Part shown: positions 1-64,000 of the stretch, piece by piece
Layout: every line of letters starts with the position of its first letter
How positions within the stretch are numbered: the stretch's first letter is position 1
Source of the DNA: Candidatus Gastranaerophilales bacterium
Lineage (GTDB): Bacteria; Cyanobacteriota; Vampirovibrionia; Gastranaerophilales; Gastranaerophilaceae
Assembly (NCBI GenBank): GCA_028693235.1
Contig: JAQUVW010000004.1
Coordinates: forward strand, 124,001 to 188,000
Reading direction: 5' to 3'
Length of the DNA stretch: 64,000 nt
The notes under the pieces: generated by a model
Seen by the model: the letters and a program-made list of their open reading frames with translations, nothing else
Told to the model about the DNA's origin: nothing
Databases searched by the model: none
Translations under genes and position numbers: made by a program

Positions 1-20
1 AACATATATACTTAACTCCT

Positions 21-911
21 CTAGTTATCAAATCTTAATGATTTTATATTTCTACCGTTATACGCTCCGCCAAATTTATTTTGCAGATTAGCAACATGGA
101 CAACACCATCTGTGGTAAAGGATTGACCGACATAAGCTCTAAAGACATTTGTTCCAGCCTTTACTATGACTTTATCTCTGGCAATATTCAATATCGTAAA
201 GCCAGCTAATCTATCGCCCACTCTTACAAGTTGATCTTTTCCGTTAATATTTACAATAGCTGATGGTTTTTTAGAATCAAACATAATACCTGATATGGTT
301 GTTTGCATTAATTCTTCTGCTTGAACATCAGGTAAAGTAGCTTTCGGAGGTTCAATCAAATCAAATCCAATAGTAGGGTACGAAACGCTTGGACCGGAAG
401 AACCACTTTTTGATATAGTAGGAATAAACGGATTTTCACGTCCGCCTCCACCTATTGAAACGAAAACCAAATCTTTATCTTGACCGGCTTGAGCAATGGG
501 AGGCAATCCGTCTTTCCCTTGAGCAACATCATCTGCAGGCAATTTACCCTTAACAGAAGCACCATCAGGCAAACCTGAGTCTACGGCAACTTCTACAGTA
601 GCTGTTTCATTTGAACCATCTTTACTTTTGGCTTGATCATAGAAATAATCGCCCATTTCTTCTTGGTTAGACGTTTTGTCGATATCTTTATTTATGTCTT
701 GAGTATGTTTAAACAAACCTATTGCCAATAAAGCAAGGAATATCACAACAACTATAATAATTTTTTTTATTTTTTGAGCATCACCTTGATTAGGAGCCAA
801 CTCCTGTAAATCTTCTTCAGTCGCAACATTATCTGACGGAGCCTGTGCTTCATCTTGATTTTGTTGATTTTCATCTTCTATATTGTGCCACTCGTTCGGG
901 TTATTCAGCAT
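21..911 (-). CDS. GspC/PilP-like inner-membrane pilus or secretion protein
   Basis: Predicted bitopic envelope protein of 296 residues. An acidic, Gln/Asn-rich cytoplasmic N-terminus of about 48 residues is followed by one membrane segment (about residues 49-67, KKIIIVVVIFLALLAIGLF), a low-complexity linker, and a small beta-rich C-terminal domain (about 200-280) containing 'SAIVNINGKDQLVRVGD' and 'ILNIARDKVIV'. That pattern resembles the periplasmic homology region of GspC and the PilP fold, in which a short repeat ends in 'G..F'. Several prepilin genes occur in this window, so a role in the type IV pilus/type II secretion machinery is a reasonable inference. It is transcribed away from the divergent gene at 1166. 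Family assignment is by pattern only; a generic SH3-like periplasmic protein is the alternative. Confidence 0.5.
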   Translation of the reverse strand: MLNNPNEWHNIEDENQQNQDEAQAPSDNVATEEDLQELAPNQGDAQKIKKIIIVVVIFLALLAIGLFKHTQDINKDIDKTSNQEEMGDYFYDQAKSKDGSNETATVEVAVDSGLPDGASVKGKLPADDVAQGKDGLPPIAQAGQDKDLVFVSIGGGGRENPFIPTISKSGSSGPSVSYPTIGFDLIEPPKATLPDVQAEELMQTTISGIMFDSKKPSAIVNINGKDQLVRVGDRLAGFTILNIARDKVIVKAGTNVFRAYVGQSFTTDGVVHVANLQNKFGGAYNGRNIKSLRFDN

Positions 912-1165
912 CTATAATTCTCACTCAATACTTATCAGAATTTTATACCTTCCTGCTAACGAGGTTATCGTATAAAAACAGTAATTTATTTATATTTTAC
1001 TTTGGTTTATAAAAATTGGCAAATTCATTACTATTTACCAAAAATAGTATAACAGCATAAAACAATAGCATGCAAATATATAAACTATATGGAGTATAAA
1101 TTTATAATAATTTACTTGAAATGAATGAGATAAATTTGTAATATATATATAAATTGGGGTAAAAA

Positions 1166-2881
1166 TTGAAAGAAATATTTGTAATATCACCTATAAAAAA
1201 ACCTTCCGACATTGATACCTTTACTCAAAATTCATCATGCCGAGAGTTTTATGTTTATCATCACAAATTTCTTAACAACAATTTTGACTATGTTAAAGAG
1301 TTTATAGACAAGGCACACGCCACAAATTCAAAGATATATGTCAATTTCAAGCACAATATAACAGAAGATGAAATTGTCGAAATAAAAAAATTCATTACAT
1401 ATTTAAAATCGACTAAAATTGATGGAATTTTTATAAACAGCTTTGCAATACTTGAAGCTGTGAAAACGCACAACTTACCTTACGAAGTGATTATCGACTC
1501 GTATTTTGATATACACAATCTGGCTGGAATCGACTTTATAAACAATTTTCATAAGGCAAACAGGCTTATTATTACGGAAGAAATTTACCTCAAAAATATT
1601 GCAAAAATAAAGCAATACACCAATCTTTCACTCTCAATTGACAGCGACAACTTACCTTGGTGTGCAGAAGATATAAAAAAACTAAAAGCTATTGACTCCA
1701 TTGTTATCAAAGGGAAATTTGCAACCTCTGAAGAAATATTAGACGGTATAAATCTTGTTGAAAAAATTCTTGAAAAACCAAAAGTTTTCAAAAATCAGAA
1801 ATTGCCTTTTAAACATATAAGAAAAAGCTTTTACCAAACGAACCACTTTTCAGGAGAAGTTATAAGTGCTCAAGGAAAAGATTTCAAATTCAGCAGATAC
1901 ATCAAGACATTCGAATGGGATGCAAAAAGAACTCGTCTAAAAGGTCATGTCGAATACAAATCATTGAATTTACCAAAAATAAATCTAAGACTATCTTCTC
2001 TCTTACAAATGAAAGAAGTCAAAAAATTCATAGACAGATTGGGCTTCAACCCAATATACTCAATTGAATTCGGTGAAATATTAAACACCTCAGACCTTGC
2101 AAAAAGCAGTTTCAGCGAGGTCATGACAAAAGTTAAAAAATTCTGCAAAGCCCAAGACATAAAGCTTCAAGTAAGCACCCCTCGTATTTTAATAGAACGA
2201 GATTTTGACAGAGTGTATGAATACGTCAAAAATATTTGCCTTGAAGAACCGCACCCTTCAACAATAATCGCTAACAATATCGGTTACTTGTGGGCTTTTA
2301 TCAACGACAGTGAACTTCACCGTTTCCCTATAGAAATCGGGCAAGGAATCAACCTCTTAAATAGCATGTCCATTAACTGTTTGAACAATTTGCACCCTAT
2401 AAACACTATCGATTTTACAACTTTTAAAGATTTTCAAAACATAAAATCATGTATAAAAAAGATAAAACATATTATACCGAACAAAAAACTTACAATCAGT
2501 GGAAACATAAGAGTTCCATCGCTCGGATTATGTCCTTTAAATAACGATTCTGCAATAGTATCAAGACTTTCCTGCAAAGCACCTTGCCACAAAGGTAATT
2601 ATGCACTAAAAGACCCCTCTTTAAAAAAACTTTACCCCTTTGTTGTTGATGGTTTTTGTAGAATGCACATGTTCAAAGACGAAATTTTACAAATATACGA
2701 TTACATTCGCCCTCTTGAACAAATAGGCATAAACGAATTTGTAATTGATTGTAGCAGCCTAAATGCAAAATTTGTATCAATATTACTTACAAACATGTTG
2801 AACTCTTTAACCAATCCAAAAAATAACAACTTAAAATTGCCTACAGAATGCTCGTCCGATACCTTTCCTCAAAATATCTGA
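1166..2881 (+). CDS. Peptidase U32-like protein (divergent)
   Basis: 571-residue protein starting at TTG, 7 bases after GGGG. The first ~200 residues look like a TIM-barrel with U32-like phrases ('DGIFINSFAILEAVKTHNLPYEV', then 'ANRLIITEEI'). The last ~120 residues carry a U32-like cysteine cluster, 'LCPL...RLSCKAPCHKGNYAL', then 'VVDGFC' and 'PLEQIGINEFVIDC', comparable to the Fe-S-binding cysteines of U32 proteins such as YhbU/RlhA/TrhP. U32 proteins are now mostly linked to RNA hydroxylation and maturation of tRNA/rRNA or ubiquinone rather than proteolysis. The whole is a fused, diverged version. Its 3' end overlaps the convergent gene ending at 2841 by 41 bases. Substrate unknown. Confidence 0.55.
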   Translation: MKEIFVISPIKKPSDIDTFTQNSSCREFYVYHHKFLNNNFDYVKEFIDKAHATNSKIYVNFKHNITEDEIVEIKKFITYLKSTKIDGIFINSFAILEAVKTHNLPYEVIIDSYFDIHNLAGIDFINNFHKANRLIITEEIYLKNIAKIKQYTNLSLSIDSDNLPWCAEDIKKLKAIDSIVIKGKFATSEEILDGINLVEKILEKPKVFKNQKLPFKHIRKSFYQTNHFSGEVISAQGKDFKFSRYIKTFEWDAKRTRLKGHVEYKSLNLPKINLRLSSLLQMKEVKKFIDRLGFNPIYSIEFGEILNTSDLAKSSFSEVMTKVKKFCKAQDIKLQVSTPRILIERDFDRVYEYVKNICLEEPHPSTIIANNIGYLWAFINDSELHRFPIEIGQGINLLNSMSINCLNNLHPINTIDFTTFKDFQNIKSCIKKIKHIIPNKKLTISGNIRVPSLGLCPLNNDSAIVSRLSCKAPCHKGNYALKDPSLKKLYPFVVDGFCRMHMFKDEILQIYDYIRPLEQIGINEFVIDCSSLNAKFVSILLTNMLNSLTNPKNNNLKLPTECSSDTFPQNI

Positions 2882-3188
2882 TGGTATCATTCAAATGAGG
2901 TTTTACTTCTAATGAAATATTTTTTAGCCGCAAAGTCCGAATATTGAACATTGTTTCTTTGTCATGTACTAACCACAACATTGACCCTTCCGGATATTTT
3001 GCAAAATGAAATGTCGAACACAAAATACAAGTTTTTGTGGCATCAATCATATTCATACGAGAAGCATCCACCGTCAACGAGGTGCACTCTTTCTCCAAAA
3101 TATATTTTTTAACCTCATCAATAACTTGAAATACACTTGTCGTGTACTTGCCAATCTCGAGGTATAAGTTAGAACTTTCTACAGCTAT
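2841..3188 (-). CDS. Small conserved protein, possible STAS-like fold
   Basis: 115 residues from the ATG at 3188, which is preceded by GAGAGA about 8 bases upstream; an in-frame TTG at 3206 is a less likely start. The order 'IAVESSNLYLEIGKYTT...VKKYILEKECTSLTVDASRMNMIDATKTCILCSTF' (strand, helix, strand, 'D' loop, helix) resembles a STAS domain, where a buried strand ends in Asp/Ser followed by a helix. No catalytic residues are evident. STAS domains commonly act as anti-sigma antagonists, but I see no kinase partner next to it. It is convergent with, and overlaps, the U32-like gene, and is divergent from kdsD. Function unknown. Confidence 0.5.
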   Translation of the reverse strand: MAVESSNLYLEIGKYTTSVFQVIDEVKKYILEKECTSLTVDASRMNMIDATKTCILCSTFHFAKYPEGSMLWLVHDKETMFNIRTLRLKNISLEVKPHLNDTIRYFEERYRTSIL

Positions 3189-3326
3189 CATTAAAATTTC
3201 TCTCAATATAGTGGTACTATATAAATCGACATATATGTAAAAAAAATCAAAACTTTTATAACAAACTACATTATTTATATGAGATTGTCATATAATAATA
3301 TATATAAGAGAGAAAAGGTTCAAAAA

Positions 3327-4313
3327 ATGCTTCAAGCGATTATTAAATCAACAACTGTTCAAGATATAGCAAAAGAAGTTTTAGATATTGAAGCTAATTC
3401 AATCATAGAGCTCAAATCGAGAATAAATTCAAATATTGAAAAGGCAATAGACCTAATTATAAAATCTAAAGGCAGAGTAATTGTTACAGGAATGGGCAAG
3501 TCTGGTCATATAGCAAGAAAAGTAGCGGCTACTTTATCTTCAACAGGTACACCCGCTTACTTTTTGCACCCAGCTGAAAGCACCCACGGGGACTCAGGGA
3601 TTATAACAAGAGATGATGTAGTTATCGCAATGTCAAACAGCGGCGAAACTTCTGAATTATTAAACCTCTTACCGTTGATAAAAAGATTTGAAGTTCCTTT
3701 AATAAGCTTAGTGGGAAAAACGAAATCAACACTTGCACTAAAAAGTGACGTGGTTTTTGATATATCTGTAGAAAAAGAAGCATGCCCGCTTGGCAAAGCT
3801 CCTACAGCAAGTACAACAGCAACCCTTGCAATGGGTGACGCTATTGCAATTTGTCTTTTGAAAAAACGTGGATTCTCAGAAGAAGACTTCTTGCTTTTCC
3901 ACCCATCCGGTGCTTTGGGTAAAGGTATTTTATACAATGTTCAAGACTTAATGATTAAAGATGAAAAATTGCCTATCGTTCAAGAAAATAATTCGTTCAT
4001 AAATACTATTGATTTGATTTCTACTAAAAAATTAGGATGTGCAATTGTAATAAATCAACAAGGTACAATGACAGGAATTCTTACAGATGGTGACATAAGA
4101 AGGACTTTGTTGAAATATCACGATGTATCAGATTTAAAAACAAAAGATGTGATGACTAAAAACCCTAAAACAATTCACCACAAAGATTTAGCAGCAAAAG
4201 CTCTTGCAATAATGGAAAAACACGCTATTACATCTATTGCCGTTTGTGACGACAACAACAAACCAATAGGACTTGTGCATATTCACGATTTATTAAAAGC
4301 AGGAGTTGCTTAA
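3327..4313 (+). CDS. kdsD: Arabinose-5-phosphate isomerase KdsD
   Basis: Interconverts ribulose-5-phosphate and arabinose-5-phosphate, the first committed step to KDO of lipopolysaccharide. 328 residues. The N-terminal SIS domain has 'GRVIVTGMGKSGHIARKVAATLSSTGTPAYFLHPAESTHGD' and 'VVIAMSNSGETSE', with the family's conserved SIS Ser/Lys/Glu positions, and ends at 'FHPSGALGKG'. Two CBS domains follow (about 215-328: 'DLMIKDEKLPIVQE...DGDIRR' and 'VMTKNPKTIHH...VHIHDLLKAG'). I start it at 3327 because AAAGG sits just upstream; a 16-codon longer reading frame from 3279 lacks family similarity. The stop overlaps the kdsC start by one base (TAATG), so the two are translationally coupled. Confidence 0.95.
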   Translation: MLQAIIKSTTVQDIAKEVLDIEANSIIELKSRINSNIEKAIDLIIKSKGRVIVTGMGKSGHIARKVAATLSSTGTPAYFLHPAESTHGDSGIITRDDVVIAMSNSGETSELLNLLPLIKRFEVPLISLVGKTKSTLALKSDVVFDISVEKEACPLGKAPTASTTATLAMGDAIAICLLKKRGFSEEDFLLFHPSGALGKGILYNVQDLMIKDEKLPIVQENNSFINTIDLISTKKLGCAIVINQQGTMTGILTDGDIRRTLLKYHDVSDLKTKDVMTKNPKTIHHKDLAAKALAIMEKHAITSIAVCDDNNKPIGLVHIHDLLKAGVA

Positions 4314-4813
4314 TGACAAACACAGATTTATTATATAGAGCAAACAAAATCAAATTAATAGCTTTTGATGTAGACGGCGTTATGACTGATGGTGGTATCA
4401 TTTTTGACGAAAACGGGCTTGAATATAAAACCTTCAACGCTAAAGACGGTCAAGGTATAGTAATGTTAAACAAATCAGGTTTCAAAACCGCAATCATTAC
4501 AGCCAGAAACACAAAAACGGTGGAAATCAGAGCCACAATGCTTGGAATACACAAAATATGCCAAGGAAGAAAAAACAAACTCGAAACCCTTGAAGAAATT
4601 GCAAAAGAATTCAATATAGACTTTGAAGAAATAGCCTATATGGGTGACGACCTTCCCGACTTAAAAGTTTTACAAGTTGTCGGTTTACCTAGTTGCCCGA
4701 ATGACGCAGTAGAAGAAGTCAAAGAAGCCTCACTGTTTATTGCCCCTCGAGATGGTGGCAAAGGTGCAGTCCGTGACCTATGCGATTTGATTTATAAAGC
4801 AACTAAAAGATAA
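4313..4813 (+). CDS. kdsC: KDO-8-phosphate phosphatase KdsC
   Basis: 166-residue HAD-superfamily phosphatase releasing KDO from KDO-8-phosphate. HAD motif I is 'IKLIAFDVDGVMTDG' (DVDGV, nucleophile Asp), motif II 'TAR', and motifs III/IV 'AYMGDDLPDLKVL', typical of KdsC, which lacks a cap domain and acts as a tetramer. Length matches the family. Coupled to kdsD by a one-base overlap. With kdsB further along (29943) this gives three KDO steps in the window, so the cell should make LPS. It ends directly against the convergent prepilin gene, with no intergenic base between the two stop codons. Confidence 0.95.
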   Translation: MTNTDLLYRANKIKLIAFDVDGVMTDGGIIFDENGLEYKTFNAKDGQGIVMLNKSGFKTAIITARNTKTVEIRATMLGIHKICQGRKNKLETLEEIAKEFNIDFEEIAYMGDDLPDLKVLQVVGLPSCPNDAVEEVKEASLFIAPRDGGKGAVRDLCDLIYKATKR

Positions 4814-5398
4814 TTATTCGTCGAGACAACTTTCGCACATATCACAATCATGGGGAGTTTGAGAGCAGTCTCTGCCTGATATAATCGCCATCACGGGCGG
4901 ATATCCATCGACTTTTTCAGCTACGCGGTGTCCATTATCATCATAAACTCCATTAATGCGAAATCCATACCCGTCTTTAAGTGTTTGCCAGGAGTCTGTA
5001 TACTCATTTGGCTTTTTGTCACCATTTATATCTACAGATATATAATCCCAGTCTATAGAATATGCCATTCCGTCTGATGTATAAAATATAACATCCCCAT
5101 ATGAGTAGGCTTGTGAATCGTTTGTTGAAGATACTATATTCATTCTTTTTGAAAAGAAGTTTTGATACATACAATCAGACTCATAATCACATTCTTTAAG
5201 TAAATCAAAATAAGTTTGCCCCGTTAGAGCATAATGTTGTGTAATAGCTTGTGACAAAGCAGAATACGCTTTTTTTACAGCAGTCTTGGTTTCTTCTTTA
5301 TTTGTATTATTCAACAATGAAGGTATTGTCATCGCAGCAATAACGCCTATTATAACTAACGTAATCAAAACTTCTGCAAGAGTAAAAGCCTTTTTCAT
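4814..5398 (-). CDS. Type IV prepilin / pseudopilin-like protein, XRE-linked (copy 1)
   Basis: 194 residues from the ATG at 5398, preceded by AAGGACGG. The prepilin signal is exceptionally short (MKKA before FTLAEVLITLVIIG, with the +5 Glu of mature pilins), followed by the hydrophobic assembly helix. The globular domain has 'FFSKRMNIVSS', 'FYTSDGMAYSI' and 'VDINGDKKPNEYT', an Asp/Asn-rich loop reminiscent of the calcium loop of GspG-type pseudopilins, and paired cysteines near the C-terminus. It is closely related to the prepilin at 31017. A divergent XRE regulator starts 77 bases away, with two palindromes in between. Whether it builds a pilus, a T2SS pseudopilus or a competence fibre is not visible. 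Confidence 0.85.
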   Translation of the reverse strand: MKKAFTLAEVLITLVIIGVIAAMTIPSLLNNTNKEETKTAVKKAYSALSQAITQHYALTGQTYFDLLKECDYESDCMYQNFFSKRMNIVSSTNDSQAYSYGDVIFYTSDGMAYSIDWDYISVDINGDKKPNEYTDSWQTLKDGYGFRINGVYDDNGHRVAEKVDGYPPVMAIISGRDCSQTPHDCDMCESCLDE

Positions 5399-5422
5399 AT
5401 TTACCGTCCTTACCATTCGTCT

Positions 5423-5441
5423 TACCACCTACTGGGTGGTA
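5423..5441. promoter_or_regulatory. Palindromic operator 1 of XRE/prepilin locus A
   Basis: TACCACC-TACTG-GGTGGTA: a perfect 7-base inverted repeat with a 5-base centre, between the prepilin start (5398) and the XRE gene. It shares its ACCAC/GTGGT arms with the second palindrome centred 36 bases away, as expected for a dimeric XRE protein. Binding by the adjacent regulator is inference. Confidence 0.7.
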
Positions 5442-5458
5442 GATAACTCAAAACAAAT

Positions 5459-5477
5459 ATACCACAATAGGTGGTAT
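5459..5477. promoter_or_regulatory. Palindromic operator 2, overlapping XRE start codon
   Basis: ATACCAC-AATAG-GTGGTAT: a second perfect 7-base inverted repeat with a 5-base centre. Its last two bases are the first two of the XRE ATG at 5476, so occupancy would be expected to block expression of the regulator. No properly spaced ribosome binding site exists upstream of that ATG, because the only purine-rich run (AGGTGG) lies inside the palindrome, one base from the start. Confidence 0.7.
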
Positions 5478-5712
5478 GTGTAAAGATACAAAGAAAATTA
5501 ATGAATTATATTATAAACTCGGGCAAAATATAAAACAATATCGAAAAGAAAAGAATATTTCTCAAGAAAAACTCGCATTTTCAATAAACACCGCCAGAAA
5601 CTATATCGGCTGTATTGAGCGAGGCGAGAAACGCCCCAGCTTGGCGACGATTTATAAAATAACTCTAGTGCTTAAGATTTCGCTAACTGAATTATTTAAG
5701 GATATAGGGTAA
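5476..5712 (+). CDS. XRE-family HTH regulator, divergent from prepilin (locus A)
   Basis: 78-residue protein consisting of a short N-terminal extension and one Cro/C1-type helix-turn-helix: 'LGQNIKQYRKEKNISQEKLAFSINTARNYIGCIERGEKRPSLATIYKITLVLKISLTELF'. No ligand or protease domain. The ATG at 5476 lacks a normally spaced Shine-Dalgarno sequence and lies within a palindrome, suggesting a leaderless or tightly autoregulated message. It is divergent from the prepilin at 5398. The same arrangement recurs at 30720-31622. Role as repressor of itself and of the pilin is inferred from arrangement. A terminator follows at 5743. Confidence 0.85.
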   Translation: MCKDTKKINELYYKLGQNIKQYRKEKNISQEKLAFSINTARNYIGCIERGEKRPSLATIYKITLVLKISLTELFKDIG

Positions 5713-5742
5713 AACAGAAAGCACAGCAAAACACTTAATTTA

Positions 5743-5778
5743 TAAAAAAAGACCCTCGATTATGCGAGAGTCTTTTTT
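5743..5778. terminator. Bidirectional rho-independent terminator
   Basis: A-run, then GACCCTCG-attatg-CGAGAGTC with one internal mismatch, then a T-run. It separates the XRE gene from the convergent HEAT-repeat gene and could serve both. Confidence 0.75.
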
Positions 5779-5798
5779 AACTTTTTCTAAAAATGACG

Positions 5799-6647
5799 TT
5801 AAACGCCGACTTTCTTTTGAGAAGCCCCTGGAACTGATTGCCAATTAGCAGCCATGATTTTTTTGAAAGATTTCAAAGCTGTATCTTCAAGCTCACCAAG
5901 TTCTTCAGCAGCCATAATCAATTCTCTTAAAGGCATCAAAGCTCTTTGATCTCTAAGAACGCCTAAAGCAGCAGCGGCACCGGCTCTTACCAAATCATTT
6001 TCTTGAGTATTTTGCATAACCTCAATCAATGCAGGAACAGCTTTTGTATCGCTCAATTTGCCAAGAGATGTAACAGCGTAAATTCTGACATTTACCCATT
6101 CATCTTTAAGCATAGTAATAATTTTTTCAACGGCTTTTGGATTACCGATTTCACCCAAAGCTCTTGTTGCATCGCAACGGACATTAACTTTTTCGTGATC
6201 AAGTGATTCAATAAGTGCATCTGTAGCAACATCACCAATTTCAATCAACGCATCAGTAGCAGTAATACAAACTTGAGGATTTTCATCATTCAAAGCCTCA
6301 ACCAAAGGAACAACGACTTCTTTTCCGCCCAATCGGCCTAAAGCACGAGCAGCACGGACACGAACATCTACGTTTCGGTCTTCTTTCAAAGACTCAAGTA
6401 ATGGCATAGTAGCAGCGATATCACCGAGTTCACCAAGGGCTCTTGCGGCATACAAACGGACAGAGCCGTTTTTATCATTTTTTAACACATCAATCAAAGG
6501 CTCAACAGCGGCAGAGTCGCCCATTTCGCCCAAGATTCTAGCTGCATTATATCTAACTTTTTCAGAATTACTTGTTCTCAAGTCATTCAATAAGTCATCA
6601 AATGATTTTTTAGCTTGTTTCTTTCTTGAATTCACACTAATTGTCAT
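5799..6647 (-). CDS. HEAT/PBS-lyase-repeat scaffold protein
   Basis: 282 residues made almost entirely of ~31-residue HEAT-like repeats, each with the phrase 'VR..AARALGELGD..A..PL...L' (for example at about residues 30-60, 61-92, 93-124, and on to 250). Repeats of this type occur in phycobilisome lyases (CpcE/F) of cyanobacteria, but also in many unrelated scaffolds; no phycobiliprotein is present here, so a lyase role is not implied. The start has a strong GGAGGAAA site. A smaller HEAT-like gene lies at 18144. Probably cytoplasmic protein-protein interaction; partner unknown. Confidence 0.85.
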   Translation of the reverse strand: MTISVNSRKKQAKKSFDDLLNDLRTSNSEKVRYNAARILGEMGDSAAVEPLIDVLKNDKNGSVRLYAARALGELGDIAATMPLLESLKEDRNVDVRVRAARALGRLGGKEVVVPLVEALNDENPQVCITATDALIEIGDVATDALIESLDHEKVNVRCDATRALGEIGNPKAVEKIITMLKDEWVNVRIYAVTSLGKLSDTKAVPALIEVMQNTQENDLVRAGAAAALGVLRDQRALMPLRELIMAAEELGELEDTALKSFKKIMAANWQSVPGASQKKVGV

Positions 6648-6936
6648 GTCTTTCCTCCGACATTTAAACTTTCCTTCACACTTACTTATCTAAAAAAAAG
6701 AAAACATAAACTATTGACTTTTTTTGATGTAAGATTACAAAATATTTACAATTGCGTTCACAAACGACATAAAACGTATAAAGAACACTTATTTTTATTT
6801 TGTTCTAATACTATAGCATATTTTTTGAAGCTTGTCTTTAGTTCAACAGGATTATTGGTGCAAAAGTATGAGATTTTTTATATATAAATAAGTATGTTTA
6901 ACTTATTTTGTGATACTTTCGACTTTATTTTAGACG

Positions 6937-6966
6937 TTTACAAAAATTAATATATATTGTTATAAT
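6937..6966 (+). promoter_or_regulatory. Predicted sigma-70-type promoter of the UbiA-like gene
   Basis: TTTACA, an 18-base spacer, then TATAAT, 34 bases before the ATG at 7000. The remainder of the 352-base intergenic region (6648-6999) is AT-rich with no open reading frame; it must also hold the divergent promoter of the HEAT-repeat gene, for which I see only a possible TTGTAA element on the minus strand around 6733-6738. Confidence 0.55.
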
Positions 6967-6999
6967 TTTATTAATAAGGGAAAACAAAAGGGAATTTTT

Positions 7000-8001
7000 A
7001 TGAACAAAATTTTAAATGAAATAAAATTTTGGTGGAACGCCTCAAGGGGCTATACAACGCCTGTAACAATCATGTCATGGAGTGTGCCTTTTATTTTTGC
7101 ACTTAGTGAGGGCGGTAACATATTTTTTGGAATTTTGGCACTTATTGGAATTTTGTCTGTTCACCTCGGCGTAAATCTTTTTGATGATATTGTTGATTAT
7201 TATTTTGAAAAATACAAAACAAAAAAAGGTTTGCAAAACACTATTAATTTTCAAAAGGGGAAATGCAAATATATTATAGATGGACACGCCACCTATAGAA
7301 TTATTCTGTTGATTACATTCTGCTTATTCGCTCTTGGCGGGCTGATAGGGCTGTTTTTTGTTTGGAAGTGTGGATTGCCGGTATTATACATAATGCTAAT
7401 TACCGCTTTTTTGTGTGTTTTATACCCGTTAGTTACATATATTGGACTGGGGGAAATTATTGTCGGAACAGTCTACGCACCACTTTTATATAGCGGCGTT
7501 TATTTTGTTATGACAAAATCGTTTTCCGTTGAAATACTACTTGTTTCAATATCAACAGGACTTTTAACTATAGGATTATTAAACGCACACACATTTATGG
7601 ATTTTGATTTCGATAAAAGAAACCGAAAAATCACGCTTTGCACCATTGCTAAAACCAAACACAATGCGGTCAAAACAGAAGGTGCCATTTTTATATTAGC
7701 AATGTTAAATATAATTATATTAGTATCGATAGGGAAATTACCCCCTATTATGTTGCTAACACTGGGGACAATACCTTTAATGATAACCCTTTACGAACTT
7801 TTGTATCGACACATAGAAAACCCTAATATCTATATAAAGGCAAAATTTTGGATGGGACCCATTGAAAATTGGAACGAAATAGTTAAAAATAAAAACGAAG
7901 GTTTTATGCAAAAATTTTTACTTGCACGAAACGTCATGTTTATATTTACGTTATTGTTGTGCATAGCAAAAATAATAGAAGAAATCAGGAAATGTATATA
8001 A
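7000..8001 (+). CDS. UbiA-family prenyltransferase
   Basis: Integral membrane protein of 333 residues with about 8-9 hydrophobic segments. The first Asp-rich motif is 'HLGVNLFDDIVDYYFE' (NxxxDxxxD type) and the second 'HTFMDFDFDKRNRKITL' (DxxxD), the two Mg-pyrophosphate-binding loops of UbiA enzymes. The second loop, 'D.D.RN.K.TL', is reminiscent of MenA (1,4-dihydroxy-2-naphthoate polyprenyltransferase), but the acceptor cannot be decided from sequence. No quinone genes are adjacent. Start supported by an 'AAAGGGAA' site. The small zinc-ribbon gene downstream overlaps its last codons. Confidence 0.8.
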   Translation: MNKILNEIKFWWNASRGYTTPVTIMSWSVPFIFALSEGGNIFFGILALIGILSVHLGVNLFDDIVDYYFEKYKTKKGLQNTINFQKGKCKYIIDGHATYRIILLITFCLFALGGLIGLFFVWKCGLPVLYIMLITAFLCVLYPLVTYIGLGEIIVGTVYAPLLYSGVYFVMTKSFSVEILLVSISTGLLTIGLLNAHTFMDFDFDKRNRKITLCTIAKTKHNAVKTEGAIFILAMLNIIILVSIGKLPPIMLLTLGTIPLMITLYELLYRHIENPNIYIKAKFWMGPIENWNEIVKNKNEGFMQKFLLARNVMFIFTLLLCIAKIIEEIRKCI

Positions 8002-8225
8002 TAGAATTAATATATAAAAAATTTTTTGAAAAGAAAACACAGAAAGCACCGCCAGACCTTGAGGCAGCTAATCTAAATGTGCAAGACGAGCTGGAAGATG
8101 TAAATACCTGCAAACATATATTTTTGCCGATAGACAGTACAAAAAAGATACTAGCATGCTCGAAATGCGGTTTTGTAGTAAAAGCGGAAGACTTGCAAAA
8201 ACATCGCAATTTTTTTCTCAGGTAA
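7992..8225 (+). CDS. Small zinc-ribbon protein
   Basis: 77 residues from the ATG at 7992, overlapping the last codons of the UbiA-like gene (10-base overlap, shifted frame) with AGGA just upstream, so probably translationally coupled. The C-terminal half reads 'TCKHIFLPIDSTKKILACSKCGFVVKAEDL': a C-x-H plus C-x2-C set that could bind one zinc. The N-terminus 'MYIIELIYKKFF' is amphipathic. I do not recognise a named family. Followed by a strong terminator. Confidence 0.6.
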   Translation: MYIIELIYKKFFEKKTQKAPPDLEAANLNVQDELEDVNTCKHIFLPIDSTKKILACSKCGFVVKAEDLQKHRNFFLR

Positions 8226-8238
8226 ATCATAAACATAA

Positions 8239-8268
8239 GAAGAGCTTACATTGCGTAAGCTCTTTCTT
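8239..8268. terminator. Rho-independent terminator
   Basis: AAGAGCTTAC-attgc-GTAAGCTCTT, a perfect 10-base stem followed by a T-rich run; it ends the UbiA-like/zinc-ribbon unit. The next 100 bases (to the RHH gene stop) have no reading frame, only two copies of CCCCATTG (8319 and 8333). Confidence 0.85.
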
Positions 8269-8376
8269 TAAATCCCCAAATAAATAACCTATTTTGTAGT
8301 CTAGCGCCTGTCCTCTGTCCCCATTGAGCAATCCCCATTGCACAAGTAGCGGAAACGAAGGATTATTGTTGAAACT

Positions 8377-8565
8377 CTAATCTAAGAGAGCTTCCAAAAT
8401 ATTTGCATTTTTCATAGCTAATGAATTTTCTCTAACTTTTTGTTTGTGTATATAAGTTCTCAAAGCTTCACGAATTAATTCGCTTCTTGAACGATTTTCG
8501 TTGTCAGCAACTGAATCGATTTTTGATAAAAATTCTTCGGGCATTGAAATTAAAACTCTAGCCAT
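8377..8565 (-). CDS. Ribbon-helix-helix (CopG-type) regulator
   Basis: 62 residues. 'ARVLISMPEEFLSKIDSVADNENRSRSELIREALRTYIHKQK' is a textbook RHH fold: a beta strand for DNA contact, then helix, a 'NRSRSELIREAL' turn and a second helix. Such proteins are either antitoxins or stand-alone regulators. No toxin gene lies directly downstream; downstream is the terminator region. Upstream there are three short direct repeats (8636-8681) that could be its binding sites. No toxin partner is recognisable, so I call it a regulator. Confidence 0.8.
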   Translation of the reverse strand: MARVLISMPEEFLSKIDSVADNENRSRSELIREALRTYIHKQKVRENSLAMKNANILEALLD

Positions 8566-8635
8566 AATAGTCCTCTTTCTATATTTTTTAATATTTTGTT
8601 TTTCTCTGTAATTCGCTGTCTTTTATGTGGTGTAA

Positions 8636-8681
8636 TCTCTCGTCTTAATTGTCTCTCGTGTGGTTTTGTTTTATCTCTCTT
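8636..8681. repeat. Short direct repeats upstream of the RHH gene (candidate operator)
   Basis: TCTCTCGT at 8636-8643 and 8652-8659, and TCTCTCTT at 8674-8681, with TGTGGT at 8626 and 8659. RHH proteins typically bind short direct or inverted repeats cooperatively. The repeats lie 70-115 bases upstream of the RHH start codon. The 8566-8828 intergenic stretch contains no convincing gene. Confidence 0.35.
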
Positions 8682-8828
8682 ACTCTTATATAAAAACATA
8701 GAAGAATAGAAAATTGCTATATTAAGTATATACATTTTCACGACAAAACAAACTGGAATAGGCACAACTCTTGTTGTATCAAGGGTTTCAAGATTATTTC
8801 AAGAGAGAGTATTTTTTGTAATATTTCG

Positions 8829-9050
8829 TTACAAAATAAAATCCAAAGAGCGTAAATCCTCATAAGTGACGCCACTTTCAGCCAGTTCTTCAGCAGAAAT
8901 ACCAAACAAAGAAATTAAATTTTTAGCTTCTTCAGACAACCTGTTCTCGTTAATTTCAGATGAAACAATTTCAATTGCATCTTCTCTATGCATAGTAAGG
9001 TCAATCGTATTTTTATTCTTGTTGAATATTCTTCTTTTCGATTTACCCAT
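8829..9050 (-). CDS. Small hypothetical protein
   Basis: 73 residues: a basic start (MGKSKRRIFNKNKN), then an acidic, helical body, 'REDAIEIVSSEINENRLSEEAKNLISLFGISAEELAESGVTYEDLRSLDFIL'. The start is supported by AGGTGA six bases upstream. The C-terminal 'LFGISAEELAESGVTYEDL' resembles short UBA- or LEM-like helical turns but I cannot assign a family. It lies in an accessory stretch beside gene remnants. Confidence 0.5.
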   Translation of the reverse strand: MGKSKRRIFNKNKNTIDLTMHREDAIEIVSSEINENRLSEEAKNLISLFGISAEELAESGVTYEDLRSLDFIL

Positions 9051-9225
9051 AAATTCACCTAATTATTATTAAAGTCAATTTTACGTGCTAAAGAAAAATA
9101 AGCAAACATAAAAAAGAGAAAATACTAGGGAGCACGGCTTATACAAAAGTATGTTTTTATCAAGAAATATAAGGCAAAGCCGTTACCTATCAATGAGTGT
9201 ACAGCTTAGAGCCGAGATAGATTAA

Positions 9226-9336
9226 GAAACAGCATTTTCTATTGCAGAAGCTTTATTTACGCTGATGATAACAAGCTGAATGCTCTCAGCTATTGTGCCG
9301 GCTGTAACAAAAACAAGTCCGAAAATTAAGCATTAA
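9226..9336 (+). pseudogene. Decayed prepilin N-terminus
   Basis: Reading in one frame gives 'AFSIAEALFTLMITS', stop (TGA at 9277), then 'MLSAIVPAVTK'. Aligned to the intact prepilins here (AFTLAEVLITLVIIG, VIAAMTIPALLN), conserved positions match: AF, AE, L, TL, the single I, then P-A. It has a stop in the hydrophobic helix and a stop codon at 9223 directly before it, with no start codon. Part of an 850-base stretch (9051-9900) with no intact gene. Confidence 0.6.
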
Positions 9337-9423
9337 TTGATAGACTTCCGAGAAAAAGCAGCTAGTGGAATGACAAATATAGACAATATATCTTTTGATA
9401 GAATAAGCAATATAGAAATAGGA

Positions 9424-9448
9424 GTTGAGCTCTTATAAAGAGCTCAAC
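9424..9448. terminator. Strong hairpin inside the remnant region
   Basis: GTTGAGCTCTT-ata-AAGAGCTCAAC: a perfect 11-base stem with a 3-base loop, followed by TGGTTTT. It is a probable rho-independent terminator lying between two gene remnants. Confidence 0.6.
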
Positions 9449-9465
9449 TGGTTTTAAATTTATAA

Positions 9466-9654
9466 ACAAGGCGTTTTGCAGATACTCTTAAAACAGATAC
9501 CAATCGATTATATATTGCTTCTGACTTATTTCCGCAAGTAACAAATTCTTTGATTTGGGGTAATTTTAATAAAAATACAGTTGAAATTAATGGTTCACTT
9601 CTAAAAACTACAAGTGGAACTATATCTGATGAAAGAATGAAAAATATAAAATAA
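9466..9654 (+). pseudogene. Remnant of S74 / endosialidase-chaperone (tail-fibre type) domain
   Basis: A 62-codon frame without a start codon, containing '...YIASDLFPQVTNSLIWGNF' and ending 'GTISDERMKNIK', then stop. 'SDERxKNI' is the hallmark around the autocleavage serine of the peptidase S74 intramolecular chaperone domain of phage tail spikes and related surface fibres. After a frameshift at about 9650 the reading continues as 'ILCVDTNEILYAVVNSTNQLYALL' to about 9770, so the domain seems broken. Together with the prepilin remnant 150 bases upstream, this may be one decayed fibre-like surface gene. Confidence 0.6.
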
Positions 9655-9900
9655 TTCTTTGCGTTGATACAAATGAAATTTTATACGCCGTTGTAAATTC
9701 TACCAACCAATTATACGCCCTTCTATTAAGCGTGGGGCTTTTTAAAATCAGTTGCTTCAAACAAAATTTTCGACATTCATTAAGTTTTGTAAAAGATACT
9801 CTCTCCGAGGTTAATTAAAAAAATTCAGTTTCATTGTATAAATGTGCCTAATAAGCATGACCTAAATGTAAATAATTCCGATAGGAAGTAGCAAAAAACA

Positions 9901-10266
9901 ATGAAAAAAAGCTTTAATACTAAATATATTAAAACTTTTGGACATATCAAAAAATTAATTTGGTATGTTGCCCAAGAAACGACCCATATTGAGCCTACGG
10001 ATGTTATTTATTATGACCAAAAACTTGCACTCCAATGCAATGCAGGAAGAATGTCTGATATAATTGCAGATGTCTTAAAAAATGAATTTTCAGACAAAAT
10101 TACAAACTCTGAATTCTACAATTTATTGTTATACGTACTTACTAACAAATTATGTACTTTGCAATCTATCAAAAATGTTTTATCATATAAAAAGAAACAA
10201 AATATAAAAGAAATACAAGATGTTAGCTTTAACAACGGAGAGGTTCAGCTAAAATGTTTAATTTAA
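9901..10266 (+). CDS. Hypothetical protein, tandem pair member 1
   Basis: 121 residues, AGGAAG site upstream. Mostly helical: 'KTFGHIKKLIWYVAQETTHIEPTDVIYYDQKLALQCNAGRMSDIIADVLKNEFSDKITNSEFYNLLLYVLTNKLCT'. It shares spacing and wording with the next gene ('LIWYVAQ' with 'LKWLMFSQ'; 'IADVLKNEFSDKI' with 'VKEMLIKEFSADI'; 'LLLYVLTNK' with 'LLVDAVVHN'), so the two look like diverged duplicates. It overlaps the next gene by 13 bases. No known family or motif; no membrane segment. Confidence 0.6.
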   Translation: MKKSFNTKYIKTFGHIKKLIWYVAQETTHIEPTDVIYYDQKLALQCNAGRMSDIIADVLKNEFSDKITNSEFYNLLLYVLTNKLCTLQSIKNVLSYKKKQNIKEIQDVSFNNGEVQLKCLI

Positions 10267-10553
10267 AAAATTTAAAAATCGTAAAAGAACTTAAAAATAT
10301 TCAACCTAAACTTAAATGGCTGATGTTCTCGCAAATTCAAGATTATAAAATAAATTCAAATTATGTCGACATGATTTGTAACGACAAAGAAAAAGAAATA
10401 AATTACGACAACGAGCACCTTGAAACCATGGTCAAAGAAATGTTGATAAAAGAATTCTCAGCTGATATCAAAAATTTAAAATCCTTCGACCTACTTGTCG
10501 ACGCCGTTGTTCATAACATCAAAAAAAAGCAACTCGCTAAATACTCCGATTAG
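10254..10553 (+). CDS. Hypothetical protein, tandem pair member 2
   Basis: 99 residues, GGAGAGG site within the end of the preceding gene (13-base overlap, coupled translation). Body: 'LKWLMFSQIQDYKINSNYVDMICNDKEKEINYDNEHLETMVKEMLIKEFSADIKNLKSFDLLVDAVVHNIKKKQ'. Related to the preceding gene as noted there. Followed by a strong terminator at 10591, so the two genes form a self-contained two-gene unit. Function unknown. Confidence 0.6.
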   Translation: MFNLKNLKIVKELKNIQPKLKWLMFSQIQDYKINSNYVDMICNDKEKEINYDNEHLETMVKEMLIKEFSADIKNLKSFDLLVDAVVHNIKKKQLAKYSD

Positions 10554-10590
10554 TACTATTAAAGATTAAACACTATAACTATTTTTGAAT

Positions 10591-10626
10591 AATACTTGCA
10601 GGCAATGCAAGTATTATTTTTTTTCT
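10591..10626. terminator. Rho-independent terminator
   Basis: AATACTTGCA-ggcaa-TGCAAGTATT (perfect 10-base stem) followed by ATTTTTTTTC. Ends the tandem hypothetical pair. Confidence 0.9.
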
Positions 10627-10661
10627 GCAAAATATCTAAGTACAGCTATAGGAGAAAAGAC

Positions 10662-11126
10662 ATGAAATACCTGATTAAAAAACCCGACACCTTTTTAAAC
10701 GCCCTCAACGATGATATAAACTCCATTCTTCACAAGAGTTTTGACAATATGTTCCCTGAATATATTTTCCAAAAGGAATTAAGCGGAATAGCTATGCCCA
10801 TTGACGTTCAAGAATTTGAAGACTCTTATAAACTAAAAGTTGAACTTCCCGGCATTAAAAAAGACGATATCAATGTTGATATCACAAAAAACTCTGTAAC
10901 CATTGATGCAGAAAAACAAACAGAAAAAGAAGAACAAGACAAAAAGAAAAAATATCATAAATCTGAATTTCGCTACGGGAAATATTCAAGAACCATCTAC
11001 TTCCCTGAAGAAATAAATGTTTCAGATACAAAAGCAAAATTAAAAAACGGCATACTAAATATTTGCCTTCCCAAACTTGAAAAAGAAGAACACAAAAAAA
11101 GCAAGCTTGAAATTGAAGATAAATAA
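10662..11126 (+). CDS. Small heat shock protein, Hsp20 family
   Basis: 154 residues from the ATG at 10662 (GGAG eight bases upstream; a longer frame from 10596 would run through the terminator). The alpha-crystallin domain spans about residues 42-145: 'PIDVQEFEDSYKLKVELPGIKKDDINVDITKNSVTIDAEK', then 'YGKYSRTIYFPEEINVSDTKAKLKNGILNICLPKLE', including the conserved 'A.LKNGIL.I.LPK' signature. ATP-independent holdase chaperone in the cytoplasm, binding unfolding proteins. No clear heat-shock operator (CIRCE or ROSE-like) was recognised upstream. Stands alone. Confidence 0.93.
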   Translation: MKYLIKKPDTFLNALNDDINSILHKSFDNMFPEYIFQKELSGIAMPIDVQEFEDSYKLKVELPGIKKDDINVDITKNSVTIDAEKQTEKEEQDKKKKYHKSEFRYGKYSRTIYFPEEINVSDTKAKLKNGILNICLPKLEKEEHKKSKLEIEDK

Positions 11127-11175
11127 CATATAATGGATAAGTTCCCCCAAAAAGATAATAAAAAGGAGTTTATCT

Positions 11176-11424
11176 ATGACAACAATTTTAGGTATCAAAA
11201 TGAACAGCCGTGTTGAAAACGCTGAAAATTTTCAAGCTATCTTAACAAAATACGGATGTTCCATAAAAACCCGTGTGGGATTACATCGAGCAGACAAAAT
11301 AACTTGTTCTCCTTATGGAATAATTTTGCTTGATATTACTGATGAAAATGATGCAAGAGCCATTGAAAAAGAACTTTTAAATATAAGCGAAATTGAACTT
11401 CAAAAAATGGTTTTCGATGACTAA
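11176..11424 (+). CDS. TM1266-like ACT-type protein (iron-only hydrogenase system regulator family)
   Basis: 82 residues with an ACT-like beta-alpha-beta-beta-alpha-beta pattern: 'TTILGIKMNSRVENAENFQAILTKYGCSIKTRVGLHRADKITCSPYGIILLDITDENDARAIEKELLNISEIELQKMVF'. This matches the general form of TM1266 proteins ('G.I..I...E....N.IL..YG..I..R.G...'), small proteins that accompany [FeFe]-hydrogenase maturation genes. A HydE maturase lies 3.2 kb away on the other strand. GGAG site upstream. Ligand and target unknown. Confidence 0.6.
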   Translation: MTTILGIKMNSRVENAENFQAILTKYGCSIKTRVGLHRADKITCSPYGIILLDITDENDARAIEKELLNISEIELQKMVFDD

Positions 11425-11460
11425 TCCTTTTTGACATCATAGAAATATAAGGTAAGTAGC

Positions 11461-12837
11461 ATGACAAAAAAAATAGTAATAATCGGTGGTGGTGCAGCGG
11501 GACCGAAAGCAGCCGCAAAACTTCGCCGTGAAAACCCTGATTATATTATAGATTTATTTACAGATGAAGACATTATATCTTATTCTGCGTGTGGCTTACC
11601 TTATTTTATCGAAGGCATAATTGACGATATAAACAAACTCATCGTCAGAACTCCTGAACAATTTGAAAAACAAAATATACATATCCACCTGAACAAAAAA
11701 TGTATAAAAGTTGAACCGCAAAAAAGACATGTACTTATAAAAAATTTAAAAACAGAAACAGAAAAAACTGTAAATTATGATATTTTGGTGTTGGCAACAG
11801 GTGCAAGACCATTTATTCCTCCTATTGAAAATATAGCTTTGAAAAATGTCTTTTCTCTAAGAAAGCTTTCTGATGGGATAAATATCAAAAACGCAATGCT
11901 TAACTCAAAAAAAGTCACGATTATCGGGGGGGGATATATTTCTATTGAACTCATAGAAGCCTTTGTGGCAAACCACCTTGAAGTGACAGTTATAGAGCCA
12001 AACAAATACATTATGAATACTTTTGACCCTGAGATTTCTCAGATTATACAAAATCATGTACTTCAAATGACAAAAGGACAAGTTTATATACTAAACGAAG
12101 ATAGAGCGGTAAAATTTGAAGGAAAAAATGGAATTGTAAAACAGGTTATCACACAAAAGGGTAAAGCGATAAACACTGATATGGTAGTTATTGCAGCAGG
12201 GGTTGTTCCGAACACGGAATTTTTAAATGGCACAGACCTCAAAAAAGGCTGCTACAACACAATCTGGGTAAACAATCACCTTAAAACAAGTGCATCTGCA
12301 ATATTTGCAGCAGGTGACTGCGTTGAAAAGACCAATCAAATAACAAAAAACCCATGTTGGATACCGTTGGGCTCTATAGCCAATAAAGAAGGACGTTGTG
12401 CTGCACTCAATATTTCTGATAATGACTGCTCGTTTGAAGGTGTTCTTGGCTCTGCAGTAAGCAGATTTTTTTCATTCACAATGTCCCAAACCGGTGTAAC
12501 AGAAAAAGAAGCCAAAGCAAAAGGGTATGAAGTTGTAACAGCTACTGTCACAAAAAAAGACAAAGCAGGCTACATGCCTGACGTAGAGAACATCACATTA
12601 AAACTGGTGGTAGACAAGAGTTCACGATTAATATTCGGAGCACAAGCGATAGGTTGTGGAGAAGCGAATCAGAGAATAAACACTGTCAGCTCAGCCATCG
12701 GGAACGGGACAAGAATAGATAATTTTCTCAATTTAGACCTTCCATATTCCCCACCGTATTCACCAGCTATAGATCCATTGTTAAACGCCGCTCAAATCAT
12801 TTTTGACAAGCTTGAAAGTAATAAAGAATGCAGTTAA
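11461..12837 (+). CDS. NADH oxidase / CoA-disulfide reductase-like flavoprotein
   Basis: 458 residues, class III pyridine nucleotide-disulfide oxidoreductase layout. FAD motif 'KIVIIGGGAAGPKAAAKLRR' at the N-terminus; single redox cysteine in 'SYSACGLPYFI' (about residue 43), the position used by Nox, NPSH and CoA-disulfide reductases; NAD(P)H motif 'KVTIIGGGYISIEL' (about 150); 'IFAAGDCVE' (second FAD contact); C-terminal dimerisation domain. It could reduce O2, polysulfide or CoA disulfide; sequence alone does not decide. Probably helps an anaerobe cope with oxygen or thiol stress. Ends overlapping the convergent metallophosphatase by 4 bases. Confidence 0.85.
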   Translation: MTKKIVIIGGGAAGPKAAAKLRRENPDYIIDLFTDEDIISYSACGLPYFIEGIIDDINKLIVRTPEQFEKQNIHIHLNKKCIKVEPQKRHVLIKNLKTETEKTVNYDILVLATGARPFIPPIENIALKNVFSLRKLSDGINIKNAMLNSKKVTIIGGGYISIELIEAFVANHLEVTVIEPNKYIMNTFDPEISQIIQNHVLQMTKGQVYILNEDRAVKFEGKNGIVKQVITQKGKAINTDMVVIAAGVVPNTEFLNGTDLKKGCYNTIWVNNHLKTSASAIFAAGDCVEKTNQITKNPCWIPLGSIANKEGRCAALNISDNDCSFEGVLGSAVSRFFSFTMSQTGVTEKEAKAKGYEVVTATVTKKDKAGYMPDVENITLKLVVDKSSRLIFGAQAIGCGEANQRINTVSSAIGNGTRIDNFLNLDLPYSPPYSPAIDPLLNAAQIIFDKLESNKECS

Positions 12838-14534
12838 ACAATTCTTTTTTCTTTAGTTTTGTCCGTAATTAAAAGATTGTAGTCAATTTCTTCTAAATAA
12901 TTACGAAATAGCTCATCATAGGTCTTGTGAAGCGGAACGAAATTTTCACGAATTTTTTTCGGATATTCGATATCGTCTTTGATTAAATATTTTTCAGCGA
13001 TAGCCATTGTGTAATCTTTTTCGGGATTTATTTTAACGAATGATGATTTTTCATTTTTGTTCCTGATTTTCACAGCATCGTAGGCGGTTTTATGTTTTTC
13101 TTCGCCCGATAGAATTTTTTCAAGCAAAGTTCTGTCGACTTTTATATCAGACCAATGGATTATAGTATTTCTGGTTTTAGCGGCGATATTACCTTTAACA
13201 TTTTCGACAATAAGCCCTACCAAATCTTCTCCTTTAACTTTTCCGACTTCGACGCCTGATAAATCTTCGCTGACGCCATCAAATATCTTCATCATATCGA
13301 GGTTATTTGAGCCGTTTTTAAGCCCTCCGCGAATAATAGAAGATTGAACACCTACAATGTCTATATCTGGGACATCTTCTCTGACAGAGCGTTTTATAGC
13401 ACTTGTCAAATAATTTGCTAAATAACTGTTGGCATAACGGATGTCATTGTCATAGGGCAATTCTTCAAGTTCTTTTTTCTTGTCGACAATGTTAATCAAA
13501 GGCTCCATATCTTTTTTGAAAGTTGCACCGAGGAGTTTTTTGACACCATTTGTTTCAAGATTATCCATCTTGTATAATTTAGTAAAATAGGTACTTGTTT
13601 CACGCTCAATATCGCCGTTTTTTTCAAGAGTAAGAGCAATAGATTTTACGAGCTCATTATCTTTTCCGAGAGAGCTTATTGAAGACAAACCTTTAGAAAT
13701 AGTCGAGCAGTCATGTTGATGAGCGTCAAATGTTTCATTTATTCCGGGGACTTCATCTCTAATCATTTTAGATATTTTTGTTCCCATATGAGAAGAAAAG
13801 AGAACAACGCCATTTGGATAACGTTCTTTAAAATCAGAAACTTTTTCATTCAAGACCTCAAATGTTTTTGTCAAATCTTCTTTTTTCAATTGAGCATCTT
13901 TTTTTTCTTGGTCATCAAAAAACGATAAACGCTTTAAAAGCCCGGGATTATAGAACTTCATAGTAGGGATAGTCGCACCCAAAATCATTACGTGGTGCTT
14001 ATAATCAGGGTCATCACTATCAGGGATAGAATATTCTTTTGAGTCAACCAGCGGCATTTTTTCTCTGGATAAATCTTTATAGATAGGCGATTTCCGTTTG
14101 TCGATATTTGAAACCACTGTTGTCATTTCTTTCATATCAACTAAATTCAACAAAGTATCATCGCCCCCGTCAAAGCAGTGGTTTCCAGGGGTATAAACGG
14201 CATCAAAGTTTGAATTTTTAGGCAAAAGATTTTTGACCTCTTGTATTAATTTTCTGAGAAATCTTTTCTGAATATTCCCGTTTGTAGACTCAGGATATGT
14301 TCTAAACCCTTTTTTGGAAGGATTAATATAGAAATCGCCTGCATTTACAAACAAATTCAATGTACTTTCATCCTCTGATTTTTGAAAAATGTCTTCTTTA
14401 TTTTCTTTGATTGTATTGAAGAAATCAGGCAACGTAGTCAAATTGCCATGATTATCAGAAGACGCCAAAATATTAACTCTTGCTGATTTAAAGCTGACAG
14501 CATTGGCTGTCGTGTTCAACACAGAAAATCTCAT
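12834..14534 (-). CDS. 5'-nucleotidase (UshA)-type metallophosphatase with SFK leader
   Basis: 566 residues. Metal motifs in order: 'ILASSDNHGN' (about residue 22), 'FVNAGDF', 'TPGNHCFDGGDD', 'FSSHMG' and 'FDAHQHD', matching the calcineurin-like two-metal site (DxH, GD, GNHxFD, SHxG, GHxH with small changes). The C-terminal half fits the 5'-nucleotidase substrate domain ('NSYLANYLTSAIKR', 'VGVQSSIIRGGL'). Instead of a signal peptide the N-terminus reads MRFSVLNTTANAVSFKS, like other proteins in this window. Location is therefore uncertain. Strong AAGGAG site. Product could be a nucleotidase or a sulfolytic relative. Confidence 0.8.
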   Translation of the reverse strand: MRFSVLNTTANAVSFKSARVNILASSDNHGNLTTLPDFFNTIKENKEDIFQKSEDESTLNLFVNAGDFYINPSKKGFRTYPESTNGNIQKRFLRKLIQEVKNLLPKNSNFDAVYTPGNHCFDGGDDTLLNLVDMKEMTTVVSNIDKRKSPIYKDLSREKMPLVDSKEYSIPDSDDPDYKHHVMILGATIPTMKFYNPGLLKRLSFFDDQEKKDAQLKKEDLTKTFEVLNEKVSDFKERYPNGVVLFSSHMGTKISKMIRDEVPGINETFDAHQHDCSTISKGLSSISSLGKDNELVKSIALTLEKNGDIERETSTYFTKLYKMDNLETNGVKKLLGATFKKDMEPLINIVDKKKELEELPYDNDIRYANSYLANYLTSAIKRSVREDVPDIDIVGVQSSIIRGGLKNGSNNLDMMKIFDGVSEDLSGVEVGKVKGEDLVGLIVENVKGNIAAKTRNTIIHWSDIKVDRTLLEKILSGEEKHKTAYDAVKIRNKNEKSSFVKINPEKDYTMAIAEKYLIKDDIEYPKKIRENFVPLHKTYDELFRNYLEEIDYNLLITDKTKEKRIV

Positions 14535-14653
14535 AACTCTCCTTGGGGGCAGTTGCAGAAAAAGCCCATATTTTTTATACCATTAGCAGAAGTATTAAAC
14601 CACTTCAAAATATTTTTTGCTGTTATTTTAAGAAAGTTTTACAATTCAGAAAA

Positions 14654-15685
14654 TCAGAATTTATAATTCAAGCTTTGCCCGAATTTTGAAGACACGGTGC
14701 GACCAATTGACTCAATTTTTGCCGTAATACAATTTCTACACTTGTCGGGAGTATCATTTACGCAAATTTTGCCGGGGTAAATTTCATATTTTTTGCGATA
14801 GTCACCCTCTGTTACGTTTGGCATAACGACATTTGCACCACTTTGTAAGGCAATAATTCTTCCGTTTTTGTTCAATGTTTCCATAGCAGTCGTCGCCGGA
14901 ATATTTATATTCGGCAAAAGCAATCTGGTTATAGCCATAACTTTTAAAGCCAACACAAAACTCCCGGTTGCTTCATTTACCAAAGGGGTATTTGGATTAG
15001 GGATAAAAGGTCCTATCCCAATCATATCAGCGTCAAGGGCTTTAAAATACAAGATATCACCAGCTAAAGACTCGATTGATTGAGCAGGAAGTCCGACAAG
15101 GCAGCCTGAGCCGACCTCATAGCCCAGTTTTTTTATATTCAAAAGGCAATTTTTTCTATTTTCTAAACTCATATTCGGGTGCATTTTTTTGTATAAAACA
15201 TCGTCTGTTGTTTCTATTCTTAAAAGATATCTATCTGCACCTGCTTCTTTTAGAGCTTTATATACCTCGAAAGATTTTTCGCCAATACTCAACGTTATTG
15301 CGATATTCAATTTTTTAATTTTTGAAATCAATTCACAAAACAAATCGATATCATAAGACGAATTCTCTCCTGATTGAAGGACAACTGTCTTGTAGCCTTG
15401 ATTTGAGGCATGTAAGGCAAAAGAGTATATTTCATCAAAAGATAAGTTATATCTTTCGATATCAGAATTATCGCGTCTTAAACCACAATATTTGCAATTA
15501 CAAGCACAAATATTGGAAAATTCTATCAATCCTCTTAAATGAACTTCATCTCCAACAAATTTTTGCCTAACAGCATTTGCAGCCTCAAATAAATCTTTAT
15601 CCGAGCCGGAATTTTTGAGCAAAGTTGTTATTTCGCCGAAATCAAGATTATGGAACTCTATAGCTTTTTCAATAATATCGTGCAT
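14654..15685 (-). CDS. hydE: [FeFe]-hydrogenase maturase HydE (radical SAM)
   Basis: 343 residues. The radical-SAM cluster motif is 'CACNCKYCG' (CxxxCxxC) in the phrase 'HLRGLIEFSNICACNCKYCGLRRDN', which with 'RYLLRIETTD' and 'GPFIPNPNTPL' is diagnostic of HydE and its close relatives (PylB, BioB group). HydE prepares the cysteine-derived ligand precursor for the hydrogenase H-cluster. It starts with the ATG at 15685, overlapping the queH stop by one base (TGATG). HydF, HydG and the hydrogenase itself are not in the window. Alternative: a HydE-like enzyme with another substrate. Confidence 0.85.
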   Translation of the reverse strand: MHDIIEKAIEFHNLDFGEITTLLKNSGSDKDLFEAANAVRQKFVGDEVHLRGLIEFSNICACNCKYCGLRRDNSDIERYNLSFDEIYSFALHASNQGYKTVVLQSGENSSYDIDLFCELISKIKKLNIAITLSIGEKSFEVYKALKEAGADRYLLRIETTDDVLYKKMHPNMSLENRKNCLLNIKKLGYEVGSGCLVGLPAQSIESLAGDILYFKALDADMIGIGPFIPNPNTPLVNEATGSFVLALKVMAITRLLLPNINIPATTAMETLNKNGRIIALQSGANVVMPNVTEGDYRKKYEIYPGKICVNDTPDKCRNCITAKIESIGRTVSSKFGQSLNYKF

Positions 15686-16227
15686 CAATTTTCCTTAAAT
15701 ATACTATACTCGCACCCGCAATAATTTTGCCTGTAGAAACCCTCTTTTTTAGAGATTTCCATTGTTTTTAAAAAGCCGTTTTGTTTTTTGAAATCTTCTT
15801 CTAAGAAATTCAAATCAAATTTTTCGGCAATACCTTTTCCAACCCCAAAAATTTGTTTAGAATTTTTATGCGGACTGACAGTCAAAGTAGTTGTAAAAGT
15901 GTCAATATTGAGTTTGATAGCTTTAGCAGCGGTTTGAAACAACCTGAGCTCAAAACAACGGGTACATCTTTTGCCTTTCTCGGGCTCATCTTCTAAACCA
16001 GCAATGTAATCGTACCAAACAGATGCGTCTTGTTTATCGATTAAGAGTTCTAAGCCCATTTTTTCACAGTATTTTTCAAGCTCTCTATATCGTTTCATAA
16101 ACTCGTCGGGCGGAAAAATATTCGGATTATAAAAATACAAAACAGGCTCATAATCCATTGATTTTAATTTTTCAATGCAATACCCCGCACAAGTGGCACA
16201 ACAGGCATGGAGCAATATTTTTTTCAT
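15685..16227 (-). CDS. queH: Epoxyqueuosine reductase QueH
   Basis: 180 residues. All QueH hallmarks are present: 'LLHACCATCAGYC' at the N-terminus, 'RCTRCFELRL', 'FTTTLTVSPHKNSKQI' and 'YCGCEYS' at the C-terminus, supplying cysteines for the Fe-S and second metal site. It performs the last step of queuosine synthesis in tRNA (reduction of epoxyqueuosine) and is the non-cobalamin counterpart of QueG. It lies between the VKOR gene (3-base gap) and hydE (one-base overlap), so the three are probably one transcript. Confidence 0.92.
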   Translation of the reverse strand: MKKILLHACCATCAGYCIEKLKSMDYEPVLYFYNPNIFPPDEFMKRYRELEKYCEKMGLELLIDKQDASVWYDYIAGLEDEPEKGKRCTRCFELRLFQTAAKAIKLNIDTFTTTLTVSPHKNSKQIFGVGKGIAEKFDLNFLEEDFKKQNGFLKTMEISKKEGFYRQNYCGCEYSIFKEN

Positions 16228-16230
16228 ACT

Positions 16231-17421
16231 TTATTTTCTTTCTTTGGCACCCATTTTTATTAACTTATCTTTTAGTTCATAATATGGGATTAAGCCGATA
16301 TGTTTTTCCATATTGATTAAAACAGAAGGAGTCCCTTCAATACTTTCTTCATCAGCCAAATCAATATCTGCTCTAAGTTGCTTTGCGACTTCTTTGCTAT
16401 TTGCATCTTCAAAGAGTTGTGGAGCATCAATATTAGCCTTTGCAGCGAGTTTCATTATTTCATCTTCGGTTTCAGGAGTATTTTCAAACAAAATCTCATT
16501 CATCTCTAAGAATTTATTTTGTTTTTTAGCCGCAATAGCGTACTTAGCCAACATGCAAGAATTTTCATGGATAGTGCGAGGTACATAAGGATTACAAGTA
16601 GCGTCTAGCGGAAGATTGTATTGAATTATTTTAACGCCGTCGAGCTCTGAAACTGCACGATGTAGCATCAAATTGGAGATATAGCAAGACGGACAATTAT
16701 AGTCCATAAACTCTTTTATTACTATTTTTGAATTTGGGTCACCAAGCTCATTACCTGAAACCATATACGGATTTTTCTTCATTTTTTTAAAAGATTGAAA
16801 AGAATTATATTTTTTGACCTGAGGAGTAAAAATATAGCTCATTGAAGTAAATGTCAAAAAAGCAATCGCCACGAGAACGCACGCTGAAAAAGCAATTGCG
16901 TACTTTTTAATCTTAACAGCTTCTATGAAATCAACAAAACTCGTTTTTATATCATAAAAAACGTTTTCTTCCCTATTTCGAGAAATCAACGCTATAGCAA
17001 AATCCAAAATGTATGTAAAAAAGCATAATATACAAATTTTTTCAATCATAAAGAATTGAACACAAGCTAAAATCATAGAGATAGAAAAGGACAAAACTGA
17101 AATCGAAAATATATAAGAATAAGGATGTTTAAAAACCTCCAAAAACTTCAAATATTTAAAATCTTTTAGCTTGTTCACGCAAGTCATAAAAAGGACGAAC
17201 ACATAAAGAAGCATTCCCCATAAAGCAAGCGGAATTCCTAAAAATTGAGAAAAAGTTGTCTTTGCGACAGAATCGCAGTCGATAATATTATTTATAGAGC
17301 AAAAACTGCCCAAAGAATAAGGATTAAAATTTGCATCAAAATATATCAAAGCCAATTTTATTGTGGTAATAAACCCAATCACTGCGAGCAATATAATCGA
17401 AATTTTTCTTGTTTTAGACAT
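16231..17421 (-). CDS. VKOR-DsbA fusion, disulfide bond formation
   Basis: 396 residues. N-terminal VKOR domain of about five membrane segments with the loop cysteines 'SFCSINNIIDCDSV', the conserved Ser/Trp environment and the active CxxC 'CILC' (about residue 130). A further membrane segment near 185-205 leads to a periplasmic thioredoxin/DsbA-like domain with 'DYNCPSCYISNLM' (CPSC) and the cis-Pro region 'GTPSVLI'. VKOR fused to a thiol oxidoreductase replaces DsbB/DsbA in cyanobacteria and relatives: quinone-coupled oxidation of secreted proteins. Cysteine-bearing prepilins in this window are plausible clients. Confidence 0.9.
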   Translation of the reverse strand: MSKTRKISIILLAVIGFITTIKLALIYFDANFNPYSLGSFCSINNIIDCDSVAKTTFSQFLGIPLALWGMLLYVFVLFMTCVNKLKDFKYLKFLEVFKHPYSYIFSISVLSFSISMILACVQFFMIEKICILCFFTYILDFAIALISRNREENVFYDIKTSFVDFIEAVKIKKYAIAFSACVLVAIAFLTFTSMSYIFTPQVKKYNSFQSFKKMKKNPYMVSGNELGDPNSKIVIKEFMDYNCPSCYISNLMLHRAVSELDGVKIIQYNLPLDATCNPYVPRTIHENSCMLAKYAIAAKKQNKFLEMNEILFENTPETEDEIMKLAAKANIDAPQLFEDANSKEVAKQLRADIDLADEESIEGTPSVLINMEKHIGLIPYYELKDKLIKMGAKERK

Positions 17422-17682
17422 GTTGACTCCTCTGCCTGATTTTGTTTAAAACAGCTGATTAAATCTATTCAACACCCGACTAGACAAATCAGCTAAATGT
17501 TTGACCTCATTTTAATATCTAAACATATAATTAGCAAGCTTGTAATGATTAAGAAGAAGAAAATGTCTATAACTAAAGTTGTAAAATTTTTATCCTATTT
17601 CCTATAAAAAGATGATATACAATCGAAATGCTTGTGTTACCTTGTGATAGAGATATCAACTAAATTAAAAAAGGAATAGGTT

Positions 17683-18132
17683 ATGAACATATCAAAAATC
17701 AACCTTAACTTGGGGCAAAAAATAGCTCCTAAAGCTGATGAAACAAAAAATTTCAGCACAAATCCATTTGGCGTAAGCTTTAAAGGAAACGTAATTCAAG
17801 CAGATGTTTTTGAAGGTGCAACTCCGAATATTGCAAAAAAGATTTCTAACAAAGGAAAACTTTTCGCAAGTGCTATTGTAGGTGGTATAAACAACTTCAA
17901 CAACGCTTTTCAATCAAGAATGAATGCCATAGTTTCTTTTGGTAAAAAAATCAAAACTAATGTATTCTCAACTTTTGACAAAATAGTAAACACAGAAATC
18001 TCTGTTGATTTTAATGCTTTTAAAACAACTTTGAAAAACAGAATTTTCCCTGATAGCCAATTTAAAGTTAAAAATCTTGTAAAACGCCCCGTTGAAGAAC
18101 TCGGTACAATGTTAAAAGCTGAATTAGCGTAG
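17683..18132 (+). CDS. Conserved small protein with N-terminal SFKGN motif
   Basis: 149 residues, AAAGGAATAG upstream. The N-terminus MNISKINLNLGQ leads to 'NPFGVSFKGN' (residues 28-36), the motif also seen in variant form at 14534 and 57806. The rest is helical and basic ('GKLFASAIVGGINNFNNAFQSRMNAIVSFGKKIKTNVFSTFDKI'). No signal peptide, membrane helix or recognised domain. It sits 11 bases before the HEAT-like gene and likely shares its transcript. Function unknown; it seems specific to this bacterial group. Confidence 0.65.
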   Translation: MNISKINLNLGQKIAPKADETKNFSTNPFGVSFKGNVIQADVFEGATPNIAKKISNKGKLFASAIVGGINNFNNAFQSRMNAIVSFGKKIKTNVFSTFDKIVNTEISVDFNAFKTTLKNRIFPDSQFKVKNLVKRPVEELGTMLKAELA

Positions 18133-18143
18133 GAGAATTCATA

Positions 18144-18509
18144 ATGGAAAGAAAAGACAAAATCAAAAATCTTATAGATGCACTAGGTGCACATCAAGAC
18201 TCACAAGCCGTTGCTGTCTTAGATGAAATCGGTACAAATTGTGCTGATGACGAAATCAGAGAATGGACAGCAAAAGCACTTATAAATAGAAACTCTCACG
18301 ACTCATTAAAAATTATGCTTTTGGCAAAAGGGAAAGGTGTAAACGACTTGAGTGCAAGAGTAGCAATGACCGCTATAAACGAGCTTTTGGCTTTAGAAGA
18401 TAAAACTGAAGCAATAAAAATCTTGGATGATACAATTGAGCAACACTCAGATAAAGAAGTTAAAGATACAGCACGCTCTGTAAGAGCCTTGATGACTTTT
18501 TCATGCTAA
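18144..18509 (+). CDS. Small HEAT-like repeat protein
   Basis: 121 residues, all helical, with two or three degenerate HEAT-type units: 'KIKNLIDALGAHQDSQAVAVLDEIGTNCADDEIREWTAKALINR' and 'VAMTAINELLALEDKTEAIKILDDTIEQHSDKEVKDTARSVRALM'. GGAG site. Eleven bases after the SFKGN gene and followed by a strong terminator, so the two form a unit. Likely a cytoplasmic interaction module; partner unknown. Confidence 0.65.
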   Translation: MERKDKIKNLIDALGAHQDSQAVAVLDEIGTNCADDEIREWTAKALINRNSHDSLKIMLLAKGKGVNDLSARVAMTAINELLALEDKTEAIKILDDTIEQHSDKEVKDTARSVRALMTFSC

Positions 18510-18530
18510 GATTTTAAGTTGGATATAGAC

Positions 18531-18565
18531 AAAAAAGACTTCTCAAAGAGAGAAGTCTTTTTTAT
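18531..18565. terminator. Bidirectional terminator
   Basis: AAAAAAGACTTCTC-aaa-GAGAGAAGTCTTTTTT: long perfect stem with A- and T-runs on both sides, serving the HEAT-like gene (+) and the convergent acsE (-), whose stop lies at its edge. Confidence 0.9.
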
Positions 18566-19491
18566 TATATTTCCAAATAACTGTTTGAATATATTTTTTT
18601 ATTCAAAAGTATTTCTGCAGTTTTATGTATATTTTTTGCCTCAACATCATCTTTGTCAAAACTCAAATCTGATAAATCTCCAAAATCACGCTGCATTTGA
18701 AATAAATCAATAATAAATTTGTCGTAAGATTTTTCACAAATACCTGTTTCAAGGACCTTGTTCAGCCTCAAAAGCTCAAAATCGAAAGAATCAACTATCG
18801 CACTATCCAAACCGCAGCCTGACGCCAAAACAAAGAAAACTCTGTTTATCAATGGGCGAAGCTCTTTCGGGCAACCGTTAGAAACATTTGAAAGTCCGAT
18901 TGTCGTCAAAACAGGAGGGTCAAAACTTTCCTTAAACATTCTGATAGCGTCTAAGGCTTGCCCTGCTTGAGATTGGTCAACAGCTATCGGCAAAATGAGC
19001 GGGTCAAAAAATATTTTTGAATTATCAATTTCTTTTTCAGAAGTTTTTTCAATAATGCTAAACGCAAGCTCCAAACGCTCATCAGCCATTTTGGGAATAC
19101 CTATCTCATTATTCAAAGTCAAAGCTATAATATTAGAATCAAATTCTTTCGCTAAAGACGTAACCGCCTCCAGCCTCTGCTCATCAGCACTTGTGCTGTT
19201 TATAATGCAAGCTGAAGGATTTTTAACCAAAGACAACCCTGCACGAATTTCTTCCTGATTTGTAGAATCGAATGAAAGAGGAACCTCACTCATAGAGCGA
19301 ACTATATTCACGAGCCAAGTCATGGTGCCCGAAAAAGCTTTTTTTGCAGGTCCTATATTTAAGTCAATAAAATCAGGATTTGTGTCAATTTGTCTTTGGA
19401 CAATTGACCTTATAAAAGCCTCATCACGGACAAGTACAGCTTCTTTTATACTTTTTGAGATAATATGTATATTTTCAGATATTATTTTCAT
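18565..19491 (-). CDS. acsE: Methyltetrahydrofolate:corrinoid/iron-sulfur protein methyltransferase AcsE
   Basis: 308-residue pterin-binding TIM-barrel enzyme. Key phrases: 'FIDLNIGPAKK', 'VPLSFDSTNQEEIRAGL', 'IINSTSADEQRL', 'IALTLNNEIGIP' and 'TTIGLSNVSNGCP', all following the AcsE/MeTr pattern (Asp and Asn contacts to the pterin, 'GLSNxSxGxP'). It moves the methyl group of 5-methyl-THF to the cobalt of the corrinoid Fe-S protein, whose subunits (acsC, acsD) lie at 43.2-45.4 kb. It is about 45 residues longer than typical AcsE at the C-terminus. No CODH/acetyl-CoA synthase gene is in the window. Confidence 0.85.
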   Translation of the reverse strand: MKIISENIHIISKSIKEAVLVRDEAFIRSIVQRQIDTNPDFIDLNIGPAKKAFSGTMTWLVNIVRSMSEVPLSFDSTNQEEIRAGLSLVKNPSACIINSTSADEQRLEAVTSLAKEFDSNIIALTLNNEIGIPKMADERLELAFSIIEKTSEKEIDNSKIFFDPLILPIAVDQSQAGQALDAIRMFKESFDPPVLTTIGLSNVSNGCPKELRPLINRVFFVLASGCGLDSAIVDSFDFELLRLNKVLETGICEKSYDKFIIDLFQMQRDFGDLSDLSFDKDDVEAKNIHKTAEILLNKKIYSNSYLEI

Positions 19492-19546
19492 TATAAATCC
19501 CCATTATGTTATCCTATAATAGACTATCTTAGCATGAGAATTAAAA

Positions 19547-21100
19547 ATGAAAAAAGAAGCAATAAATACATATATATTTTTGACGGCGTTATTATTATTT
19601 TGCGTCGCATTAAGCTTTATTAACAACAAACCTGATTATGATATCTGGGCTCGCCTAATCGTTGGCAATCATATTTTAGAAAGCCTTTCTATTGCTAAAT
19701 TTGACTTTTATTCTTATACGCCAACCCACATTTGGTATGACCATGAATGGGGTGCAAGCTTAATTTTTACAACCGTATTCAAACTTTTTGGACAGGTTGG
19801 GCTGACTGTTTTGAAAGGGCTTATGATTTTCGGAATAAGCTTTTTCACATACAAAATCATCAAAATCAGAAAACCTGAATATATCTCAGCTCAAAATATT
19901 ATGTTTTATCTACTTTCAATATTGATAGCCTATGACGTATATGCAGCAACGATAAGATGTCATATGTTCACTTTCTTATTTTTCGCAATTTGGCTATACT
20001 TGCTTGAAAAAGTCAGAAACGGTCAAAAAAAATGGATTTTTTACCTCCCATTTATAATGATTTTTTGGTCAAATATCCACGGTGGCTGTGTATGCGGACT
20101 TGGACTTCTTGCAATTTACGGAATAGGTGAATTTTTAAACAAAAAGCCTTGTAAAGACTATTTTGTAGCACTGATTTTGAGCACTTTTGCTCTATTTATA
20201 AATCCATACGGTTATAAATATGTAAGTTTTTTACTAACCGCAGTAACTATGAAACGCCCATTTATTACCGAATGGTTAAGCCCTTTTCATTGGGCAAACA
20301 GTGCAAGCTATTTTCTTTTTAAATTCTACATAATATACATGTTTATTGCGATTGCCGTTTATTTCAAAAAAACAGGATTTGACTATAAAAAAATCGATAA
20401 AACAAAATTCATTTTATTCTTTTCTACTTTAATAATCGCTGTAGAACATGTAAAAATGATTCCGTTTTTTGTAATTGTCACATCTTCTTTATTCTATGAT
20501 GAAATATTTTTCTTCCTAAAATTTAAAAATTTTGAAAAAATAAAAAAAGTTATGACAACTATTCTGATACCCATTGCCGTTATTGGCTTTTCAGTGTTCC
20601 GTATAATTTCAGTTGACAAAAACGTGCAGTTTTTTGGCTTCAAATATCCTGCATATCCTGTTGAATTCATACGTGTCAATGGTTTAAAGGGGAATCTCTT
20701 TATAAACTTTGAATACGCGAGTTTTGCGGCTTACAAATTATACCCTCAAAACAAAATCTTTATGGATGGGCGTTATGAGGAGGTTTACGACCCTAATTTA
20801 ATCAAAACAATGAAGAACTTTCACCTCGTCAGAAAAAACTGGGACAGCGTAATTAAAGATTACCCCACAGATATTATTATCATTGAAAAAAACTATAAAA
20901 TATATAAAAAACTAAAAGAATTAAAAGATTGGCAAGAAATTTTTGATGACGGCAGTTTCTCAATTTTCATCAAAAAATCAAAAGCAAAAAATAAATATAT
21001 TTTACCAACTAACAACCCCAATTATTATATCAACACGCTTTTTGATACAAAAATAAAATTTGAACAAAAAGAGAATTTTTTGACAAAACCGTTAGATTAA
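19547..21100 (+). CDS. Polytopic membrane protein, GT-C-like
   Basis: 517 residues with roughly 9-11 membrane segments in the first 360 and a soluble C-terminal part. The first extracytoplasmic loop has 'NKPDYDIWARLIVGNHILES...AKFDFYSYTPTHIWYDHEWG': the order D-x-W, G-x-x-I, D-x-x-S-Y-T, HEW is shared with a widespread family of uncharacterised membrane proteins that look like GT-C glycosyltransferases. The soluble end ('FINFEYASFAAYKLYPQNKIFMDGRYEEVYD') matches the same family. Possibly transfers lipid-linked sugars in the envelope; substrate unknown. Its stop overlaps the convergent mnmA by 4 bases. Confidence 0.6.
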   Translation: MKKEAINTYIFLTALLLFCVALSFINNKPDYDIWARLIVGNHILESLSIAKFDFYSYTPTHIWYDHEWGASLIFTTVFKLFGQVGLTVLKGLMIFGISFFTYKIIKIRKPEYISAQNIMFYLLSILIAYDVYAATIRCHMFTFLFFAIWLYLLEKVRNGQKKWIFYLPFIMIFWSNIHGGCVCGLGLLAIYGIGEFLNKKPCKDYFVALILSTFALFINPYGYKYVSFLLTAVTMKRPFITEWLSPFHWANSASYFLFKFYIIYMFIAIAVYFKKTGFDYKKIDKTKFILFFSTLIIAVEHVKMIPFFVIVTSSLFYDEIFFFLKFKNFEKIKKVMTTILIPIAVIGFSVFRIISVDKNVQFFGFKYPAYPVEFIRVNGLKGNLFINFEYASFAAYKLYPQNKIFMDGRYEEVYDPNLIKTMKNFHLVRKNWDSVIKDYPTDIIIIEKNYKIYKKLKELKDWQEIFDDGSFSIFIKKSKAKNKYILPTNNPNYYINTLFDTKIKFEQKENFLTKPLD

Positions 21101-22152
21101 AGTATTTCTTTTATCCAACCGCCACCGATTAAATGACCGTCTTTCATGTCATATACGACACCGGCTTGACCTTTAGCTGAAGCTGAAAGCCCTTCAAAGA
21201 AAGTAATTTCGACACATTCATTTTTTCTTGTAACGAGAGCTTTTTGAGCGTCCATATTATATCTGATTTTTACCATAGCCTCAAATGGCACGCAGTGACT
21301 ATCATCATGCCAATTAAATCTTTCTAATAACACTTTGTGACAACACAAATCATTATTGGTTCCGAGATACACAATATTTTTTTCAGCATCAAGGTTAGTA
21401 ACATATAAAGGCTCTGAATATGCTATTCCGATACCCTTTCTTTGCCCGACTGTGTACTGATAAAAGCCTTCATGTTCGCCAATTTTTTCGCCTGTTTTTT
21501 CGAGCACAAAATCGCCTTTTAAGGGTTCTGTTATATTCAAAATGTATTTTTTTACAGACATTGGTTTTTTTATAAAACAAATGTCTTGGCTTTCTTTAGC
21601 AGATGCTGTGGGAAGTCCGTTTTCAAAGGCTAAAACACGTACTTGATTTTTCAAAAAAGCACTCAAAGGAAACATAGTCCTTGAGAGTTGCTCTTGTGAT
21701 AAATCAAACAAATAATAAAGTTGGTCTTTCTTTATATCTTGAGCGGGGTAAAGTAGATATTTTCCGTCCTCATTTTTTAATTTGGCATAATGACCTGTAG
21801 CCATAAAATCGACATGAAGCTCATTTATTGAATAGTCCAAAAGGGCACCCCATTTAATCGCTTTATTGCAGACAATGCAAGGGTTTGGTGTCTCGGCATT
21901 TTTATAAGAATTTTCGAAATAATCTATGACATTTTCTTTAAATTCTTTACTCAAATCGAGAACAAAATGCTCAATTCCCAATGTATCTGCGACATTTTTG
22001 GCATTTTTAACAACCTCGTCAAAATTTTCATCACAAACCATTTTCGCTGTTATTCCAACGACTTCATAGCCATCTTTCTGCAACAGCAAAGCAGTAACAG
22101 AACTATCAAGCCCCCCACTTAGAGCAACTGCGACTTTTCCCTTAGAGCTCAT
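21097..22152 (-). CDS. mnmA: tRNA-specific 2-thiouridylase MnmA
   Basis: 351 residues. PP-loop 'VAVALSGGLDSSVTALLL' at the N-terminus; catalytic cysteines in 'TPNPCIVCNKAIKWG' (about 98) and 'ESQDICFI' (about 190); C-terminal 'YQYTVGQRKGIGIA' and 'LYV' beta-barrel with 'GQAGVVYD'. It makes the s2U34 of tRNA-Lys, -Glu and -Gln using persulfide from a cysteine desulfurase. The upstream gene overlaps it by 11 bases, so they are probably cotranscribed. Confidence 0.95.
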   Translation of the reverse strand: MSSKGKVAVALSGGLDSSVTALLLQKDGYEVVGITAKMVCDENFDEVVKNAKNVADTLGIEHFVLDLSKEFKENVIDYFENSYKNAETPNPCIVCNKAIKWGALLDYSINELHVDFMATGHYAKLKNEDGKYLLYPAQDIKKDQLYYLFDLSQEQLSRTMFPLSAFLKNQVRVLAFENGLPTASAKESQDICFIKKPMSVKKYILNITEPLKGDFVLEKTGEKIGEHEGFYQYTVGQRKGIGIAYSEPLYVTNLDAEKNIVYLGTNNDLCCHKVLLERFNWHDDSHCVPFEAMVKIRYNMDAQKALVTRKNECVEITFFEGLSASAKGQAGVVYDMKDGHLIGGGWIKEIL

Positions 22153-22750
22153 TATAAAAGAATTCCTCTCCTTTTTGAGTTAGTGTGTATTCTGTAACAT
22201 CGCCAAGTCCTGTCAAATCCGGCACTATTGAGATAAAATCCGAATTTATCGCATCTTCAAAGGCTGAATGAGCAATAGGAGCCTCTCCGATTGGCACCAA
22301 ACGGCTATTGACCTGTTTAATGGTAAATCGTTCAAAATTTTCTAAATGAATCATGAAAAATACTGTCAATATCAAAACTTTCAAAGGTGAATCCGGTTTT
22401 TTTTCATTTATCATGTTTTGAAGCTCGTTTTCCTCTTGAGCAATATTGTCTAAATCAATCTTGGGTTTTTCAATTGATTCTTGCAAAACAGCCTCAAAAT
22501 CAGGAGGGGAAACGGTTTCTGTTTCTTGCTCAATATTTTTAGCGATTTGTTTCAAGGTAACAAGTTTTTTAATATCAATAAAACCCATTCTTTTAGGAGC
22601 ATCTTCAGAATTTTCATCTGACACGTTTTTTGAAGGTTTACAAATATTTTCTACCCAATTTAAGACAGTTTCGTCAAAATCAGCCAAGCTATCTGTAGAA
22701 AATTCAAGTTCTGTATCATTCTTTTTTATTTTGAAATAATAATTGTGCAT
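22142..22750 (-). CDS. Hypothetical protein upstream of mnmA
   Basis: 202 residues from the ATG at 22750 (AGGTGA five bases before). N-terminal part small and beta-rich (MHNYYFKIKKNDTELEFSTDSLADFDETVLNWVENI), an acidic central linker, then a helical end 'PLKVLILTVFFMIHLENFERFTIKQVNSRLVPIGEAPIAHSAFEDAINSDFISIVPDLTGLGDVTEYTLTQKGEEFF', which reads like a winged-helix (alternating helices then a 'YTLTQKGEEF' strand). It could be a DNA-binding or adaptor protein. Overlaps mnmA by 11 bases. No family recognised. Confidence 0.55.
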   Translation of the reverse strand: MHNYYFKIKKNDTELEFSTDSLADFDETVLNWVENICKPSKNVSDENSEDAPKRMGFIDIKKLVTLKQIAKNIEQETETVSPPDFEAVLQESIEKPKIDLDNIAQEENELQNMINEKKPDSPLKVLILTVFFMIHLENFERFTIKQVNSRLVPIGEAPIAHSAFEDAINSDFISIVPDLTGLGDVTEYTLTQKGEEFFYNEL

Positions 22751-22936
22751 AATATCACCTAAGCTCAAGTAACAAATATATTAACAAAAAAACAGCGACA
22801 TATTCAAGATTATGAAGAAAAATTTCGGCTTTTCAAATCACCAACAAGAGGATTGAATAAATTCTAAGATTTTATATTATAATGATGGGTGAGAGATTTT
22901 GTCTTTCGTGGCAAAGTAATAATAAAGGATATTATT

Positions 22937-24166
22937 TTGAAAAATTTTCTTAAAAAATATGGGATTGTATCATTTGTAGCAGTATTTTTGGTTTTATTGA
23001 CTTTCTTCGGAAACTCAAGCGATGCCTTTGCTCCAACACAGCTTTATGACCAAGTTTGGAAACTGATTAACGTAAAATATGTTGACCCTACAAACAACCA
23101 ACAAAACTGGAACAAGTGGCGAGGAAAATATGACAATTATATAAAAACAGACGAAGATGCTTATGTGGCTATAGACACAATGCTCGCAAGCCTCAACGAC
23201 CCTTATACAAAATTTTTAAACCCTAAAGAATTTGAAGAAGAAACAAGTTCGATAAAAGGTTCACTAAAAGGAATCGGCGTTCAAATCGGTGTTCGTGACG
23301 GTAAATTATTGATTATCGCCCCAATTGAAGATACCCCCGGAGAACGTGCGGGATTAAAGGCGGAAGATGAAATTTTGGAAATTAACGGTGAATCAACTAA
23401 AGGCATAACTGTTGATAAGGCTGCCGACAAAATAAGAGGCGAAGAAGGTACTACCGTAAATCTATTGATTAAACGTAAAAACCAACCGAACAAACAATAC
23501 ACAATAACAAGAGCTGAAATTGAAATAAAATCAGTTTCGACTAAATTGCCTGAAAATACAAAACTCGAAGACAAAATCGGATACATAAGATTAAGTTCTT
23601 TTTTAAGCAAAAACGCTTCGACTGAATTTATTACAGCCTTAGAACAAAATTCTACAAAACAAGGCTACATCATTGACCTCCGTTCAAACCCCGGTGGGCT
23701 TTTGTCAAACGCAATATTGTTATCAGACATGTTTTTAAATGGTGGCGTTATCGTCAGCACAGTTGACCGTGACGGCTACAAAGAAACATCTCGAGCTACT
23801 CGTAAATATTTATCTGATAAACCTATGGTTATTCTTATCAACGGAGGAAGTGCTTCAGCCAGTGAGATTTTCTCAGGTGCCTTAAAAGACAATCAAAGAG
23901 CTCTTTTAGTCGGTGACAAATCTTTCGGAAAAGGCCTTGTTCAAGAAATCAACAAACTCCCTGGTGGCTCCGGCGTCAACATTACTATCCAAAAATATTT
24001 GACACCAAATGGCACTGATATCAACAAAAAAGGTATTGAACCTGATGTAAAAGTTGAAATAACAGATAACGATGTCAAAACAAAGCACGATTCCCAACTG
24101 ATAAAAGGTCAACAACTTTTATTACAAATGATTGCTAACCAACAAAAGCAATGCGTTAAACATTAA
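22937..24166 (+). CDS. ctpA: C-terminal processing protease CtpA (S41)
   Basis: About 409 residues from a TTG at 22937 preceded by AAAGGAT; a GTG at 22889 in the same frame is possible. An N-terminal hydrophobic segment (YGIVSFVAVFLVLLTFFG) acts as signal or anchor. PDZ domain at about 95-180 ('SLKGIGVQIGVRDGKLLIIAPIEDTPGERAGLKAEDEILEINGES'), then the S41 protease core: catalytic Ser in 'NGGSASASEIFSGAL' and Lys in 'GDKSFGKGLVQ'. Cleaves C-termini of exported proteins; cyanobacterial CtpA relatives process D1, but here the substrates must differ. Ends with terminator 24184. Confidence 0.92.
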   Translation: MKNFLKKYGIVSFVAVFLVLLTFFGNSSDAFAPTQLYDQVWKLINVKYVDPTNNQQNWNKWRGKYDNYIKTDEDAYVAIDTMLASLNDPYTKFLNPKEFEEETSSIKGSLKGIGVQIGVRDGKLLIIAPIEDTPGERAGLKAEDEILEINGESTKGITVDKAADKIRGEEGTTVNLLIKRKNQPNKQYTITRAEIEIKSVSTKLPENTKLEDKIGYIRLSSFLSKNASTEFITALEQNSTKQGYIIDLRSNPGGLLSNAILLSDMFLNGGVIVSTVDRDGYKETSRATRKYLSDKPMVILINGGSASASEIFSGALKDNQRALLVGDKSFGKGLVQEINKLPGGSGVNITIQKYLTPNGTDINKKGIEPDVKVEITDNDVKTKHDSQLIKGQQLLLQMIANQQKQCVKH

Positions 24167-24183
24167 ATTTACAAGCTAAAAAT

Positions 24184-24217
24184 GAAGCTCCTCAAGAATT
24201 TGAGGGGCTTTTATTTT
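24184..24217. terminator. Rho-independent terminator after ctpA
   Basis: AAGCTCCTCAA-gaat-TTGAGGGGCTT (one G-T pair) followed by TTATTTT. Confidence 0.8.
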
Positions 24218-24344
24218 GTAGTTTTCTCTTATAAAAAATATTCCAAAGTAAAGTTTTGTAAAAATAAGCTTGCCAAACCTTAAGTTCATCATTAAATGAG
24301 ACGAAGGATATAAAGTAAGGGATATGTGCTTAAGGAGCTACTAA

Positions 24345-24488
24345 ATGCATAACAACGATATTAACGATAATAAAATAGTTATTGAAATCAGAGAATTAGT
24401 TAATGACATCGATAACTTTAAAGAAGATGTTGAAGAATATTGCAGATTTATGAAAGAAATGTTTCTTTCTACTTCAGGTAAAAATTAA
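24345..24488 (+). CDS. 47-residue small protein
   Basis: A short gene with a perfect AAGGAG site at 24332-24337, seven bases before ATG, and a strong terminator downstream at 24544. The peptide is acidic and helical: it contains 'NDNKIVIEIRELVNDIDNF' and 'VEEYCRFMKEMFL', with one cysteine. No signal peptide or membrane helix. The independent ribosome site and terminator argue it is real. The 178-base gap from ctpA holds room for its own promoter. Function unknown. Confidence 0.6.
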   Translation: MHNNDINDNKIVIEIRELVNDIDNFKEDVEEYCRFMKEMFLSTSGKN

Positions 24489-24543
24489 AGTTAATCTGTA
24501 AAAAAAATTTCCAAAAATCCTCCTTTGTTGTTTGTTATTTAAG

Positions 24544-24574
24544 AAGGCACCTTATTTAAAGTGCCTTTTTTTTT
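24544..24574. terminator. Terminator between the small gene and prepilin 2
   Basis: AAGGCAC-cttatttaaa-GTGCCTT, then a 9-T run. Serves the 47-codon gene. Confidence 0.85.
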
Positions 24575-24604
24575 GATTTTTATATTAAATTTTATAACAA
24601 CTTA

Positions 24605-25195
24605 TTAGGTTGCACCGCCGGTAGCTTGTTTATATCCTAAGAACTCAGCTAATTCCATAGCAGGGACAACTGCATCTCTATATAATAACAAATACTCGAA
24701 CCTATCTTTTGGACTATCAACATTATTTGTTGTTTGATTTGGACCTTTTTCACCATTAACATCAACGGTCACAATAAAACAAGGATCGTCATTAATAGAA
24801 CCTGAATAAGGACAATCGCCTATATTACCCGCCCTAAAAGAATAACCTATTCCATCAGCTGTGTAATAATAATCATCAACAACCAATTCTGCAAAAGCAG
24901 GAGCAGAGAAAAGATTAGAAGAAGAAGCTCCAGTCCCCATCGCTATTACATTACATCTTTCTTTAAAAAAATTGTTTACTAAATCGTTTACAGAAGAAAA
25001 ATCTTCTATTGACTTGCCACTCAATGCGTATTCTTGTTGAACTGCTTGAGCCATTATTGAAATTGATTTTTTCAAAGCAGTTTTTTTCTCTTCATTATTT
25101 GTGCTATTCAAAAGAGCGGGGATAGTCATAGCCGCAATAACACCGATAATAACGAGAGTAATAAGCACCTCGGCTAATGTAAATGCCTTTTTCAT
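24605..25195 (-). CDS. Type IV prepilin / pseudopilin-like protein (copy without XRE partner)
   Basis: 196 residues from the ATG at 25195 with AAAGGAA before it. Class III-type signal MKKAFTLAEVLITLVIIG as in the two XRE-linked copies, then 'FFKERCNVIAMG', 'YYTADGIGYSF' and 'VDVNGEKGPNQ', the acidic loop in place of GDKKPNE. It has three cysteines in the head. Unlike the copies at 4814 and 31017 there is no divergent XRE gene; its upstream neighbour is argS, about 130 bases away. Surface fibre or pseudopilus subunit; specific role unknown. Confidence 0.85.
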   Translation of the reverse strand: MKKAFTLAEVLITLVIIGVIAAMTIPALLNSTNNEEKKTALKKSISIMAQAVQQEYALSGKSIEDFSSVNDLVNNFFKERCNVIAMGTGASSSNLFSAPAFAELVVDDYYYTADGIGYSFRAGNIGDCPYSGSINDDPCFIVTVDVNGEKGPNQTTNNVDSPKDRFEYLLLYRDAVVPAMELAEFLGYKQATGGAT

Positions 25196-25322
25196 TTTAG
25201 ATATTCCTTTCAATTTTATAATTATATATTATATCATAATAATAAATTTCTTTTTGCTCTATTTGTATGAGTATTTTTTTGGTATTATAAAAGCCACAAG
25301 ACTTATACAAATTAAAGGCACA

Positions 25323-27098
25323 ATGATGTTAAAAGATTATTTTTCAAAAAAAGTTGAAAACGCTATAAATCTAGCACTAAAAGATAACAAACTCGGTCAA
25401 ATGGAGGCAAATAACAACTATAGTTTGCCGATTGAAACACCTAAAAATACACAATTCGGGGATTTCGCTGTTAATGTATCATCACTTGCTCGCTTTGCAA
25501 AAATGGCTCCCCCTCAAATAGCTGCCGTTATTGCCGATTATATTGAAAAAGAAAATTTTGACATAAATATCGTTTCAGGATTTATTAATTTCAAACTTGG
25601 AAATACAATTCTCGACAATATTTTAAAAGAAGTTTTAACACAAAAAAAAGACTTCGCTAAAAACAATCTCGGCAAAAACGAAAAAGTTATGATTGAATAT
25701 GTCAGTGCAAATCCTACAGGTCCCTTCCACATTGGACACGGAAGATGGGCTGCGATGGGAAGTGCTTTAGCAAATATAATGAAATATTCAGGCTACGACG
25801 TCTATCAAGAATTTTATATTAATGATGCAGGAAGCCAAATTCAAAAACTCGGCAAATCGCTCCACATAAGAATATTACAAGAACTCGGCGTAAAAACAGA
25901 CTTCCCTCAAGATGAAGAAGAAGCTAAAAACTTCTATACAGGGGATTATTTGATTCCGCTTGCTAAAGAATTTGTGTCCGAAAATAAAGATTTTGCAGAC
26001 GAATTAAAATCAGAAAATGAATTGTCTGCTGAAAATCTTGCGAAAATTTCAAAATACGCAAGACTAAAAATGCTATCACTCCAAAAAAAGCTCCTAGAAG
26101 GCTTTAACACCCACTTTGACAACTTTTTCAGTGAGATTACACTCCACGAGTCAGGACAAGTTCAAGCCTGCATAGACAAGCTTCAAGGGCTCGATATGCT
26201 ATACGAAAAAGAAGGTGCTGTTTGGTTTAAGTCAACTAAATACGGCGACGACCAAGATAGAGTAATTAAAAAAACTGATGGTGCTTATACTTATTTAACA
26301 GCCGATATCGCCTACCACTACAATAAATTACAAAGAGGCTTCCAAAAACTTATTAATATTTGGGGAGCAGACCACCACGGCTACGTCCCCAGAATGCGTG
26401 CCTCAATTGAATCTTTGGGCTACAACCCAAATTCACTCGAGGTATTATTAGGACAACTCGTAAATCTTGTAATAAAAGGCGAACAAGTCAGAATGGGCAA
26501 AAGAACAAAAATGATTACCCTCGATGACCTTATCCACGACGTCGGCGTCGACGGCACAAGATTTTGGATGATTATGAGAAGCATCGACACCACTCTCGAT
26601 TTTGACGTTGAACTCGCTAAATCAAAAAGTGATGACAACCCTGTTTTCTACGTACAATACGCTCACGCAAGAGCTTGCTCTATCGTACGTAACGCCGTAA
26701 ACGAAAAAATTGATACCGAATCAGGCGAAAAAATAAATCCCGTAATTCTAAAATCTGAACTTGATGAAAAATTAAATAACATCAAAGAATCTGACCTATC
26801 CGTAATCTGGGCTGAACAAGATGAAAAATCCGTCGAAAGTACTAAAAAATTAATCCTTAAACTTGAAGAATACAGGCATGTCGTGGCTTCTGCAGCTCAA
26901 CACAGAACTCCTTATCTATTAACAAAATACTTGCAAGAATTGGCTGCTAACTTCCACCAATTCTATACACTTACAAAAGTACTTGTCGTCGAAAACAAAG
27001 ATTTGATGATTGCAAGATTAGGAATTGTAAACGCTGTTTCAATCGTTTTAGAATCAGCTTTAGACCTTATAGGAGTAAGTGCTCCTCAAAGAATGTAA
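25323..27098 (+). CDS. argS: Arginyl-tRNA synthetase
   Basis: About 591 residues; ATG ATG at 25323/25326 after AAAGG. Class I synthetase: N-terminal Add-1 domain ('KNTQFGDFAVNVSSLARF'), HIGH motif as 'NPTGPFHIGHGRWAAMGSALA', 'DAGSQIQKLGKSL', 'WGADHHGYVPRM', then the Lys/Met region 'VRMGKRTKMITLDDLI', and the ArgS anticodon-binding C-terminus ending 'LIGVSAPQRM', typical of the family. A longer in-frame extension from 25101 overlaps the prepilin antisense and is not credible. Confidence 0.97.
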   Translation: MMLKDYFSKKVENAINLALKDNKLGQMEANNNYSLPIETPKNTQFGDFAVNVSSLARFAKMAPPQIAAVIADYIEKENFDINIVSGFINFKLGNTILDNILKEVLTQKKDFAKNNLGKNEKVMIEYVSANPTGPFHIGHGRWAAMGSALANIMKYSGYDVYQEFYINDAGSQIQKLGKSLHIRILQELGVKTDFPQDEEEAKNFYTGDYLIPLAKEFVSENKDFADELKSENELSAENLAKISKYARLKMLSLQKKLLEGFNTHFDNFFSEITLHESGQVQACIDKLQGLDMLYEKEGAVWFKSTKYGDDQDRVIKKTDGAYTYLTADIAYHYNKLQRGFQKLINIWGADHHGYVPRMRASIESLGYNPNSLEVLLGQLVNLVIKGEQVRMGKRTKMITLDDLIHDVGVDGTRFWMIMRSIDTTLDFDVELAKSKSDDNPVFYVQYAHARACSIVRNAVNEKIDTESGEKINPVILKSELDEKLNNIKESDLSVIWAEQDEKSVESTKKLILKLEEYRHVVASAAQHRTPYLLTKYLQELAANFHQFYTLTKVLVVENKDLMIARLGIVNAVSIVLESALDLIGVSAPQRM

Positions 27099-27196
27099 TC
27101 CTTCTTGTTATCCACTTCGGCAATTTTAATCGGGAATATAAATTGAATAATTATATTTGATGTATAATAAATAAAAATTCAATTGGGGAATCTTAA

Positions 27197-28057
27197 ATGA
27201 CTATAAAAGATTGGTTTGAAAAAAGAAAAGAACTTCAAATAGCTCACAGACCGCATGATGCTCACATCGACGACAGCGTCGGTCGCCTATGGGTAAAATG
27301 CTACAACTGCAACGCTCAACTAATGAGAAAAGAAGTTGAAGAAAATATGATGGTTTGCCCTCAATGTGGCTACCACTTCAGAATAAACGCCAGAACAAGA
27401 ATTAACCAGCTGTTTGATGAAAATACATTTGAAGAACTTTTTACAAATATACAGCCAACCGACCCTTTGGATTTTGTCGATACTGAGTCATACAAAAACA
27501 GACAAAAAAAAGCAAAACAAAAAACCAACCTCGACGAAGCTGTAATTTGCGGAGTAGGAAAAATAGACGGAGAAGACATCTCCTGTGCGGTCATGGATTT
27601 TGAATATATGGGCGGTTCTATGGGTAGCGTAGTCGGCGAAAAAGTCACACTCGCTATGGAAGAAGCCTTAAAAAGAAAAATTCCGATGATTGCTGTTACC
27701 GCTTCAGGCGGTGCCAGAATGCAAGAAAGTGCATTAAGCCTTATGCAAATGGCTAAGACCAGTTGTGCAGTGGCAAAACTGAACGAAGCCGGTATACTAT
27801 ATATCACAGTTCTTACAGAACCTACTTTTGGTGGTGTGACAGCAAGTTTCGGCACAATCGGTGACATTATTGTTGCTGAACAAGGTGCAAGAATCGGCTT
27901 TGCAGGAAGACGAGTTATTGAACAAACTATTCGCCAAAAATTGCCTGCGGATTTTCAAACAGCCGAATACCTTATGAAATACGGTCAAATCGACGTAATC
28001 TCTAATCGTCACGACCTTAAAAATACACTATCTAAGCTCGTTAAGCTTCACAAATAG
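27197..28057 (+). CDS. accD: Acetyl-CoA carboxylase carboxyltransferase subunit beta
   Basis: 286 residues. N-terminal four-cysteine zinc ribbon 'VKCYNCNAQLMRKEVEENMMVCPQCGYHF', then the crotonase-like carboxyltransferase core with 'MDFEYMGGSMGSVVGEKVT', 'PMIAVTASGGARMQESALSLMQM' and 'EPTFGGVTASFGTIGDI'. With AccA it transfers carboxyl from biotin to acetyl-CoA, starting fatty acid synthesis. The accA gene follows after 15 bases. First gene of an accD-accA-prmA-kdsB transcript. Confidence 0.97.
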   Translation: MTIKDWFEKRKELQIAHRPHDAHIDDSVGRLWVKCYNCNAQLMRKEVEENMMVCPQCGYHFRINARTRINQLFDENTFEELFTNIQPTDPLDFVDTESYKNRQKKAKQKTNLDEAVICGVGKIDGEDISCAVMDFEYMGGSMGSVVGEKVTLAMEEALKRKIPMIAVTASGGARMQESALSLMQMAKTSCAVAKLNEAGILYITVLTEPTFGGVTASFGTIGDIIVAEQGARIGFAGRRVIEQTIRQKLPADFQTAEYLMKYGQIDVISNRHDLKNTLSKLVKLHK

Positions 28058-28072
28058 GAGTTCTGTGGAATT

Positions 28073-29023
28073 ATGACTATTTTAGAATTTGAAAAACCGT
28101 TATACGATATACAATCAAAAATCGATGAGCTCAAAGAATTGAGCCAAACGTCAGGAATGGATATGACTAAAGAAATTGAAATCTTTGAACATCAAGCCCA
28201 AGAATATAGAGAACAACTTTATTCTAACTTGAAACCGTCACAAAAACTTTTGATATCAAGACATTCCAATCGTCCGAATTTCTTTGATTATGTAAAACAA
28301 ATGACCAACGATTTCATCGAACTTCACGGCGACAGAGAAGGAACTGACGACAAAGCTATCGTCGGCGGTTTGGCTAACATTGGCGGAAAAAATGTTGTCC
28401 TAATCGGCACATTAAAAGGTAAAACTACTAAAGAAAACCTCGAGTGCAACTTCGGAATGCCTCAACCTCAAGGTTACAGAAAAGCTTTAAGACTATTTGA
28501 ACATGCCAATAAATTCAACTTGCCTATCGTAACGTTGATAGACACCCCCGGGGCTTACCCCGGCATAAAAGCTGAAGAAACAGGTCAAGGCATTGCAATT
28601 GCAACAAACCTTAAAGAGATGGCAAAATTAAATGTACCGATTATTGCTGTTATTACAGGTGAAGGCTGCTCCGGCGGTGCTTTAGGGCTTGCCGTCGCTA
28701 ACAAAGTCTTAATGCTTGAATATGCTTATTATACAGTTATTTCACCTGAGGGGTGTGCTTCAATCCTTTGGAGAGATGCTTCTAAAGCTCCTGACGCTGC
28801 TAATGCACTTAAAATAACAGGTCAAGATTTATTAAAATTCGATATCATCGATGGAATTGTTAAAGAACCTTTAGGCGGTGCTCACTATGACCATGAGCTT
28901 ATGGCTAACAACCTCAAAGAAGCTATTCTAAACTCAATCAACGAACTTTCGGAAATGGATGCTCAACAGCTAAAAGACGATAGATATAATAAATTTAGAA
29001 GAATGGGCGTTTTTAATCAATAA
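28073..29023 (+). CDS. accA: Acetyl-CoA carboxylase carboxyltransferase subunit alpha
   Basis: 316 residues with the N-terminal coiled-coil ('LYDIQSKIDELKELS'), 'FIELHGDREGTDDKAIVGGLANI', 'FNLPIVTLIDTPGAYPGIKAEETGQGIAIATNL' and 'ITGEGCSGGALGLAVANKVLMLEYAYYTVISPEGCASILW', all diagnostic. Partner of AccD. Its stop overlaps the prmA start by one base (TAATG). Confidence 0.97.
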   Translation: MTILEFEKPLYDIQSKIDELKELSQTSGMDMTKEIEIFEHQAQEYREQLYSNLKPSQKLLISRHSNRPNFFDYVKQMTNDFIELHGDREGTDDKAIVGGLANIGGKNVVLIGTLKGKTTKENLECNFGMPQPQGYRKALRLFEHANKFNLPIVTLIDTPGAYPGIKAEETGQGIAIATNLKEMAKLNVPIIAVITGEGCSGGALGLAVANKVLMLEYAYYTVISPEGCASILWRDASKAPDAANALKITGQDLLKFDIIDGIVKEPLGGAHYDHELMANNLKEAILNSINELSEMDAQQLKDDRYNKFRRMGVFNQ

Positions 29024-29940
29024 TGAGTAAAATATATTGGGAAGTCGCCATCAATATTAATCCTATCTGTTCGGATATTGTATGCGACATTATACAATCG
29101 AATTTTGAGTGCGAAGGTATTGTTACAGCAACAGAAGATTATAAAGATTTAGAGCTTGTAAAAGCAACCTATGACATAATCAAAGCCTATATTGTTGCTG
29201 ACACATTAGACTTAGACGAGCTAAAATCGTTTTTCGCATTGAAAAAGCACGAAATTGAAGAATTAAAAATTTTTAATGAAGACCTCGGCTCTTGGAATAT
29301 TGTTTTAACAAAACAAGAAATAGTCGATTGGTCAAAAAAATGGAAAGAACATTGGCACCCATCTAAAATTTCCAATAATATTGTAATTTGCCCTACTTGG
29401 GAAAAATATGATGCAAAAGCAGGTGAAGCCGTTGTCAAATTAGACCCTGGGAATGCTTTCGGGACAGGAACTCACCCAACGACCCAACATTGCGTTATTG
29501 CAGCTGAAAAATATATGCCTAAAAATGCAAACATCGCCGACATCGGATGCGGCTCCGGCATTCTTTCAATCTGTGCAATTAAAAACGGTGCAAAATCAGC
29601 CGTAGCAATAGATAATGATAAAACTGTTATCCCTACGGCTATTGAAAACGCTCAAAAAAACGGAATTGAAGACAAAATTAAATTTAAAACTGCAACTATC
29701 GACAAAATTCAAAATATAGAATTCGATTTCGTCATGGCTAATATTTTGCACAACGTTTTAGCAGAAATCATGCCTGACCTCAAAAGGATTACAAAAAAAG
29801 GAGCGAAAATCTCTCTTAGCGGTATTCTTGAAGGAAAAGAGCCTGTTGTATTGGAAGCTGTAAAACAAGCAAATTTAAAAATAATTGAAACGTCAAAAAT
29901 AAAAGAATGGATAGGAATCGTCGTCGAAAGAGAGGATTAA
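29023..29940 (+). CDS. prmA: Ribosomal protein L11 methyltransferase PrmA
   Basis: 305 residues. N-terminal substrate domain, then the SAM fold: 'VKLDPGNAFGTGTHPTTQHC' (PrmA signature), 'ANIADIGCGSGILSICAIKNGA' (motif I), 'DFVMANILHNVLAEIMPDL' (NILxxxL, PrmA-type N-methylation motif). Methylates ribosomal protein L11, whose gene rplK is also in the window (48568). Overlaps accA by one base; kdsB follows after two bases. Confidence 0.94.
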   Translation: MSKIYWEVAININPICSDIVCDIIQSNFECEGIVTATEDYKDLELVKATYDIIKAYIVADTLDLDELKSFFALKKHEIEELKIFNEDLGSWNIVLTKQEIVDWSKKWKEHWHPSKISNNIVICPTWEKYDAKAGEAVVKLDPGNAFGTGTHPTTQHCVIAAEKYMPKNANIADIGCGSGILSICAIKNGAKSAVAIDNDKTVIPTAIENAQKNGIEDKIKFKTATIDKIQNIEFDFVMANILHNVLAEIMPDLKRITKKGAKISLSGILEGKEPVVLEAVKQANLKIIETSKIKEWIGIVVERED

Positions 29941-29942
29941 TC

Positions 29943-30674
29943 ATGTCAAAGACAGCTATTATAATACCTGCAAGATACAGTTCAACAAGACTCAACGCAA
30001 AGCCGTTAATTGAGGTTGAAGGCAAGCCGATTATCCAATGGGTTTGGGAACGGGCTAAGCAAGTAAAATCAGCGGATATGGTCATAATAGCAACAGACAG
30101 CCAAGAAATTTTTGACAAAGCTCAATCTTTTGGTGCTGATGTAGAAATGACCTCAGACAAGCACAAATCAGGCAGTGACCGAATAAAAGAAGTCGCAGAA
30201 CGCCACAAAGAAATTGACTACATAATTAATCTTCAAGGCGATGAACCAATGATTAACCCTGAATGCGTCGAAGAAGTAATCAAACAAATTAAAGAAACTA
30301 AAAATGCCGATATCGCAACTCTTTTATCTAAATCAAGCAAAGATGATGACCTCGCTGACCCAAATGTCGTCAAATGCGTAATTGACGTGAATGGTTTCGC
30401 TATGTATTTTTCACGTTCAAAAATGCCATTCGAAAGAAAAGAGCACCAAGGAGATTTTTACAAGCATATCGGAATTTACGCATACAAAAGAGAATCCTTG
30501 TTCAAGATGGGCACATTAGCTCAACCCGAAATCGAAAAAACCGAAAGCCTTGAACAATTAAGAGCCCTCTACTACGGTATGAAAATTAAAACCGCAATTG
30601 TTGAATATGACTCAATCGGAATCGACACGATAGATGACCTCAACGCATTCAAAGAAGCTGTAAGCAAAAAATAA
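29943..30674 (+). CDS. kdsB: CMP-KDO synthetase KdsB
   Basis: 243 residues from the ATG at 29943, GAGAGG site inside the end of prmA. Nucleotidyltransferase signature 'AIIIPARYSSTRLNAKPLIEVEGKPIIQWVWERA', 'DVEMTSDKHKSGSDRIKEV', 'YIINLQGDEPMI' and the end 'EKTESLEQLRALYYGMKIK...GIDTIDDL'. Activates KDO with CTP before transfer to lipid A. Last gene of the accD operon, so lipid and LPS precursor synthesis share a transcript here. Confidence 0.95.
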   Translation: MSKTAIIIPARYSSTRLNAKPLIEVEGKPIIQWVWERAKQVKSADMVIIATDSQEIFDKAQSFGADVEMTSDKHKSGSDRIKEVAERHKEIDYIINLQGDEPMINPECVEEVIKQIKETKNADIATLLSKSSKDDDLADPNVVKCVIDVNGFAMYFSRSKMPFERKEHQGDFYKHIGIYAYKRESLFKMGTLAQPEIEKTESLEQLRALYYGMKIKTAIVEYDSIGIDTIDDLNAFKEAVSKK

Positions 30675-30719
30675 ACAGCTGCCAACGCAATATCAAGCTT
30701 TAAGCCCAGATAAAAATTT

Positions 30720-30938
30720 TCAATAGCGAAGTAATTCATCAACAGAAACTTCAAGTGCTTTAGCCAGTTTTATAATAGTAAAAAGTTTCGCCTCAACAAT
30801 GCCTTTTTCAATTCGGCTTATCGTTGAAGGTTCAAGCCCGTTTCTGTAACACAATGCGGAAAGCGTAAGTTTTTTCGCTTTTCTCAATTGTTTTATATGT
30901 TCTCCGATAGATTTTAATTCATCGTTATTTTGTTGCAT
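30720..30938 (-). CDS. XRE-family HTH regulator, divergent from prepilin (locus B)
   Basis: 73 residues from the ATG at 30938. Single Cro/C1 helix-turn-helix: 'IGEHIKQLRKAKKLTLSALCYRNGLEPSTISRIEKGIVEAKLFTIIKLAKALEVSVDELLRY'. A longer frame from a TTG at 30986 would add residues encoded by the operator region and is unlikely. No Shine-Dalgarno precedes the ATG, and the start codon lies inside a palindrome, exactly as at locus A (5476). Divergent from the prepilin at 31017. Inferred role: autorepressor that also controls the pilin. Confidence 0.82.
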   Translation of the reverse strand: MQQNNDELKSIGEHIKQLRKAKKLTLSALCYRNGLEPSTISRIEKGIVEAKLFTIIKLAKALEVSVDELLRY

Positions 30939-30946
30939 ACATGCAA
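30933..30946. promoter_or_regulatory. Palindromic operator 1 of locus B, overlapping XRE start
   Basis: TTGCAT-AC-ATGCAA, a perfect 6-base inverted repeat. It contains the start codon of the XRE gene (minus strand, 30936-30938). Its partner lies 40 bases away centre to centre. Confidence 0.7.
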
Positions 30947-30972
30947 TTTTAATGTTATTATATTGGAAAATA

Positions 30973-30986
30973 TTGCACGCATGCAA
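30973..30986. promoter_or_regulatory. Palindromic operator 2 of locus B
   Basis: TTGCA-CGCA-TGCAA, with a perfect 5-base inverted repeat, sharing TTGCA/TGCAA arms with the first site. It lies 31 bases upstream of the prepilin ATG at 31017, where bound protein would be expected to interfere with transcription of the pilin. Confidence 0.65.
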
Positions 30987-31016
30987 AATTCAGAAGTAAA
31001 AGGAAACAAAAAGTCT

Positions 31017-31622
31017 ATGAAAAAAGCGTTCACCTTGGCGGAAGTATTGATAACATTAGTAATAATCGGAATCATTGCTGCGATGACTATTCCGGCACTT
31101 TTGAATAACACAAATAAAGAAGAATATAGAACCGGTTTGAAAAAAGCAGTCTCCATGCTTCAACAGGCGGCTAACCTTGAATATGCTGAAACAGGTAATA
31201 ATGCATACTCTTTTGCGAATTCGAAAGATTGGTATGACAACTTCTTCAGCAAAAGATTCAATATCGTGAGCTCTATGCCCTCGTCTATCAGCAAAGCTGT
31301 CCACTCGGGAGATGGGTGGACTGGAGAAATAGCATTCTATACAGCTGACGGTATGGCTTTTTCTATACACGGATACACCCAGTCTTGTAGCGTATTTATT
31401 GATGTAAATGGGGACAAAAAGCCTAACGAATTTACTCTGTCAAAAGACAACCTGAAAGACGGCTATATTATTTCTATAGAAAACTATAATGATGCTACAG
31501 ACACACATACCTACGGGGCCATGAATATACTTCCTTTTGGACCTTCCGCTTGTATTATCGGTGGAGATAATGCTTATAGTTGCGAAGATTTCAGCGACGA
31601 TGACGGTGACGACTATCGATAG
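31017..31622 (+). CDS. Type IV prepilin / pseudopilin-like protein, XRE-linked (copy 3)
   Basis: 201 residues from the ATG at 31017, AAAAGGAAA site upstream. MKKAFTLAEVLITLVIIG signal, then a head homologous to the 4814 copy: 'WYDNFFSKRFNIVSS', 'IAFYTADGMAFSI', 'IDVNGDKKPNEFT', 'LKDGYIIS'. Two C-terminal cysteines within an acidic tail (EDFSDDDGDDYR). The final codons and stop fall within an 80-base direct repeat whose second copy ends in the next gene (31901-31980). Shares the divergent XRE arrangement with locus A. Confidence 0.85.
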   Translation: MKKAFTLAEVLITLVIIGIIAAMTIPALLNNTNKEEYRTGLKKAVSMLQQAANLEYAETGNNAYSFANSKDWYDNFFSKRFNIVSSMPSSISKAVHSGDGWTGEIAFYTADGMAFSIHGYTQSCSVFIDVNGDKKPNEFTLSKDNLKDGYIISIENYNDATDTHTYGAMNILPFGPSACIIGGDNAYSCEDFSDDDGDDYR

Positions 31623-31690
31623 TAGACTTTGCGATGCTGAAACTGCGTAGCAATTTTATTTAAAAAACAATTTTTAGCCCTCAGTGATTT
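31611..31690. repeat. 80-base direct repeat, copy 1
   Basis: 77 of 80 bases match 31901-31980. It begins with the 12-base palindrome ACTATCGATAGT (31612-31623), which contains the stop codon of the prepilin, and ends with a variant of the 3' end of the downstream phosphohexomutase gene. Confidence 0.9.
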
Positions 31691-31733
31691 ACCATAAATC
31701 CTTTTCAGGTTTAGGCTCATTGGCATTATCCGC

Positions 31734-31898
31734 GTTTAAAGTATTTTGTATTGAAAATCTCCGACGGAGTATCGTGAGATTGCTTGTTGAAACTGCAGAA
31801 AAAGCGAATTTGTTTGAACGAAGTGAGTTATTCGCTTTGAGTTGAAACTAGCAATATAGAGGCACGGGAGCCGATTTGAGATACAAAATGCTTTAAAC
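31734..31898. repeat. Long imperfect inverted repeat (MITE-like hairpin)
   Basis: About 165 bases. The ends GTTTAAAGTATTTTGTAT and ATACAAAATGCTTTAAAC pair with one mismatch, and the centre has AAAGCGAAT (31801-31809) and ATTCGCTTT (31830-31838). Partial pairing continues between them (TTGCTTGTTGAAACT against AGTTGAAACTAGCAA). It lies between the two 80-base direct repeats. No reading frame. It could be a non-autonomous mobile element or a structured RNA. The whole 31623-31963 interval lacks a gene. Confidence 0.65.
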
Positions 31899-31900
31899 AT

Positions 31901-31980
31901 GACTATCGATAGTAGACTTTGCGATGCTGAAACTGCGTAGCAATTTTATTTAAAAAGCAATTTTTAGTCCTCAGCGATTT
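31901..31980. repeat. 80-base direct repeat, copy 2
   Basis: Second copy, 290 bases after the first, differing at three positions. It includes ACTATCGATAGT at 31902-31913, and its last 17 bases are the 3' end of the phosphohexomutase gene (minus strand). Confidence 0.9.
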
Positions 31981-33361
31981 GAGCTACTGACTTTTTCAAC
32001 GCTTCGATTTTATCTTGGCTATCGGATTCAAAATATATTCTCAAAAGCGGTTCTGTACCGCTTTTTCTAATCAATATCCAGCTTAAATTGTCGCTTAAAT
32101 ACAATTTCAAACCGTCCATTGTATTTTTGCCGATTACATCAAGTGGCAAAATCGTTTTCACATCTCTAAATTTATTGATAATAACATCTTGTTCTGACTG
32201 ATTTTCAAGCTTCATATCAATCCGTGTATTTATAAAATCAATGCTGTTTAAAACATTTTTATGCAAGTCTTGTTGAAGTTCAGCGAGTGTCTTCCCGTAA
32301 TAAGCCATCGCCTCTAAAATCAAGAAATTAGCGATTATTCCATCTTTTTCTGGGATATGTCCTTTTATGCTCAAGCCGCCTGATTCTTCTCCGCCGATTA
32401 TAACGTCATTATCACGCATAGCTTTTCCAACCCATTTAAACCCGACGGGGGTTTCAATGGTTTCGATATTTAATTTTTTTGCGACAATGTCATTCATAAC
32501 ACTCGCCCCAACAGTTTTGACAAGTTTTCCTGTAAAATGTTTGTTTTCTACCAAATGTTTCAACAAAATAACTATTATTTCATTTGCAGTAACAAACACT
32601 CCGTTTTCATCAAACACGCCAAATCTATCACCATCGCCGTCATTGCTGAGTCCAACAAGATTAGTATTTTTACATTTTTCTTTTAATTCAAGCAAATATT
32701 TTTCTTTCGGGTCAGGCATTTTTCCGCCAAAATTCGGGTCGTGGTTTAAATTTTCAGCTTCGAACGGGATATCATATTCTTTCAATAATTTTGTAAACAA
32801 GTAGCTATCTGCCCCATAGAGCCCGTCATAATTAAGTTTTAGACCTGATGATTTAATTTTTTCAAAATTTATCAATGTTTTTATATGCTCTGAATACACG
32901 TCTTCAAACGATTTGAACACATATTTTTTTGGACTAAAGTTATATTTTGTCAAATCTGCGTCAATATTTTCAACTATTTTTTTTGTAATTTCTTCTGTTG
33001 CAGGACCTGCGTAATCCGGAATAAATTTCATTCCAAGATATTCCGGAGGGTTATGAGAGGCTGTAAACATAATTCCACTGGCGTTATAATGTTTTGCAGC
33101 GTAAGCAATTACAGGTGTCGGAACTATTTTATCCGAAAGCCAAACATTAAATCCGAAACCAGATAAAATTTCGGCGGTATATTTTGCAAACGTATCCGCC
33201 ATATTTCTTGGGTCATAGCCGATGATAAAGAGCTTATCAACGCCAAAAGTATCAATTTGATACTTCGCAATCGCAAGAGCTGTCTTTCTTACATTTTCCT
33301 CGGTAAAATCTTTACCAACTATAGCTCGCCAACCATCTGTTCCAAATTTTATATTTGTCAT
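31964..33361 (-). CDS. Phosphoglucomutase/phosphomannomutase family enzyme
   Basis: 465 residues, alpha-D-phosphohexomutase family. N-terminal 'FGTDGWRAIVGKDFT', catalytic phosphoserine loop 'GIMFTASHNPPEYLGMKF', metal loop 'LSNDGDGDRFGVFDENG', sugar loop 'VIIGGEESGGLSIKGHIPEKDG' and phosphate loop 'WILIRKSGTEPLLRIYFE'. GEESGG with this overall form suggests glucose-1-phosphate/glucose-6-phosphate (or mannose) interconversion feeding glycogen or surface sugars; GlmM is less likely. The gene's 3' end is part of the direct repeat. Its promoter must lie in the 62-base gap to pheA. Confidence 0.93.
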   Translation of the reverse strand: MTNIKFGTDGWRAIVGKDFTEENVRKTALAIAKYQIDTFGVDKLFIIGYDPRNMADTFAKYTAEILSGFGFNVWLSDKIVPTPVIAYAAKHYNASGIMFTASHNPPEYLGMKFIPDYAGPATEEITKKIVENIDADLTKYNFSPKKYVFKSFEDVYSEHIKTLINFEKIKSSGLKLNYDGLYGADSYLFTKLLKEYDIPFEAENLNHDPNFGGKMPDPKEKYLLELKEKCKNTNLVGLSNDGDGDRFGVFDENGVFVTANEIIVILLKHLVENKHFTGKLVKTVGASVMNDIVAKKLNIETIETPVGFKWVGKAMRDNDVIIGGEESGGLSIKGHIPEKDGIIANFLILEAMAYYGKTLAELQQDLHKNVLNSIDFINTRIDMKLENQSEQDVIINKFRDVKTILPLDVIGKNTMDGLKLYLSDNLSWILIRKSGTEPLLRIYFESDSQDKIEALKKSVAQIAED

Positions 33362-33423
33362 AAAAAAACCTTTTTTGTATTATACTCATAATTGATTTTA
33401 TTAAATAAATGAAGTATTAGCAA

Positions 33424-34278
33424 ATGGAAAAACTAAAAGTCGAAAAAATATACTATTTAGGCCCCGAAGGTACTTACACCCACAAGGCTTTAACCTTTTT
33501 TGAAAAAGAATTTAATCTTGAAGCAAATGATTACACTCCTTTGAAAACAATTAAAAAAGTGCTTGAAGCAGTAAACGATAACGGCGATGTCCTCGGTGTA
33601 ATCCCTATCGAAAACTCAATCGAAGGAATAGTAAGAGAGTCAATTGACAACTTAATAAAACAAAGCGATGAAAGAGTTACAATAATGGGCGAGGTCATAT
33701 TGCCAATCTCTCACGCTTTGATGTCAAAAGCTATAAATAAAAACAAAATCAAAACCATCATATCTCACCCTCAAGCACTTGCTCAATGTGCAAATTATAT
33801 TGAAAAAGAACTTGACGATGTGCAAATTCTTGAAGAAACATCAACAAGTGCCGCTGCTAAAAGAGTGAGCCTTTTGGATAACACTTACGCAGCTATCGCA
33901 AATGAAATGGCCGCTGACGTTTTTAATTTAAGCATTTTAGATACCGCCATAAACGATGAAAAAGATAACAAAACAAGATTTTTACTCATCGGAAAATACG
34001 AAATGCCCCAAACCGGAAACGACAAAACCAGCATAGTTTTTTCAACAAAAAATGTTGCAGGTGCCTTGGCTAAAATATTAGATGTCTTTAACAAATACAA
34101 CCTTAACCTATCTTATATCGATTCTCGCCCTTCAAAGAAAAATCTCGGAGAATATAACTTTTTTATTGATTTTGACGGTCATATCGAAGACAAAGATGTA
34201 GACAATGCAATGGACGAAATAGCCCCATTAGTAAGTTATTTCCGTTTTAACGGTTCATACAAAAAAGCTGTCCAATAG
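33424..34278 (+). CDS. pheA: Prephenate dehydratase PheA
   Basis: 284 residues, monofunctional. Catalytic domain 'YYLGPEGTYTHKALTFF', 'GVIPIENSIEGIVRESIDNLI' and 'EETSTSAAAKRVS...DNKTRFLLIGK' (the TRF motif), then an ACT domain (about 198-275, 'KTSIVFSTKNVAGALAKILDVFNKYNLNLSYIDSRPSKKNLGEYNFFIDF') with the ESRP-like Phe-binding loop (here DSRP). Converts prephenate to phenylpyruvate; feedback control by Phe through ACT is expected. No chorismate mutase domain. Confidence 0.95.
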   Translation: MEKLKVEKIYYLGPEGTYTHKALTFFEKEFNLEANDYTPLKTIKKVLEAVNDNGDVLGVIPIENSIEGIVRESIDNLIKQSDERVTIMGEVILPISHALMSKAINKNKIKTIISHPQALAQCANYIEKELDDVQILEETSTSAAAKRVSLLDNTYAAIANEMAADVFNLSILDTAINDEKDNKTRFLLIGKYEMPQTGNDKTSIVFSTKNVAGALAKILDVFNKYNLNLSYIDSRPSKKNLGEYNFFIDFDGHIEDKDVDNAMDEIAPLVSYFRFNGSYKKAVQ

Positions 34279-34290
34279 AACAGCTTTTTA
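34262..34290 (+). terminator. Terminator at pheA end
   Basis: AAAAAGCTGT-ccaatag-AACAGCTTTTT; the stem overlaps the last pheA codons. Confidence 0.8.
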
Positions 34291-34324
34291 TTATATAGTG
34301 CATCTGATTAACGATAATTCTAAG

Positions 34325-34780
34325 TTATGTAGCAGCTTCGGCAACGTCTTTTACGGCTTCGCCTACTGTTTCAGTTGTTTCTTCAGCAGCTTTCTTCAAG
34401 CCGGGAATCATATCCTTAACCTTTGCAATAATTGGAGCAGCTTTATCTGCGATAAAGTTTCCAAAGGTTTCTAATTTAGCAACTCCGTTTTTCAAAAAGT
34501 CTGGTTTGCCCTCTAGTTTTTCGGCAAGATTGCCCAATTTGCCTTTTTTAGCAGCAACTGCAATACCTGCAATACCTGCACCTAAAGCAGCCATAAATGC
34601 TAAGAATTTGGCACCTTTATGAGTTTTTTTCTTTTCTCCGCCTGCAAAAGAATCGCCCTCGACCTTTTGCGCAGCAGCCGGAGTTCCGGTATTGTTAGCA
34701 TTAGATTGTGTTATCGTTGCGTCTTGCAATTTTATTGTTGGATCAGTAGAGATAGCCCCAAAGTTTACGCCGTTAATCAT
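34325..34780 (-). CDS. Small Ala/Lys-rich protein with hydrophobic segment
   Basis: 151 residues from the ATG at 34780 (AAGGAG seven bases upstream). N-terminus MINGVNFGAISTDP, a Thr/Asn/Ala-rich stretch, basic 'GGEKKKTHKGAKF', a hydrophobic helix 'LAFMAALGAGIAGIAVA' (about residues 61-77), then amphipathic Lys/Glu helices to an acidic end. No Sec signal at the N-terminus; the single hydrophobic segment could insert in a membrane. I do not recognise it; low complexity suggests a structural or surface-associated role. Confidence 0.6.
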   Translation of the reverse strand: MINGVNFGAISTDPTIKLQDATITQSNANNTGTPAAAQKVEGDSFAGGEKKKTHKGAKFLAFMAALGAGIAGIAVAAKKGKLGNLAEKLEGKPDFLKNGVAKLETFGNFIADKAAPIIAKVKDMIPGLKKAAEETTETVGEAVKDVAEAAT

Positions 34781-34872
34781 TGTTGTCTCCTTCATATTTA
34801 ATTTTTGTAATAAGATGCAGTTTTGACATATTCATGAAAACAAAAAGTCTTCGAAATTGCCCATTTAAAGCG

Positions 34873-34896
34873 GTTTGTAAATGAAACGTTACAAAC
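34873..34896. promoter_or_regulatory. Inverted repeat in divergent promoter region
   Basis: GTTTGTAA-atgaaacg-TTACAAAC, a perfect 8-base inverted repeat between the small gene at 34780 (-) and the giant protein at 34969 (+). Candidate operator for one or both; no binding protein can be named. Half-sites resemble TTACA elements of RpaB sites but in inverted, not direct, arrangement. Confidence 0.45.
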
Positions 34897-34968
34897 TTAA
34901 TCTATTGGAATATTTTTTTAGGATGTGTACTCTATTAATTAGAGGATTATACCACAGGAGTTAAACAA

Positions 34969-37842
34969 ATGGAATTAGCAAGTAGCAGAGAATTGACGAT
35001 TACAGCAGATGCTTTAAAATATGCCAAAATAATTTCGGCAAAAATTGAGAACATAACCCAAAGAAAACGAGCTTTCGCTTCTATTGTCGCATTAGACGCT
35101 TTCGCTGATTTTATGCTTACTCAAGATATTGAAGTCAGCATTACAAAAAATTTATTCAAAATAGCACCTGTAAACGAAGAATTTGAAATCTCCGACGTCT
35201 ACTTCAACAACTGGAAATTAGACATAAGAATAATCTCCGATAACAAATATCTTTCTATTCCAAAATCTCATTTCAACTATGACATAGTGGCTGATTTTTA
35301 TATCGCAATAAATGTTGATAAAAGCCTAAAAAAAGCCGAACTCATTGGCTTTACTTCAAAAAACAATATTTCAAAAGCAATTGAATCAGGTGACTATTTC
35401 ATCATGGACACAGATGCTCTTGAATCATTCGATAGTTTGCTCGAACAAATAAAAGAACCTAAACCTGTTGATTTGGTAGATGAAGACCACGAACAGTTCA
35501 GAGAAATGTTTTTATCATATTTAGATGAAGAAATCCCTTACATAAGCAAAAAGAAAATGATTAAACATCTTATTGATTGTGCTGAATGCAGAGCTGATTT
35601 TGTCGAATTTTATGACTTTGAATCAATCGTCACAAACAGCAAAGATTATCCTGAAATATTAGAAGACAAAACTCTCGGCTTTATCGGGGCAACAATTACA
35701 GAAGAACCGCAATATGAAGGCAAAGAAGAAATTATAAACATTATTGAGCCTAAAACTGAAGAACAAGATGACGAAAATGACGATATCTTAGATGAGCTTT
35801 TTGATGACGATGACAACCTAGCTAAAAATGAAACTACTAAAGATAATGACGAAGAAGACAAAAAATCCTCACCAATCGTTCCGATTGTGCCAATTGTAGC
35901 ACCAATCATAGGAGGAGCCGCAATCGCTGCTCCGACAATTAATGCTCCTGATATAGATTTAGATTTAAGCTTTGACTCGCAAGACAAAAAAGAATCACTA
36001 AACGAAAATGAAGATTTGGAAAATCTGACTTTTGAAGATATGCTCTCATCTAACGACCTCGGAACAAGTCAAGAAGATGATAACCTTGAAATTCTAACAG
36101 AAAATAATGACATAAGCCTTGATGACCTTGATGATTTAATTGAAGATGAGCTTCAATCTACTCCTGAAAACACTACAAATACAGACACTCTGGACTTGAT
36201 TGAAGACCACACTAAACCCTCTGAAATAGTTGAAGAAAATCAAAATACTGATGAAATTATTGAAGACTCACCAATCAAAGTTGAAGAAACTTCCACAGAA
36301 GAAAATGTTATAGACTTTTCACTCGATGATGACATTAAAATCGATGATGAAATGATTACTTTTGATGACGAAGCAAAAAAAGTCAACCTCTTAGAAAAAG
36401 ACATCAATACAGAGGAGGTTCCATCTGATAACACCGAATCAGAAGAAGATTTAGACAATGAAATGTTTTCACTGCAAGATTTCTCAAAAGCACAAGAAAA
36501 AAACAAAGCAGAAGAAAATAACGAGCTTGGATTTGACGAAAACATCTCCAACCCGGAATTAAACGAACTTAGCGAAATTGAAGATTTCTCTATCGAAGAT
36601 GACTCATCAGATGCATTCACTGATAACAAAGATTTATTTGATACCCCTTTTGAAAATATCAACGAAGATATTGAAATCACCTCTGATATTGATTTATCAA
36701 CAGATGAAAATACGGATATTTCAACTTCAAATGACATATTTAAAGGAACTGAAATCAAATCCGATATAGATTTGTCAACCAATGAAGAAAATCAACAACT
36801 CTCAGATATGCCCGTAGCATCAGATGATGGTTTTGAAGAATTACCTGAAGATACAACTAAACAAAAATATCAAGAAATGTTTGAGCCGACTGATACTTCA
36901 AACATTAAACTTAATGATTTTGAAGAAATTCCGCCTGTAACACCTGAAAACTCAGGCGATTTTGAAGATTTTATAGCAGAATCAAATACCACGAACAAAA
37001 ACAGCGATTCTATCGTAAACACTGAAGACAATGAAATATCACTCTCAGAACCTCAAGATAACGCTGTTGAAACAATAGATGAAGAAGAAATCGCCGCCCT
37101 TTATGATGAACAAACTCAATTCCAAGATGACAAGTCTAATTTGATTGAGATGAATGAGAAAAAAACACCTATTGATAAAAAGAAAATGATAATCTTATCC
37201 TCATGCTTAATCGGTTGTTTGGTTCTCGGCACTATACTCGGCGTCGGGAATATGATGAAATCCGGCAAAGATAAAACCGAAGCTGCAAATCTTGAAATGA
37301 TGGACGACCTTAACGCACCTCCGATTAATGAAGCCCCTCAAGGTGGCAGTCATTCCCCTATGACAGCCAATGAACTTGCAAAAGCACCTATGGCAGACAC
37401 ACCAAGAGATGTAAACAGAGCCATGACTAACGTATTCAGCGACAACCCGTCTGCTGTTACTGTAACAAAAATATTCTGGGAAGTATCTCAAGCTATGGCG
37501 ACTAATAAATCCTTTGCTGTTTACCTTCAACAAGCCGGTAAAAATATTCAAACAAACTTGAGAGCAGAACTCGTGAACTCAACAGAAACAGCCTACAACA
37601 ACAAAATAAAAGTTGAAATAAAAGTTGCAAAAGATAACAAACTTAAAGAAGTTAGCGTTCTCGATTCAAGCGGTTCTGACCAAATTGATAACATTGTGTT
37701 ACAAACTATTAAAGAAACTTTACCCTACATAAAAGTTCCACAACTCTCTAAAACCGAGGAAAACAAGCTATCCACACAAACAAAGGCTGCTCTTTTTAAC
37801 AAAGATAACCTTTATGATTTAAAATTGGTAATAAATTTCTAA
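34969..37842 (+). CDS. Giant anti-sigma-like transmembrane protein: DUF1822-like, zinc finger, acidic linker, TonB-C-like
   Basis: 957 residues. About 1-165: a domain resembling the cyanobacterial DUF1822 ('RKRAFASIVALDAFADFMLTQDIEV', then 'YLSIPKSHFNYDIVADFYIAINVDKSLKKAELIGFTS'). About 175-215: an anti-sigma zinc-finger pattern, 'FLSYLDEEI...MIKHLIDCAECRADFVEF', with H200, C204 and C207. About 245-730: a very acidic, Ser/Thr/Asn-rich linker. Membrane helix about 738-757. After it, a C-terminal domain (about 860-940, 'IKVEIKVAKDNKLKEVSVLDSSGSDQIDNIVLQTIKETLPYIKVP') that looks like TonB C-terminal folds. The topology puts the zinc finger in the cytoplasm and the TonB-like end outside. A sigma-like gene follows after 33 bases. 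Confidence 0.7.
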   Translation: MELASSRELTITADALKYAKIISAKIENITQRKRAFASIVALDAFADFMLTQDIEVSITKNLFKIAPVNEEFEISDVYFNNWKLDIRIISDNKYLSIPKSHFNYDIVADFYIAINVDKSLKKAELIGFTSKNNISKAIESGDYFIMDTDALESFDSLLEQIKEPKPVDLVDEDHEQFREMFLSYLDEEIPYISKKKMIKHLIDCAECRADFVEFYDFESIVTNSKDYPEILEDKTLGFIGATITEEPQYEGKEEIINIIEPKTEEQDDENDDILDELFDDDDNLAKNETTKDNDEEDKKSSPIVPIVPIVAPIIGGAAIAAPTINAPDIDLDLSFDSQDKKESLNENEDLENLTFEDMLSSNDLGTSQEDDNLEILTENNDISLDDLDDLIEDELQSTPENTTNTDTLDLIEDHTKPSEIVEENQNTDEIIEDSPIKVEETSTEENVIDFSLDDDIKIDDEMITFDDEAKKVNLLEKDINTEEVPSDNTESEEDLDNEMFSLQDFSKAQEKNKAEENNELGFDENISNPELNELSEIEDFSIEDDSSDAFTDNKDLFDTPFENINEDIEITSDIDLSTDENTDISTSNDIFKGTEIKSDIDLSTNEENQQLSDMPVASDDGFEELPEDTTKQKYQEMFEPTDTSNIKLNDFEEIPPVTPENSGDFEDFIAESNTTNKNSDSIVNTEDNEISLSEPQDNAVETIDEEEIAALYDEQTQFQDDKSNLIEMNEKKTPIDKKKMIILSSCLIGCLVLGTILGVGNMMKSGKDKTEAANLEMMDDLNAPPINEAPQGGSHSPMTANELAKAPMADTPRDVNRAMTNVFSDNPSAVTVTKIFWEVSQAMATNKSFAVYLQQAGKNIQTNLRAELVNSTETAYNNKIKVEIKVAKDNKLKEVSVLDSSGSDQIDNIVLQTIKETLPYIKVPQLSKTEENKLSTQTKAALFNKDNLYDLKLVINF

Positions 37843-37875
37843 TTTATGCTATTATATTGTCAGAGGATATGTTAA

Positions 37876-38475
37876 TTGAGTGGGACAACTGTGTTACTAG
37901 TAGATGACCAAAGACAACTTATAGAAAAAATTGTTAAGGCTAATCCGAAGTTTAACGGCAATGAGGATTTGCTTGAAGATTTTTGCAATGAAGCTTTTCA
38001 AAAAACTTATATTGTTTTTAACTCAGGCTCTAATATCCAAAAAATTGAAAGCTATGTTTCAAAAGTAGTTAATACTTCTATTTTGTCTGTATTAAAAAAT
38101 ATGGGCAGAGTCAGACGTTCTACAAAAAAATATGTTTCTACAGGTGAAATTCCATTAAGCCAACTAAAACATAAGCCTGATTTCTCTACAGCTTCATCAA
38201 GCTCAAATCAAGGAATTGTTTCTTTTGATTTTGCTGACCCTAAAGAAAGCGTTGAAGAAATTGTCGTAAAAAAAGACCTACTACAAAGAATTGCTGATGT
38301 CGTTTGTACATTGCATAAAGAAAACCCTCAAAAATGTTTCTTGGATATCTTTTATTTAAGATATATGAAAAATTTTAAACAAAATCAAATTTCTACAGAA
38401 TTAAATCTTTCCCAGTCAGAAGTCAGCAAAAGACTCCTTGAGCTTTCTAAATTAATTAAAACTCACATAAAATAG
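37876..38475 (+). CDS. Sigma-70-like (ECF-type) transcription factor
   Basis: 199 residues starting at TTG (37876) nine bases after AGAGGA; a GTG at 37891 is the alternative. N-terminal part 'NGNEDLLEDFCNEAFQKTYIVFNSGSNIQKIESYVSKVVNTSILSVLKNMGRVRRSTKKY' resembles sigma region 2 (DL-DE-F, then a basic helix). The C-terminal part 'LHKENPQKCFLDIFYLRYMKNFKQNQISTELNLSQSEVSKRLLELSKLIKTH' is a region 4-like helix-turn-helix. It follows the anti-sigma-like gene by 33 bases, the usual pairing. Target promoters unknown. Confidence 0.7.
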   Translation: MSGTTVLLVDDQRQLIEKIVKANPKFNGNEDLLEDFCNEAFQKTYIVFNSGSNIQKIESYVSKVVNTSILSVLKNMGRVRRSTKKYVSTGEIPLSQLKHKPDFSTASSSSNQGIVSFDFADPKESVEEIVVKKDLLQRIADVVCTLHKENPQKCFLDIFYLRYMKNFKQNQISTELNLSQSEVSKRLLELSKLIKTHIK

Positions 38476-38537
38476 TCTATATTGGATTTTCCTGTTATAA
38501 TGATTTTTGTTAATTGAATTCAATATCAGGATACGAG

Positions 38538-41500
38538 ATGATTTGTCCCAAATGCGGAAGCAAAATATCAGATAATACCTTGCGTTGTGCTAATTGTGGC
38601 GTAAAAGTTCAGATGCATTGCCCTCAATGTAATCAACTTAACCTTTTTGGTGCAAAATTTTGCTCGTCTTGCGGACTAGAACTTATAAAATTTTGTCCGG
38701 TCTGTAAAACGGCAAACCTCGGAAACGCTCTAAAATGCAGAAAATGCGGAGAATCGTTTCTGCAAGATATGATTAAAAATACTAAGCCTATATCTGATAT
38801 GGAAGAACCTCAAAAAAAGGAAATACAAAAATCTTCAACAGAAGATAAAAATATTGATATATCAGAAATCCCTGATAACCTTGACAAATCTCACATAAAA
38901 GAAGAAAAACAAATTGAAAATACACAAACGCAAAATGAAGATGATTTCAAAATAGTTTATTATTCGCAAATTCAAGCAAATCAAAAAATAGTAAGCACAA
39001 TTAAAAACGCTAAAGATAAAGCTATAATTGCTATTAACGGCTCTGAAGGAAGAGGAAAATCAATCGTACTTGATTACGTTAAAAATGAACTTCAAGAAGA
39101 TAATATTTTGGTGCTTTTAGGCGAATGTAACCCTTTAACTCAAATTTCCAACTTTGGATTTATACAAGATTTATTCCTCAGATTTCTCTCACTTCCAGCT
39201 TTTATAACAGATGTTGAACTCTTTAGCAAAAATAACAAAAAAGTTTTTGAAAATGTATTTAACCAATTAAATTCAACTGAATTAGCTGATTTTATAAATT
39301 TTTTATACCCAACAAAAAAAGATAATTTTGAAAATATAATAATTAATCAAAACTCTCTGTTTGAAATTTTAGACAAAGCGTTTAATTCACTTCTTGCCAA
39401 AAATCAAGTTGTTGTCATTGCTGACGATTTTGACTTAATTGATGCATCTTCTTATGAATATTTAATGCACTTCTTGGAAAAATACGATATTCCTGACGAA
39501 TTCAAGCTTCTTGTTGCATACAAAGACAAACGTGCAGCCCAAAGCTTCTTCTATTCTTCCTTCTTACCGGAATCTGTTTTTGAAAATATTTATTTGGACA
39601 AGCTATCTCTTGAACAAATCAAAACTTTTATCAGTAATTTTCTTAACGGTAGTATCGAGATTCTTCCTCAAAATATTTATGAACAAATCATCGAAAATTG
39701 CAGGGGAAACGCTTCTTATATCGAGCAGGTGATGGCTCTATTGCACAACAAAGGTTATCTCAAAGCAAGTGACGGCGTTATTAAATTCGCAAACGACTCA
39801 CAAATCCCGCCACTACCACAAACTATTGATGCCGTCATACAAGAACGTCTTGACGAAAAATCAAATATTAATCAAGTAGCAAAAGAAGTTCTATTTGGGG
39901 CTGCAACTATCGGATACAAATTTGATATCCAAATTCTTGGTGCTGCCTTGGGGCTTGAACAACCACAACTTGAATCTATTTTAAGCCAACTTGTATCCCT
40001 TTTGTTTATAAAACAAATTACACCTTACACCTATGTTTTCAGAAGCTTATCGCTTTGGAAAAGAGTTTTTGAAATAACAAAACTTTCGCCTAAATATTAT
40101 GAATTAAACCAACAACTTTATAACATTTTGAGCTCTTGCACTCTTTCAAACAGCTCTCTAAAAGCAATAATAGCTCAAAACCTCAACAACCCTCACCTTT
40201 TATTCGATATATGGCAATCAAACTCTGAATTGGCGGCTTTTGTTGGAGATATTAATCTTTTTGTAATAGAACAAAAACAATGCTTAAAAATATTAAACGA
40301 TAATAATTTTGAAAACTCACAGATTTTATATAACGATATTTGCGAAAAAATCGGAAAACTCTTATATCAAAAAAATCCTGTAGAAGCCATTGAATACTTG
40401 TCCAATGTCATATCAAACGCAAAAAAAGCAGGCGACACAAACAGAATAATCGATTTGTGCGGATATGTCGTAAACAGTTGCTACTCAACAGGCAATTTCT
40501 ATGGGGTTATCGAAGCTATAAACATGATTATAAACTTGGTCGGCGATATCATCTCACCTTCTGAAACGGCTCTTATAAAATCCAGAAAACTAAAAGCATT
40601 GTTTAAAATAGGCAACTGCGAAGAAGTCATAAACCTAATCAACAACGAAATTTTATCGGAACTTGAAAATGCTTTAGCTCGTCCTGAAACTCCTAAAAAT
40701 AAATTAACATTGATTTATGAAAGCTGGCTAGAAACCAGTCTTACACTGGCTGACGCTTATTCTTTGCAAGGAAACTCCAAAGGATTTGAAATTATTGATA
40801 ATATTTTAGAAATAATGCAAATCAACAAACTTGAAAGCAAATACTACCAAACTAAAGCAGCTTTAACAAAAGCACTCTCCTCTACGGTGTCAGGAAGAAT
40901 TAAAAAATCTTACGACATTTTAAACGAAATAACAGAAGCTTATAAAAATGACGTTTTAAATCCTGAATTTTTATCTCAATGGAATTTAATATACATAATA
41001 AACGCACTTTTAACGCATAAATTTGACAATTTAAAAGAAGAATTATTCTCACTTGCAACCTTTGCAAACAACACAAATGACCAATTTACCAAAAATATAA
41101 TTAAAACTATCCTTGGCTATATGCTTCAACGTGATGAAAATTACCAAAAATCACTTGAAATTTACAACGAAGAAGTTACTTATTTTGCAAAAGAAAAAAT
41201 TGCAACAGGAGCTCTTTTATGCTGGTACTTTATTGCAACCAACACATTAACCATAGACGGAGCCGACAAAGCACTCGATATAGCATCAAGAGCTCTCGAT
41301 GTGGCTCAAAACCCAAAAATCAATAACTACAATTTTATTGTATATTTGCAAAAATTTATTGCAGAAATCTATATAATAAAAGGTGACCTCGACGCAACAA
41401 AAATGTACCTTGAAAAAGCACTGCTAATCGCCAAACAATTCGGTATGAGCTACGCTCAAGTTGAGCTTTATTTAGCTTACGCTAAATACCTTGAAGAAGT

Positions 41501-41675
41501 AATATCAATTAAAGTTGTAAACAAGTCTGAAGTAGCTCAAAACACTCTACAAATGTTTGAATATGCTACAAGCATAGCTGTTGATTTAGATTTAGGAAAT
41601 ATGATTACTGAAGTAAACAAAGAAAAAGCAGCATTCAAAACCTATTGCCAATTGAATTCTATCGACATTAGATAA
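38538..41675 (+). CDS. Zinc-ribbon STAND-type ATPase with TPR-like repeats
   Basis: 1045 residues from the ATG at 38538, GGA site upstream. Residues 1-75: tandem zinc ribbons with repeated CxxC pairs ('CPKCGSK...CANCG', 'CPQCNQ...CSSCG', 'CPVCKT...CRKCG'). After an acidic linker comes an NTPase with Walker A 'GSEGRGKS' (168-175), Walker B 'VVVIADDFDLIDASS' (about 291) and a STAND-like 'LSLEQIKTFISNFL' and winged-helix region near 400-510. From about 560 on, helical TPR-like repeats ('YQTKAALTKALSSTVSGRIKKSYDILNEI', 'ALLIAKQFGMSYAQVELYLAYAKYLEE'). Such proteins are signal-controlled switches; effector not visible. Third gene of the cluster, 62 bases after the sigma-like gene. Confidence 0.75.
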   Translation: MICPKCGSKISDNTLRCANCGVKVQMHCPQCNQLNLFGAKFCSSCGLELIKFCPVCKTANLGNALKCRKCGESFLQDMIKNTKPISDMEEPQKKEIQKSSTEDKNIDISEIPDNLDKSHIKEEKQIENTQTQNEDDFKIVYYSQIQANQKIVSTIKNAKDKAIIAINGSEGRGKSIVLDYVKNELQEDNILVLLGECNPLTQISNFGFIQDLFLRFLSLPAFITDVELFSKNNKKVFENVFNQLNSTELADFINFLYPTKKDNFENIIINQNSLFEILDKAFNSLLAKNQVVVIADDFDLIDASSYEYLMHFLEKYDIPDEFKLLVAYKDKRAAQSFFYSSFLPESVFENIYLDKLSLEQIKTFISNFLNGSIEILPQNIYEQIIENCRGNASYIEQVMALLHNKGYLKASDGVIKFANDSQIPPLPQTIDAVIQERLDEKSNINQVAKEVLFGAATIGYKFDIQILGAALGLEQPQLESILSQLVSLLFIKQITPYTYVFRSLSLWKRVFEITKLSPKYYELNQQLYNILSSCTLSNSSLKAIIAQNLNNPHLLFDIWQSNSELAAFVGDINLFVIEQKQCLKILNDNNFENSQILYNDICEKIGKLLYQKNPVEAIEYLSNVISNAKKAGDTNRIIDLCGYVVNSCYSTGNFYGVIEAINMIINLVGDIISPSETALIKSRKLKALFKIGNCEEVINLINNEILSELENALARPETPKNKLTLIYESWLETSLTLADAYSLQGNSKGFEIIDNILEIMQINKLESKYYQTKAALTKALSSTVSGRIKKSYDILNEITEAYKNDVLNPEFLSQWNLIYIINALLTHKFDNLKEELFSLATFANNTNDQFTKNIIKTILGYMLQRDENYQKSLEIYNEEVTYFAKEKIATGALLCWYFIATNTLTIDGADKALDIASRALDVAQNPKINNYNFIVYLQKFIAEIYIIKGDLDATKMYLEKALLIAKQFGMSYAQVELYLAYAKYLEEVISIKVVNKSEVAQNTLQMFEYATSIAVDLDLGNMITEVNKEKAAFKTYCQLNSIDIR

Positions 41676-41678
41676 AAT

Positions 41679-41712
41679 AAAAGACAGCTTTTTTTATTAA
41701 ACTGCCTTTTAT
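41679..41712. terminator. Weak bidirectional terminator
   Basis: AAAAGACAG-ctttttttattaaa-CTGCCTTTT with one mismatch, between the convergent ATPase and flavoprotein genes. Confidence 0.5.
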
Positions 41713-41735
41713 TATATCGATTAAATTGGGGGTTG

Positions 41736-43109
41736 TTATTTTCCGCAAATAACTCTTGCGACATGAACGCCTGAAGCTGATGCTTGAAGCAAGCCTCTTG
41801 TTACGCCTGCACCATCACCGATTGCGTATAGATTTTTTACGCCCTCTGTTTCAAGGTCAGTTGTTAACTTCACACGAGCACTATAGAACTTAACTTCTAT
41901 ACCGTACAACAATGTGTATCTGGAAGCTACTCCGGGTGCAATTTTATCTAACGCATAAAGCATTTCAATAATACTAAGCATTTGGCGATAAGGAATAACC
42001 AAGCTCAAATCCCCTGGTGTAGCACAAGCAAGAGTAGGCTTAATAATGCTTGAAGCAATTCTTTCAGGAGTAGAACGGCGACCATCAAGTAAATCACCAA
42101 ATCTTTGAACCAAAACACCTCCTGATAGCATATTTGCCAATCTTGCAACATGTTGCCCGTATGCTATCGGCTCTTTAAACGGTTCTGTAAACTTTTTACT
42201 GACAAGCAATGCAAAATTCGTATTTGGAGTCTTTTTGTTTGCATAACTGTGTCCATTTACTGTTCCGATTCCATTGTAGTTTTCCATAACAACTTCGCCA
42301 TTCGGATTCATGCAGAATGTTCTGACTTCGTCACCAAATGTCGGAGAATAATAAACCAATTTTGATTCATACAATTTATCTGTTATGTCTTGCATCACAG
42401 GAGCAGGAAGCTCAACTCTGACACCAATATCTACGGCATTACTTACCATACCGATTTTATTTTCGGCAAATTCTTTAGTTAGCCAATCAGCACCTTCACG
42501 CCCTGGAGCTATGATGATATTATCGGCATATATAGTTTGATTGTCAGAGGTCGTAAAACCTTTTACTTGCTCATTTTCTACAATCAAATTTTTAGCACTT
42601 ACGTTATTTAAAATAGTAATTTTATCAGATAAATAATCTTGCATATGTTTCAAAACATGCAAGCTTCTTTCTGTTCCAAGGTGACGTACCGGAGAGTGGA
42701 TAAGCTTCAATTCAGCCATTGTGGCTTTTCTTTCAATGTCTGCAAAAGTTGATTTGTCTAATCCGAAGATTTCATCAGTTGCACCATGTTCAAGATAAAG
42801 TTCATCAGCATATTTCAATAGGTCTTCGACCTTATTTCTTTCCATATATTCGGTCAAATGGCCGCCGACGTCAGGAGTAAGAGTTAATTTTCCGTCGGAA
42901 AAAGCACCGGCTCCGCCCCAACCACAAAGAAGACCGCACTTTTTACACTTAGGACATTGAGCGTAACCTTCTCTTAAAAGGCATTTTCTTTTTTCTATTT
43001 TTTGCCCTTTTTCAACGATAACAACTTTCCAATCGGGCTTCAACTTAACTATTTCAAGAGCAGAAAAAATCCCTGCAGGTCCTGCCCCAATTATAGCAAC
43101 ATTATACAT
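41736..43109 (-). CDS. FAD-dependent dehydrogenase (COG2509-type)
   Basis: About 457 residues; ATG at 43109 with GGAGATAGGA before it, an in-frame ATG at 43121 also possible. FAD fold 'YNVAIIGAGPAGIFSALEIVK', then a cysteine cluster 'GYAQCPKCKKCGLLCGWGGAGAFSDGKLTL', FAD second contact 'NIIIAPGREGADWL' and C-terminal 'NLYAIGDGAGVTRGLLQASASGVHVA'. It matches the uncharacterised FAD-dependent dehydrogenases related to the HI0933/GltD oxidoreductases. Cysteines may bind an Fe-S cluster. Substrate unknown. Adjacent to acsC on the same strand with a 102-base gap. Confidence 0.85.
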   Translation of the reverse strand: MYNVAIIGAGPAGIFSALEIVKLKPDWKVVIVEKGQKIEKRKCLLREGYAQCPKCKKCGLLCGWGGAGAFSDGKLTLTPDVGGHLTEYMERNKVEDLLKYADELYLEHGATDEIFGLDKSTFADIERKATMAELKLIHSPVRHLGTERSLHVLKHMQDYLSDKITILNNVSAKNLIVENEQVKGFTTSDNQTIYADNIIIAPGREGADWLTKEFAENKIGMVSNAVDIGVRVELPAPVMQDITDKLYESKLVYYSPTFGDEVRTFCMNPNGEVVMENYNGIGTVNGHSYANKKTPNTNFALLVSKKFTEPFKEPIAYGQHVARLANMLSGGVLVQRFGDLLDGRRSTPERIASSIIKPTLACATPGDLSLVIPYRQMLSIIEMLYALDKIAPGVASRYTLLYGIEVKFYSARVKLTTDLETEGVKNLYAIGDGAGVTRGLLQASASGVHVARVICGK

Positions 43110-43211
43110 TCCTATCTCCATCTCTTTTTAATCACAGCGGTAATTACTCACCATTAGACAGTTTAACTTAAACAAAAGAAGATTTAAATAAAAGCGATAC
43201 AAATCTTAAAA

Positions 43212-44501
43212 CTACATAACGTTATTTTTTACAAAATCAGGTAATTTATACGCCTCATTGGGTCCTACGATTATATCCCAGCCATCAATTGCTTCTTCCA
43301 AGTCTTCTTTCAGGTGAGCTAAAAGTCCGGGGATAATTATTTTTTTATTTTTTACAGTTTTTAAAATCTCAGAATTTTTAATCATTTTAGCAGCTATTTC
43401 AGGCGTAAATTTTTCAGCAGACCAAGCCGTCAAAACGCTCATGCCGTCAGATGGTGTTATAACTAGATATGTAGAAAAAGGAGAAGACTCAACTTCGCTC
43501 AAAACAGCAAAATATGTAAGTGCAAAGTTTGTAGTCATCATGACTATTGCATTTTCGTCAGGCTCGTTTACCTCATACACTTTTGATTCAACCTGCAGCG
43601 GTTTTTGAGGGTCGGTATAAATGTTTTGCCTCAAGGTTAAAAGCGTAGTCATCATTGCTTCATCAAATTCATCTAGGATAATAATATTTGCATATCGGCA
43701 AATCAATGACGCTGCCCAAGCAGCTGTTTTATATACATTTTTCTCTTTTATGTGAACCATTACAGGGTATGTAAAAGGCTCATTTTTATCTAAAACTGCA
43801 AGCCGCCTGATGTAAGTCAAGGCTTCCACGCTTTCTTTAAGAGATTTGTTTGAAATATCAAAATCTAAAATTATATTTTTCTTACCTTCATCGATTAATT
43901 TCTGAGAAGCAAGGCTCAACTCATCGAGCGAAGAAGCTTTAGCAGTCAAGATATCGCCGACTTTAGAATTTCTCATTATCGGATTAAAATTTTTCAAGTC
44001 GTTAAAAACTTTTTCGTCATCAGTATTAAGAATCAAAGAAAAACCTGCACTTATTACTTCTTTAGCACATTTTTCGACATCATTGTCACCAATTAAATTA
44101 ATTGCATCAACCTTAAAAAGTTCTCCTATTCTGTCAATCGAGTAGTTTTTAATTTTTTTAAGTTTTTCAAAAAATTCCTTGTCACAACAATCCAAAGTAA
44201 CAGCGAAAACTGTTTTATTTACAAAAGTTTTTTGATGGCGAAACATAACGGTTTCACCGCCGGTTTTTAATGATTTATTTACGCCAAATTGAATTTCATG
44301 TTGTTGAATTTTCAAAGCAGATTCAAGAATTTCGACAAGTTCCGATGGAGCCTTAGAGCATTTGTCAATAGCTATTTGTTTTTTAGCGACTTTTAACGCA
44401 AACGCCATGCAAGTAGGGCATCCACATTCTTTGCAATTTGCACCTTGTATTTTTTTACCGGCAGGAAGATATTTGAAGATTTGTAATCCACTTAATTCCA
44501 T
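43212..44501 (-). CDS. acsC: Corrinoid/iron-sulfur protein large subunit AcsC
   Basis: 429 residues. N-terminal [4Fe-4S] domain 'LQIFKYLPAGKKIQGANCKECGCPTCMAFALKVAKKQIAIDKC' (C-x2-C-x4-C ... C), diagnostic of the gamma subunit (CdhE). Middle TIM-barrel, then the C-terminal corrinoid-binding part ('VESSPFSTYLVITPSDGMSVLTAWSAEKFTPEIAAKMI', 'IIIPGLLAHLKEDLEEAIDGWDIIVGPNEAYKLPDFV'). With AcsD it carries a methyl group on cobalt between methyl-THF and an acceptor. Overlaps acsD by 10 bases; acsE is at 18565. No acsA or acsB in the window. Confidence 0.93.
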   Translation of the reverse strand: MELSGLQIFKYLPAGKKIQGANCKECGCPTCMAFALKVAKKQIAIDKCSKAPSELVEILESALKIQQHEIQFGVNKSLKTGGETVMFRHQKTFVNKTVFAVTLDCCDKEFFEKLKKIKNYSIDRIGELFKVDAINLIGDNDVEKCAKEVISAGFSLILNTDDEKVFNDLKNFNPIMRNSKVGDILTAKASSLDELSLASQKLIDEGKKNIILDFDISNKSLKESVEALTYIRRLAVLDKNEPFTYPVMVHIKEKNVYKTAAWAASLICRYANIIILDEFDEAMMTTLLTLRQNIYTDPQKPLQVESKVYEVNEPDENAIVMMTTNFALTYFAVLSEVESSPFSTYLVITPSDGMSVLTAWSAEKFTPEIAAKMIKNSEILKTVKNKKIIIPGLLAHLKEDLEEAIDGWDIIVGPNEAYKLPDFVKNNVM

Positions 44502-45394
44502 ATAGTTTCCTTTAAAATTTCAACAGATTTTGGGTGTTTCAAGACGACAACATTTGCACCTGCTGAAATAATGGCACCAGCTGTTGCAATCTCCCACATC
44601 AAAGCTCTTGAACCATAATCGCCCCAGTTTGCGTCATATTTATCAGATTTAGCTTCTTTAACCTTAAAAGTTTCTTCGCCGACAAAACTAATAATTGGCA
44701 TATTCAACATTTCATCGCCGCTTAACCCTGCTTCTTTAATTTTTTCGATTATACTATAGCCATAATCAAGCCCATAGCCTAATGCTCCCAAATCAGGATC
44801 TATCAAAATTTTATCGGTTTTTAAGCCCAAATCTTCTGTCAAAATATTCAACTCTTTTGCAAGATTTATATCAATCGGAGAACGCAAGGCTAAAATGTGA
44901 TTATTTTTAATAACCGCAGGCACAATCTCAGAATAAGTAGACTCCTCTGCAAAAGCAATAACGCAAGGGGTTTTGACATTTAAAGCAAGCTCTTTTAACA
45001 AAATTTTATCAACGTTTTTATTGTTGCACCCCTTTAAAATAATGGGTTTTGTGGAGTTTTTGACAACATCTTTTATTACAGGAAGTGCCGCTTCTACTCC
45101 ACCTTGAACCTTTTCTTCATCAAAATCAAAAGAGATACAAATAATATCGCACGGCAAATTTTCAGAAAAATGAAAAATATCATCGAAACTTTTACAACCA
45201 TCAAAAGCGTTTTTGATGGCATCTGCTTCATTTTGCAAATCAAAAAATGGTATTTCTAAAGCAAAGTAAGGCTTGGAGCTATTTGAATTTTCACTCATAT
45301 AGCTAAGAGCTCTGTCGGAACCGATATTCAACCCGCCAAGCTTTACAGCCCTGACACCTGTCTTTATTTCATATTTTGGCAAATCTATAACCAT
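44492..45394 (-). CDS. acsD: Corrinoid/iron-sulfur protein small subunit AcsD
   Basis: 300-residue TIM-barrel matching the delta subunit (CdhD): 'RAVKLGGLNIGSDRALSYM', 'PFFDLQNEADAIKNAF', 'VKNSTKPIILKGCNNKNVDKILLKEL', 'KILIDPDLGALGYGLDYGYSIIEKIKEAGLSGDEMLNMPIISFVGEE', 'WGDYGSRALMWEIATAGAIISAGANVVVLKHPKSV'. Forms a heterodimer with AcsC, completing the corrinoid carrier. First gene of the acsDC pair; a 10-base overlap couples their translation. Confidence 0.93.
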   Translation of the reverse strand: MVIDLPKYEIKTGVRAVKLGGLNIGSDRALSYMSENSNSSKPYFALEIPFFDLQNEADAIKNAFDGCKSFDDIFHFSENLPCDIICISFDFDEEKVQGGVEAALPVIKDVVKNSTKPIILKGCNNKNVDKILLKELALNVKTPCVIAFAEESTYSEIVPAVIKNNHILALRSPIDINLAKELNILTEDLGLKTDKILIDPDLGALGYGLDYGYSIIEKIKEAGLSGDEMLNMPIISFVGEETFKVKEAKSDKYDANWGDYGSRALMWEIATAGAIISAGANVVVLKHPKSVEILKETIWN

Positions 45395-45511
45395 GTAAAC
45401 AATGGTAAGTATAAATCAACAAGCTGTCAAATCTTAAAGATTTATTTATCAAAAATTTTAATTCAATTATCCCCAAGTCTCTTTATTTTGAACTAAACAC
45501 AAGAAAAATAG

Positions 45512-45742
45512 TTTTTTATTTTTGTTGATACAAATGGAGAAAAGGGTCCAAATGAATTAACGCTAAACAGCGATAATGTAAAAGGCATTTTTGTGATTTA
45601 TTCAAAAGCTTGTATAAATTGACGACAAAATAGTCAAGAGGTGTTCATCAAGGAAGATGTAACTCAAATGGACTACTCAGCCTGTGTTCCTGTTGATTAT
45701 GACGAAAATGAAGATATACCAAAAGTTTTACCTCGTCCTTGA
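45512..45742 (+). pseudogene. Prepilin C-terminal remnant
   Basis: In one frame: 'FFIFVDTNGEKGPNELTLNSDN' (the VDVNGDKKPNE loop of the prepilins here), then 'VIYSKACIN', an in-frame TGA at 45620, and after it, still in frame, 'NSQEVFIKEDVTQMDYSACVPVDYDENED' to a TGA at 45740. A TAG at 45509 precedes it and no pilin signal or start is found upstream to 45395. It is a decayed pilin tail, similar to the 24605 copy (NGEKGPN). The 45395-45763 interval otherwise has no gene. Confidence 0.7.
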
Positions 45743-45746
45743 TATT

Positions 45747-45757
45747 TGCTATATAAT
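45747..45757 (+). promoter_or_regulatory. Possible extended -10 promoter for a leaderless rlmH message
   Basis: TGCTATATAAT ends seven bases before the ATG at 45764, with no Shine-Dalgarno sequence between. A transcript starting the usual distance downstream would begin at or next to the start codon. No -35 box is convincing. Confidence 0.4.
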
Positions 45758-45763
45758 CATTCT

Positions 45764-46234
45764 ATGAACATCAAAATCATTGCAACAGGCAAAATAAAAG
45801 AAAATTTTATGAAAGACGCTATAAAAGAATACGAAAAACGTCTTACACCATATTGCAGCCTTTCTGTTCTCGAAATCCCCGCTGAGACAATCTACGACGA
45901 AAGTCTCGCCGAAAAATATATGGAAGCTGAAGCTCAAAAAATTCTCCAACAAATAAAGCCCGACAGCTACATAATTACACTCGAAATCAAAGGCAAAAAT
46001 CTATCGTCAGAAGACTTTGCTCAAAAAATAAAAGATATTTCAAACTCAGGTATCAATGAACTTGTATTTATCATTGGTGGTGCAAATGGTCTCCACAAAA
46101 GCGTTACAGAGCTGTCAAACTTCAAATTGAGTTTTTCTAAAATGACTTTTACCCACCAAATGATAAGGTTAATCCTGATTGAGCAGATTTACCGCTCTTA
46201 CAAAATTAACCTTAACGAACCTTATCACAGATAA
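45764..46234 (+). CDS. rlmH: 23S rRNA pseudouridine-1915 N3-methyltransferase RlmH
   Basis: 156 residues from the ATG at 45764. SPOUT-class methyltransferase: 'MNIKIIATGKIKENFMKDAIKEYEKRLTPYCSL' start, 'LEIKGKNLSSEDFAQKI', the knot region 'LVFIIGGANGLHKSV' and the C-terminal 'LSFSKMTFTHQMIRLILIEQIYRSYKINLNEPYHR', nearly invariant in RlmH. Modifies helix 69 of 23S rRNA. No Shine-Dalgarno site precedes it. A remnant pilin tail lies directly upstream. Confidence 0.97.
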   Translation: MNIKIIATGKIKENFMKDAIKEYEKRLTPYCSLSVLEIPAETIYDESLAEKYMEAEAQKILQQIKPDSYIITLEIKGKNLSSEDFAQKIKDISNSGINELVFIIGGANGLHKSVTELSNFKLSFSKMTFTHQMIRLILIEQIYRSYKINLNEPYHR

Positions 46235-46237
46235 TCT

Positions 46238-47011
46238 CTATTTTTTATATTGTGCGTTATATATTTTCAACGCCTCTTTTTGCAAATCTGTCATTTTTAC
46301 CCCCTTAAAGGCATCTGCCTCGTCAGAAGTAATTTTTCCGTCGTTTTTGCCATTGCTCATTTTGTCCGCTACAAGCATATAGCTTGCGTATTCTTCAGCA
46401 GAAACAGACTTTTTCTTTCCGTCTAAATCGAGTTTTTCAAAATTGTCTGTTAAAAAAGAATTGTCAGAAATATATGAAGAAACTTCTGCCGTATTTAAAT
46501 TTAATTTTTTCCCCTGAAATCCGTCTTCCGGATGAGCATTTGCAAAACTTTTTTCAACAGCTGCAATATCTGCTTTTGCATAATTTAAAGCAGAATTATA
46601 TAAGTCGTCACCATCTTTTTTGAACTGCAAACCACCGTTTTTTGCAATATTTTCACTTAAAATATCCGACTGTGTATAAGAATCCTCCGCCAAAGAATCC
46701 TTTAAAACACTGTTTTTGAATACATTATCTGATTTTTTGCCAAAAATACTGCCGATTTTTTCAAATATATTAGACTTTGCATTTTTTGATGTAACCTGAC
46801 TTCTGCCATTAGAATCGAAACTGTTTGTGAGTTTTGTAAAATCTTCTAAAGCAACAGTAACGCCTGTTTTATCATCAATATTTGCTGCCTTTTTATCCGC
46901 AGCATCAGCTAAAGGTGTGATTTCTTTATCTGAATCGTACTTGCCTGCAGAAGAAACCTTTCCAATAGCCCTAAATATATCACTTTGATTTGCACCAATG
47001 TCATAACCCAT
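46238..47011 (-). CDS. EF-hand-like calcium-binding protein, group-specific
   Basis: 257 residues from the ATG at 47011 (AAGGGGA upstream); a longer frame to 47104 lacks support. N-terminus MGYDIGANQSDIFRAIGKVSSAG; Asp/Lys/Ser-rich middle; C-terminal EF-hand-like loops 'FEKLDLDGKKKSVSAEEYASYM' and 'MSNGKNDGKITSDEADAFKGV', with the spacing D-x-D-G...S-x-x-E typical of dockerin/EF hands. No signal peptide. Probably a calcium-regulated or scaffolding protein. Convergent with rlmH (3-base gap). Family not recognised. Confidence 0.65.
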   Translation of the reverse strand: MGYDIGANQSDIFRAIGKVSSAGKYDSDKEITPLADAADKKAANIDDKTGVTVALEDFTKLTNSFDSNGRSQVTSKNAKSNIFEKIGSIFGKKSDNVFKNSVLKDSLAEDSYTQSDILSENIAKNGGLQFKKDGDDLYNSALNYAKADIAAVEKSFANAHPEDGFQGKKLNLNTAEVSSYISDNSFLTDNFEKLDLDGKKKSVSAEEYASYMLVADKMSNGKNDGKITSDEADAFKGVKMTDLQKEALKIYNAQYKK

Positions 47012-47252
47012 GTTAAAAATCCCCTTCTTAAAAATATAATCCCCGTATGTATATATAAAAACAATTGCAAGTATTGAATTGCCTTGCGAAACAAAAGATT
47101 TCAATTTGTAAACAAAATGTTTTAATTTTTTTATGTTTGCGATATAGTCTTATTACGCATAGACAAACGCATAGAATGTAAAGAATAAAACAGCATTCTA
47201 TAAATTTGCCTTGTTTACAAAGTACGACACATTTAATTTATGTAGGTGAAAA

Positions 47253-47420
47253 ATGGGCATAAAAGGAAAAAATGACAAAATGGTAGTTCTAGCTTGCGAA
47301 GACTGCAAAAGAAGAAACTACACTACAACTAAAAACAAAAAAACTTTGAAAGAAAGAATGGAACTTAAAAAATATTGTCCGTTCTGCAAAACACACACCG
47401 TTCACAAAGAAACAAAATAA
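47253..47420 (+). CDS. rpmG: 50S ribosomal protein L33
   Basis: 55 residues, not long but unambiguous: '[21 protein letters not shown]' and '[21 protein letters not shown]', with the two CxxC pairs of the zinc-binding form. AGGTGA site before the ATG. It heads the order rpmG, tRNA-Trp, secE, nusG, rplK, rplA, the common bacterial arrangement. Confidence 0.95.
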
Positions 47421-47430
47421 GCTATAAAAA

Positions 47431-47503
47431 GCGTCCTTAGTTCAGTTGGTAGAACGTCGGTCTCCAAAACCGGATGTCGAGGGTTCGAGTCCTTCAGGGC
47501 GCG
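47431..47503 (+). tRNA. trnW: tRNA-Trp (anticodon CCA)
   Basis: Full cloverleaf: acceptor GCGTCCT/AGGGCGC, D-loop with 'AGTTCAGTTGGTAGA', anticodon loop CTCCAAA with CCA at 47464-47466, T-loop GGTTCGAGTCC. The 3' CCA is not encoded. Position between rpmG and secE is classical for tRNA-Trp. Confidence 0.97.
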
Positions 47504-47528
47504 TTTTAAAAATAGAGTAGAGGTATTA

Positions 47529-47756
47529 ATGACTGGTTCTAATAAAGATCAAACTTCATTAAAAGATGGTTTAATTAACTATTTTAAAGGCGTCCGCTTG
47601 GAATGGGGCAAAATTACTTGGCCTGAAAAACAACAAGTCGTCGTCGAAACTATCTACGTGATTGTAATCGTTTTCGTTTTTACAATCCTCGTTCTTTTAT
47701 TGGATCTGTTATTTAAAGGTTTCTTCGATATGATTAAAGGTATCGCTGGAAACTAA
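47529..47756 (+). CDS. secE: Preprotein translocase subunit SecE
   Basis: 75 residues: 'LINYFKGVRLEWGKITWPEKQQVVVETIYVIVIVFVFTILVLLLDLLFKGFFDMI' contains the SecE signature (ExxKxxWPxxxxxxxxT) and a single membrane helix, the short single-span form. Clamps SecY in the translocon. Nineteen bases after the tRNA-Trp precursor region, before nusG. Confidence 0.96.
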   Translation: MTGSNKDQTSLKDGLINYFKGVRLEWGKITWPEKQQVVVETIYVIVIVFVFTILVLLLDLLFKGFFDMIKGIAGN

Positions 47757-47857
47757 TTTGTGCGAGTAAATTCGTTTTAAATGAATGGCTCAAACCACAT
47801 TAAACAAAGTGAGCTATATAAAGATTAGCACGCTCGATTAAATAGACAGGACACAAA

Positions 47858-48496
47858 ATGACTAAAGATAATAATGAATTAATTGAAAATCAAGCTGAAG
47901 AATCAGCAACTGAAGCTTTAGCTGCTGAAAAAGATGCAGAATTTAAAAGCTCCATCAAAGAAACTAAAGCTCCTCAAAAAAGATGGTACGTCGTTCATAC
48001 TTATTCTGGACACGAAAACAAGGTTAAAGTTAATCTCGAAAAACGTATCGAATACATGAACATGGCAGAAAAAATCTTCAGAGTGGAAGTCCCTCAAAAA
48101 ACTATCACTAAAGTGAAAGATGGCAAAAAACAAGACAGAGAAGAAAAAATCTTCCCTGGATATGTTCTTGTTGAAATGATTATGGATGACGACAGCTGGT
48201 ACGTCGTAAGACATACTGCCGGCGTTACAAAATTCGTTGGCTCCAGCAAAAGACCTATTCCTGCTAAAGACAGCGAAATCAAAAAAATTATTAACAGGAC
48301 TCAAGGTTCAACTACAAAAATTGAACTTGATGTTAAAATCGGCGACAAAGTTAGAATTGTTTCAGGTCCGTTTTCTGATTTCATCGGAGATATTACTGAA
48401 GTATATCCTGACAAATCTAAATTGCGTGCTACAGTCTCTATCTTCGGTAGAGAAACTCCTGTTGAATTAGAGTATAAACAAATTCAAAAAGTATAA
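47858..48496 (+). CDS. nusG: Transcription termination/antitermination factor NusG
   Basis: 212 residues. Acidic N-terminal extension of about 40 residues, NGN domain 'RWYVVHTYSGHENKVKVNLEKRIEYMNM' and 'EKIFPGYVLVEMIMDDDSWYVVRHTAGVTKFVGSSKRPIP', then a KOW domain 'KIGDKVRIVSGPFSDFIGDITEVYPDKSKLRATVSIFGRETPVELEYKQIQKV'. Binds RNA polymerase and couples it to ribosomes. The acidic leader is longer than in E. coli but like cyanobacterial NusG. Confidence 0.97.
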   Translation: MTKDNNELIENQAEESATEALAAEKDAEFKSSIKETKAPQKRWYVVHTYSGHENKVKVNLEKRIEYMNMAEKIFRVEVPQKTITKVKDGKKQDREEKIFPGYVLVEMIMDDDSWYVVRHTAGVTKFVGSSKRPIPAKDSEIKKIINRTQGSTTKIELDVKIGDKVRIVSGPFSDFIGDITEVYPDKSKLRATVSIFGRETPVELEYKQIQKV

Positions 48497-48517
48497 GCTA
48501 CTGAATAACTGATAAAC

Positions 48518-48553
48518 TGTGGAAGGGGGCTCTAAAGCTCCTGCTAGACCACG
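48518..48553 (+). promoter_or_regulatory. Structured leader before rplK
   Basis: GTGGAAG...CTAGACCACGAAAGGAG: GTGG (48519) pairs with CCAC (48549), enclosing AGGGGGCT/AGCTCCT. Ends just before the ribosome site. A similar GTGGAAG...CCACGAAAGGAG leader precedes rplA. Possible binding site of L1 or another ribosomal protein. Confidence 0.5.
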
Positions 48554-48567
48554 AAAGGAGAAATAAA

Positions 48568-48993
48568 ATGGCAAAAAAAGTAGTAGGAAAAATTAAACTT
48601 CAAATTGAAGCCGGAAAAGCTAATCCGTCACCTCCGGTTGGTCCAGCTTTGGGACAACATGGTGTTAATATTATGGATTTCTGTAAACAATTCAACGCTA
48701 AAACAGAATCTCAAGCCGGCTATATTATTCCGGTTATTATTGATGTTTATGAAGACAGATCTTTCTCATTCATCATCAAATCACCTCCGGCTGCTGTATT
48801 AATTAAAAAAGCTCTTAATATACCAAAGGGTTCAGCTACTCCAAATAAAACTAAAGTCGCTGAAATCACTAGAGCTCAACTTGAAGACATCGCTAAAATT
48901 AAAATGAACGATTTAAATGCAACTACCATGGATGCAGCTGTTGAAATGCTTAAAGGTTCTTGCAGAGCTATGGGCGTTACGGTCGCTGACTAG
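48568..48993 (+). CDS. rplK: 50S ribosomal protein L11
   Basis: 141 residues: '[78 protein letters not shown]', and the C-terminal RNA-binding part '[27 protein letters not shown]'. AAAGGAG site. Target of PrmA, encoded at 29023. Preceded by a structured leader. Confidence 0.98.
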
Positions 48994-49019
48994 TAACATT
49001 TTTAATTACAACTATTAAC

Positions 49020-49047
49020 GTGGAAGCTGAATAAGCGCTATTACCAC
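49020..49047 (+). promoter_or_regulatory. Structured leader before rplA
   Basis: GTGGAAGCTGAATAAGCGCT...CCAC followed at once by GAAAGGAG and the rplA ATG. GTGG (49020) pairs with CCAC (49044). Same outer design and same flanks as the rplK leader, with a different interior, as expected of a conserved RNA structure. Confidence 0.5.
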
Positions 49048-49061
49048 GAAAGGAGAATAAA

Positions 49062-49787
49062 ATGGCAAAATTAACTAAAAAACAACAAAAAATTGCAGAA
49101 ATAATGGAAGGTTTTGAACAACCTGCATCTTCTATTGAAGCCTTGAAAATGATTCAAAAAGTTTCTAAAGAAGTTGCTAAGTTCAACGAAACTGTTGAAT
49201 GTCACATGCGTTTAGGCATAGACGTTAAACACGCTGACCAACAAGTAAGAAGCACAACTGTTCTTCCTGCCGGCTTAGGTAAAGAAGTAAGAGTTTGCGT
49301 TATCGCTAAAGGACCTAAAGCCTCTGATGCTAAAGCTGCTGGTGCTGATGAAGCAGGTGCTGAAGAAGTTATCGAAAAAATCGAAAACGGTTGGTTTGAA
49401 TTCGATACCCTTATTGCAACTCCTGATTGCATGGGCATGTTAGGTAAATTGGGTCGTGTTTTAGGACCTAAAGGCTTGATGCCAAACCCTAAAACTGGTA
49501 CTGTTACACCTGATGTTGCTAAGGCAGTTAAAGATGCTAAAGCTGGTAAAGTTGAATTCAGAGCTGACAAACAAGGTATGATTCACGTTCCTATCGGAAA
49601 AGTTGATTTCACAGAAGAAGACTTGGTTAAAAACTTCATGACATTGGCTGACGCTATCATTAAAGCTAAGCCATCTTCTGCTAAAGGTACTTATCTAAAA
49701 TCAGCATTCATCACAACAACTATGGGGCCAAGCATTAAACTTGACGCTAGAAACCTAGTTGCTGAAGTTAAAGAATATTCTTTATAA
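49062..49787 (+). CDS. rplA: 50S ribosomal protein L1
   Basis: 241 residues: '[24 protein letters not shown]', '[70 protein letters not shown]', all standard L1. L1 often represses its own operon by binding a leader. Usually followed by rplJ-rplL-rpoBC, but here a terminator and an unrelated acyltransferase follow. Confidence 0.98.
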
Positions 49788-49802
49788 TTTTCTAAAAAAA
49801 AC

Positions 49803-49836
49803 AAAGAGACGCCTAAACAGATTAAGCGTCTCTTTT
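49803..49836 (+). terminator. Terminator after rplA
   Basis: AAAGAGACGC-ctaaacagattaa-GCGTCTCTTT: perfect 10-base stem with T-run. Ends the ribosomal unit. Confidence 0.9.
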
Positions 49837-49870
49837 GCTTTATGTATCAGTTTAGTGTAAAGTAGGTATT

Positions 49871-50536
49871 ATGCCAACATTCAAAGGAAAAATACAAATA
49901 TTTATCTTATCAAATCTTGTCAAATTAATGTTTGAGATGACAACAAGATTAACCTTATTTAAAAATTCTAACTACCCAAAAGAAAAGCCCTGCATATATG
50001 CTTTGTGGCATGCACACCAATGTGCTTTATATGCAAATAAAGAAAAATCAAAACTGCACGTTTTAATCAGTCCATCAAATGACGGTGAGATAATAGCAAG
50101 AGGCGTTCACCATGTCGGAATAAACACTGTAAGAGGTTCCAAAGGTAGACAAGGCGTATCTTCAACAATGCAACTTTTAGAAAAGCTTGAAAACGGCGAC
50201 TCTATTGCTATAACCGTAGATGGTCCAAAAGGTCCTAAAAGAGTCGTAAAAGATGGAATAATAAACATTGCAAAAATGTCACAAATACCTATAATTCCGG
50301 TTCTTTGGTATTCACCTTCACCAAATTTTCTTAAATTCAAATCTTGGGACGAATTCAGATACCCAATAGGTTTATGTAAAACGGTAGCCTTATATGGCGA
50401 CCCGATTTATGTACCCTCTGATGCGGATAAAGAAACTATTGAAAAATACAGATTATTACTTGAAAACAAAATGCAAGATATATACAAAGATTTAAAAGCC
50501 AATTTTAAAAAATATTTAAAACAAAAAGACCTCTAA
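49871..50536 (+). CDS. Lysophospholipid-type acyltransferase, DUF374 family
   Basis: 221 residues. Order of motifs: 'PCIYALWHAHQCALY' (catalytic His), 'VLISPSNDGEIIARGVHHVGINTVRGSKGRQGVSSTMQLL', 'DSIAITVDGPKGPKRVVKDGIINIAKMSQIPIIPVLWY'. This fits the DUF374/LPLAT family, thought to acylate lipid A or other glycerolipids. A hydrophobic N-terminal segment suggests membrane association. Could be the late lipid A acyltransferase in this LPS-making cell, but the substrate is not shown. No N-terminal signal peptide. Confidence 0.8.
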   Translation: MPTFKGKIQIFILSNLVKLMFEMTTRLTLFKNSNYPKEKPCIYALWHAHQCALYANKEKSKLHVLISPSNDGEIIARGVHHVGINTVRGSKGRQGVSSTMQLLEKLENGDSIAITVDGPKGPKRVVKDGIINIAKMSQIPIIPVLWYSPSPNFLKFKSWDEFRYPIGLCKTVALYGDPIYVPSDADKETIEKYRLLLENKMQDIYKDLKANFKKYLKQKDL

Positions 50537-50550
50537 AATGAGGTCTTTTT
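50523..50550. terminator. Bidirectional terminator
   Basis: AAAAAGACCTC-taaaat-GAGGTCTTTTT, perfect 11-base stem; the loop contains the acyltransferase stop codon. Serves this gene and the convergent rpaB. Confidence 0.9.
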
Positions 50551-50583
50551 ATTATATCTGATTATTAAACAGCTAACTTGTAA

Positions 50584-51336
50584 TTATGCTATTCTTTGGA
50601 ACATATAACCAATTCCACGAGCTGTAAGAATCAATTCAGGATTAGCAGGGTCAGTTTCTAATTTAGAACGCAATCTCGAAATATGAACATCAACAACTCT
50701 GGTATCAATGCGATGATCAGGTGGATAAGCCCACACGTGTTGTAGAATTTCGTTTCTTGAATAAGCTTGACCTGAGTTATTAACTAGAAGTTCAAGAAGG
50801 CTGAATTCCATGCCTGTCAATCTGATACGTTCATTTTTTCTAAAAACTTGACGTCTGGCTGTATCAATTTTGATATTGCCTGTAGTAATAACATTTTTAG
50901 CGACTTTACCTGTCGGAGCAAGTGTTTCTTTGCTGGTAGTTCTTCTCAAAACAGATTTAACTCTAGCTTCAAGTTCTTTGGGGCTGAATGGTTTGATAAC
51001 ATAATCATCAGCACCGAGTTCAAGACCGGTAATTCTCTCTGATACGTCACCCAAAGCTGTAAGAATAATAATAGGTACATCAGAAGTACGTCTGACTTCT
51101 CTGGTAACACCATAGCCATCTACTTTTGGCATCATTACATCAAGAACAATTAAGTCAGGATTATATTTATTGAAAGCAGCGATAGCTTCTTCCCCGTCAG
51201 CAGCGGTAATAATATCATAACCAATCATCTTAAGGCGGGTTTCTAAGATTCTTCTAATGCTGGCTTCATCATCAGCAACCAATATTTTTTGGCGAGAGTC
51301 TTGTTGTTCACCTTGTATTTCATTATTTTCTGTCAT
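50584..51336 (-). CDS. rpaB: OmpR-family response regulator, RpaB-like
   Basis: 250 residues from the ATG at 51336 (AAAGGG upstream). Receiver domain 'KILVADDEASIRRILETRLKMIGYDIITAADGEEAI', phosphoacceptor Asp in 'PDLIVLDVMMPKVDGYG', Thr in 'IIILTALGDVSERITGLELGADDYVIKPFSPKELEARVKSVLRR', then a winged helix 'NERIRLTGMEFSLLELLVNNSGQAYSRNEILQHVWAYPPDHRIDTRVVDVHISRLRSKLE...ARGIGYMFQRI'. This is the wording of cyanobacterial RpaB (ycf27), known to bind HLR1 direct repeats under control of NblS (Hik33). No kinase gene is adjacent. A consensus HLR1 lies at 53838. Confidence 0.88.
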   Translation of the reverse strand: MTENNEIQGEQQDSRQKILVADDEASIRRILETRLKMIGYDIITAADGEEAIAAFNKYNPDLIVLDVMMPKVDGYGVTREVRRTSDVPIIILTALGDVSERITGLELGADDYVIKPFSPKELEARVKSVLRRTTSKETLAPTGKVAKNVITTGNIKIDTARRQVFRKNERIRLTGMEFSLLELLVNNSGQAYSRNEILQHVWAYPPDHRIDTRVVDVHISRLRSKLETDPANPELILTARGIGYMFQRIA

Positions 51337-51370
51337 ATTGCGAACCCTTTTAATTGTCACACTTATGTAA

Positions 51371-51399
51371 ATTATAATACAAAATCAAATATATTACAA
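51371..51399 (-). promoter_or_regulatory. Predicted promoter of rpaB
   Basis: On the minus strand: TTGTAA, a 17-base spacer, TATAAT, then about 34 bases to the ATG at 51336. The -35 region lies inside ATTACAAAATATTT, a 14-base string that also occurs about 90 bases upstream of the HEAT-repeat gene (6733-6746). Confidence 0.6.
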
Positions 51400-51563
51400 A
51401 ATATTTCTTTTGTATAGATATATTAATATCTATTTCAAAAATTTAATCCGATTTGTTTAGTCTTATAGAATTAAATATTTATTAAAATATACTCTTATTG
51501 AATTGATTTTTCAATACTTTTATTAAAGAATGTTGTTTATCGAGTTAGCAAGGCAAGGAAATT

Positions 51564-52529
51564 TTGTATGAAATGAAAGATTTATTATCCAAATACAAAA
51601 ATCAAAATGAAATCTTTGCCTATATATCGCTGTTCATAGCGGTAATTCTTTATGGTACAACACTTACTGCAACTAAAGTCTGCTTAACTTTTTATTCTAC
51701 GCCCGAACTTATGACTTTTAGAATGCTAATTTCTGCATTTTTGTTTTTACCATTCTTTTTCACAACATACAAAAACGTTAAAATTGAAAAATTGGACTTG
51801 AAATTTGTTTTATTGATGATGATTTGTGAACCTTGTTTGTATTTTTTATTTGAAACTAATGCTCTTAAATACACCTCGTCTGGTCAAGCGGGTATTGTAA
51901 GTGCTCTAGAGCCTATATTTATTGTTATCGGAGCAAGAATAATACTTAAAGAAAAGCTTCCGAAAATAGCCTATTACGGCTTGTTTATAGCGATAATCGG
52001 ATCTGTGTTTTTAAGCTTGGCATCAGACGTAAACGAACAAGCTCCCAATCCGATTTTCGGTAATTTTTTAGAGCTTTGTGCAATTATATTGACGGATACA
52101 AGTATAATCACTACAAAATATTTAATGGACCGATATCCTCCATTTTACCTTGCAGGAATATCTGTTATGGGCGGTGCCGTATTTTTTGTTTTGCTAAACT
52201 GGATTCAAGGCGGCAGCTTTGCAATTATACCTAATATCAGTGCTATTATTGTACTTTATCTCGGCATATTGACAGTAATTGCCTATGCTTTATACAATTT
52301 TTCGATTTGCACTTTATCTGCAAGTAAAGCCTCTCCTTTTTTATTTTTGCTACCTGTAGCAGCGGTATTTTTCGGCTGGTTTTTCTTGGGAGAAACCTTC
52401 AACCTTTGGCAACTCGCAGCTTGCTCTTTTATTTTCGGAGGCATCTATATCAGCCAGCTTAAAGACAGAAAAAAGATTATAAAAATCGGTCGTTTTATTC
52501 AAAACCGAAAAAAAAGCATAAAAAAATAG
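51564..52529 (+). CDS. EamA/DMT-family transporter
   Basis: 321 residues, ten hydrophobic segments in two EamA repeats: 'FAYISLFIAVILYGTTLTATKVCLTFYSTPELMTFRMLISAFLFLPFF' and 'LCAIILTDTSIITTKYLMDRYPPFYLAGISVMGGAVFFVLLNW'. 'GIVSALEPIFIVIGARIILKEKL' is typical of the family. Start TTG at 51564 (AAGGA five bases before) or ATG at 51573. Drug/metabolite transporter superfamily; substrate cannot be assigned (amino acids and nucleosides are common). Confidence 0.85.
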   Translation: MYEMKDLLSKYKNQNEIFAYISLFIAVILYGTTLTATKVCLTFYSTPELMTFRMLISAFLFLPFFFTTYKNVKIEKLDLKFVLLMMICEPCLYFLFETNALKYTSSGQAGIVSALEPIFIVIGARIILKEKLPKIAYYGLFIAIIGSVFLSLASDVNEQAPNPIFGNFLELCAIILTDTSIITTKYLMDRYPPFYLAGISVMGGAVFFVLLNWIQGGSFAIIPNISAIIVLYLGILTVIAYALYNFSICTLSASKASPFLFLLPVAAVFFGWFFLGETFNLWQLAACSFIFGGIYISQLKDRKKIIKIGRFIQNRKKSIKK

Positions 52530-52549
52530 CAGTAAAGAGTATTTACTGC
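52527..52549 (+). terminator. Hairpin after EamA gene
   Basis: AGCAGTAAA-gagta-TTTACTGCT, perfect 9-base stem, T-rich stretch (GTTTCGTTTTT) starting seven bases later. Moderate terminator. Confidence 0.55.
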
Positions 52550-52621
52550 TGAGAGTTTCGTTTTTATTTATATTGCAACTTCGAAACAAAATCGTCGCAA
52601 TATCAGTTATTAATTGATTTT

Positions 52622-53764
52622 TTATTTTGTAAAGAAATTATTTGCATCATCGACAGCAATTTCCAAACCGTTAGTTGCAATAATTTTGTTGTTACCGTCG
52701 CCGACAGTTATATCAGCCTTGCCATCGGTATTAGCAAAAATGTTATTGTTTCCGTCGCCACTGTCAATGTTCAAGTTTTTGTTGCCTGAAATGACTGCTT
52801 TTAAGCCATCAATAGTTGTTTTATCTTTTAAGTAACTAACAAAATCCGTATATGCACCACCTGATATTGCAAAATCTAATGTTGAAATATAATCGTTACC
52901 AGAGCCGGTTTTGATGGTAATATCATCACCACTAACTACTACTGAATTGTCACCATCGCCTGCATCAATGTTCGTACCGTTTCCGATTGCTACAATTTGG
53001 TCTTTGCCATCGCCTGTTAGTATATTATTAATATTTCCGATGCTTAATATTGAATTGTCGCCATTTGTAGCAGCGATATTATTTTTATTACCGGTTACAT
53101 TGATAATATTTTTTCCGTCTTCTGCTTCAATGTTGTTTGAATCACCTTTTGCAACAATTTGATTATTTCCGGCCATCACATCAACTGCATTTTCGTTGCC
53201 GGTTACTGATATTTTATTATCGCCGAAAGTTGTTTCAATATTATTTGAATTACCTGCCGCTATAACGGTATTGTTACCAATAGCTAAGTTTACTTTATTT
53301 TTGTCGCCGGTAACTGAAACTTTATTGTCGCCGGAAACGCCCAATATTGTATTTGAATTGCCGGCTGAAACTATTGTATTATCACCACTCGCAACAGAAA
53401 CTTTGTTATTATCGCCTGTTGTTGAAATTTTATTATCGCCGGTTACAGCCGTAACTGTGTTTCCGTCACCTTGAGAAATAATTGTATTATTTCCGTTTGC
53501 GACAGTTACTTTATTATTATCACCTGTTGTAGCAATCTGATTATTTCCGCCGTTTGATTCAATTCGAGAGCCATTACCTTTAGAAACCAACAAATCATTG
53601 CCTTCACCGCTTAAAATAATTGATGAATCAGCATCCATTAGAACCGTATCATTTGCGGAACCACCTACAAATAAGTTGAATTCGCCTTTCTTTTCGTTAG
53701 TTTGAGAGGCGTACTTAACTGCATTTGTATTTGCGTTATTCATCATACTTAGTCTTGAAATCAT
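52622..53764 (-). CDS. 36-residue-repeat beta-solenoid protein, RTX-like
   Basis: 380 residues from the ATG at 53764 (AAGGTG upstream). N-terminus MISRLSMMNNANTNAVKYAS has no signal peptide. Residues 45-296 are built of 36-residue repeats with a 10-8-10-8 glycine spacing, e.g. from residue 81 'GDNNKVTVAN GNNTIISQ GDGNTVTAVT GDNKISTT', restarting at 117, 153, 189, 225 and 261. The alternation of Gly-Asp/Asn turns with short beta strands indicates a beta-roll or beta-helix like RTX proteins, but the turns are Asn-rich rather than strict GGxGxD. A second short block of 'GDGNN' units lies near the end. Likely surface-exposed or secreted without Sec; function unknown. A perfect HLR1 box lies 74 bases upstream. 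Confidence 0.75.
   Translation of the reverse strand: MISRLSMMNNANTNAVKYASQTNEKKGEFNLFVGGSANDTVLMDADSSIILSGEGNDLLVSKGNGSRIESNGGNNQIATTGDNNKVTVANGNNTIISQGDGNTVTAVTGDNKISTTGDNNKVSVASGDNTIVSAGNSNTILGVSGDNKVSVTGDKNKVNLAIGNNTVIAAGNSNNIETTFGDNKISVTGNENAVDVMAGNNQIVAKGDSNNIEAEDGKNIINVTGNKNNIAATNGDNSILSIGNINNILTGDGKDQIVAIGNGTNIDAGDGDNSVVVSGDDITIKTGSGNDYISTLDFAISGGAYTDFVSYLKDKTTIDGLKAVISGNKNLNIDSGDGNNNIFANTDGKADITVGDGNNKIIATNGLEIAVDDANNFFTK
52879..53632 (-). repeat. 108-bp tandem coding repeats
   Basis: Region coding the 36-residue units of the solenoid protein, seven units in a row (residues 45, 81, 117, 153, 189, 225, 261). Units are diverged at DNA level, which points to an old array rather than recent slippage. 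In protein terms each unit is two similar 18-residue halves. Confidence 0.8.
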
Positions 53765-53837
53765 AATGCACCTTACACGTTGTACACACATATATAAAAA
53801 CAAAAAATATATACCGATTACATAAAGTTGCTATATT

Positions 53838-53855
53838 GTTACATTCGTTTACATT
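53838..53855. promoter_or_regulatory. HLR1-type RpaB binding box
   Basis: GTTACATT-CG-TTTACATT, an exact match to the cyanobacterial HLR1 consensus (G/T)TTACA(T/A)(T/A)NN(G/T)TTACA(T/A)(T/A). It lies upstream of the solenoid gene on the minus strand and overlaps the stop codon of the PfkB gene. A TATATA about 24 bases further in the gene's direction could be a -10 box, which would put the site just upstream of the -35, the position of activator sites. Confidence 0.6.
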
Positions 53856-54940
53856 TTTAAATTCGAATTATCACTATTATCTATTGTGATATCAAAATGA
53901 CATTTATCAACAACAAAATCAGGAGACTCATTCAATTTTTTCTCAATCTCTGAAAAAGTTAAAAATCCTTCTTGTGCTCCAAATTTAGAAACCGCAGCAG
54001 CAGCGTTTATTGAAGCATATTTGAGAGATTTTTCTATATTATTGTTAGTTTTCATTAATGAAGCTACAAAGGTTGAAGAAAAAGCATCTCCGGCTCCTAA
54101 TGTACTTACAACATTTGCCGGAAATTCAGGACAACGATACAAGGTATTGCCGTCATAAGCATAAACTCCGTTTTTGCCATCTGTTATCATTACAATTTTC
54201 GGATGAGAAGCTTTGATAGACTTTAACATCGCCATTACATCAGGATGAACTAAATTTCTTGAAAATTTTTCCTCTTTTGTATCGGGACGAACTTTTATAC
54301 CAGTAAGCATGGACGCTTCTTCTAAATTCATTGTTATGACCTCTGCCGTGCTTAAAACTTTTGCAAGTTTGTCAACTCCTTGTTTTATACTGCTTGTTCC
54401 GAGATTAATTGCGGTTTTGACGCCATTTTCTTCAGCAAAAACAGCTATCTCATCTAAAACCTCTCTTGAGTGCCCATTTAATGGTGCGATATAAAGCCAT
54501 TTTGATTTTTTTATAGCATCAAAATTTATATCTTTAGTAGTAATTGTTGCATTTGGACCTCTATGTGCAAGAACGGTTCTATCGCCTTGAAAACTCGTTA
54601 ATATAACTGAAAAGCCCGTAGTTGAATCATTACACATCTTAACATTTGAAGTATCTACTTTGAATTTAACTAAATTATCAACGACGGTTTTGCCTTGATT
54701 ATCACTTCCGATTTTAATTATTGTAGATGTTTTTAACCCTAAGTTTGAGAAGTTTGTCGCCGTATTAACAGCTCCACCACCCGTTGAAGATTTAAAATTG
54801 TCAATTTCAATTTTGGCACCGTAAGGATAAGCCATAAACTCAGCTGAATCTTTCATAGATGTGACAGAAACGATTTTTGCAGCATCAGTTTCTATAAAAG
54901 CATCCATTGTTGCACTTCCGATTGTTATTACATCAAACAT
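53849..54940 (-). CDS. PfkB-family carbohydrate kinase
   Basis: 363 residues. N-terminal 'FDVITIGSATMDAFIETD', PfkB signature 1 region 'STGGGAVNTATNFSNLGLKTSTIIKIGSDNQGK', and C-terminal signature 2 'FPANVVSTLGAGDAFSSTFVASLM', with the catalytic Asp of GAGDAF. A lid insert lies around 'SAEFMAYPYGAKIEIDNF'. Ribokinase-like fold; substrates of the family include sugars, nucleosides and tagatose-6-phosphate, and I cannot pick one. Same strand as, and just upstream of, the solenoid gene. Confidence 0.88.
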   Translation of the reverse strand: MFDVITIGSATMDAFIETDAAKIVSVTSMKDSAEFMAYPYGAKIEIDNFKSSTGGGAVNTATNFSNLGLKTSTIIKIGSDNQGKTVVDNLVKFKVDTSNVKMCNDSTTGFSVILTSFQGDRTVLAHRGPNATITTKDINFDAIKKSKWLYIAPLNGHSREVLDEIAVFAEENGVKTAINLGTSSIKQGVDKLAKVLSTAEVITMNLEEASMLTGIKVRPDTKEEKFSRNLVHPDVMAMLKSIKASHPKIVMITDGKNGVYAYDGNTLYRCPEFPANVVSTLGAGDAFSSTFVASLMKTNNNIEKSLKYASINAAAAVSKFGAQEGFLTFSEIEKKLNESPDFVVDKCHFDITIDNSDNSNLKM

Positions 54941-54973
54941 TTTTTATCCTTCATCTTATTAAATATATTCATT

Positions 54974-55885
54974 TTATTTCGCCCTCGGGTGAGCCGAATT
55001 GTACGCCTGTTTAAGACGTTCGGTAGTAACATGGGTATATATTTGGGTGTTGCTTATGCTACTGTGACCTAAAAGTTCTTGTACAACCCTCAAATCAGCT
55101 CCTTTTTCAAGAAGCTTTGTTGCAAAGCTATGTCTAAAGACATGAGGCGTAACATCTTTCGGTAACTTTATTTTTTCAACTACATCTTTTATTGCCAATC
55201 TTACACTTTGAGGTTGAAGTCTATATCCTGTCTTGTTTATAAATACAGGACTTTCCTCAGTAGGTTTTTCTTTGTTACCTTCTTTTTGCACCATATAACG
55301 TGCAGTTTTTATATATTTGTTTAAAAATTCCTTTGCCTTGTTAGAAACAAGAACGATTCTTTCTTTACCGCCTTTACCCAAAACTCTTATTTCGTTATTT
55401 TCTAAATTAAGGTCTTCAAAATTCAGTCCGCTTAATTCCGAAATACGCATGCCTGTAGCATATAGAAGCTCTAATATTGTCCGATTTCTATACCCGGAGG
55501 GCGTTTCAATCTTGATATTGTTTAGAATTTGGTCAATTTCTTCTTGGGTGAGGAATTTTGGCAACGGCTTACCTCTTTTTGGAGCGTGAATTCCCAGTGC
55601 GGGGTTTGCTTCAATAATTTTTTCACGATACAAGAAACGATAAAAAGTCCTTAGGGAAGCAATTTTTCTTGCCGTCGTTGTCTTTGTATAATTAAATTTT
55701 TGTATAAAAAGCAAAAATTCTTTAAAAGTTTTATAAGATACAGAAGTAACATCCTCCTCGTTTAACCAAACCAAAAAATCCAATACATCGGAATGGTATG
55801 CTTTTAGAGTATGTGGGGAAAAATTTCTTTCTACCTCAAGGTAGAGTGCAAAATCTTTTAAGTATTGAGTTGAATTTTTATTCAT
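54974..55885 (-). CDS. Tyrosine recombinase XerC/XerD family
   Basis: About 303 residues from the ATG at 55885 (GGGAA before it); longer starts to 55936 are possible. N-terminal SAM-like core-binding domain ('YLKDFALYLEVERNFSPHTLKAYHSDVLDFLVWL'), then the catalytic set: Arg in 'LYATGMRISELSGL', Lys in 'GKGGKERIVLVS', His-x-x-Arg in 'THVFRHSFATKLL', His in 'LLGHSSISNTQIY', and Tyr in 'TQIYTHV'. Size and form match chromosome dimer resolution recombinases. Housekeeping; no att-like repeats seen beside it. Confidence 0.92.
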   Translation of the reverse strand: MNKNSTQYLKDFALYLEVERNFSPHTLKAYHSDVLDFLVWLNEEDVTSVSYKTFKEFLLFIQKFNYTKTTTARKIASLRTFYRFLYREKIIEANPALGIHAPKRGKPLPKFLTQEEIDQILNNIKIETPSGYRNRTILELLYATGMRISELSGLNFEDLNLENNEIRVLGKGGKERIVLVSNKAKEFLNKYIKTARYMVQKEGNKEKPTEESPVFINKTGYRLQPQSVRLAIKDVVEKIKLPKDVTPHVFRHSFATKLLEKGADLRVVQELLGHSSISNTQIYTHVTTERLKQAYNSAHPRAK

Positions 55886-55973
55886 AATTCCCATCAAAGA
55901 CAAGTGCCTAAACTGATTATACATCATTTTAGACACTTGTTAAAATAATAAATTAAATTTTAATTTAAATGAA

Positions 55974-57806
55974 CTAGATTACGCTTTTATTTGCACCAAG
56001 TTTTTTGTTAGCCTCAGCTTCTGTCATTGGTCCGTTTTGTTCAAGTATTGAAGCAACTTTATGCAATTTTTCTTTGACCTGCCACTCACCTTTACCGGTA
56101 ATTTCCATAGCGTCAGCCATTGCTCTTGCTGCGTTCAAGCCTTTTCCTTGGGTTAAATTTTTATGGTAAGCTTCTTCATAATTATCAGGAATTCTCAATG
56201 TCCAATTAACAGGATTGCCTCCGTTTTGGTCATTAAATCTACCGTCTACACCTACTGCATCAAAAGCTGTAAAGAAGTTATTTCTTGCGGTAAATAGTTC
56301 TGCCCATTTAGCTCTCATGAATTTTGCAGGGCTTGATTTTAATTCACCTTCATTGAAAATATGAAGATTTTTAGCCAAGACAGGAGCTTGCTCCCCTCTT
56401 TTGACATTAGCAATATCTTGTAGACCGATATCATCATGAGTACCTAACCCAAAGGTAAATTCGTTAGGTCGTAAACCCTCGTTAGTATAGAATTGAACAG
56501 AGCCCCAACCAGGATTTTGATAGATAGAATGGTGAATTTGAGTTCTGCCTTTTAACAAATTATCTTTATGATTTACCGGACCGCCAAGCATTTCATATGT
56601 GATATTTTCTTTGTTTGTACCATGTTTTTGAGCAGTTTTTTCTATCAAATTAAAGATTTTATCACCTTCATATCTGTCACGGTCTTTGCGAGGTGCCTGT
56701 CCTTCTTTTTGTTCGTAGATATATGGTTGAACAAGTTCCCACGCAGCATCGACTCTGGCACCATCATATTTAGTAAAGAAAGTGTCTAATTTGTGAGTCA
56801 ACAATTTTTCAGATTCTGACGTTCTGCCTCCATTACCTATAGAATCAAAATCTATAGCTGGCAATCCCCAAGCATTGACGCTTCCACCTTCTCCTGAACA
56901 GCCGATATATTTGTCAGACATAAAAGCTGATTGGAACGCCCAATTTTCTCTAGGTGAAAACCCTACTAAGCAATCACCTGCAACTTTTATATTTTCAGAA
57001 TTTAATGCTTGTTTTGTTTCTTGTTGTTGTTCATTTGCAACAAATTGAACGAAATTGTTATATCCGATTGTGTCTGAATATTCTTCTTCTAATTCAGAAA
57101 TTCTATCGTTTACTTTGGCTTTAGGATATTTTCCTGAGAATAAATTTTTATCTAAATCGTCATCCCAATTTTTCCAGTAATCATTGCCATGTTTTTCACT
57201 CAATGCTTCATATAATGAATCTCTTTGAAGCCATTCAGTATCATCAGAGTTCATAAAATCATTATATTTAATCTTCAAATCTGAACTATCATCAAGTTTT
57301 TGGAAATTAGAATACGCTTTTCTTAATGCTTTTTCTTGAACGCCATCAACACCTAAAACTGAATCAAAATTGACATTATTTGTATTTTTTTCTTTTGCTG
57401 CAGCTTTAAATTCTTTTTGAGGCAAAATTGAATTAAATTCGGGTTGAGTTAGTTTTTCAAGATCGATTAAATGCGGTCCGACAGCAAAAACAGACCCTGA
57501 AAAAGGTGATTTGTTACCTTTTGAGATAGTTCCTTGAGGTAGATATTGAACGAAAGTTATACCTGTCATTTTTTTCATAAATTTTATAAAATCTTGACCT
57601 GATTTAGAAAAAGAAGTTCCTATACCTGTATTTTTGCCTTTTTCTTGAGGCAACGCTGTGTCAGGGGTAATCATATAAGTATCACCGGTTCCTAAAGATT
57701 TTCTTGCTTGCTTCATCAAGACTTGATATTCACGATTTTCTTCGGTAGTTAAAGCTCTTCCGAAAGACGGTTTTGTCACATTTGAATTAATACTTGAAAC
57801 TTTCAT
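55974..57806 (-). CDS. Divergent GH77 (4-alpha-glucanotransferase-like) enzyme with SFGR leader
   Basis: 610 residues. N-terminal MKVSSINSNVTKPSFGRAL, as in other SFK-type leaders here. The rest follows MalQ order: 'FVQYLPQGTISKGNKSPFSGSVFAVGPHLIDLEKLTQ' (like MalQ 'P.SPY...S.FA.NP..I.l..L'), a helical insert, 'AGDCLVGFSPRENWAFQSAF', 'GEGGSVNAWGLPAIDFDS', 'YDGARVDAAWELVQPYI' (RxD, nucleophile region), 'ITYEMLGG' (acid/base region, with M-L where MalQ has E-D-L) and 'FTFGLGTHDD'. If active it would rearrange alpha-1,4-glucans. The altered acid motif means activity is uncertain. Confidence 0.65.
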   Translation of the reverse strand: MKVSSINSNVTKPSFGRALTTEENREYQVLMKQARKSLGTGDTYMITPDTALPQEKGKNTGIGTSFSKSGQDFIKFMKKMTGITFVQYLPQGTISKGNKSPFSGSVFAVGPHLIDLEKLTQPEFNSILPQKEFKAAAKEKNTNNVNFDSVLGVDGVQEKALRKAYSNFQKLDDSSDLKIKYNDFMNSDDTEWLQRDSLYEALSEKHGNDYWKNWDDDLDKNLFSGKYPKAKVNDRISELEEEYSDTIGYNNFVQFVANEQQQETKQALNSENIKVAGDCLVGFSPRENWAFQSAFMSDKYIGCSGEGGSVNAWGLPAIDFDSIGNGGRTSESEKLLTHKLDTFFTKYDGARVDAAWELVQPYIYEQKEGQAPRKDRDRYEGDKIFNLIEKTAQKHGTNKENITYEMLGGPVNHKDNLLKGRTQIHHSIYQNPGWGSVQFYTNEGLRPNEFTFGLGTHDDIGLQDIANVKRGEQAPVLAKNLHIFNEGELKSSPAKFMRAKWAELFTARNNFFTAFDAVGVDGRFNDQNGGNPVNWTLRIPDNYEEAYHKNLTQGKGLNAARAMADAMEITGKGEWQVKEKLHKVASILEQNGPMTEAEANKKLGANKSVI

Positions 57807-58031
57807 TACAATTACACTCCTATAAACACATATTTTTGAACGTACATAAAGAAAAAAGTTGCTAATCGCAACGTAAAAACTTTACTTTGTGTAATAAATT
57901 TATAGCAGAGTTAGCTATGCAAGTCGAAAGTTTAAGTTTTATTAAGAAGGCGAAAACCATGGTCAATCCATGAACCACATGGGATTAGAGGTATTTTAAT
58001 ATATTCATCTATTTGTTGAGTATGCAATTTG

Positions 58032-58060
58032 TTGTCCATTATAAAATCTTACATTATAAT
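58032..58060 (+). promoter_or_regulatory. Predicted promoter of yggS-sepF
   Basis: TTGTCC, 17-base spacer, TATAAT, 50 bases before the yggS ATG. The other part of the 304-base interval 57807-58110 holds no gene; it has short CCATG/CATGG inverted pairs at 57958-57985 of unknown meaning. Confidence 0.6.
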
Positions 58061-58110
58061 AATTAAAGTGTTTAAGAGGCCATGACTTAGGGGAGAGTTT
58101 TTTAAACCTA

Positions 58111-58770
58111 ATGAACAAATTAGTAGAAAATATTGAGCTGATTAAATCACAAATCGAACCTTATACACCAAAAATAGTGGCGGTAACAAAGTATTTTGAC
58201 GAAAATGCGATTATCGAATATCACAAAGCAGGATTCAGAGATTTTGGGGAAAATCGAGTTCAAGACGCTTTAGCTAAAATGGAAAAGCTTCCAGCTGAAA
58301 TATTGGCTGATAGCAGGTTCCATCTGATTGGTCATCTCCAATCAAGAAAAGTGAAATCTATCATCGGAAAATTCGACCTTATCCACTCCGTAGATTCACT
58401 CAAATTAGCTAAGATAATCGATGAAGAAGCTAAAAAACAAAAAATCGTTCAAAAAATTCTTTTGCAAGTAAACAATGCAAACGAAGAACAAAAATACGGG
58501 TTTTCGACAAATGATTTAAAAGCTTGTTTTAAAGAAATAACAGAACTAAAGAACATCAATGTACTTGGATTAATGAACATTGCACCTTTAACTCAAGACC
58601 AAAAATTGTTGCATTCTTTATTCGCAAATATCAAACATTTAAAGGATGAATTAGCATCTGAATTCAAGGTAGAATTAAATGAGATTTCGATGGGAATGAG
58701 CAATGATTTCAAAATCGCTTTGGAAGAAGGCTCGACAATCATCAGATTAGGTAGAATATTATTTAAATAA
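58111..58770 (+). CDS. yggS: PLP homeostasis protein YggS (PROSC/YlmE)
   Basis: 219 residues. Alanine-racemase-like barrel: PLP-binding Lys in 'PKIVAVTKYFDENAI', 'DFGENRVQDALAKME', 'RFHLIGHLQSRKVKSII', 'IHSVDSLKLAKIIDEEA', 'LQVNNANEEQKYGF', 'GLMNIAPL', 'LNEISMGMSNDFKIALEEGSTIIRLGRILF'. It buffers intracellular pyridoxal phosphate. The pairing with sepF downstream (22-base gap) is the familiar ylmE-sepF arrangement of Gram-positives and cyanobacteria. Confidence 0.93.
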   Translation: MNKLVENIELIKSQIEPYTPKIVAVTKYFDENAIIEYHKAGFRDFGENRVQDALAKMEKLPAEILADSRFHLIGHLQSRKVKSIIGKFDLIHSVDSLKLAKIIDEEAKKQKIVQKILLQVNNANEEQKYGFSTNDLKACFKEITELKNINVLGLMNIAPLTQDQKLLHSLFANIKHLKDELASEFKVELNEISMGMSNDFKIALEEGSTIIRLGRILFK

Positions 58771-58792
58771 ACATAATGGGGAGGAAATTAAA

Positions 58793-59275
58793 TTGGCAGT
58801 ATCAGACAAAATTAAATCAATCGTTGGATTTTTAACATCAGGATTTGAAAACAGAGATGACATCTTTGAAGACATGGAAGGCGAAGTCGCAGATTACCCT
58901 ATCCAAGACAATTTGGCTATGGAACCTATGTACTCATCATCTTCTTCAAGAAACCAAGATTTAAAAGTTGTTAATCATCCGAACTTCCGTGGTTACGAAG
59001 TTATGGTTTGCGAACCACGCTCTTACGACGAATCAGTCGGAATTGTTAAACACTTAAAAGATAAAAAAACAATCATTCTTAACCTACACTTGCTTGACAA
59101 AGACCAAGCTATGCGTATCGTAGACTTCCTTTGCGGTGCTACTCACGCTCTAAGCGGCAACCAACAAAAAATAGGTGATACTGTTTTTATCTTTACTCCA
59201 CAAAACGTTGCTCTTTCTGCTGAATCTCAAAAAAGCAAATTCATAAGAGACGCACTTTGGAACCAACCTCAATAG
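58793..59275 (+). CDS. sepF: Cell division protein SepF
   Basis: 160 residues starting at TTG with a strong GGGGAGGA site. N-terminal amphipathic membrane-targeting helix (MAVSDKIKSIVGFLTSGF), a flexible acidic and Ser-rich linker, then the SepF core 'GYEVMVCEPRSYDESVGIVKHLKDKKTIILNLHLLDKDQAMRIVDFLCGATHALSGNQQKIGDTVFIFTPQNVAL'. It anchors FtsZ to the membrane as a ring-forming polymer. Consistent with a cyanobacterial-lineage cell, where SepF is present. Followed by a terminator. Confidence 0.95.
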   Translation: MAVSDKIKSIVGFLTSGFENRDDIFEDMEGEVADYPIQDNLAMEPMYSSSSSRNQDLKVVNHPNFRGYEVMVCEPRSYDESVGIVKHLKDKKTIILNLHLLDKDQAMRIVDFLCGATHALSGNQQKIGDTVFIFTPQNVALSAESQKSKFIRDALWNQPQ

Positions 59276-59302
59276 TTTGACTTATTGCCAATTAATTAAT
59301 AT

Positions 59303-59331
59303 AAAAGAGACCTTATTTTAAGGTCTCTTTT
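59303..59331. terminator. Terminator after sepF
   Basis: AAAAGAGACCTT-atttt-AAGGTCTCTTTT: perfect 12-base stem flanked by A and T runs, usable from both sides. Confidence 0.92.
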
Positions 59332-59371
59332 CGTGCTTTTAAACAGGATTAAAACTTATTTAAGCTTTCAC

Positions 59372-60439
59372 CTATCTTGCGTTTAAAGATGTATTTATTC
59401 TGTCCCTGATTGAATTTGAATCCATCATTTCGTCTTCGTCAATCTCTATATTATTAACAATTTTGGAGCGTTTTTTTCTGAATAACATATCCGTAAAAGC
59501 TTCAATTCTTGTAACGAAACCAGCTTCTCCTGTTTGTTCATCAATTGACAAATTCAAAATAGGTTTTGATTGTTCTTTTGCATATCTTGATATTTTTTCA
59601 ATCATTAAAGAATCAGGGCCACAACCAAAAGCATTGATAGTAATAACACCATCGATTTTTGATTCTTGAATATAATGAGCAGCAGCTCCTGATATTTCAT
59701 ATTCATTCGCCCAATAAACTTTTGAGTCTAAAGCTGCAATACCTTCTTGCATTTGCTCTTGAGAAAGTTGTTCTGCTGTATATGCTTTAACATCGAGTTT
59801 TTCCAGCTTATCAAATATCTTCATACTGACACGTTCATCGTACAAATTGTATCCATGAGCAATGACTGCAATACTTATAGGATATGATTTATTATTTTGT
59901 GAAATAATAACCTTATCTTCTAAAGCATATTTCAAAGCTCTTTTGTAAGGAACACCGGCTCTTGTCATAACATTAAAGTTATTATACATACGCCAGCCAG
60001 CTTTTGAAGCTTTTCTTATAATATTACTATCCGTTATGCCAAATGGAGCTACAGCTTCTGCTAAAAACTCATACAGACCTTGTTTTTTTTCTGATTTATC
60101 AAGAGTTGCTTCAATAAGCGTAAATTCACGTTTAATAACATTTCTGATTAAATCGGGTAACCCCCTTATTTTTGAACAGTTGTAAATTTTTGGAGCAATA
60201 GATTGAATAGAAGGACAAAATATCTTGTCCACACCTTTTTCTAACAAATTCAATATGTGTCCGGCATATACCTTAACTGGCAAACAAGTTTCCGAAACGA
60301 CAAGTGCCGCTCCTGTAGACATTGTTTCTTTGGTTGTCCTGTCAGACAACACAATTTTTATACCTAAGTCGTTAAAAAATCCAAACCAAAACGGATAAAA
60401 ATTATAAAAAGATAAGGCTCTTGGTATGCCGATTTCCAT
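59372..60439 (-). CDS. DUF2229 protein (acyl-CoA dehydratase activase-related)
   Basis: 355 residues. 'MEIGIPRALSFYNFYPFWFGFFNDLGIKIVLSDRTTKETMSTGAALVVSETCLPVKVYAGHILNLLEKGVDKIFCPSIQSI' is the typical opening of DUF2229, found fused to or near BadF/HgdC-type activases. A later 'ITINAFGCGPDSLMIEKI' carries a cysteine likely to bind Fe-S, as in HgdB/C systems. Here it is stand-alone without an activase ATPase domain. Probably an Fe-S redox protein; partner unknown. Confidence 0.8.
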   Translation of the reverse strand: MEIGIPRALSFYNFYPFWFGFFNDLGIKIVLSDRTTKETMSTGAALVVSETCLPVKVYAGHILNLLEKGVDKIFCPSIQSIAPKIYNCSKIRGLPDLIRNVIKREFTLIEATLDKSEKKQGLYEFLAEAVAPFGITDSNIIRKASKAGWRMYNNFNVMTRAGVPYKRALKYALEDKVIISQNNKSYPISIAVIAHGYNLYDERVSMKIFDKLEKLDVKAYTAEQLSQEQMQEGIAALDSKVYWANEYEISGAAAHYIQESKIDGVITINAFGCGPDSLMIEKISRYAKEQSKPILNLSIDEQTGEAGFVTRIEAFTDMLFRKKRSKIVNNIEIDEDEMMDSNSIRDRINTSLNAR

Positions 60440-60675
60440 TAAATTCTCCTCACTAGACTTATATTGCTTACATACAATTTTATACTCACACTTATTATAA
60501 TATAAAACATAAAATTTTTTGCCAATTAAGAGAAATACAGCTTAACAATATTGCAAAAGCACAAAGAAAAAATTGTAACACTTTCTTAACAAAAGATATA
60601 AAATATAATTAAATTATTAAAGATATTAATAATTTAAGACGATTAACATGATACAAACAAGGAGTATTTTATATC

Positions 60676-61725
60676 ATGGGTATGTCAGCTTCACAAGCAA
60701 GATATTTAGAGCTAACAGCTAGAAGAAACAACAACGAATATCAAGCTCAACAAATTGCACAACAAAAATTAATGCTTGCAAATCAAACTGACGCTGTTGC
60801 AAACGCTTTTAGCAACAAAATGAGCAATCAACAATTGTTGTTTGTTAAAGTTGATGCAAATAATAACTCCAATGCTTCAACAAGATTGACCTACGATATA
60901 ATCACAAGCACTGACCCTATTAACGGCTTAAGCATGAGACTTGTTGACCAAAACGGAAACATCGTTATCCCGCAAAAATACGCAGATACCTCAGAAAATG
61001 TTCAAAATGCTACTGATAAATACAATAAAGCTATAAACAATAAATGTTTCACCGGTTTCACCTATACAGAAGGTAAAGGCTTTTCCAATACTATTTACAC
61101 AGGTCAAAACTTCATGAGCACTTATATGTCAGGACTTAACAATGATTATATGAGCAATCCAATCTTGGACAAAAACGGAGCTATTGTTGACCCTGATGAA
61201 TTCCAAAAGAATATTGAAGAAATGGACGCACCTTCATTTTACGACTACTGGACAAAAAATGAATATTCTTTCCAAAATACTAACGTATTAAACAACGAAG
61301 AATTATACATTAATGATGACGCATCCGCTTCTGACGCATATAAATTCACAATGGAAACTATCAGAAATAATCAAGGCGAAAAATATATCATTGATGACAA
61401 ATGTACCGATAACGACTACTTGGAAAAGAAAATCAGAAGTGGCGAATGGACTTTAGAAAAAGTTGATGCAGACTCTGATACAGGCTTTTCAAGTGTAACT
61501 TGGCAAGGTTTAGAATCTGTAAGCGATAGTTTATATACGGCTGATGATGCAGCTGCAGAAGCTGAATACGAAGAAAAAGCAGGTGTTTTAGCTCGTCAAG
61601 ACAAAATGTTTGATATGAGATTGAAACAACTTGAAACTGAACATACCGCTTTACAAACCGAAATGGATTCTGTAAAAAAAGTTATCGAAAAGAACGTCGA
61701 AAGTTCATTTAAAACATTCGGTTAA
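60676..61725 (+). CDS. Conserved protein with MGMSASQAR start (group-specific)
   Basis: 349 residues, AAGGAG site upstream. MGMSASQARYLELTARRNNNEYQAQQIAQQKLMLANQTDAVANAFS: a helical N-terminus with repeated Gln/Ala, then an Asn/Asp-rich middle, and a helical C-terminal region 'KAGVLARQDKMFDMRLKQLETEHTALQTEMDSVKKVIEKNVESSFKTFG' that can form a coiled coil. The helix-middle-helix plan recalls flagellin- or hook-like filament proteins, but I see no real homology. No signal peptide. I believe this N-terminus recurs in related genomes. Possibly an exported or filament-forming protein. Confidence 0.6.
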   Translation: MGMSASQARYLELTARRNNNEYQAQQIAQQKLMLANQTDAVANAFSNKMSNQQLLFVKVDANNNSNASTRLTYDIITSTDPINGLSMRLVDQNGNIVIPQKYADTSENVQNATDKYNKAINNKCFTGFTYTEGKGFSNTIYTGQNFMSTYMSGLNNDYMSNPILDKNGAIVDPDEFQKNIEEMDAPSFYDYWTKNEYSFQNTNVLNNEELYINDDASASDAYKFTMETIRNNQGEKYIIDDKCTDNDYLEKKIRSGEWTLEKVDADSDTGFSSVTWQGLESVSDSLYTADDAAAEAEYEEKAGVLARQDKMFDMRLKQLETEHTALQTEMDSVKKVIEKNVESSFKTFG

Positions 61726-61732
61726 TATTAAA

Positions 61733-62722
61733 TTAAAACTGAAAAGTCGGAATGATTTGACCTATTTGCTCACCTAAAAGGGTAGTAACATGTCTGTCGT
61801 TCTGGCTTTTTAGTGATGATGTTTCAACTTGCTCTCTAGTCAGCCAGCCTAATTGTAAGAGGGCTTCTGTTGTCGCAATAGCCCTTGCCTGCATATTCGC
61901 ATCAGCTATTTTTACGACTATTGCCTGACCTAAATTCGGATTTACGACAACTATCAACCCGCCAGCTCCGACTTTTGCAATAAGAGTACCTTCTGACGCT
62001 TCAATTATTGAAGAATCCAGACGATTTTCGCCTCCGATTAAAAACGGTTCGTTTAAAAAAGCATCTTTAACAGCAACATATTTATCATCTAAGAATAAGT
62101 TCAAAAAGCCTTTTCCCAACTGCGATAGCGTTGTTGCGACAGTAGCAAGGCCGCACCCGTCCTTACTTATAACAAAATCATCATTTTGGACTTCACATAA
62201 AGAGAGGACCCTATTAATTATAGACCAATACAAAGGATGATTTTTATCCATATAATTTGATTTATTCCAACCCATTTTTTGGCATAAAGCAAGCATAGCA
62301 GAATGTTTCCCGGAGCAATTATTGTGAATTGGTTTAAAAAGAATATTTTCCTTTATCAATCTTGTTTGCTCTATTAAGCTCAATGGCAAATGTGCTGGAC
62401 ACAATAAATATGACTCATCTAGCCCTATTTTATTCAAAATATTTCTAACAACTTTTTGATGTTTTAAAGACCCTGTGTGCGAAGCACAACAAACTGCAAT
62501 TTCTTCTCGTGTAAAAGAAAATGTTTTAGGAACATCCTCATCTATATGCAAAGCAAATTGCAAAGGCTTCATACAAGAACGCAGATAGAATTTAGCCCCA
62601 TTATCGGAGCCTATTCTTTTTAGAACCTTTTTTTTATCTAGCAAAAGAATAAGACCTGAATGTTCCTGTTCAACAATAGCATTTCGTTGAAATTCAATTA
62701 ATTTTTTATATTCGGGTTCCAT
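61733..62722 (-). CDS. L-asparaginase II (AnsA/COG4448 class)
   Basis: 329 residues. Motifs in order: 'FYLRSCMKPLQ', 'IAVCCASHTGSLKH', 'IHNNCSGKHSAMLALCQKMGW', 'SKDGCGLATVATTLSQLG', 'IIEASEGTLIAKVGAGGL'. This fits the Rhizobium-type asparaginase family (ReAIV/ReAV, class 3), with Ser/Lys and zinc-linked cysteines (NNCSGKH, DGCG). Cleaves asparagine to aspartate and ammonia. Cytoplasmic. The gene for the MshEN-like protein lies one base upstream, so both share a transcript. Confidence 0.88.
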   Translation of the reverse strand: MEPEYKKLIEFQRNAIVEQEHSGLILLLDKKKVLKRIGSDNGAKFYLRSCMKPLQFALHIDEDVPKTFSFTREEIAVCCASHTGSLKHQKVVRNILNKIGLDESYLLCPAHLPLSLIEQTRLIKENILFKPIHNNCSGKHSAMLALCQKMGWNKSNYMDKNHPLYWSIINRVLSLCEVQNDDFVISKDGCGLATVATTLSQLGKGFLNLFLDDKYVAVKDAFLNEPFLIGGENRLDSSIIEASEGTLIAKVGAGGLIVVVNPNLGQAIVVKIADANMQARAIATTEALLQLGWLTREQVETSSLKSQNDRHVTTLLGEQIGQIIPTFQF

Positions 62723-62723
62723 A

Positions 62724-63485
62724 TTATTTGCCTTGAATTACGTTTATAATTCCTTTAATTTTATGTTTCAAAAGAGTATTTTCTTTGGTTAATTTTTCCA
62801 ATAAAGCCAAGTTTGAACCAGCAGTAATACCGGATACCGAATCTACGCGGGAGGCATTTCCTTTACCAAGCAAATCTGTATTAAAAATAAATCTTTTTTT
62901 AGATTCATCTTTTACATACAAGACATTTTTTGTATCTTCTTCGGTAACAAGCCCCAATTTTATCATAACAGAAGCCATACCCATTTTTTGCCCGTTTTCT
63001 TCAAGTTCTTTTTGTTTTCTCAAAGCTGAATCAAGTTGGTCAACATTAATTTTACCTATACGCTTAAAATACTCACCAAACCTTATTTTTCCTGAAAAAT
63101 AAAGAAGCATAGCATTTGCAACTTTTGAAGAAGGTGGCGATACATACTCTTTTTCAACACATAGAATATTGAGCAAAGCAGTTTCTTCAAGAGTCCAATA
63201 ATTATTTAGGGTAATCTCTAAACAATTAAGCCCCATAGCAGCCCCTTCTAAAAATTTATACACATTTGGCTCGTGAGAATCATTATGAGAAGATATTTCT
63301 TTTTTACCAACATAAGTTAACACAGGCGAATAGAATTGATATAAATCGCTTTTATCAACAGATTTTTGAGCTACTGAATATTTTTCAAGGTCTTGTTTTA
63401 AACACAAAAACAATGCTTCTTTTATCCACAATGGCAAATCGATAAATTTATCAAGGAAACTTACAAATAAATTTTTTTTCTCCAT
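62724..63485 (-). CDS. MshEN/GspE-N-like protein
   Basis: 253 residues from the ATG at 63485 (GGAGAGGAT). The segment 'GEYFKRIGKINVDQLDSALRKQKELEENGQKMGMASVMIKLGLVTEEDTKNVLYVKDESKKRFIFN' follows the MshEN/T2SS-E N-terminal pattern (G-x-I-x-x-x-Q-L-x-x-A-L...G-x-x-L-x-x-L-G-x-x-x-x-x-D), domains that bind c-di-GMP in pilus ATPases. No ATPase domain here. The C-terminus is a short coiled coil ('ALLEKLTKENTLLKHKIKGI'). May be a stand-alone c-di-GMP effector; not shown. Confidence 0.55.
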   Translation of the reverse strand: MEKKNLFVSFLDKFIDLPLWIKEALFLCLKQDLEKYSVAQKSVDKSDLYQFYSPVLTYVGKKEISSHNDSHEPNVYKFLEGAAMGLNCLEITLNNYWTLEETALLNILCVEKEYVSPPSSKVANAMLLYFSGKIRFGEYFKRIGKINVDQLDSALRKQKELEENGQKMGMASVMIKLGLVTEEDTKNVLYVKDESKKRFIFNTDLLGKGNASRVDSVSGITAGSNLALLEKLTKENTLLKHKIKGIINVIQGK

Positions 63486-63599
63486 ATCCTCTCCTAAAAA
63501 AGTATTTAATAATTGCTGAATGTATATTATAATATAATAGTAAAGTTTATGCAATTTGGTAACAAATCATTCATAAGTGGACAGAAAGAGTGGACAAAA

Positions 63600-64000
63600 A
63601 TGGGCGTAGATGGACTTTCAATGGGAAATCTCGGAATACAAATAAAAAAGACATCAGCCCAAATGGCAAACGAAGCTGACAAAATAGCACTTCAATCCTT
63701 GGGAAATAATGCAATAGACGGAATTTCCAAAAAACAATCAACTATAACCGACCAACAGACCGAAACTTCAGAATTTGAAGGAGGCTCAGGAGGAAATGCA
63801 CAATCTGACAACGACAGCAAATCTGAAACCGACGAAAAAGAAAACTATAACGAATACAAATTAGATGACTCAAAAGCATACACTGTGAAGCTAAACCCAA
63901 TATCTCAACTGATTGAGCTTATCGACACAGAAAGCCATTCCGTTATAGAAACAATATCCCCAAATGATTTGATAAAATTAGTATACAAATTAAACTCAGC
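63600..64000 (+). CDS. FlaG-like protein (partial, cut by window end)
   Basis: 133 codons readable with no stop before the window ends. MGVDGLSMGNLGIQIKK, then a long Ser/Asn/Glu-rich linker, and 'YTVKLNPISQLIELIDTESHSVIETISPNDLIKLVYKLN', which matches the FlaG pattern (a strand pair around 'D..t..VI..I...ell.l...l'). FlaG is usually encoded near flagellin; no flagellar gene is in the window. Weak ribosome site. Confidence 0.55.
   Translation, partial: MGVDGLSMGNLGIQIKKTSAQMANEADKIALQSLGNNAIDGISKKQSTITDQQTETSEFEGGSGGNAQSDNDSKSETDEKENYNEYKLDDSKAYTVKLNPISQLIELIDTESHSVIETISPNDLIKLVYKLNS

Follow-up and report, generated by a model that had tools for sequence, protein, structure and literature searches.

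Two small XRE regulator genes, each divergent from a prepilin gene, were described in an earlier note on the 64,000-nucleotide stretch of Candidatus Gastranaerophilales DNA analysed here (the window). In this study, we asked whether the second pair, locus B, is a genuine regulatory unit, and what the regulator would do to the neighboring pilin gene (its cargo).

Organization of locus B and locus A

The earlier note had placed a second XRE gene divergent from a second prepilin at 30720-31622, and both identifications were borne out (Table 1). The regulator matched HTH_3 (E = 5.8e-12, 45.9 bits against a curated cut-off of 23) and is a member of that family, while its neighbor matched N_methyl (E = 2.5e-5, 24.1 bits against a cut-off of 21.2) and belongs to the type IV prepilins/pseudopilins. 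The recognition helix of the regulator reads LEPSTISRIE. The intergenic gap is filled by two palindromic operators, O1 and O2, whose centers lie 40 bp apart. O1 holds the regulator ATG (30938-30936), as the note had seen, and also a putative -35 element of the cargo promoter (TTGCAT, 30933-30938). O2 is centered at -41.5 from the predicted XRE start and overlaps the predicted pilin transcript from about +5 to +18. An in-frame ATG at 30981 lies within O2, upstream of the annotated pilin start, so pilin B could start there.

Table 1. Features of the two XRE-prepilin modules, in window coordinates
Feature	Position	Strand	Remarks
Locus A prepilin	4814..5398	-	
Locus A operator O2, TACCACCTACTGGGTGGTA	5423..5441		conserved in class A
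Locus A operator O1, TACCACAATAGGTGGTA	5460..5476		conserved in class A; ends on the A of the XRE start codon (ATG)
Locus A XRE regulator, class A, 78 aa	5476..5712	+	HTH_3, E = 4.1e-14; carries SQE motif
Locus B XRE (HTH_3) regulator, class B, 72 aa	30720..30938	-	starts MQQNNDELKS
Locus B operator O1, TTGCATACATGCAA	30933..30946		palindrome; near-invariant in class B; pattern exclusive to the module
Predicted XRE -10 box, TAAAAT	30946..30951	-	7 bp upstream of ATG
Predicted pilin -10 box, TATTAT	30956..30961	+	17 bp after TTGCAT
Locus B operator O2, TTGCACGCATGCAA	30973..30986		palindrome; classes B, C and F share the -41.5/-42.5 placement
Locus B prepilin, cargo, 201 aa	31017..31622	+	divergent from class-B XRE

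Locus A follows the same plan with TACCAC...GTGGTA sites, a center-to-center distance of 36 bp and the XRE ATG at 5476; the presence of two palindromes per locus, with the spacings first given, was confirmed for both. A close relative of the locus A regulator was found in 35 of 276 genomes. The motifs FFSKR(M/F)NIVSS, first written FFSKRxNIVSS, and GDKKPNE are indeed common to pilins A and B. The reported lack of a Shine-Dalgarno sequence held for the regulator; pilin A has one (AAGGACGG), and pilin B has a weak, distant AAGG.

Downstream, an 80-bp direct repeat (96%; 31611-31690 and 31901-31980) spans the pilin B stop codon and 3' flank. A 26-bp inverted repeat between its copies (31734-31759 and 31873-31898, 85%) resembles a small inserted element. 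The rest of the genome gave no more than a partial match of 51 bp.

Conservation of the regulator and operator pair

When two mismatches were allowed, the locus B 14-mer occurred 44 times in the window against an expectation of 44.8, which is no enrichment, so the palindromes by themselves are weak evidence and the proof is comparative. We searched for the class-B XRE in 288 family genomes (Candidatus Gastranaerophilales). Both operators were present, with the regulator ATG in the first, at approximately 45 of the 50 class-B loci examined. The named genomes with close relatives carried Candidatus Gastranaerophilales, Cyanobacteria SIG30, Scatousia or gut-bacterium titles, and other phyla gave only weak matches. 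An operator-pair pattern, independent of any protein and permitting spacings from 29 to 59, was scanned against 269 genomes. It matched in 43 of them, and all matches but one (in G021) adjoined a class-B XRE, while the reversed-pattern control gave 0 matches. Although the pattern permitted a wide range, the class-B spacing was 40 or 41 bp, as it was in every intact class-B and class-C module. Conservation and the reversed-pattern control rule out chance palindromes at locus B. These comparisons indicate that the pairing of regulator and operators is far beyond chance, and that this modular regulatory unit is real and widespread in Gastranaerophilales.

Several variants of the module were seen. 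In L096 (G208:C1:126.2 kb), a third class-B operator sits 34 bp from O2 on its pilin side, ahead of the pilin start; it produced the sole additional 34-bp spacing in the scan. In a class-B subgroup (L113-L118), O1 is degraded, O2 is kept and the adjoining cargo is of no assigned type. Tandem related XRE genes occur at single modules (L134, L140, L105 and L111), perhaps regulators diverging in place.

Classes A and B shared a genome more often than expected (11 versus 5.5, P = 0.009, uncorrected for kinship), and class-B duplicates within a genome were few (1 versus about 3 expected); both trends are suggestive only. One genome, G010, carries pilins under classes A, B, C and F.

Operator words and recognition helices

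The three well-sampled classes and class F have distinct conserved operators and distinct recognition helices: ARNYIGCIE with TACCAC/GTGGTA in class A, EPSTxSRIE with TTGCAT/ATGCAA in class B, [TS]ATxSRxE with TTACAT/ATGTAA in class C, and PSSVLSDLE with TATCGCG/CGCGATA in class F, whose cargo is mostly pilins. Single-case regulators have the operators TTCTATATATAGAA and TGCGTAACTACGCA. The alignments support the view that operator and recognition helix change together, each regulator class having its own operator. The earlier note had suggested that the differing operators give each regulator its own specificity and had proposed a covariation check across Gastranaerophilales genomes; in that check the class-specific operators did vary with the helix. 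On the B/C regulator tree, many forks of which are poorly resolved, the operator changes once, so the change from B to C counts as one event, and the case for covariation rests on the several classes.

Promoter geometry and translation starts

A Shine-Dalgarno-like motif was found in 1 of 105 regulators versus 46 of 50 assigned cargo genes. In class B, TAAAAT or TATAAT stands exactly 7 bp upstream of the XRE ATG in 45 of 48 loci; in class C, TAnnnT is kept in the same -10 place in 90%, its letters varying. With the -10 box at this distance, transcription is predicted to start at the A of the AUG (30938 at locus B), and the regulator mRNA would thus be leaderless or nearly so. Regulators without a Shine-Dalgarno, together with exact -10 spacing that predicts a leaderless mRNA, are new here.

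The -35 region of the class-B XRE promoter (spacers of 16-18 bp) matched at 1.48 of 6 positions, below the null of 2.68 from a simple shuffle. The outer operator, O2, has its center at -41.5 or -42.5 in the single-case classes and in classes B, C and F, at about -43.5 in class A, and at -39.5 at the C2:374 kb locus of the genome that contains the window. On the cargo side, TATAAT matches peak at a 17-bp spacer after TTGCAT in classes B and C; the Met-Gln with which 44 of 49 class-B regulators start may therefore be fixed by DNA function, not by the protein. In all 27 class-C modules O2 is a better site than O1, and the two class-B operators are about equally good. A generic sigma-70 promoter scan called none of the module promoters, so these rest on alignment. 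Locus B also has an alternative XRE -10 candidate, TATAAT, 11 bp further upstream; with this box, O2 would overlie the -35 and be a repressor site.

Cargo genes and their exchange

Automatic calls of class-B cargo gave 11 pilins, 13 HAD-like, 3 GT8 and 10 other genes, with 11 not assigned. Class A had 10 pilins, 2 HAD-like and 13 other or unassigned genes, and class C had 9, 1 and 22, respectively. Pilins make up about 30 of the 105 divergent cargo genes in classes A, B and C. Because regulators linked to pilins served as seeds for the B, A and later searches (class B with one member only), this fraction should be read as an upper guess for the XRE family as a whole. The remaining cargo comprised HAD-like proteins, GT8/GT2 glycosyltransferases, small exported proteins, small helical proteins and unassigned genes, and no restriction or methylase gene was seen among it. 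Pfam backed the GT8 calls (E = 2.6e-9), and the HAD-like calls had a sub-threshold NIF-phosphatase match only. Judged from these calls, pilins are frequent but not exclusive cargo of the XRE units. The earlier picture of a modular family of privately regulated pilins therefore stands for the modularity and the class-specific operators, but not for a restriction to pilins.

The B/C regulator tree, with its many poorly resolved forks, implies at least 4 cargo changes among assigned types. Related cargo also appeared under different classes: the pilin bodies of L108 (B) and L154 (A) are 53% identical and those of L103 (B) and L185 (C) 59%, HAD-like cargo is 55-64% identical, and a small helical protein is 83% identical between L144 (A) and L147 (C). 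The DNA similarity of L108 and L154 begins 6-9 bp past the start codon, and the strongly conserved 5' end of pilin genes may serve as a recombination joint. Together, the compared loci show regulator and operators staying together, the operator word being class-specific and the cargo varying.

Related loci in the same genome

The genome (2.1 Mb in 7 contigs) encodes about 33 N_methyl prepilins, about 18 well-supported HTH_3 genes and T2SSE-family ATPases. At C1:177 kb an XRE gene adjoins a pilin in the same direction, at C2:374 kb an XRE gene is divergent from a pilin with the palindrome CCGCCTTGGCGG, and at C2:342 kb the XRE-pilin neighborhood is a degraded remnant. At C5:176.5 kb the sites of a divergent XRE gene are of the TTACA type, and its cargo is a small protein that is apparently exported. 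At L003 (G000:C2:428 kb), the XRE gene and a pilin homologue run head-on; the divergent promoter and the N-terminus of the pilin were apparently lost in a deletion. A pilin B paralogue at C3:334.9 kb (84% DNA identity) becomes similar just inside the gene, and neither an XRE gene nor operators were found upstream of it.

A wider class-B regulon in this genome was rejected: the sole exact O1-like site outside the module (C3:325.4 kb) is intragenic. Of the one-mismatch sites, the three examined in context (L122-L124) are likewise intragenic, and the site at C5:176.7 kb is part of the class-C module.

Proposed mechanism and alternatives

We consider it probable that locus B is one copy of a modular, self-regulating divergent switch, in which an HTH-only XRE protein (70-90 aa across the switch regulators) with private operators represses an exchangeable cargo gene. 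An XRE dimer would bind O2 and O1. Because O2 lies on the predicted cargo transcript start and O1 on the putative cargo -35, cargo repression is likely from the site positions, and because O1 also covers the regulator's own start, the regulator would limit itself.

Bound at O2 (-41.5), the XRE may also activate its own promoter, which would create a two-state switch. This idea comes from an XRE promoter with a good -10 and no evident -35, as in lambda cI and the restriction-modification (R-M) controllers, and we advance it tentatively, by analogy. Counting against activation, the regulators of class B (TIS/TLE/TLS) and class C (SLN) are without the SQE sigma-contact motif, which is found in 23 of 25 class-A regulators. 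Locus A may thus be a true activator-repressor, whereas for locus B we rate plain repression about equally likely. The promoter geometry would allow an epigenetic two-state switch.

Under such plain repression, the XRE would act only as a homeostatic repressor, using both operators to hold down its own promoter and that of the cargo; it would neither activate nor create two states. Cargo expression would begin once the regulator was diluted or degraded, or when it had just been transferred into a naive cell. We regard this homeostatic model as a serious contender, if short of probable. The overlap of the operators with both predicted promoters, the missing SQE in classes B and C and the near-equal class-B operators all fit it; the regulator promoter without an evident -35 does not, nor does the constancy of O2 at -41.5/-42.5 across classes with unrelated operator words.

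It is improbable that the regulator mainly controls itself as a selfish or mobile piece, with any gene beyond the promoter as cargo. The varying cargo, the patchy distribution of modules between genomes and the decay of some copies would suit such a piece. Against this, the same cargo types recur in independent classes and are stable within subclades of the regulator tree, the cargo-directed -10 and Shine-Dalgarno are conserved, and in most pilin modules of classes A, B and C the pilin and XRE starts are 63-70 bp apart.

The phase or antigen variation raised by the earlier note found no direct support: many pilins and surface cargo would suit DNA-level phase variation by an invertible or slipping promoter, but it is very improbable, since the sole inverted repeat of at least 14 bp sits downstream of the pilin gene and the promoter has the same orientation in all related loci examined; with no inverted repeat spanning the promoter, an invertible promoter at locus B was rejected.

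Returning to the self-regulating switch, private operators would let several such genes per genome switch independently. In its most far-reaching form, Gastranaerophilales would have a lineage-wide system of six or more leaderless XRE switches, all orthogonal to one another. These would become joined, at the start codon, to various surface genes, and each would set a heritable on/off state independently of the others. We judge this form unlikely.

Comparison with known systems

In the lambda cI PRM-PR switch, an operator centered near -42 serves a promoter whose -35 is poor, and the same operator blocks the divergent promoter; the distance of O2 here is that of lambda OR2. The XRE unit likewise has an operator near -42 at a promoter with a poor -35 and is predicted to block the divergent promoter, but it has no sensor or cleavage domain, no Cro partner and no phage genes.

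The best solved match of the class-B XRE is C.AhdI (E = 3.5e-7). R-M controller proteins activate at low level and repress at high level from two operators and contact sigma via SQE, and leaderless regulator mRNA is reported to be common for C genes (PMC4824078). The present regulators share with C.AhdI, C.PvuII and C.Csp231I a small HTH-only XRE fold (72 aa here), two palindromic operators, a leaderless regulator mRNA (predicted here) and, in class A, the SQE motif. Unlike those proteins, classes B, C and F, and hence locus B, are without SQE, the cargo is a divergent pilin or other gene with no linked restriction enzyme, the operator words differ, and the operators are spaced 40/41 bp center to center over the entire divergent promoter. 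The XRE unit is therefore not a controller protein, but is built like one, and its geometry would fit self-activation at low level and repression at high level.

The MrpJ paralogues of Proteus and Morganella fimbriae are also many small regulators, some tied to separate surface-fiber operons (PMC3521468), as here. However, MrpJ represses motility in trans, no private divergent operator pair is known for it, and its fimbriae are of the chaperone-usher type rather than type IV-like pilins. In the literature searched, we found no publication on an XRE gene divergent from a prepilin; the one Gastranaerophilales paper there mentions type IV pilus genes only.

Implications

The dozens of small related regulators in this family, with matched operators that span several specificities, form a natural panel on which helix-to-operator recognition and orthogonality are directly testable. 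The family also shows that a regulator can stay joined to its operators as a unit, whichever gene is controlled. If the orthogonal switches were true, they would provide combinatorial epigenetic surface variation without DNA rearrangement in a genome with dozens of pilins. For uncultured gut relatives of cyanobacteria that have dozens of pilin genes, these findings suggest a way in which some of the pilins might be wired separately.
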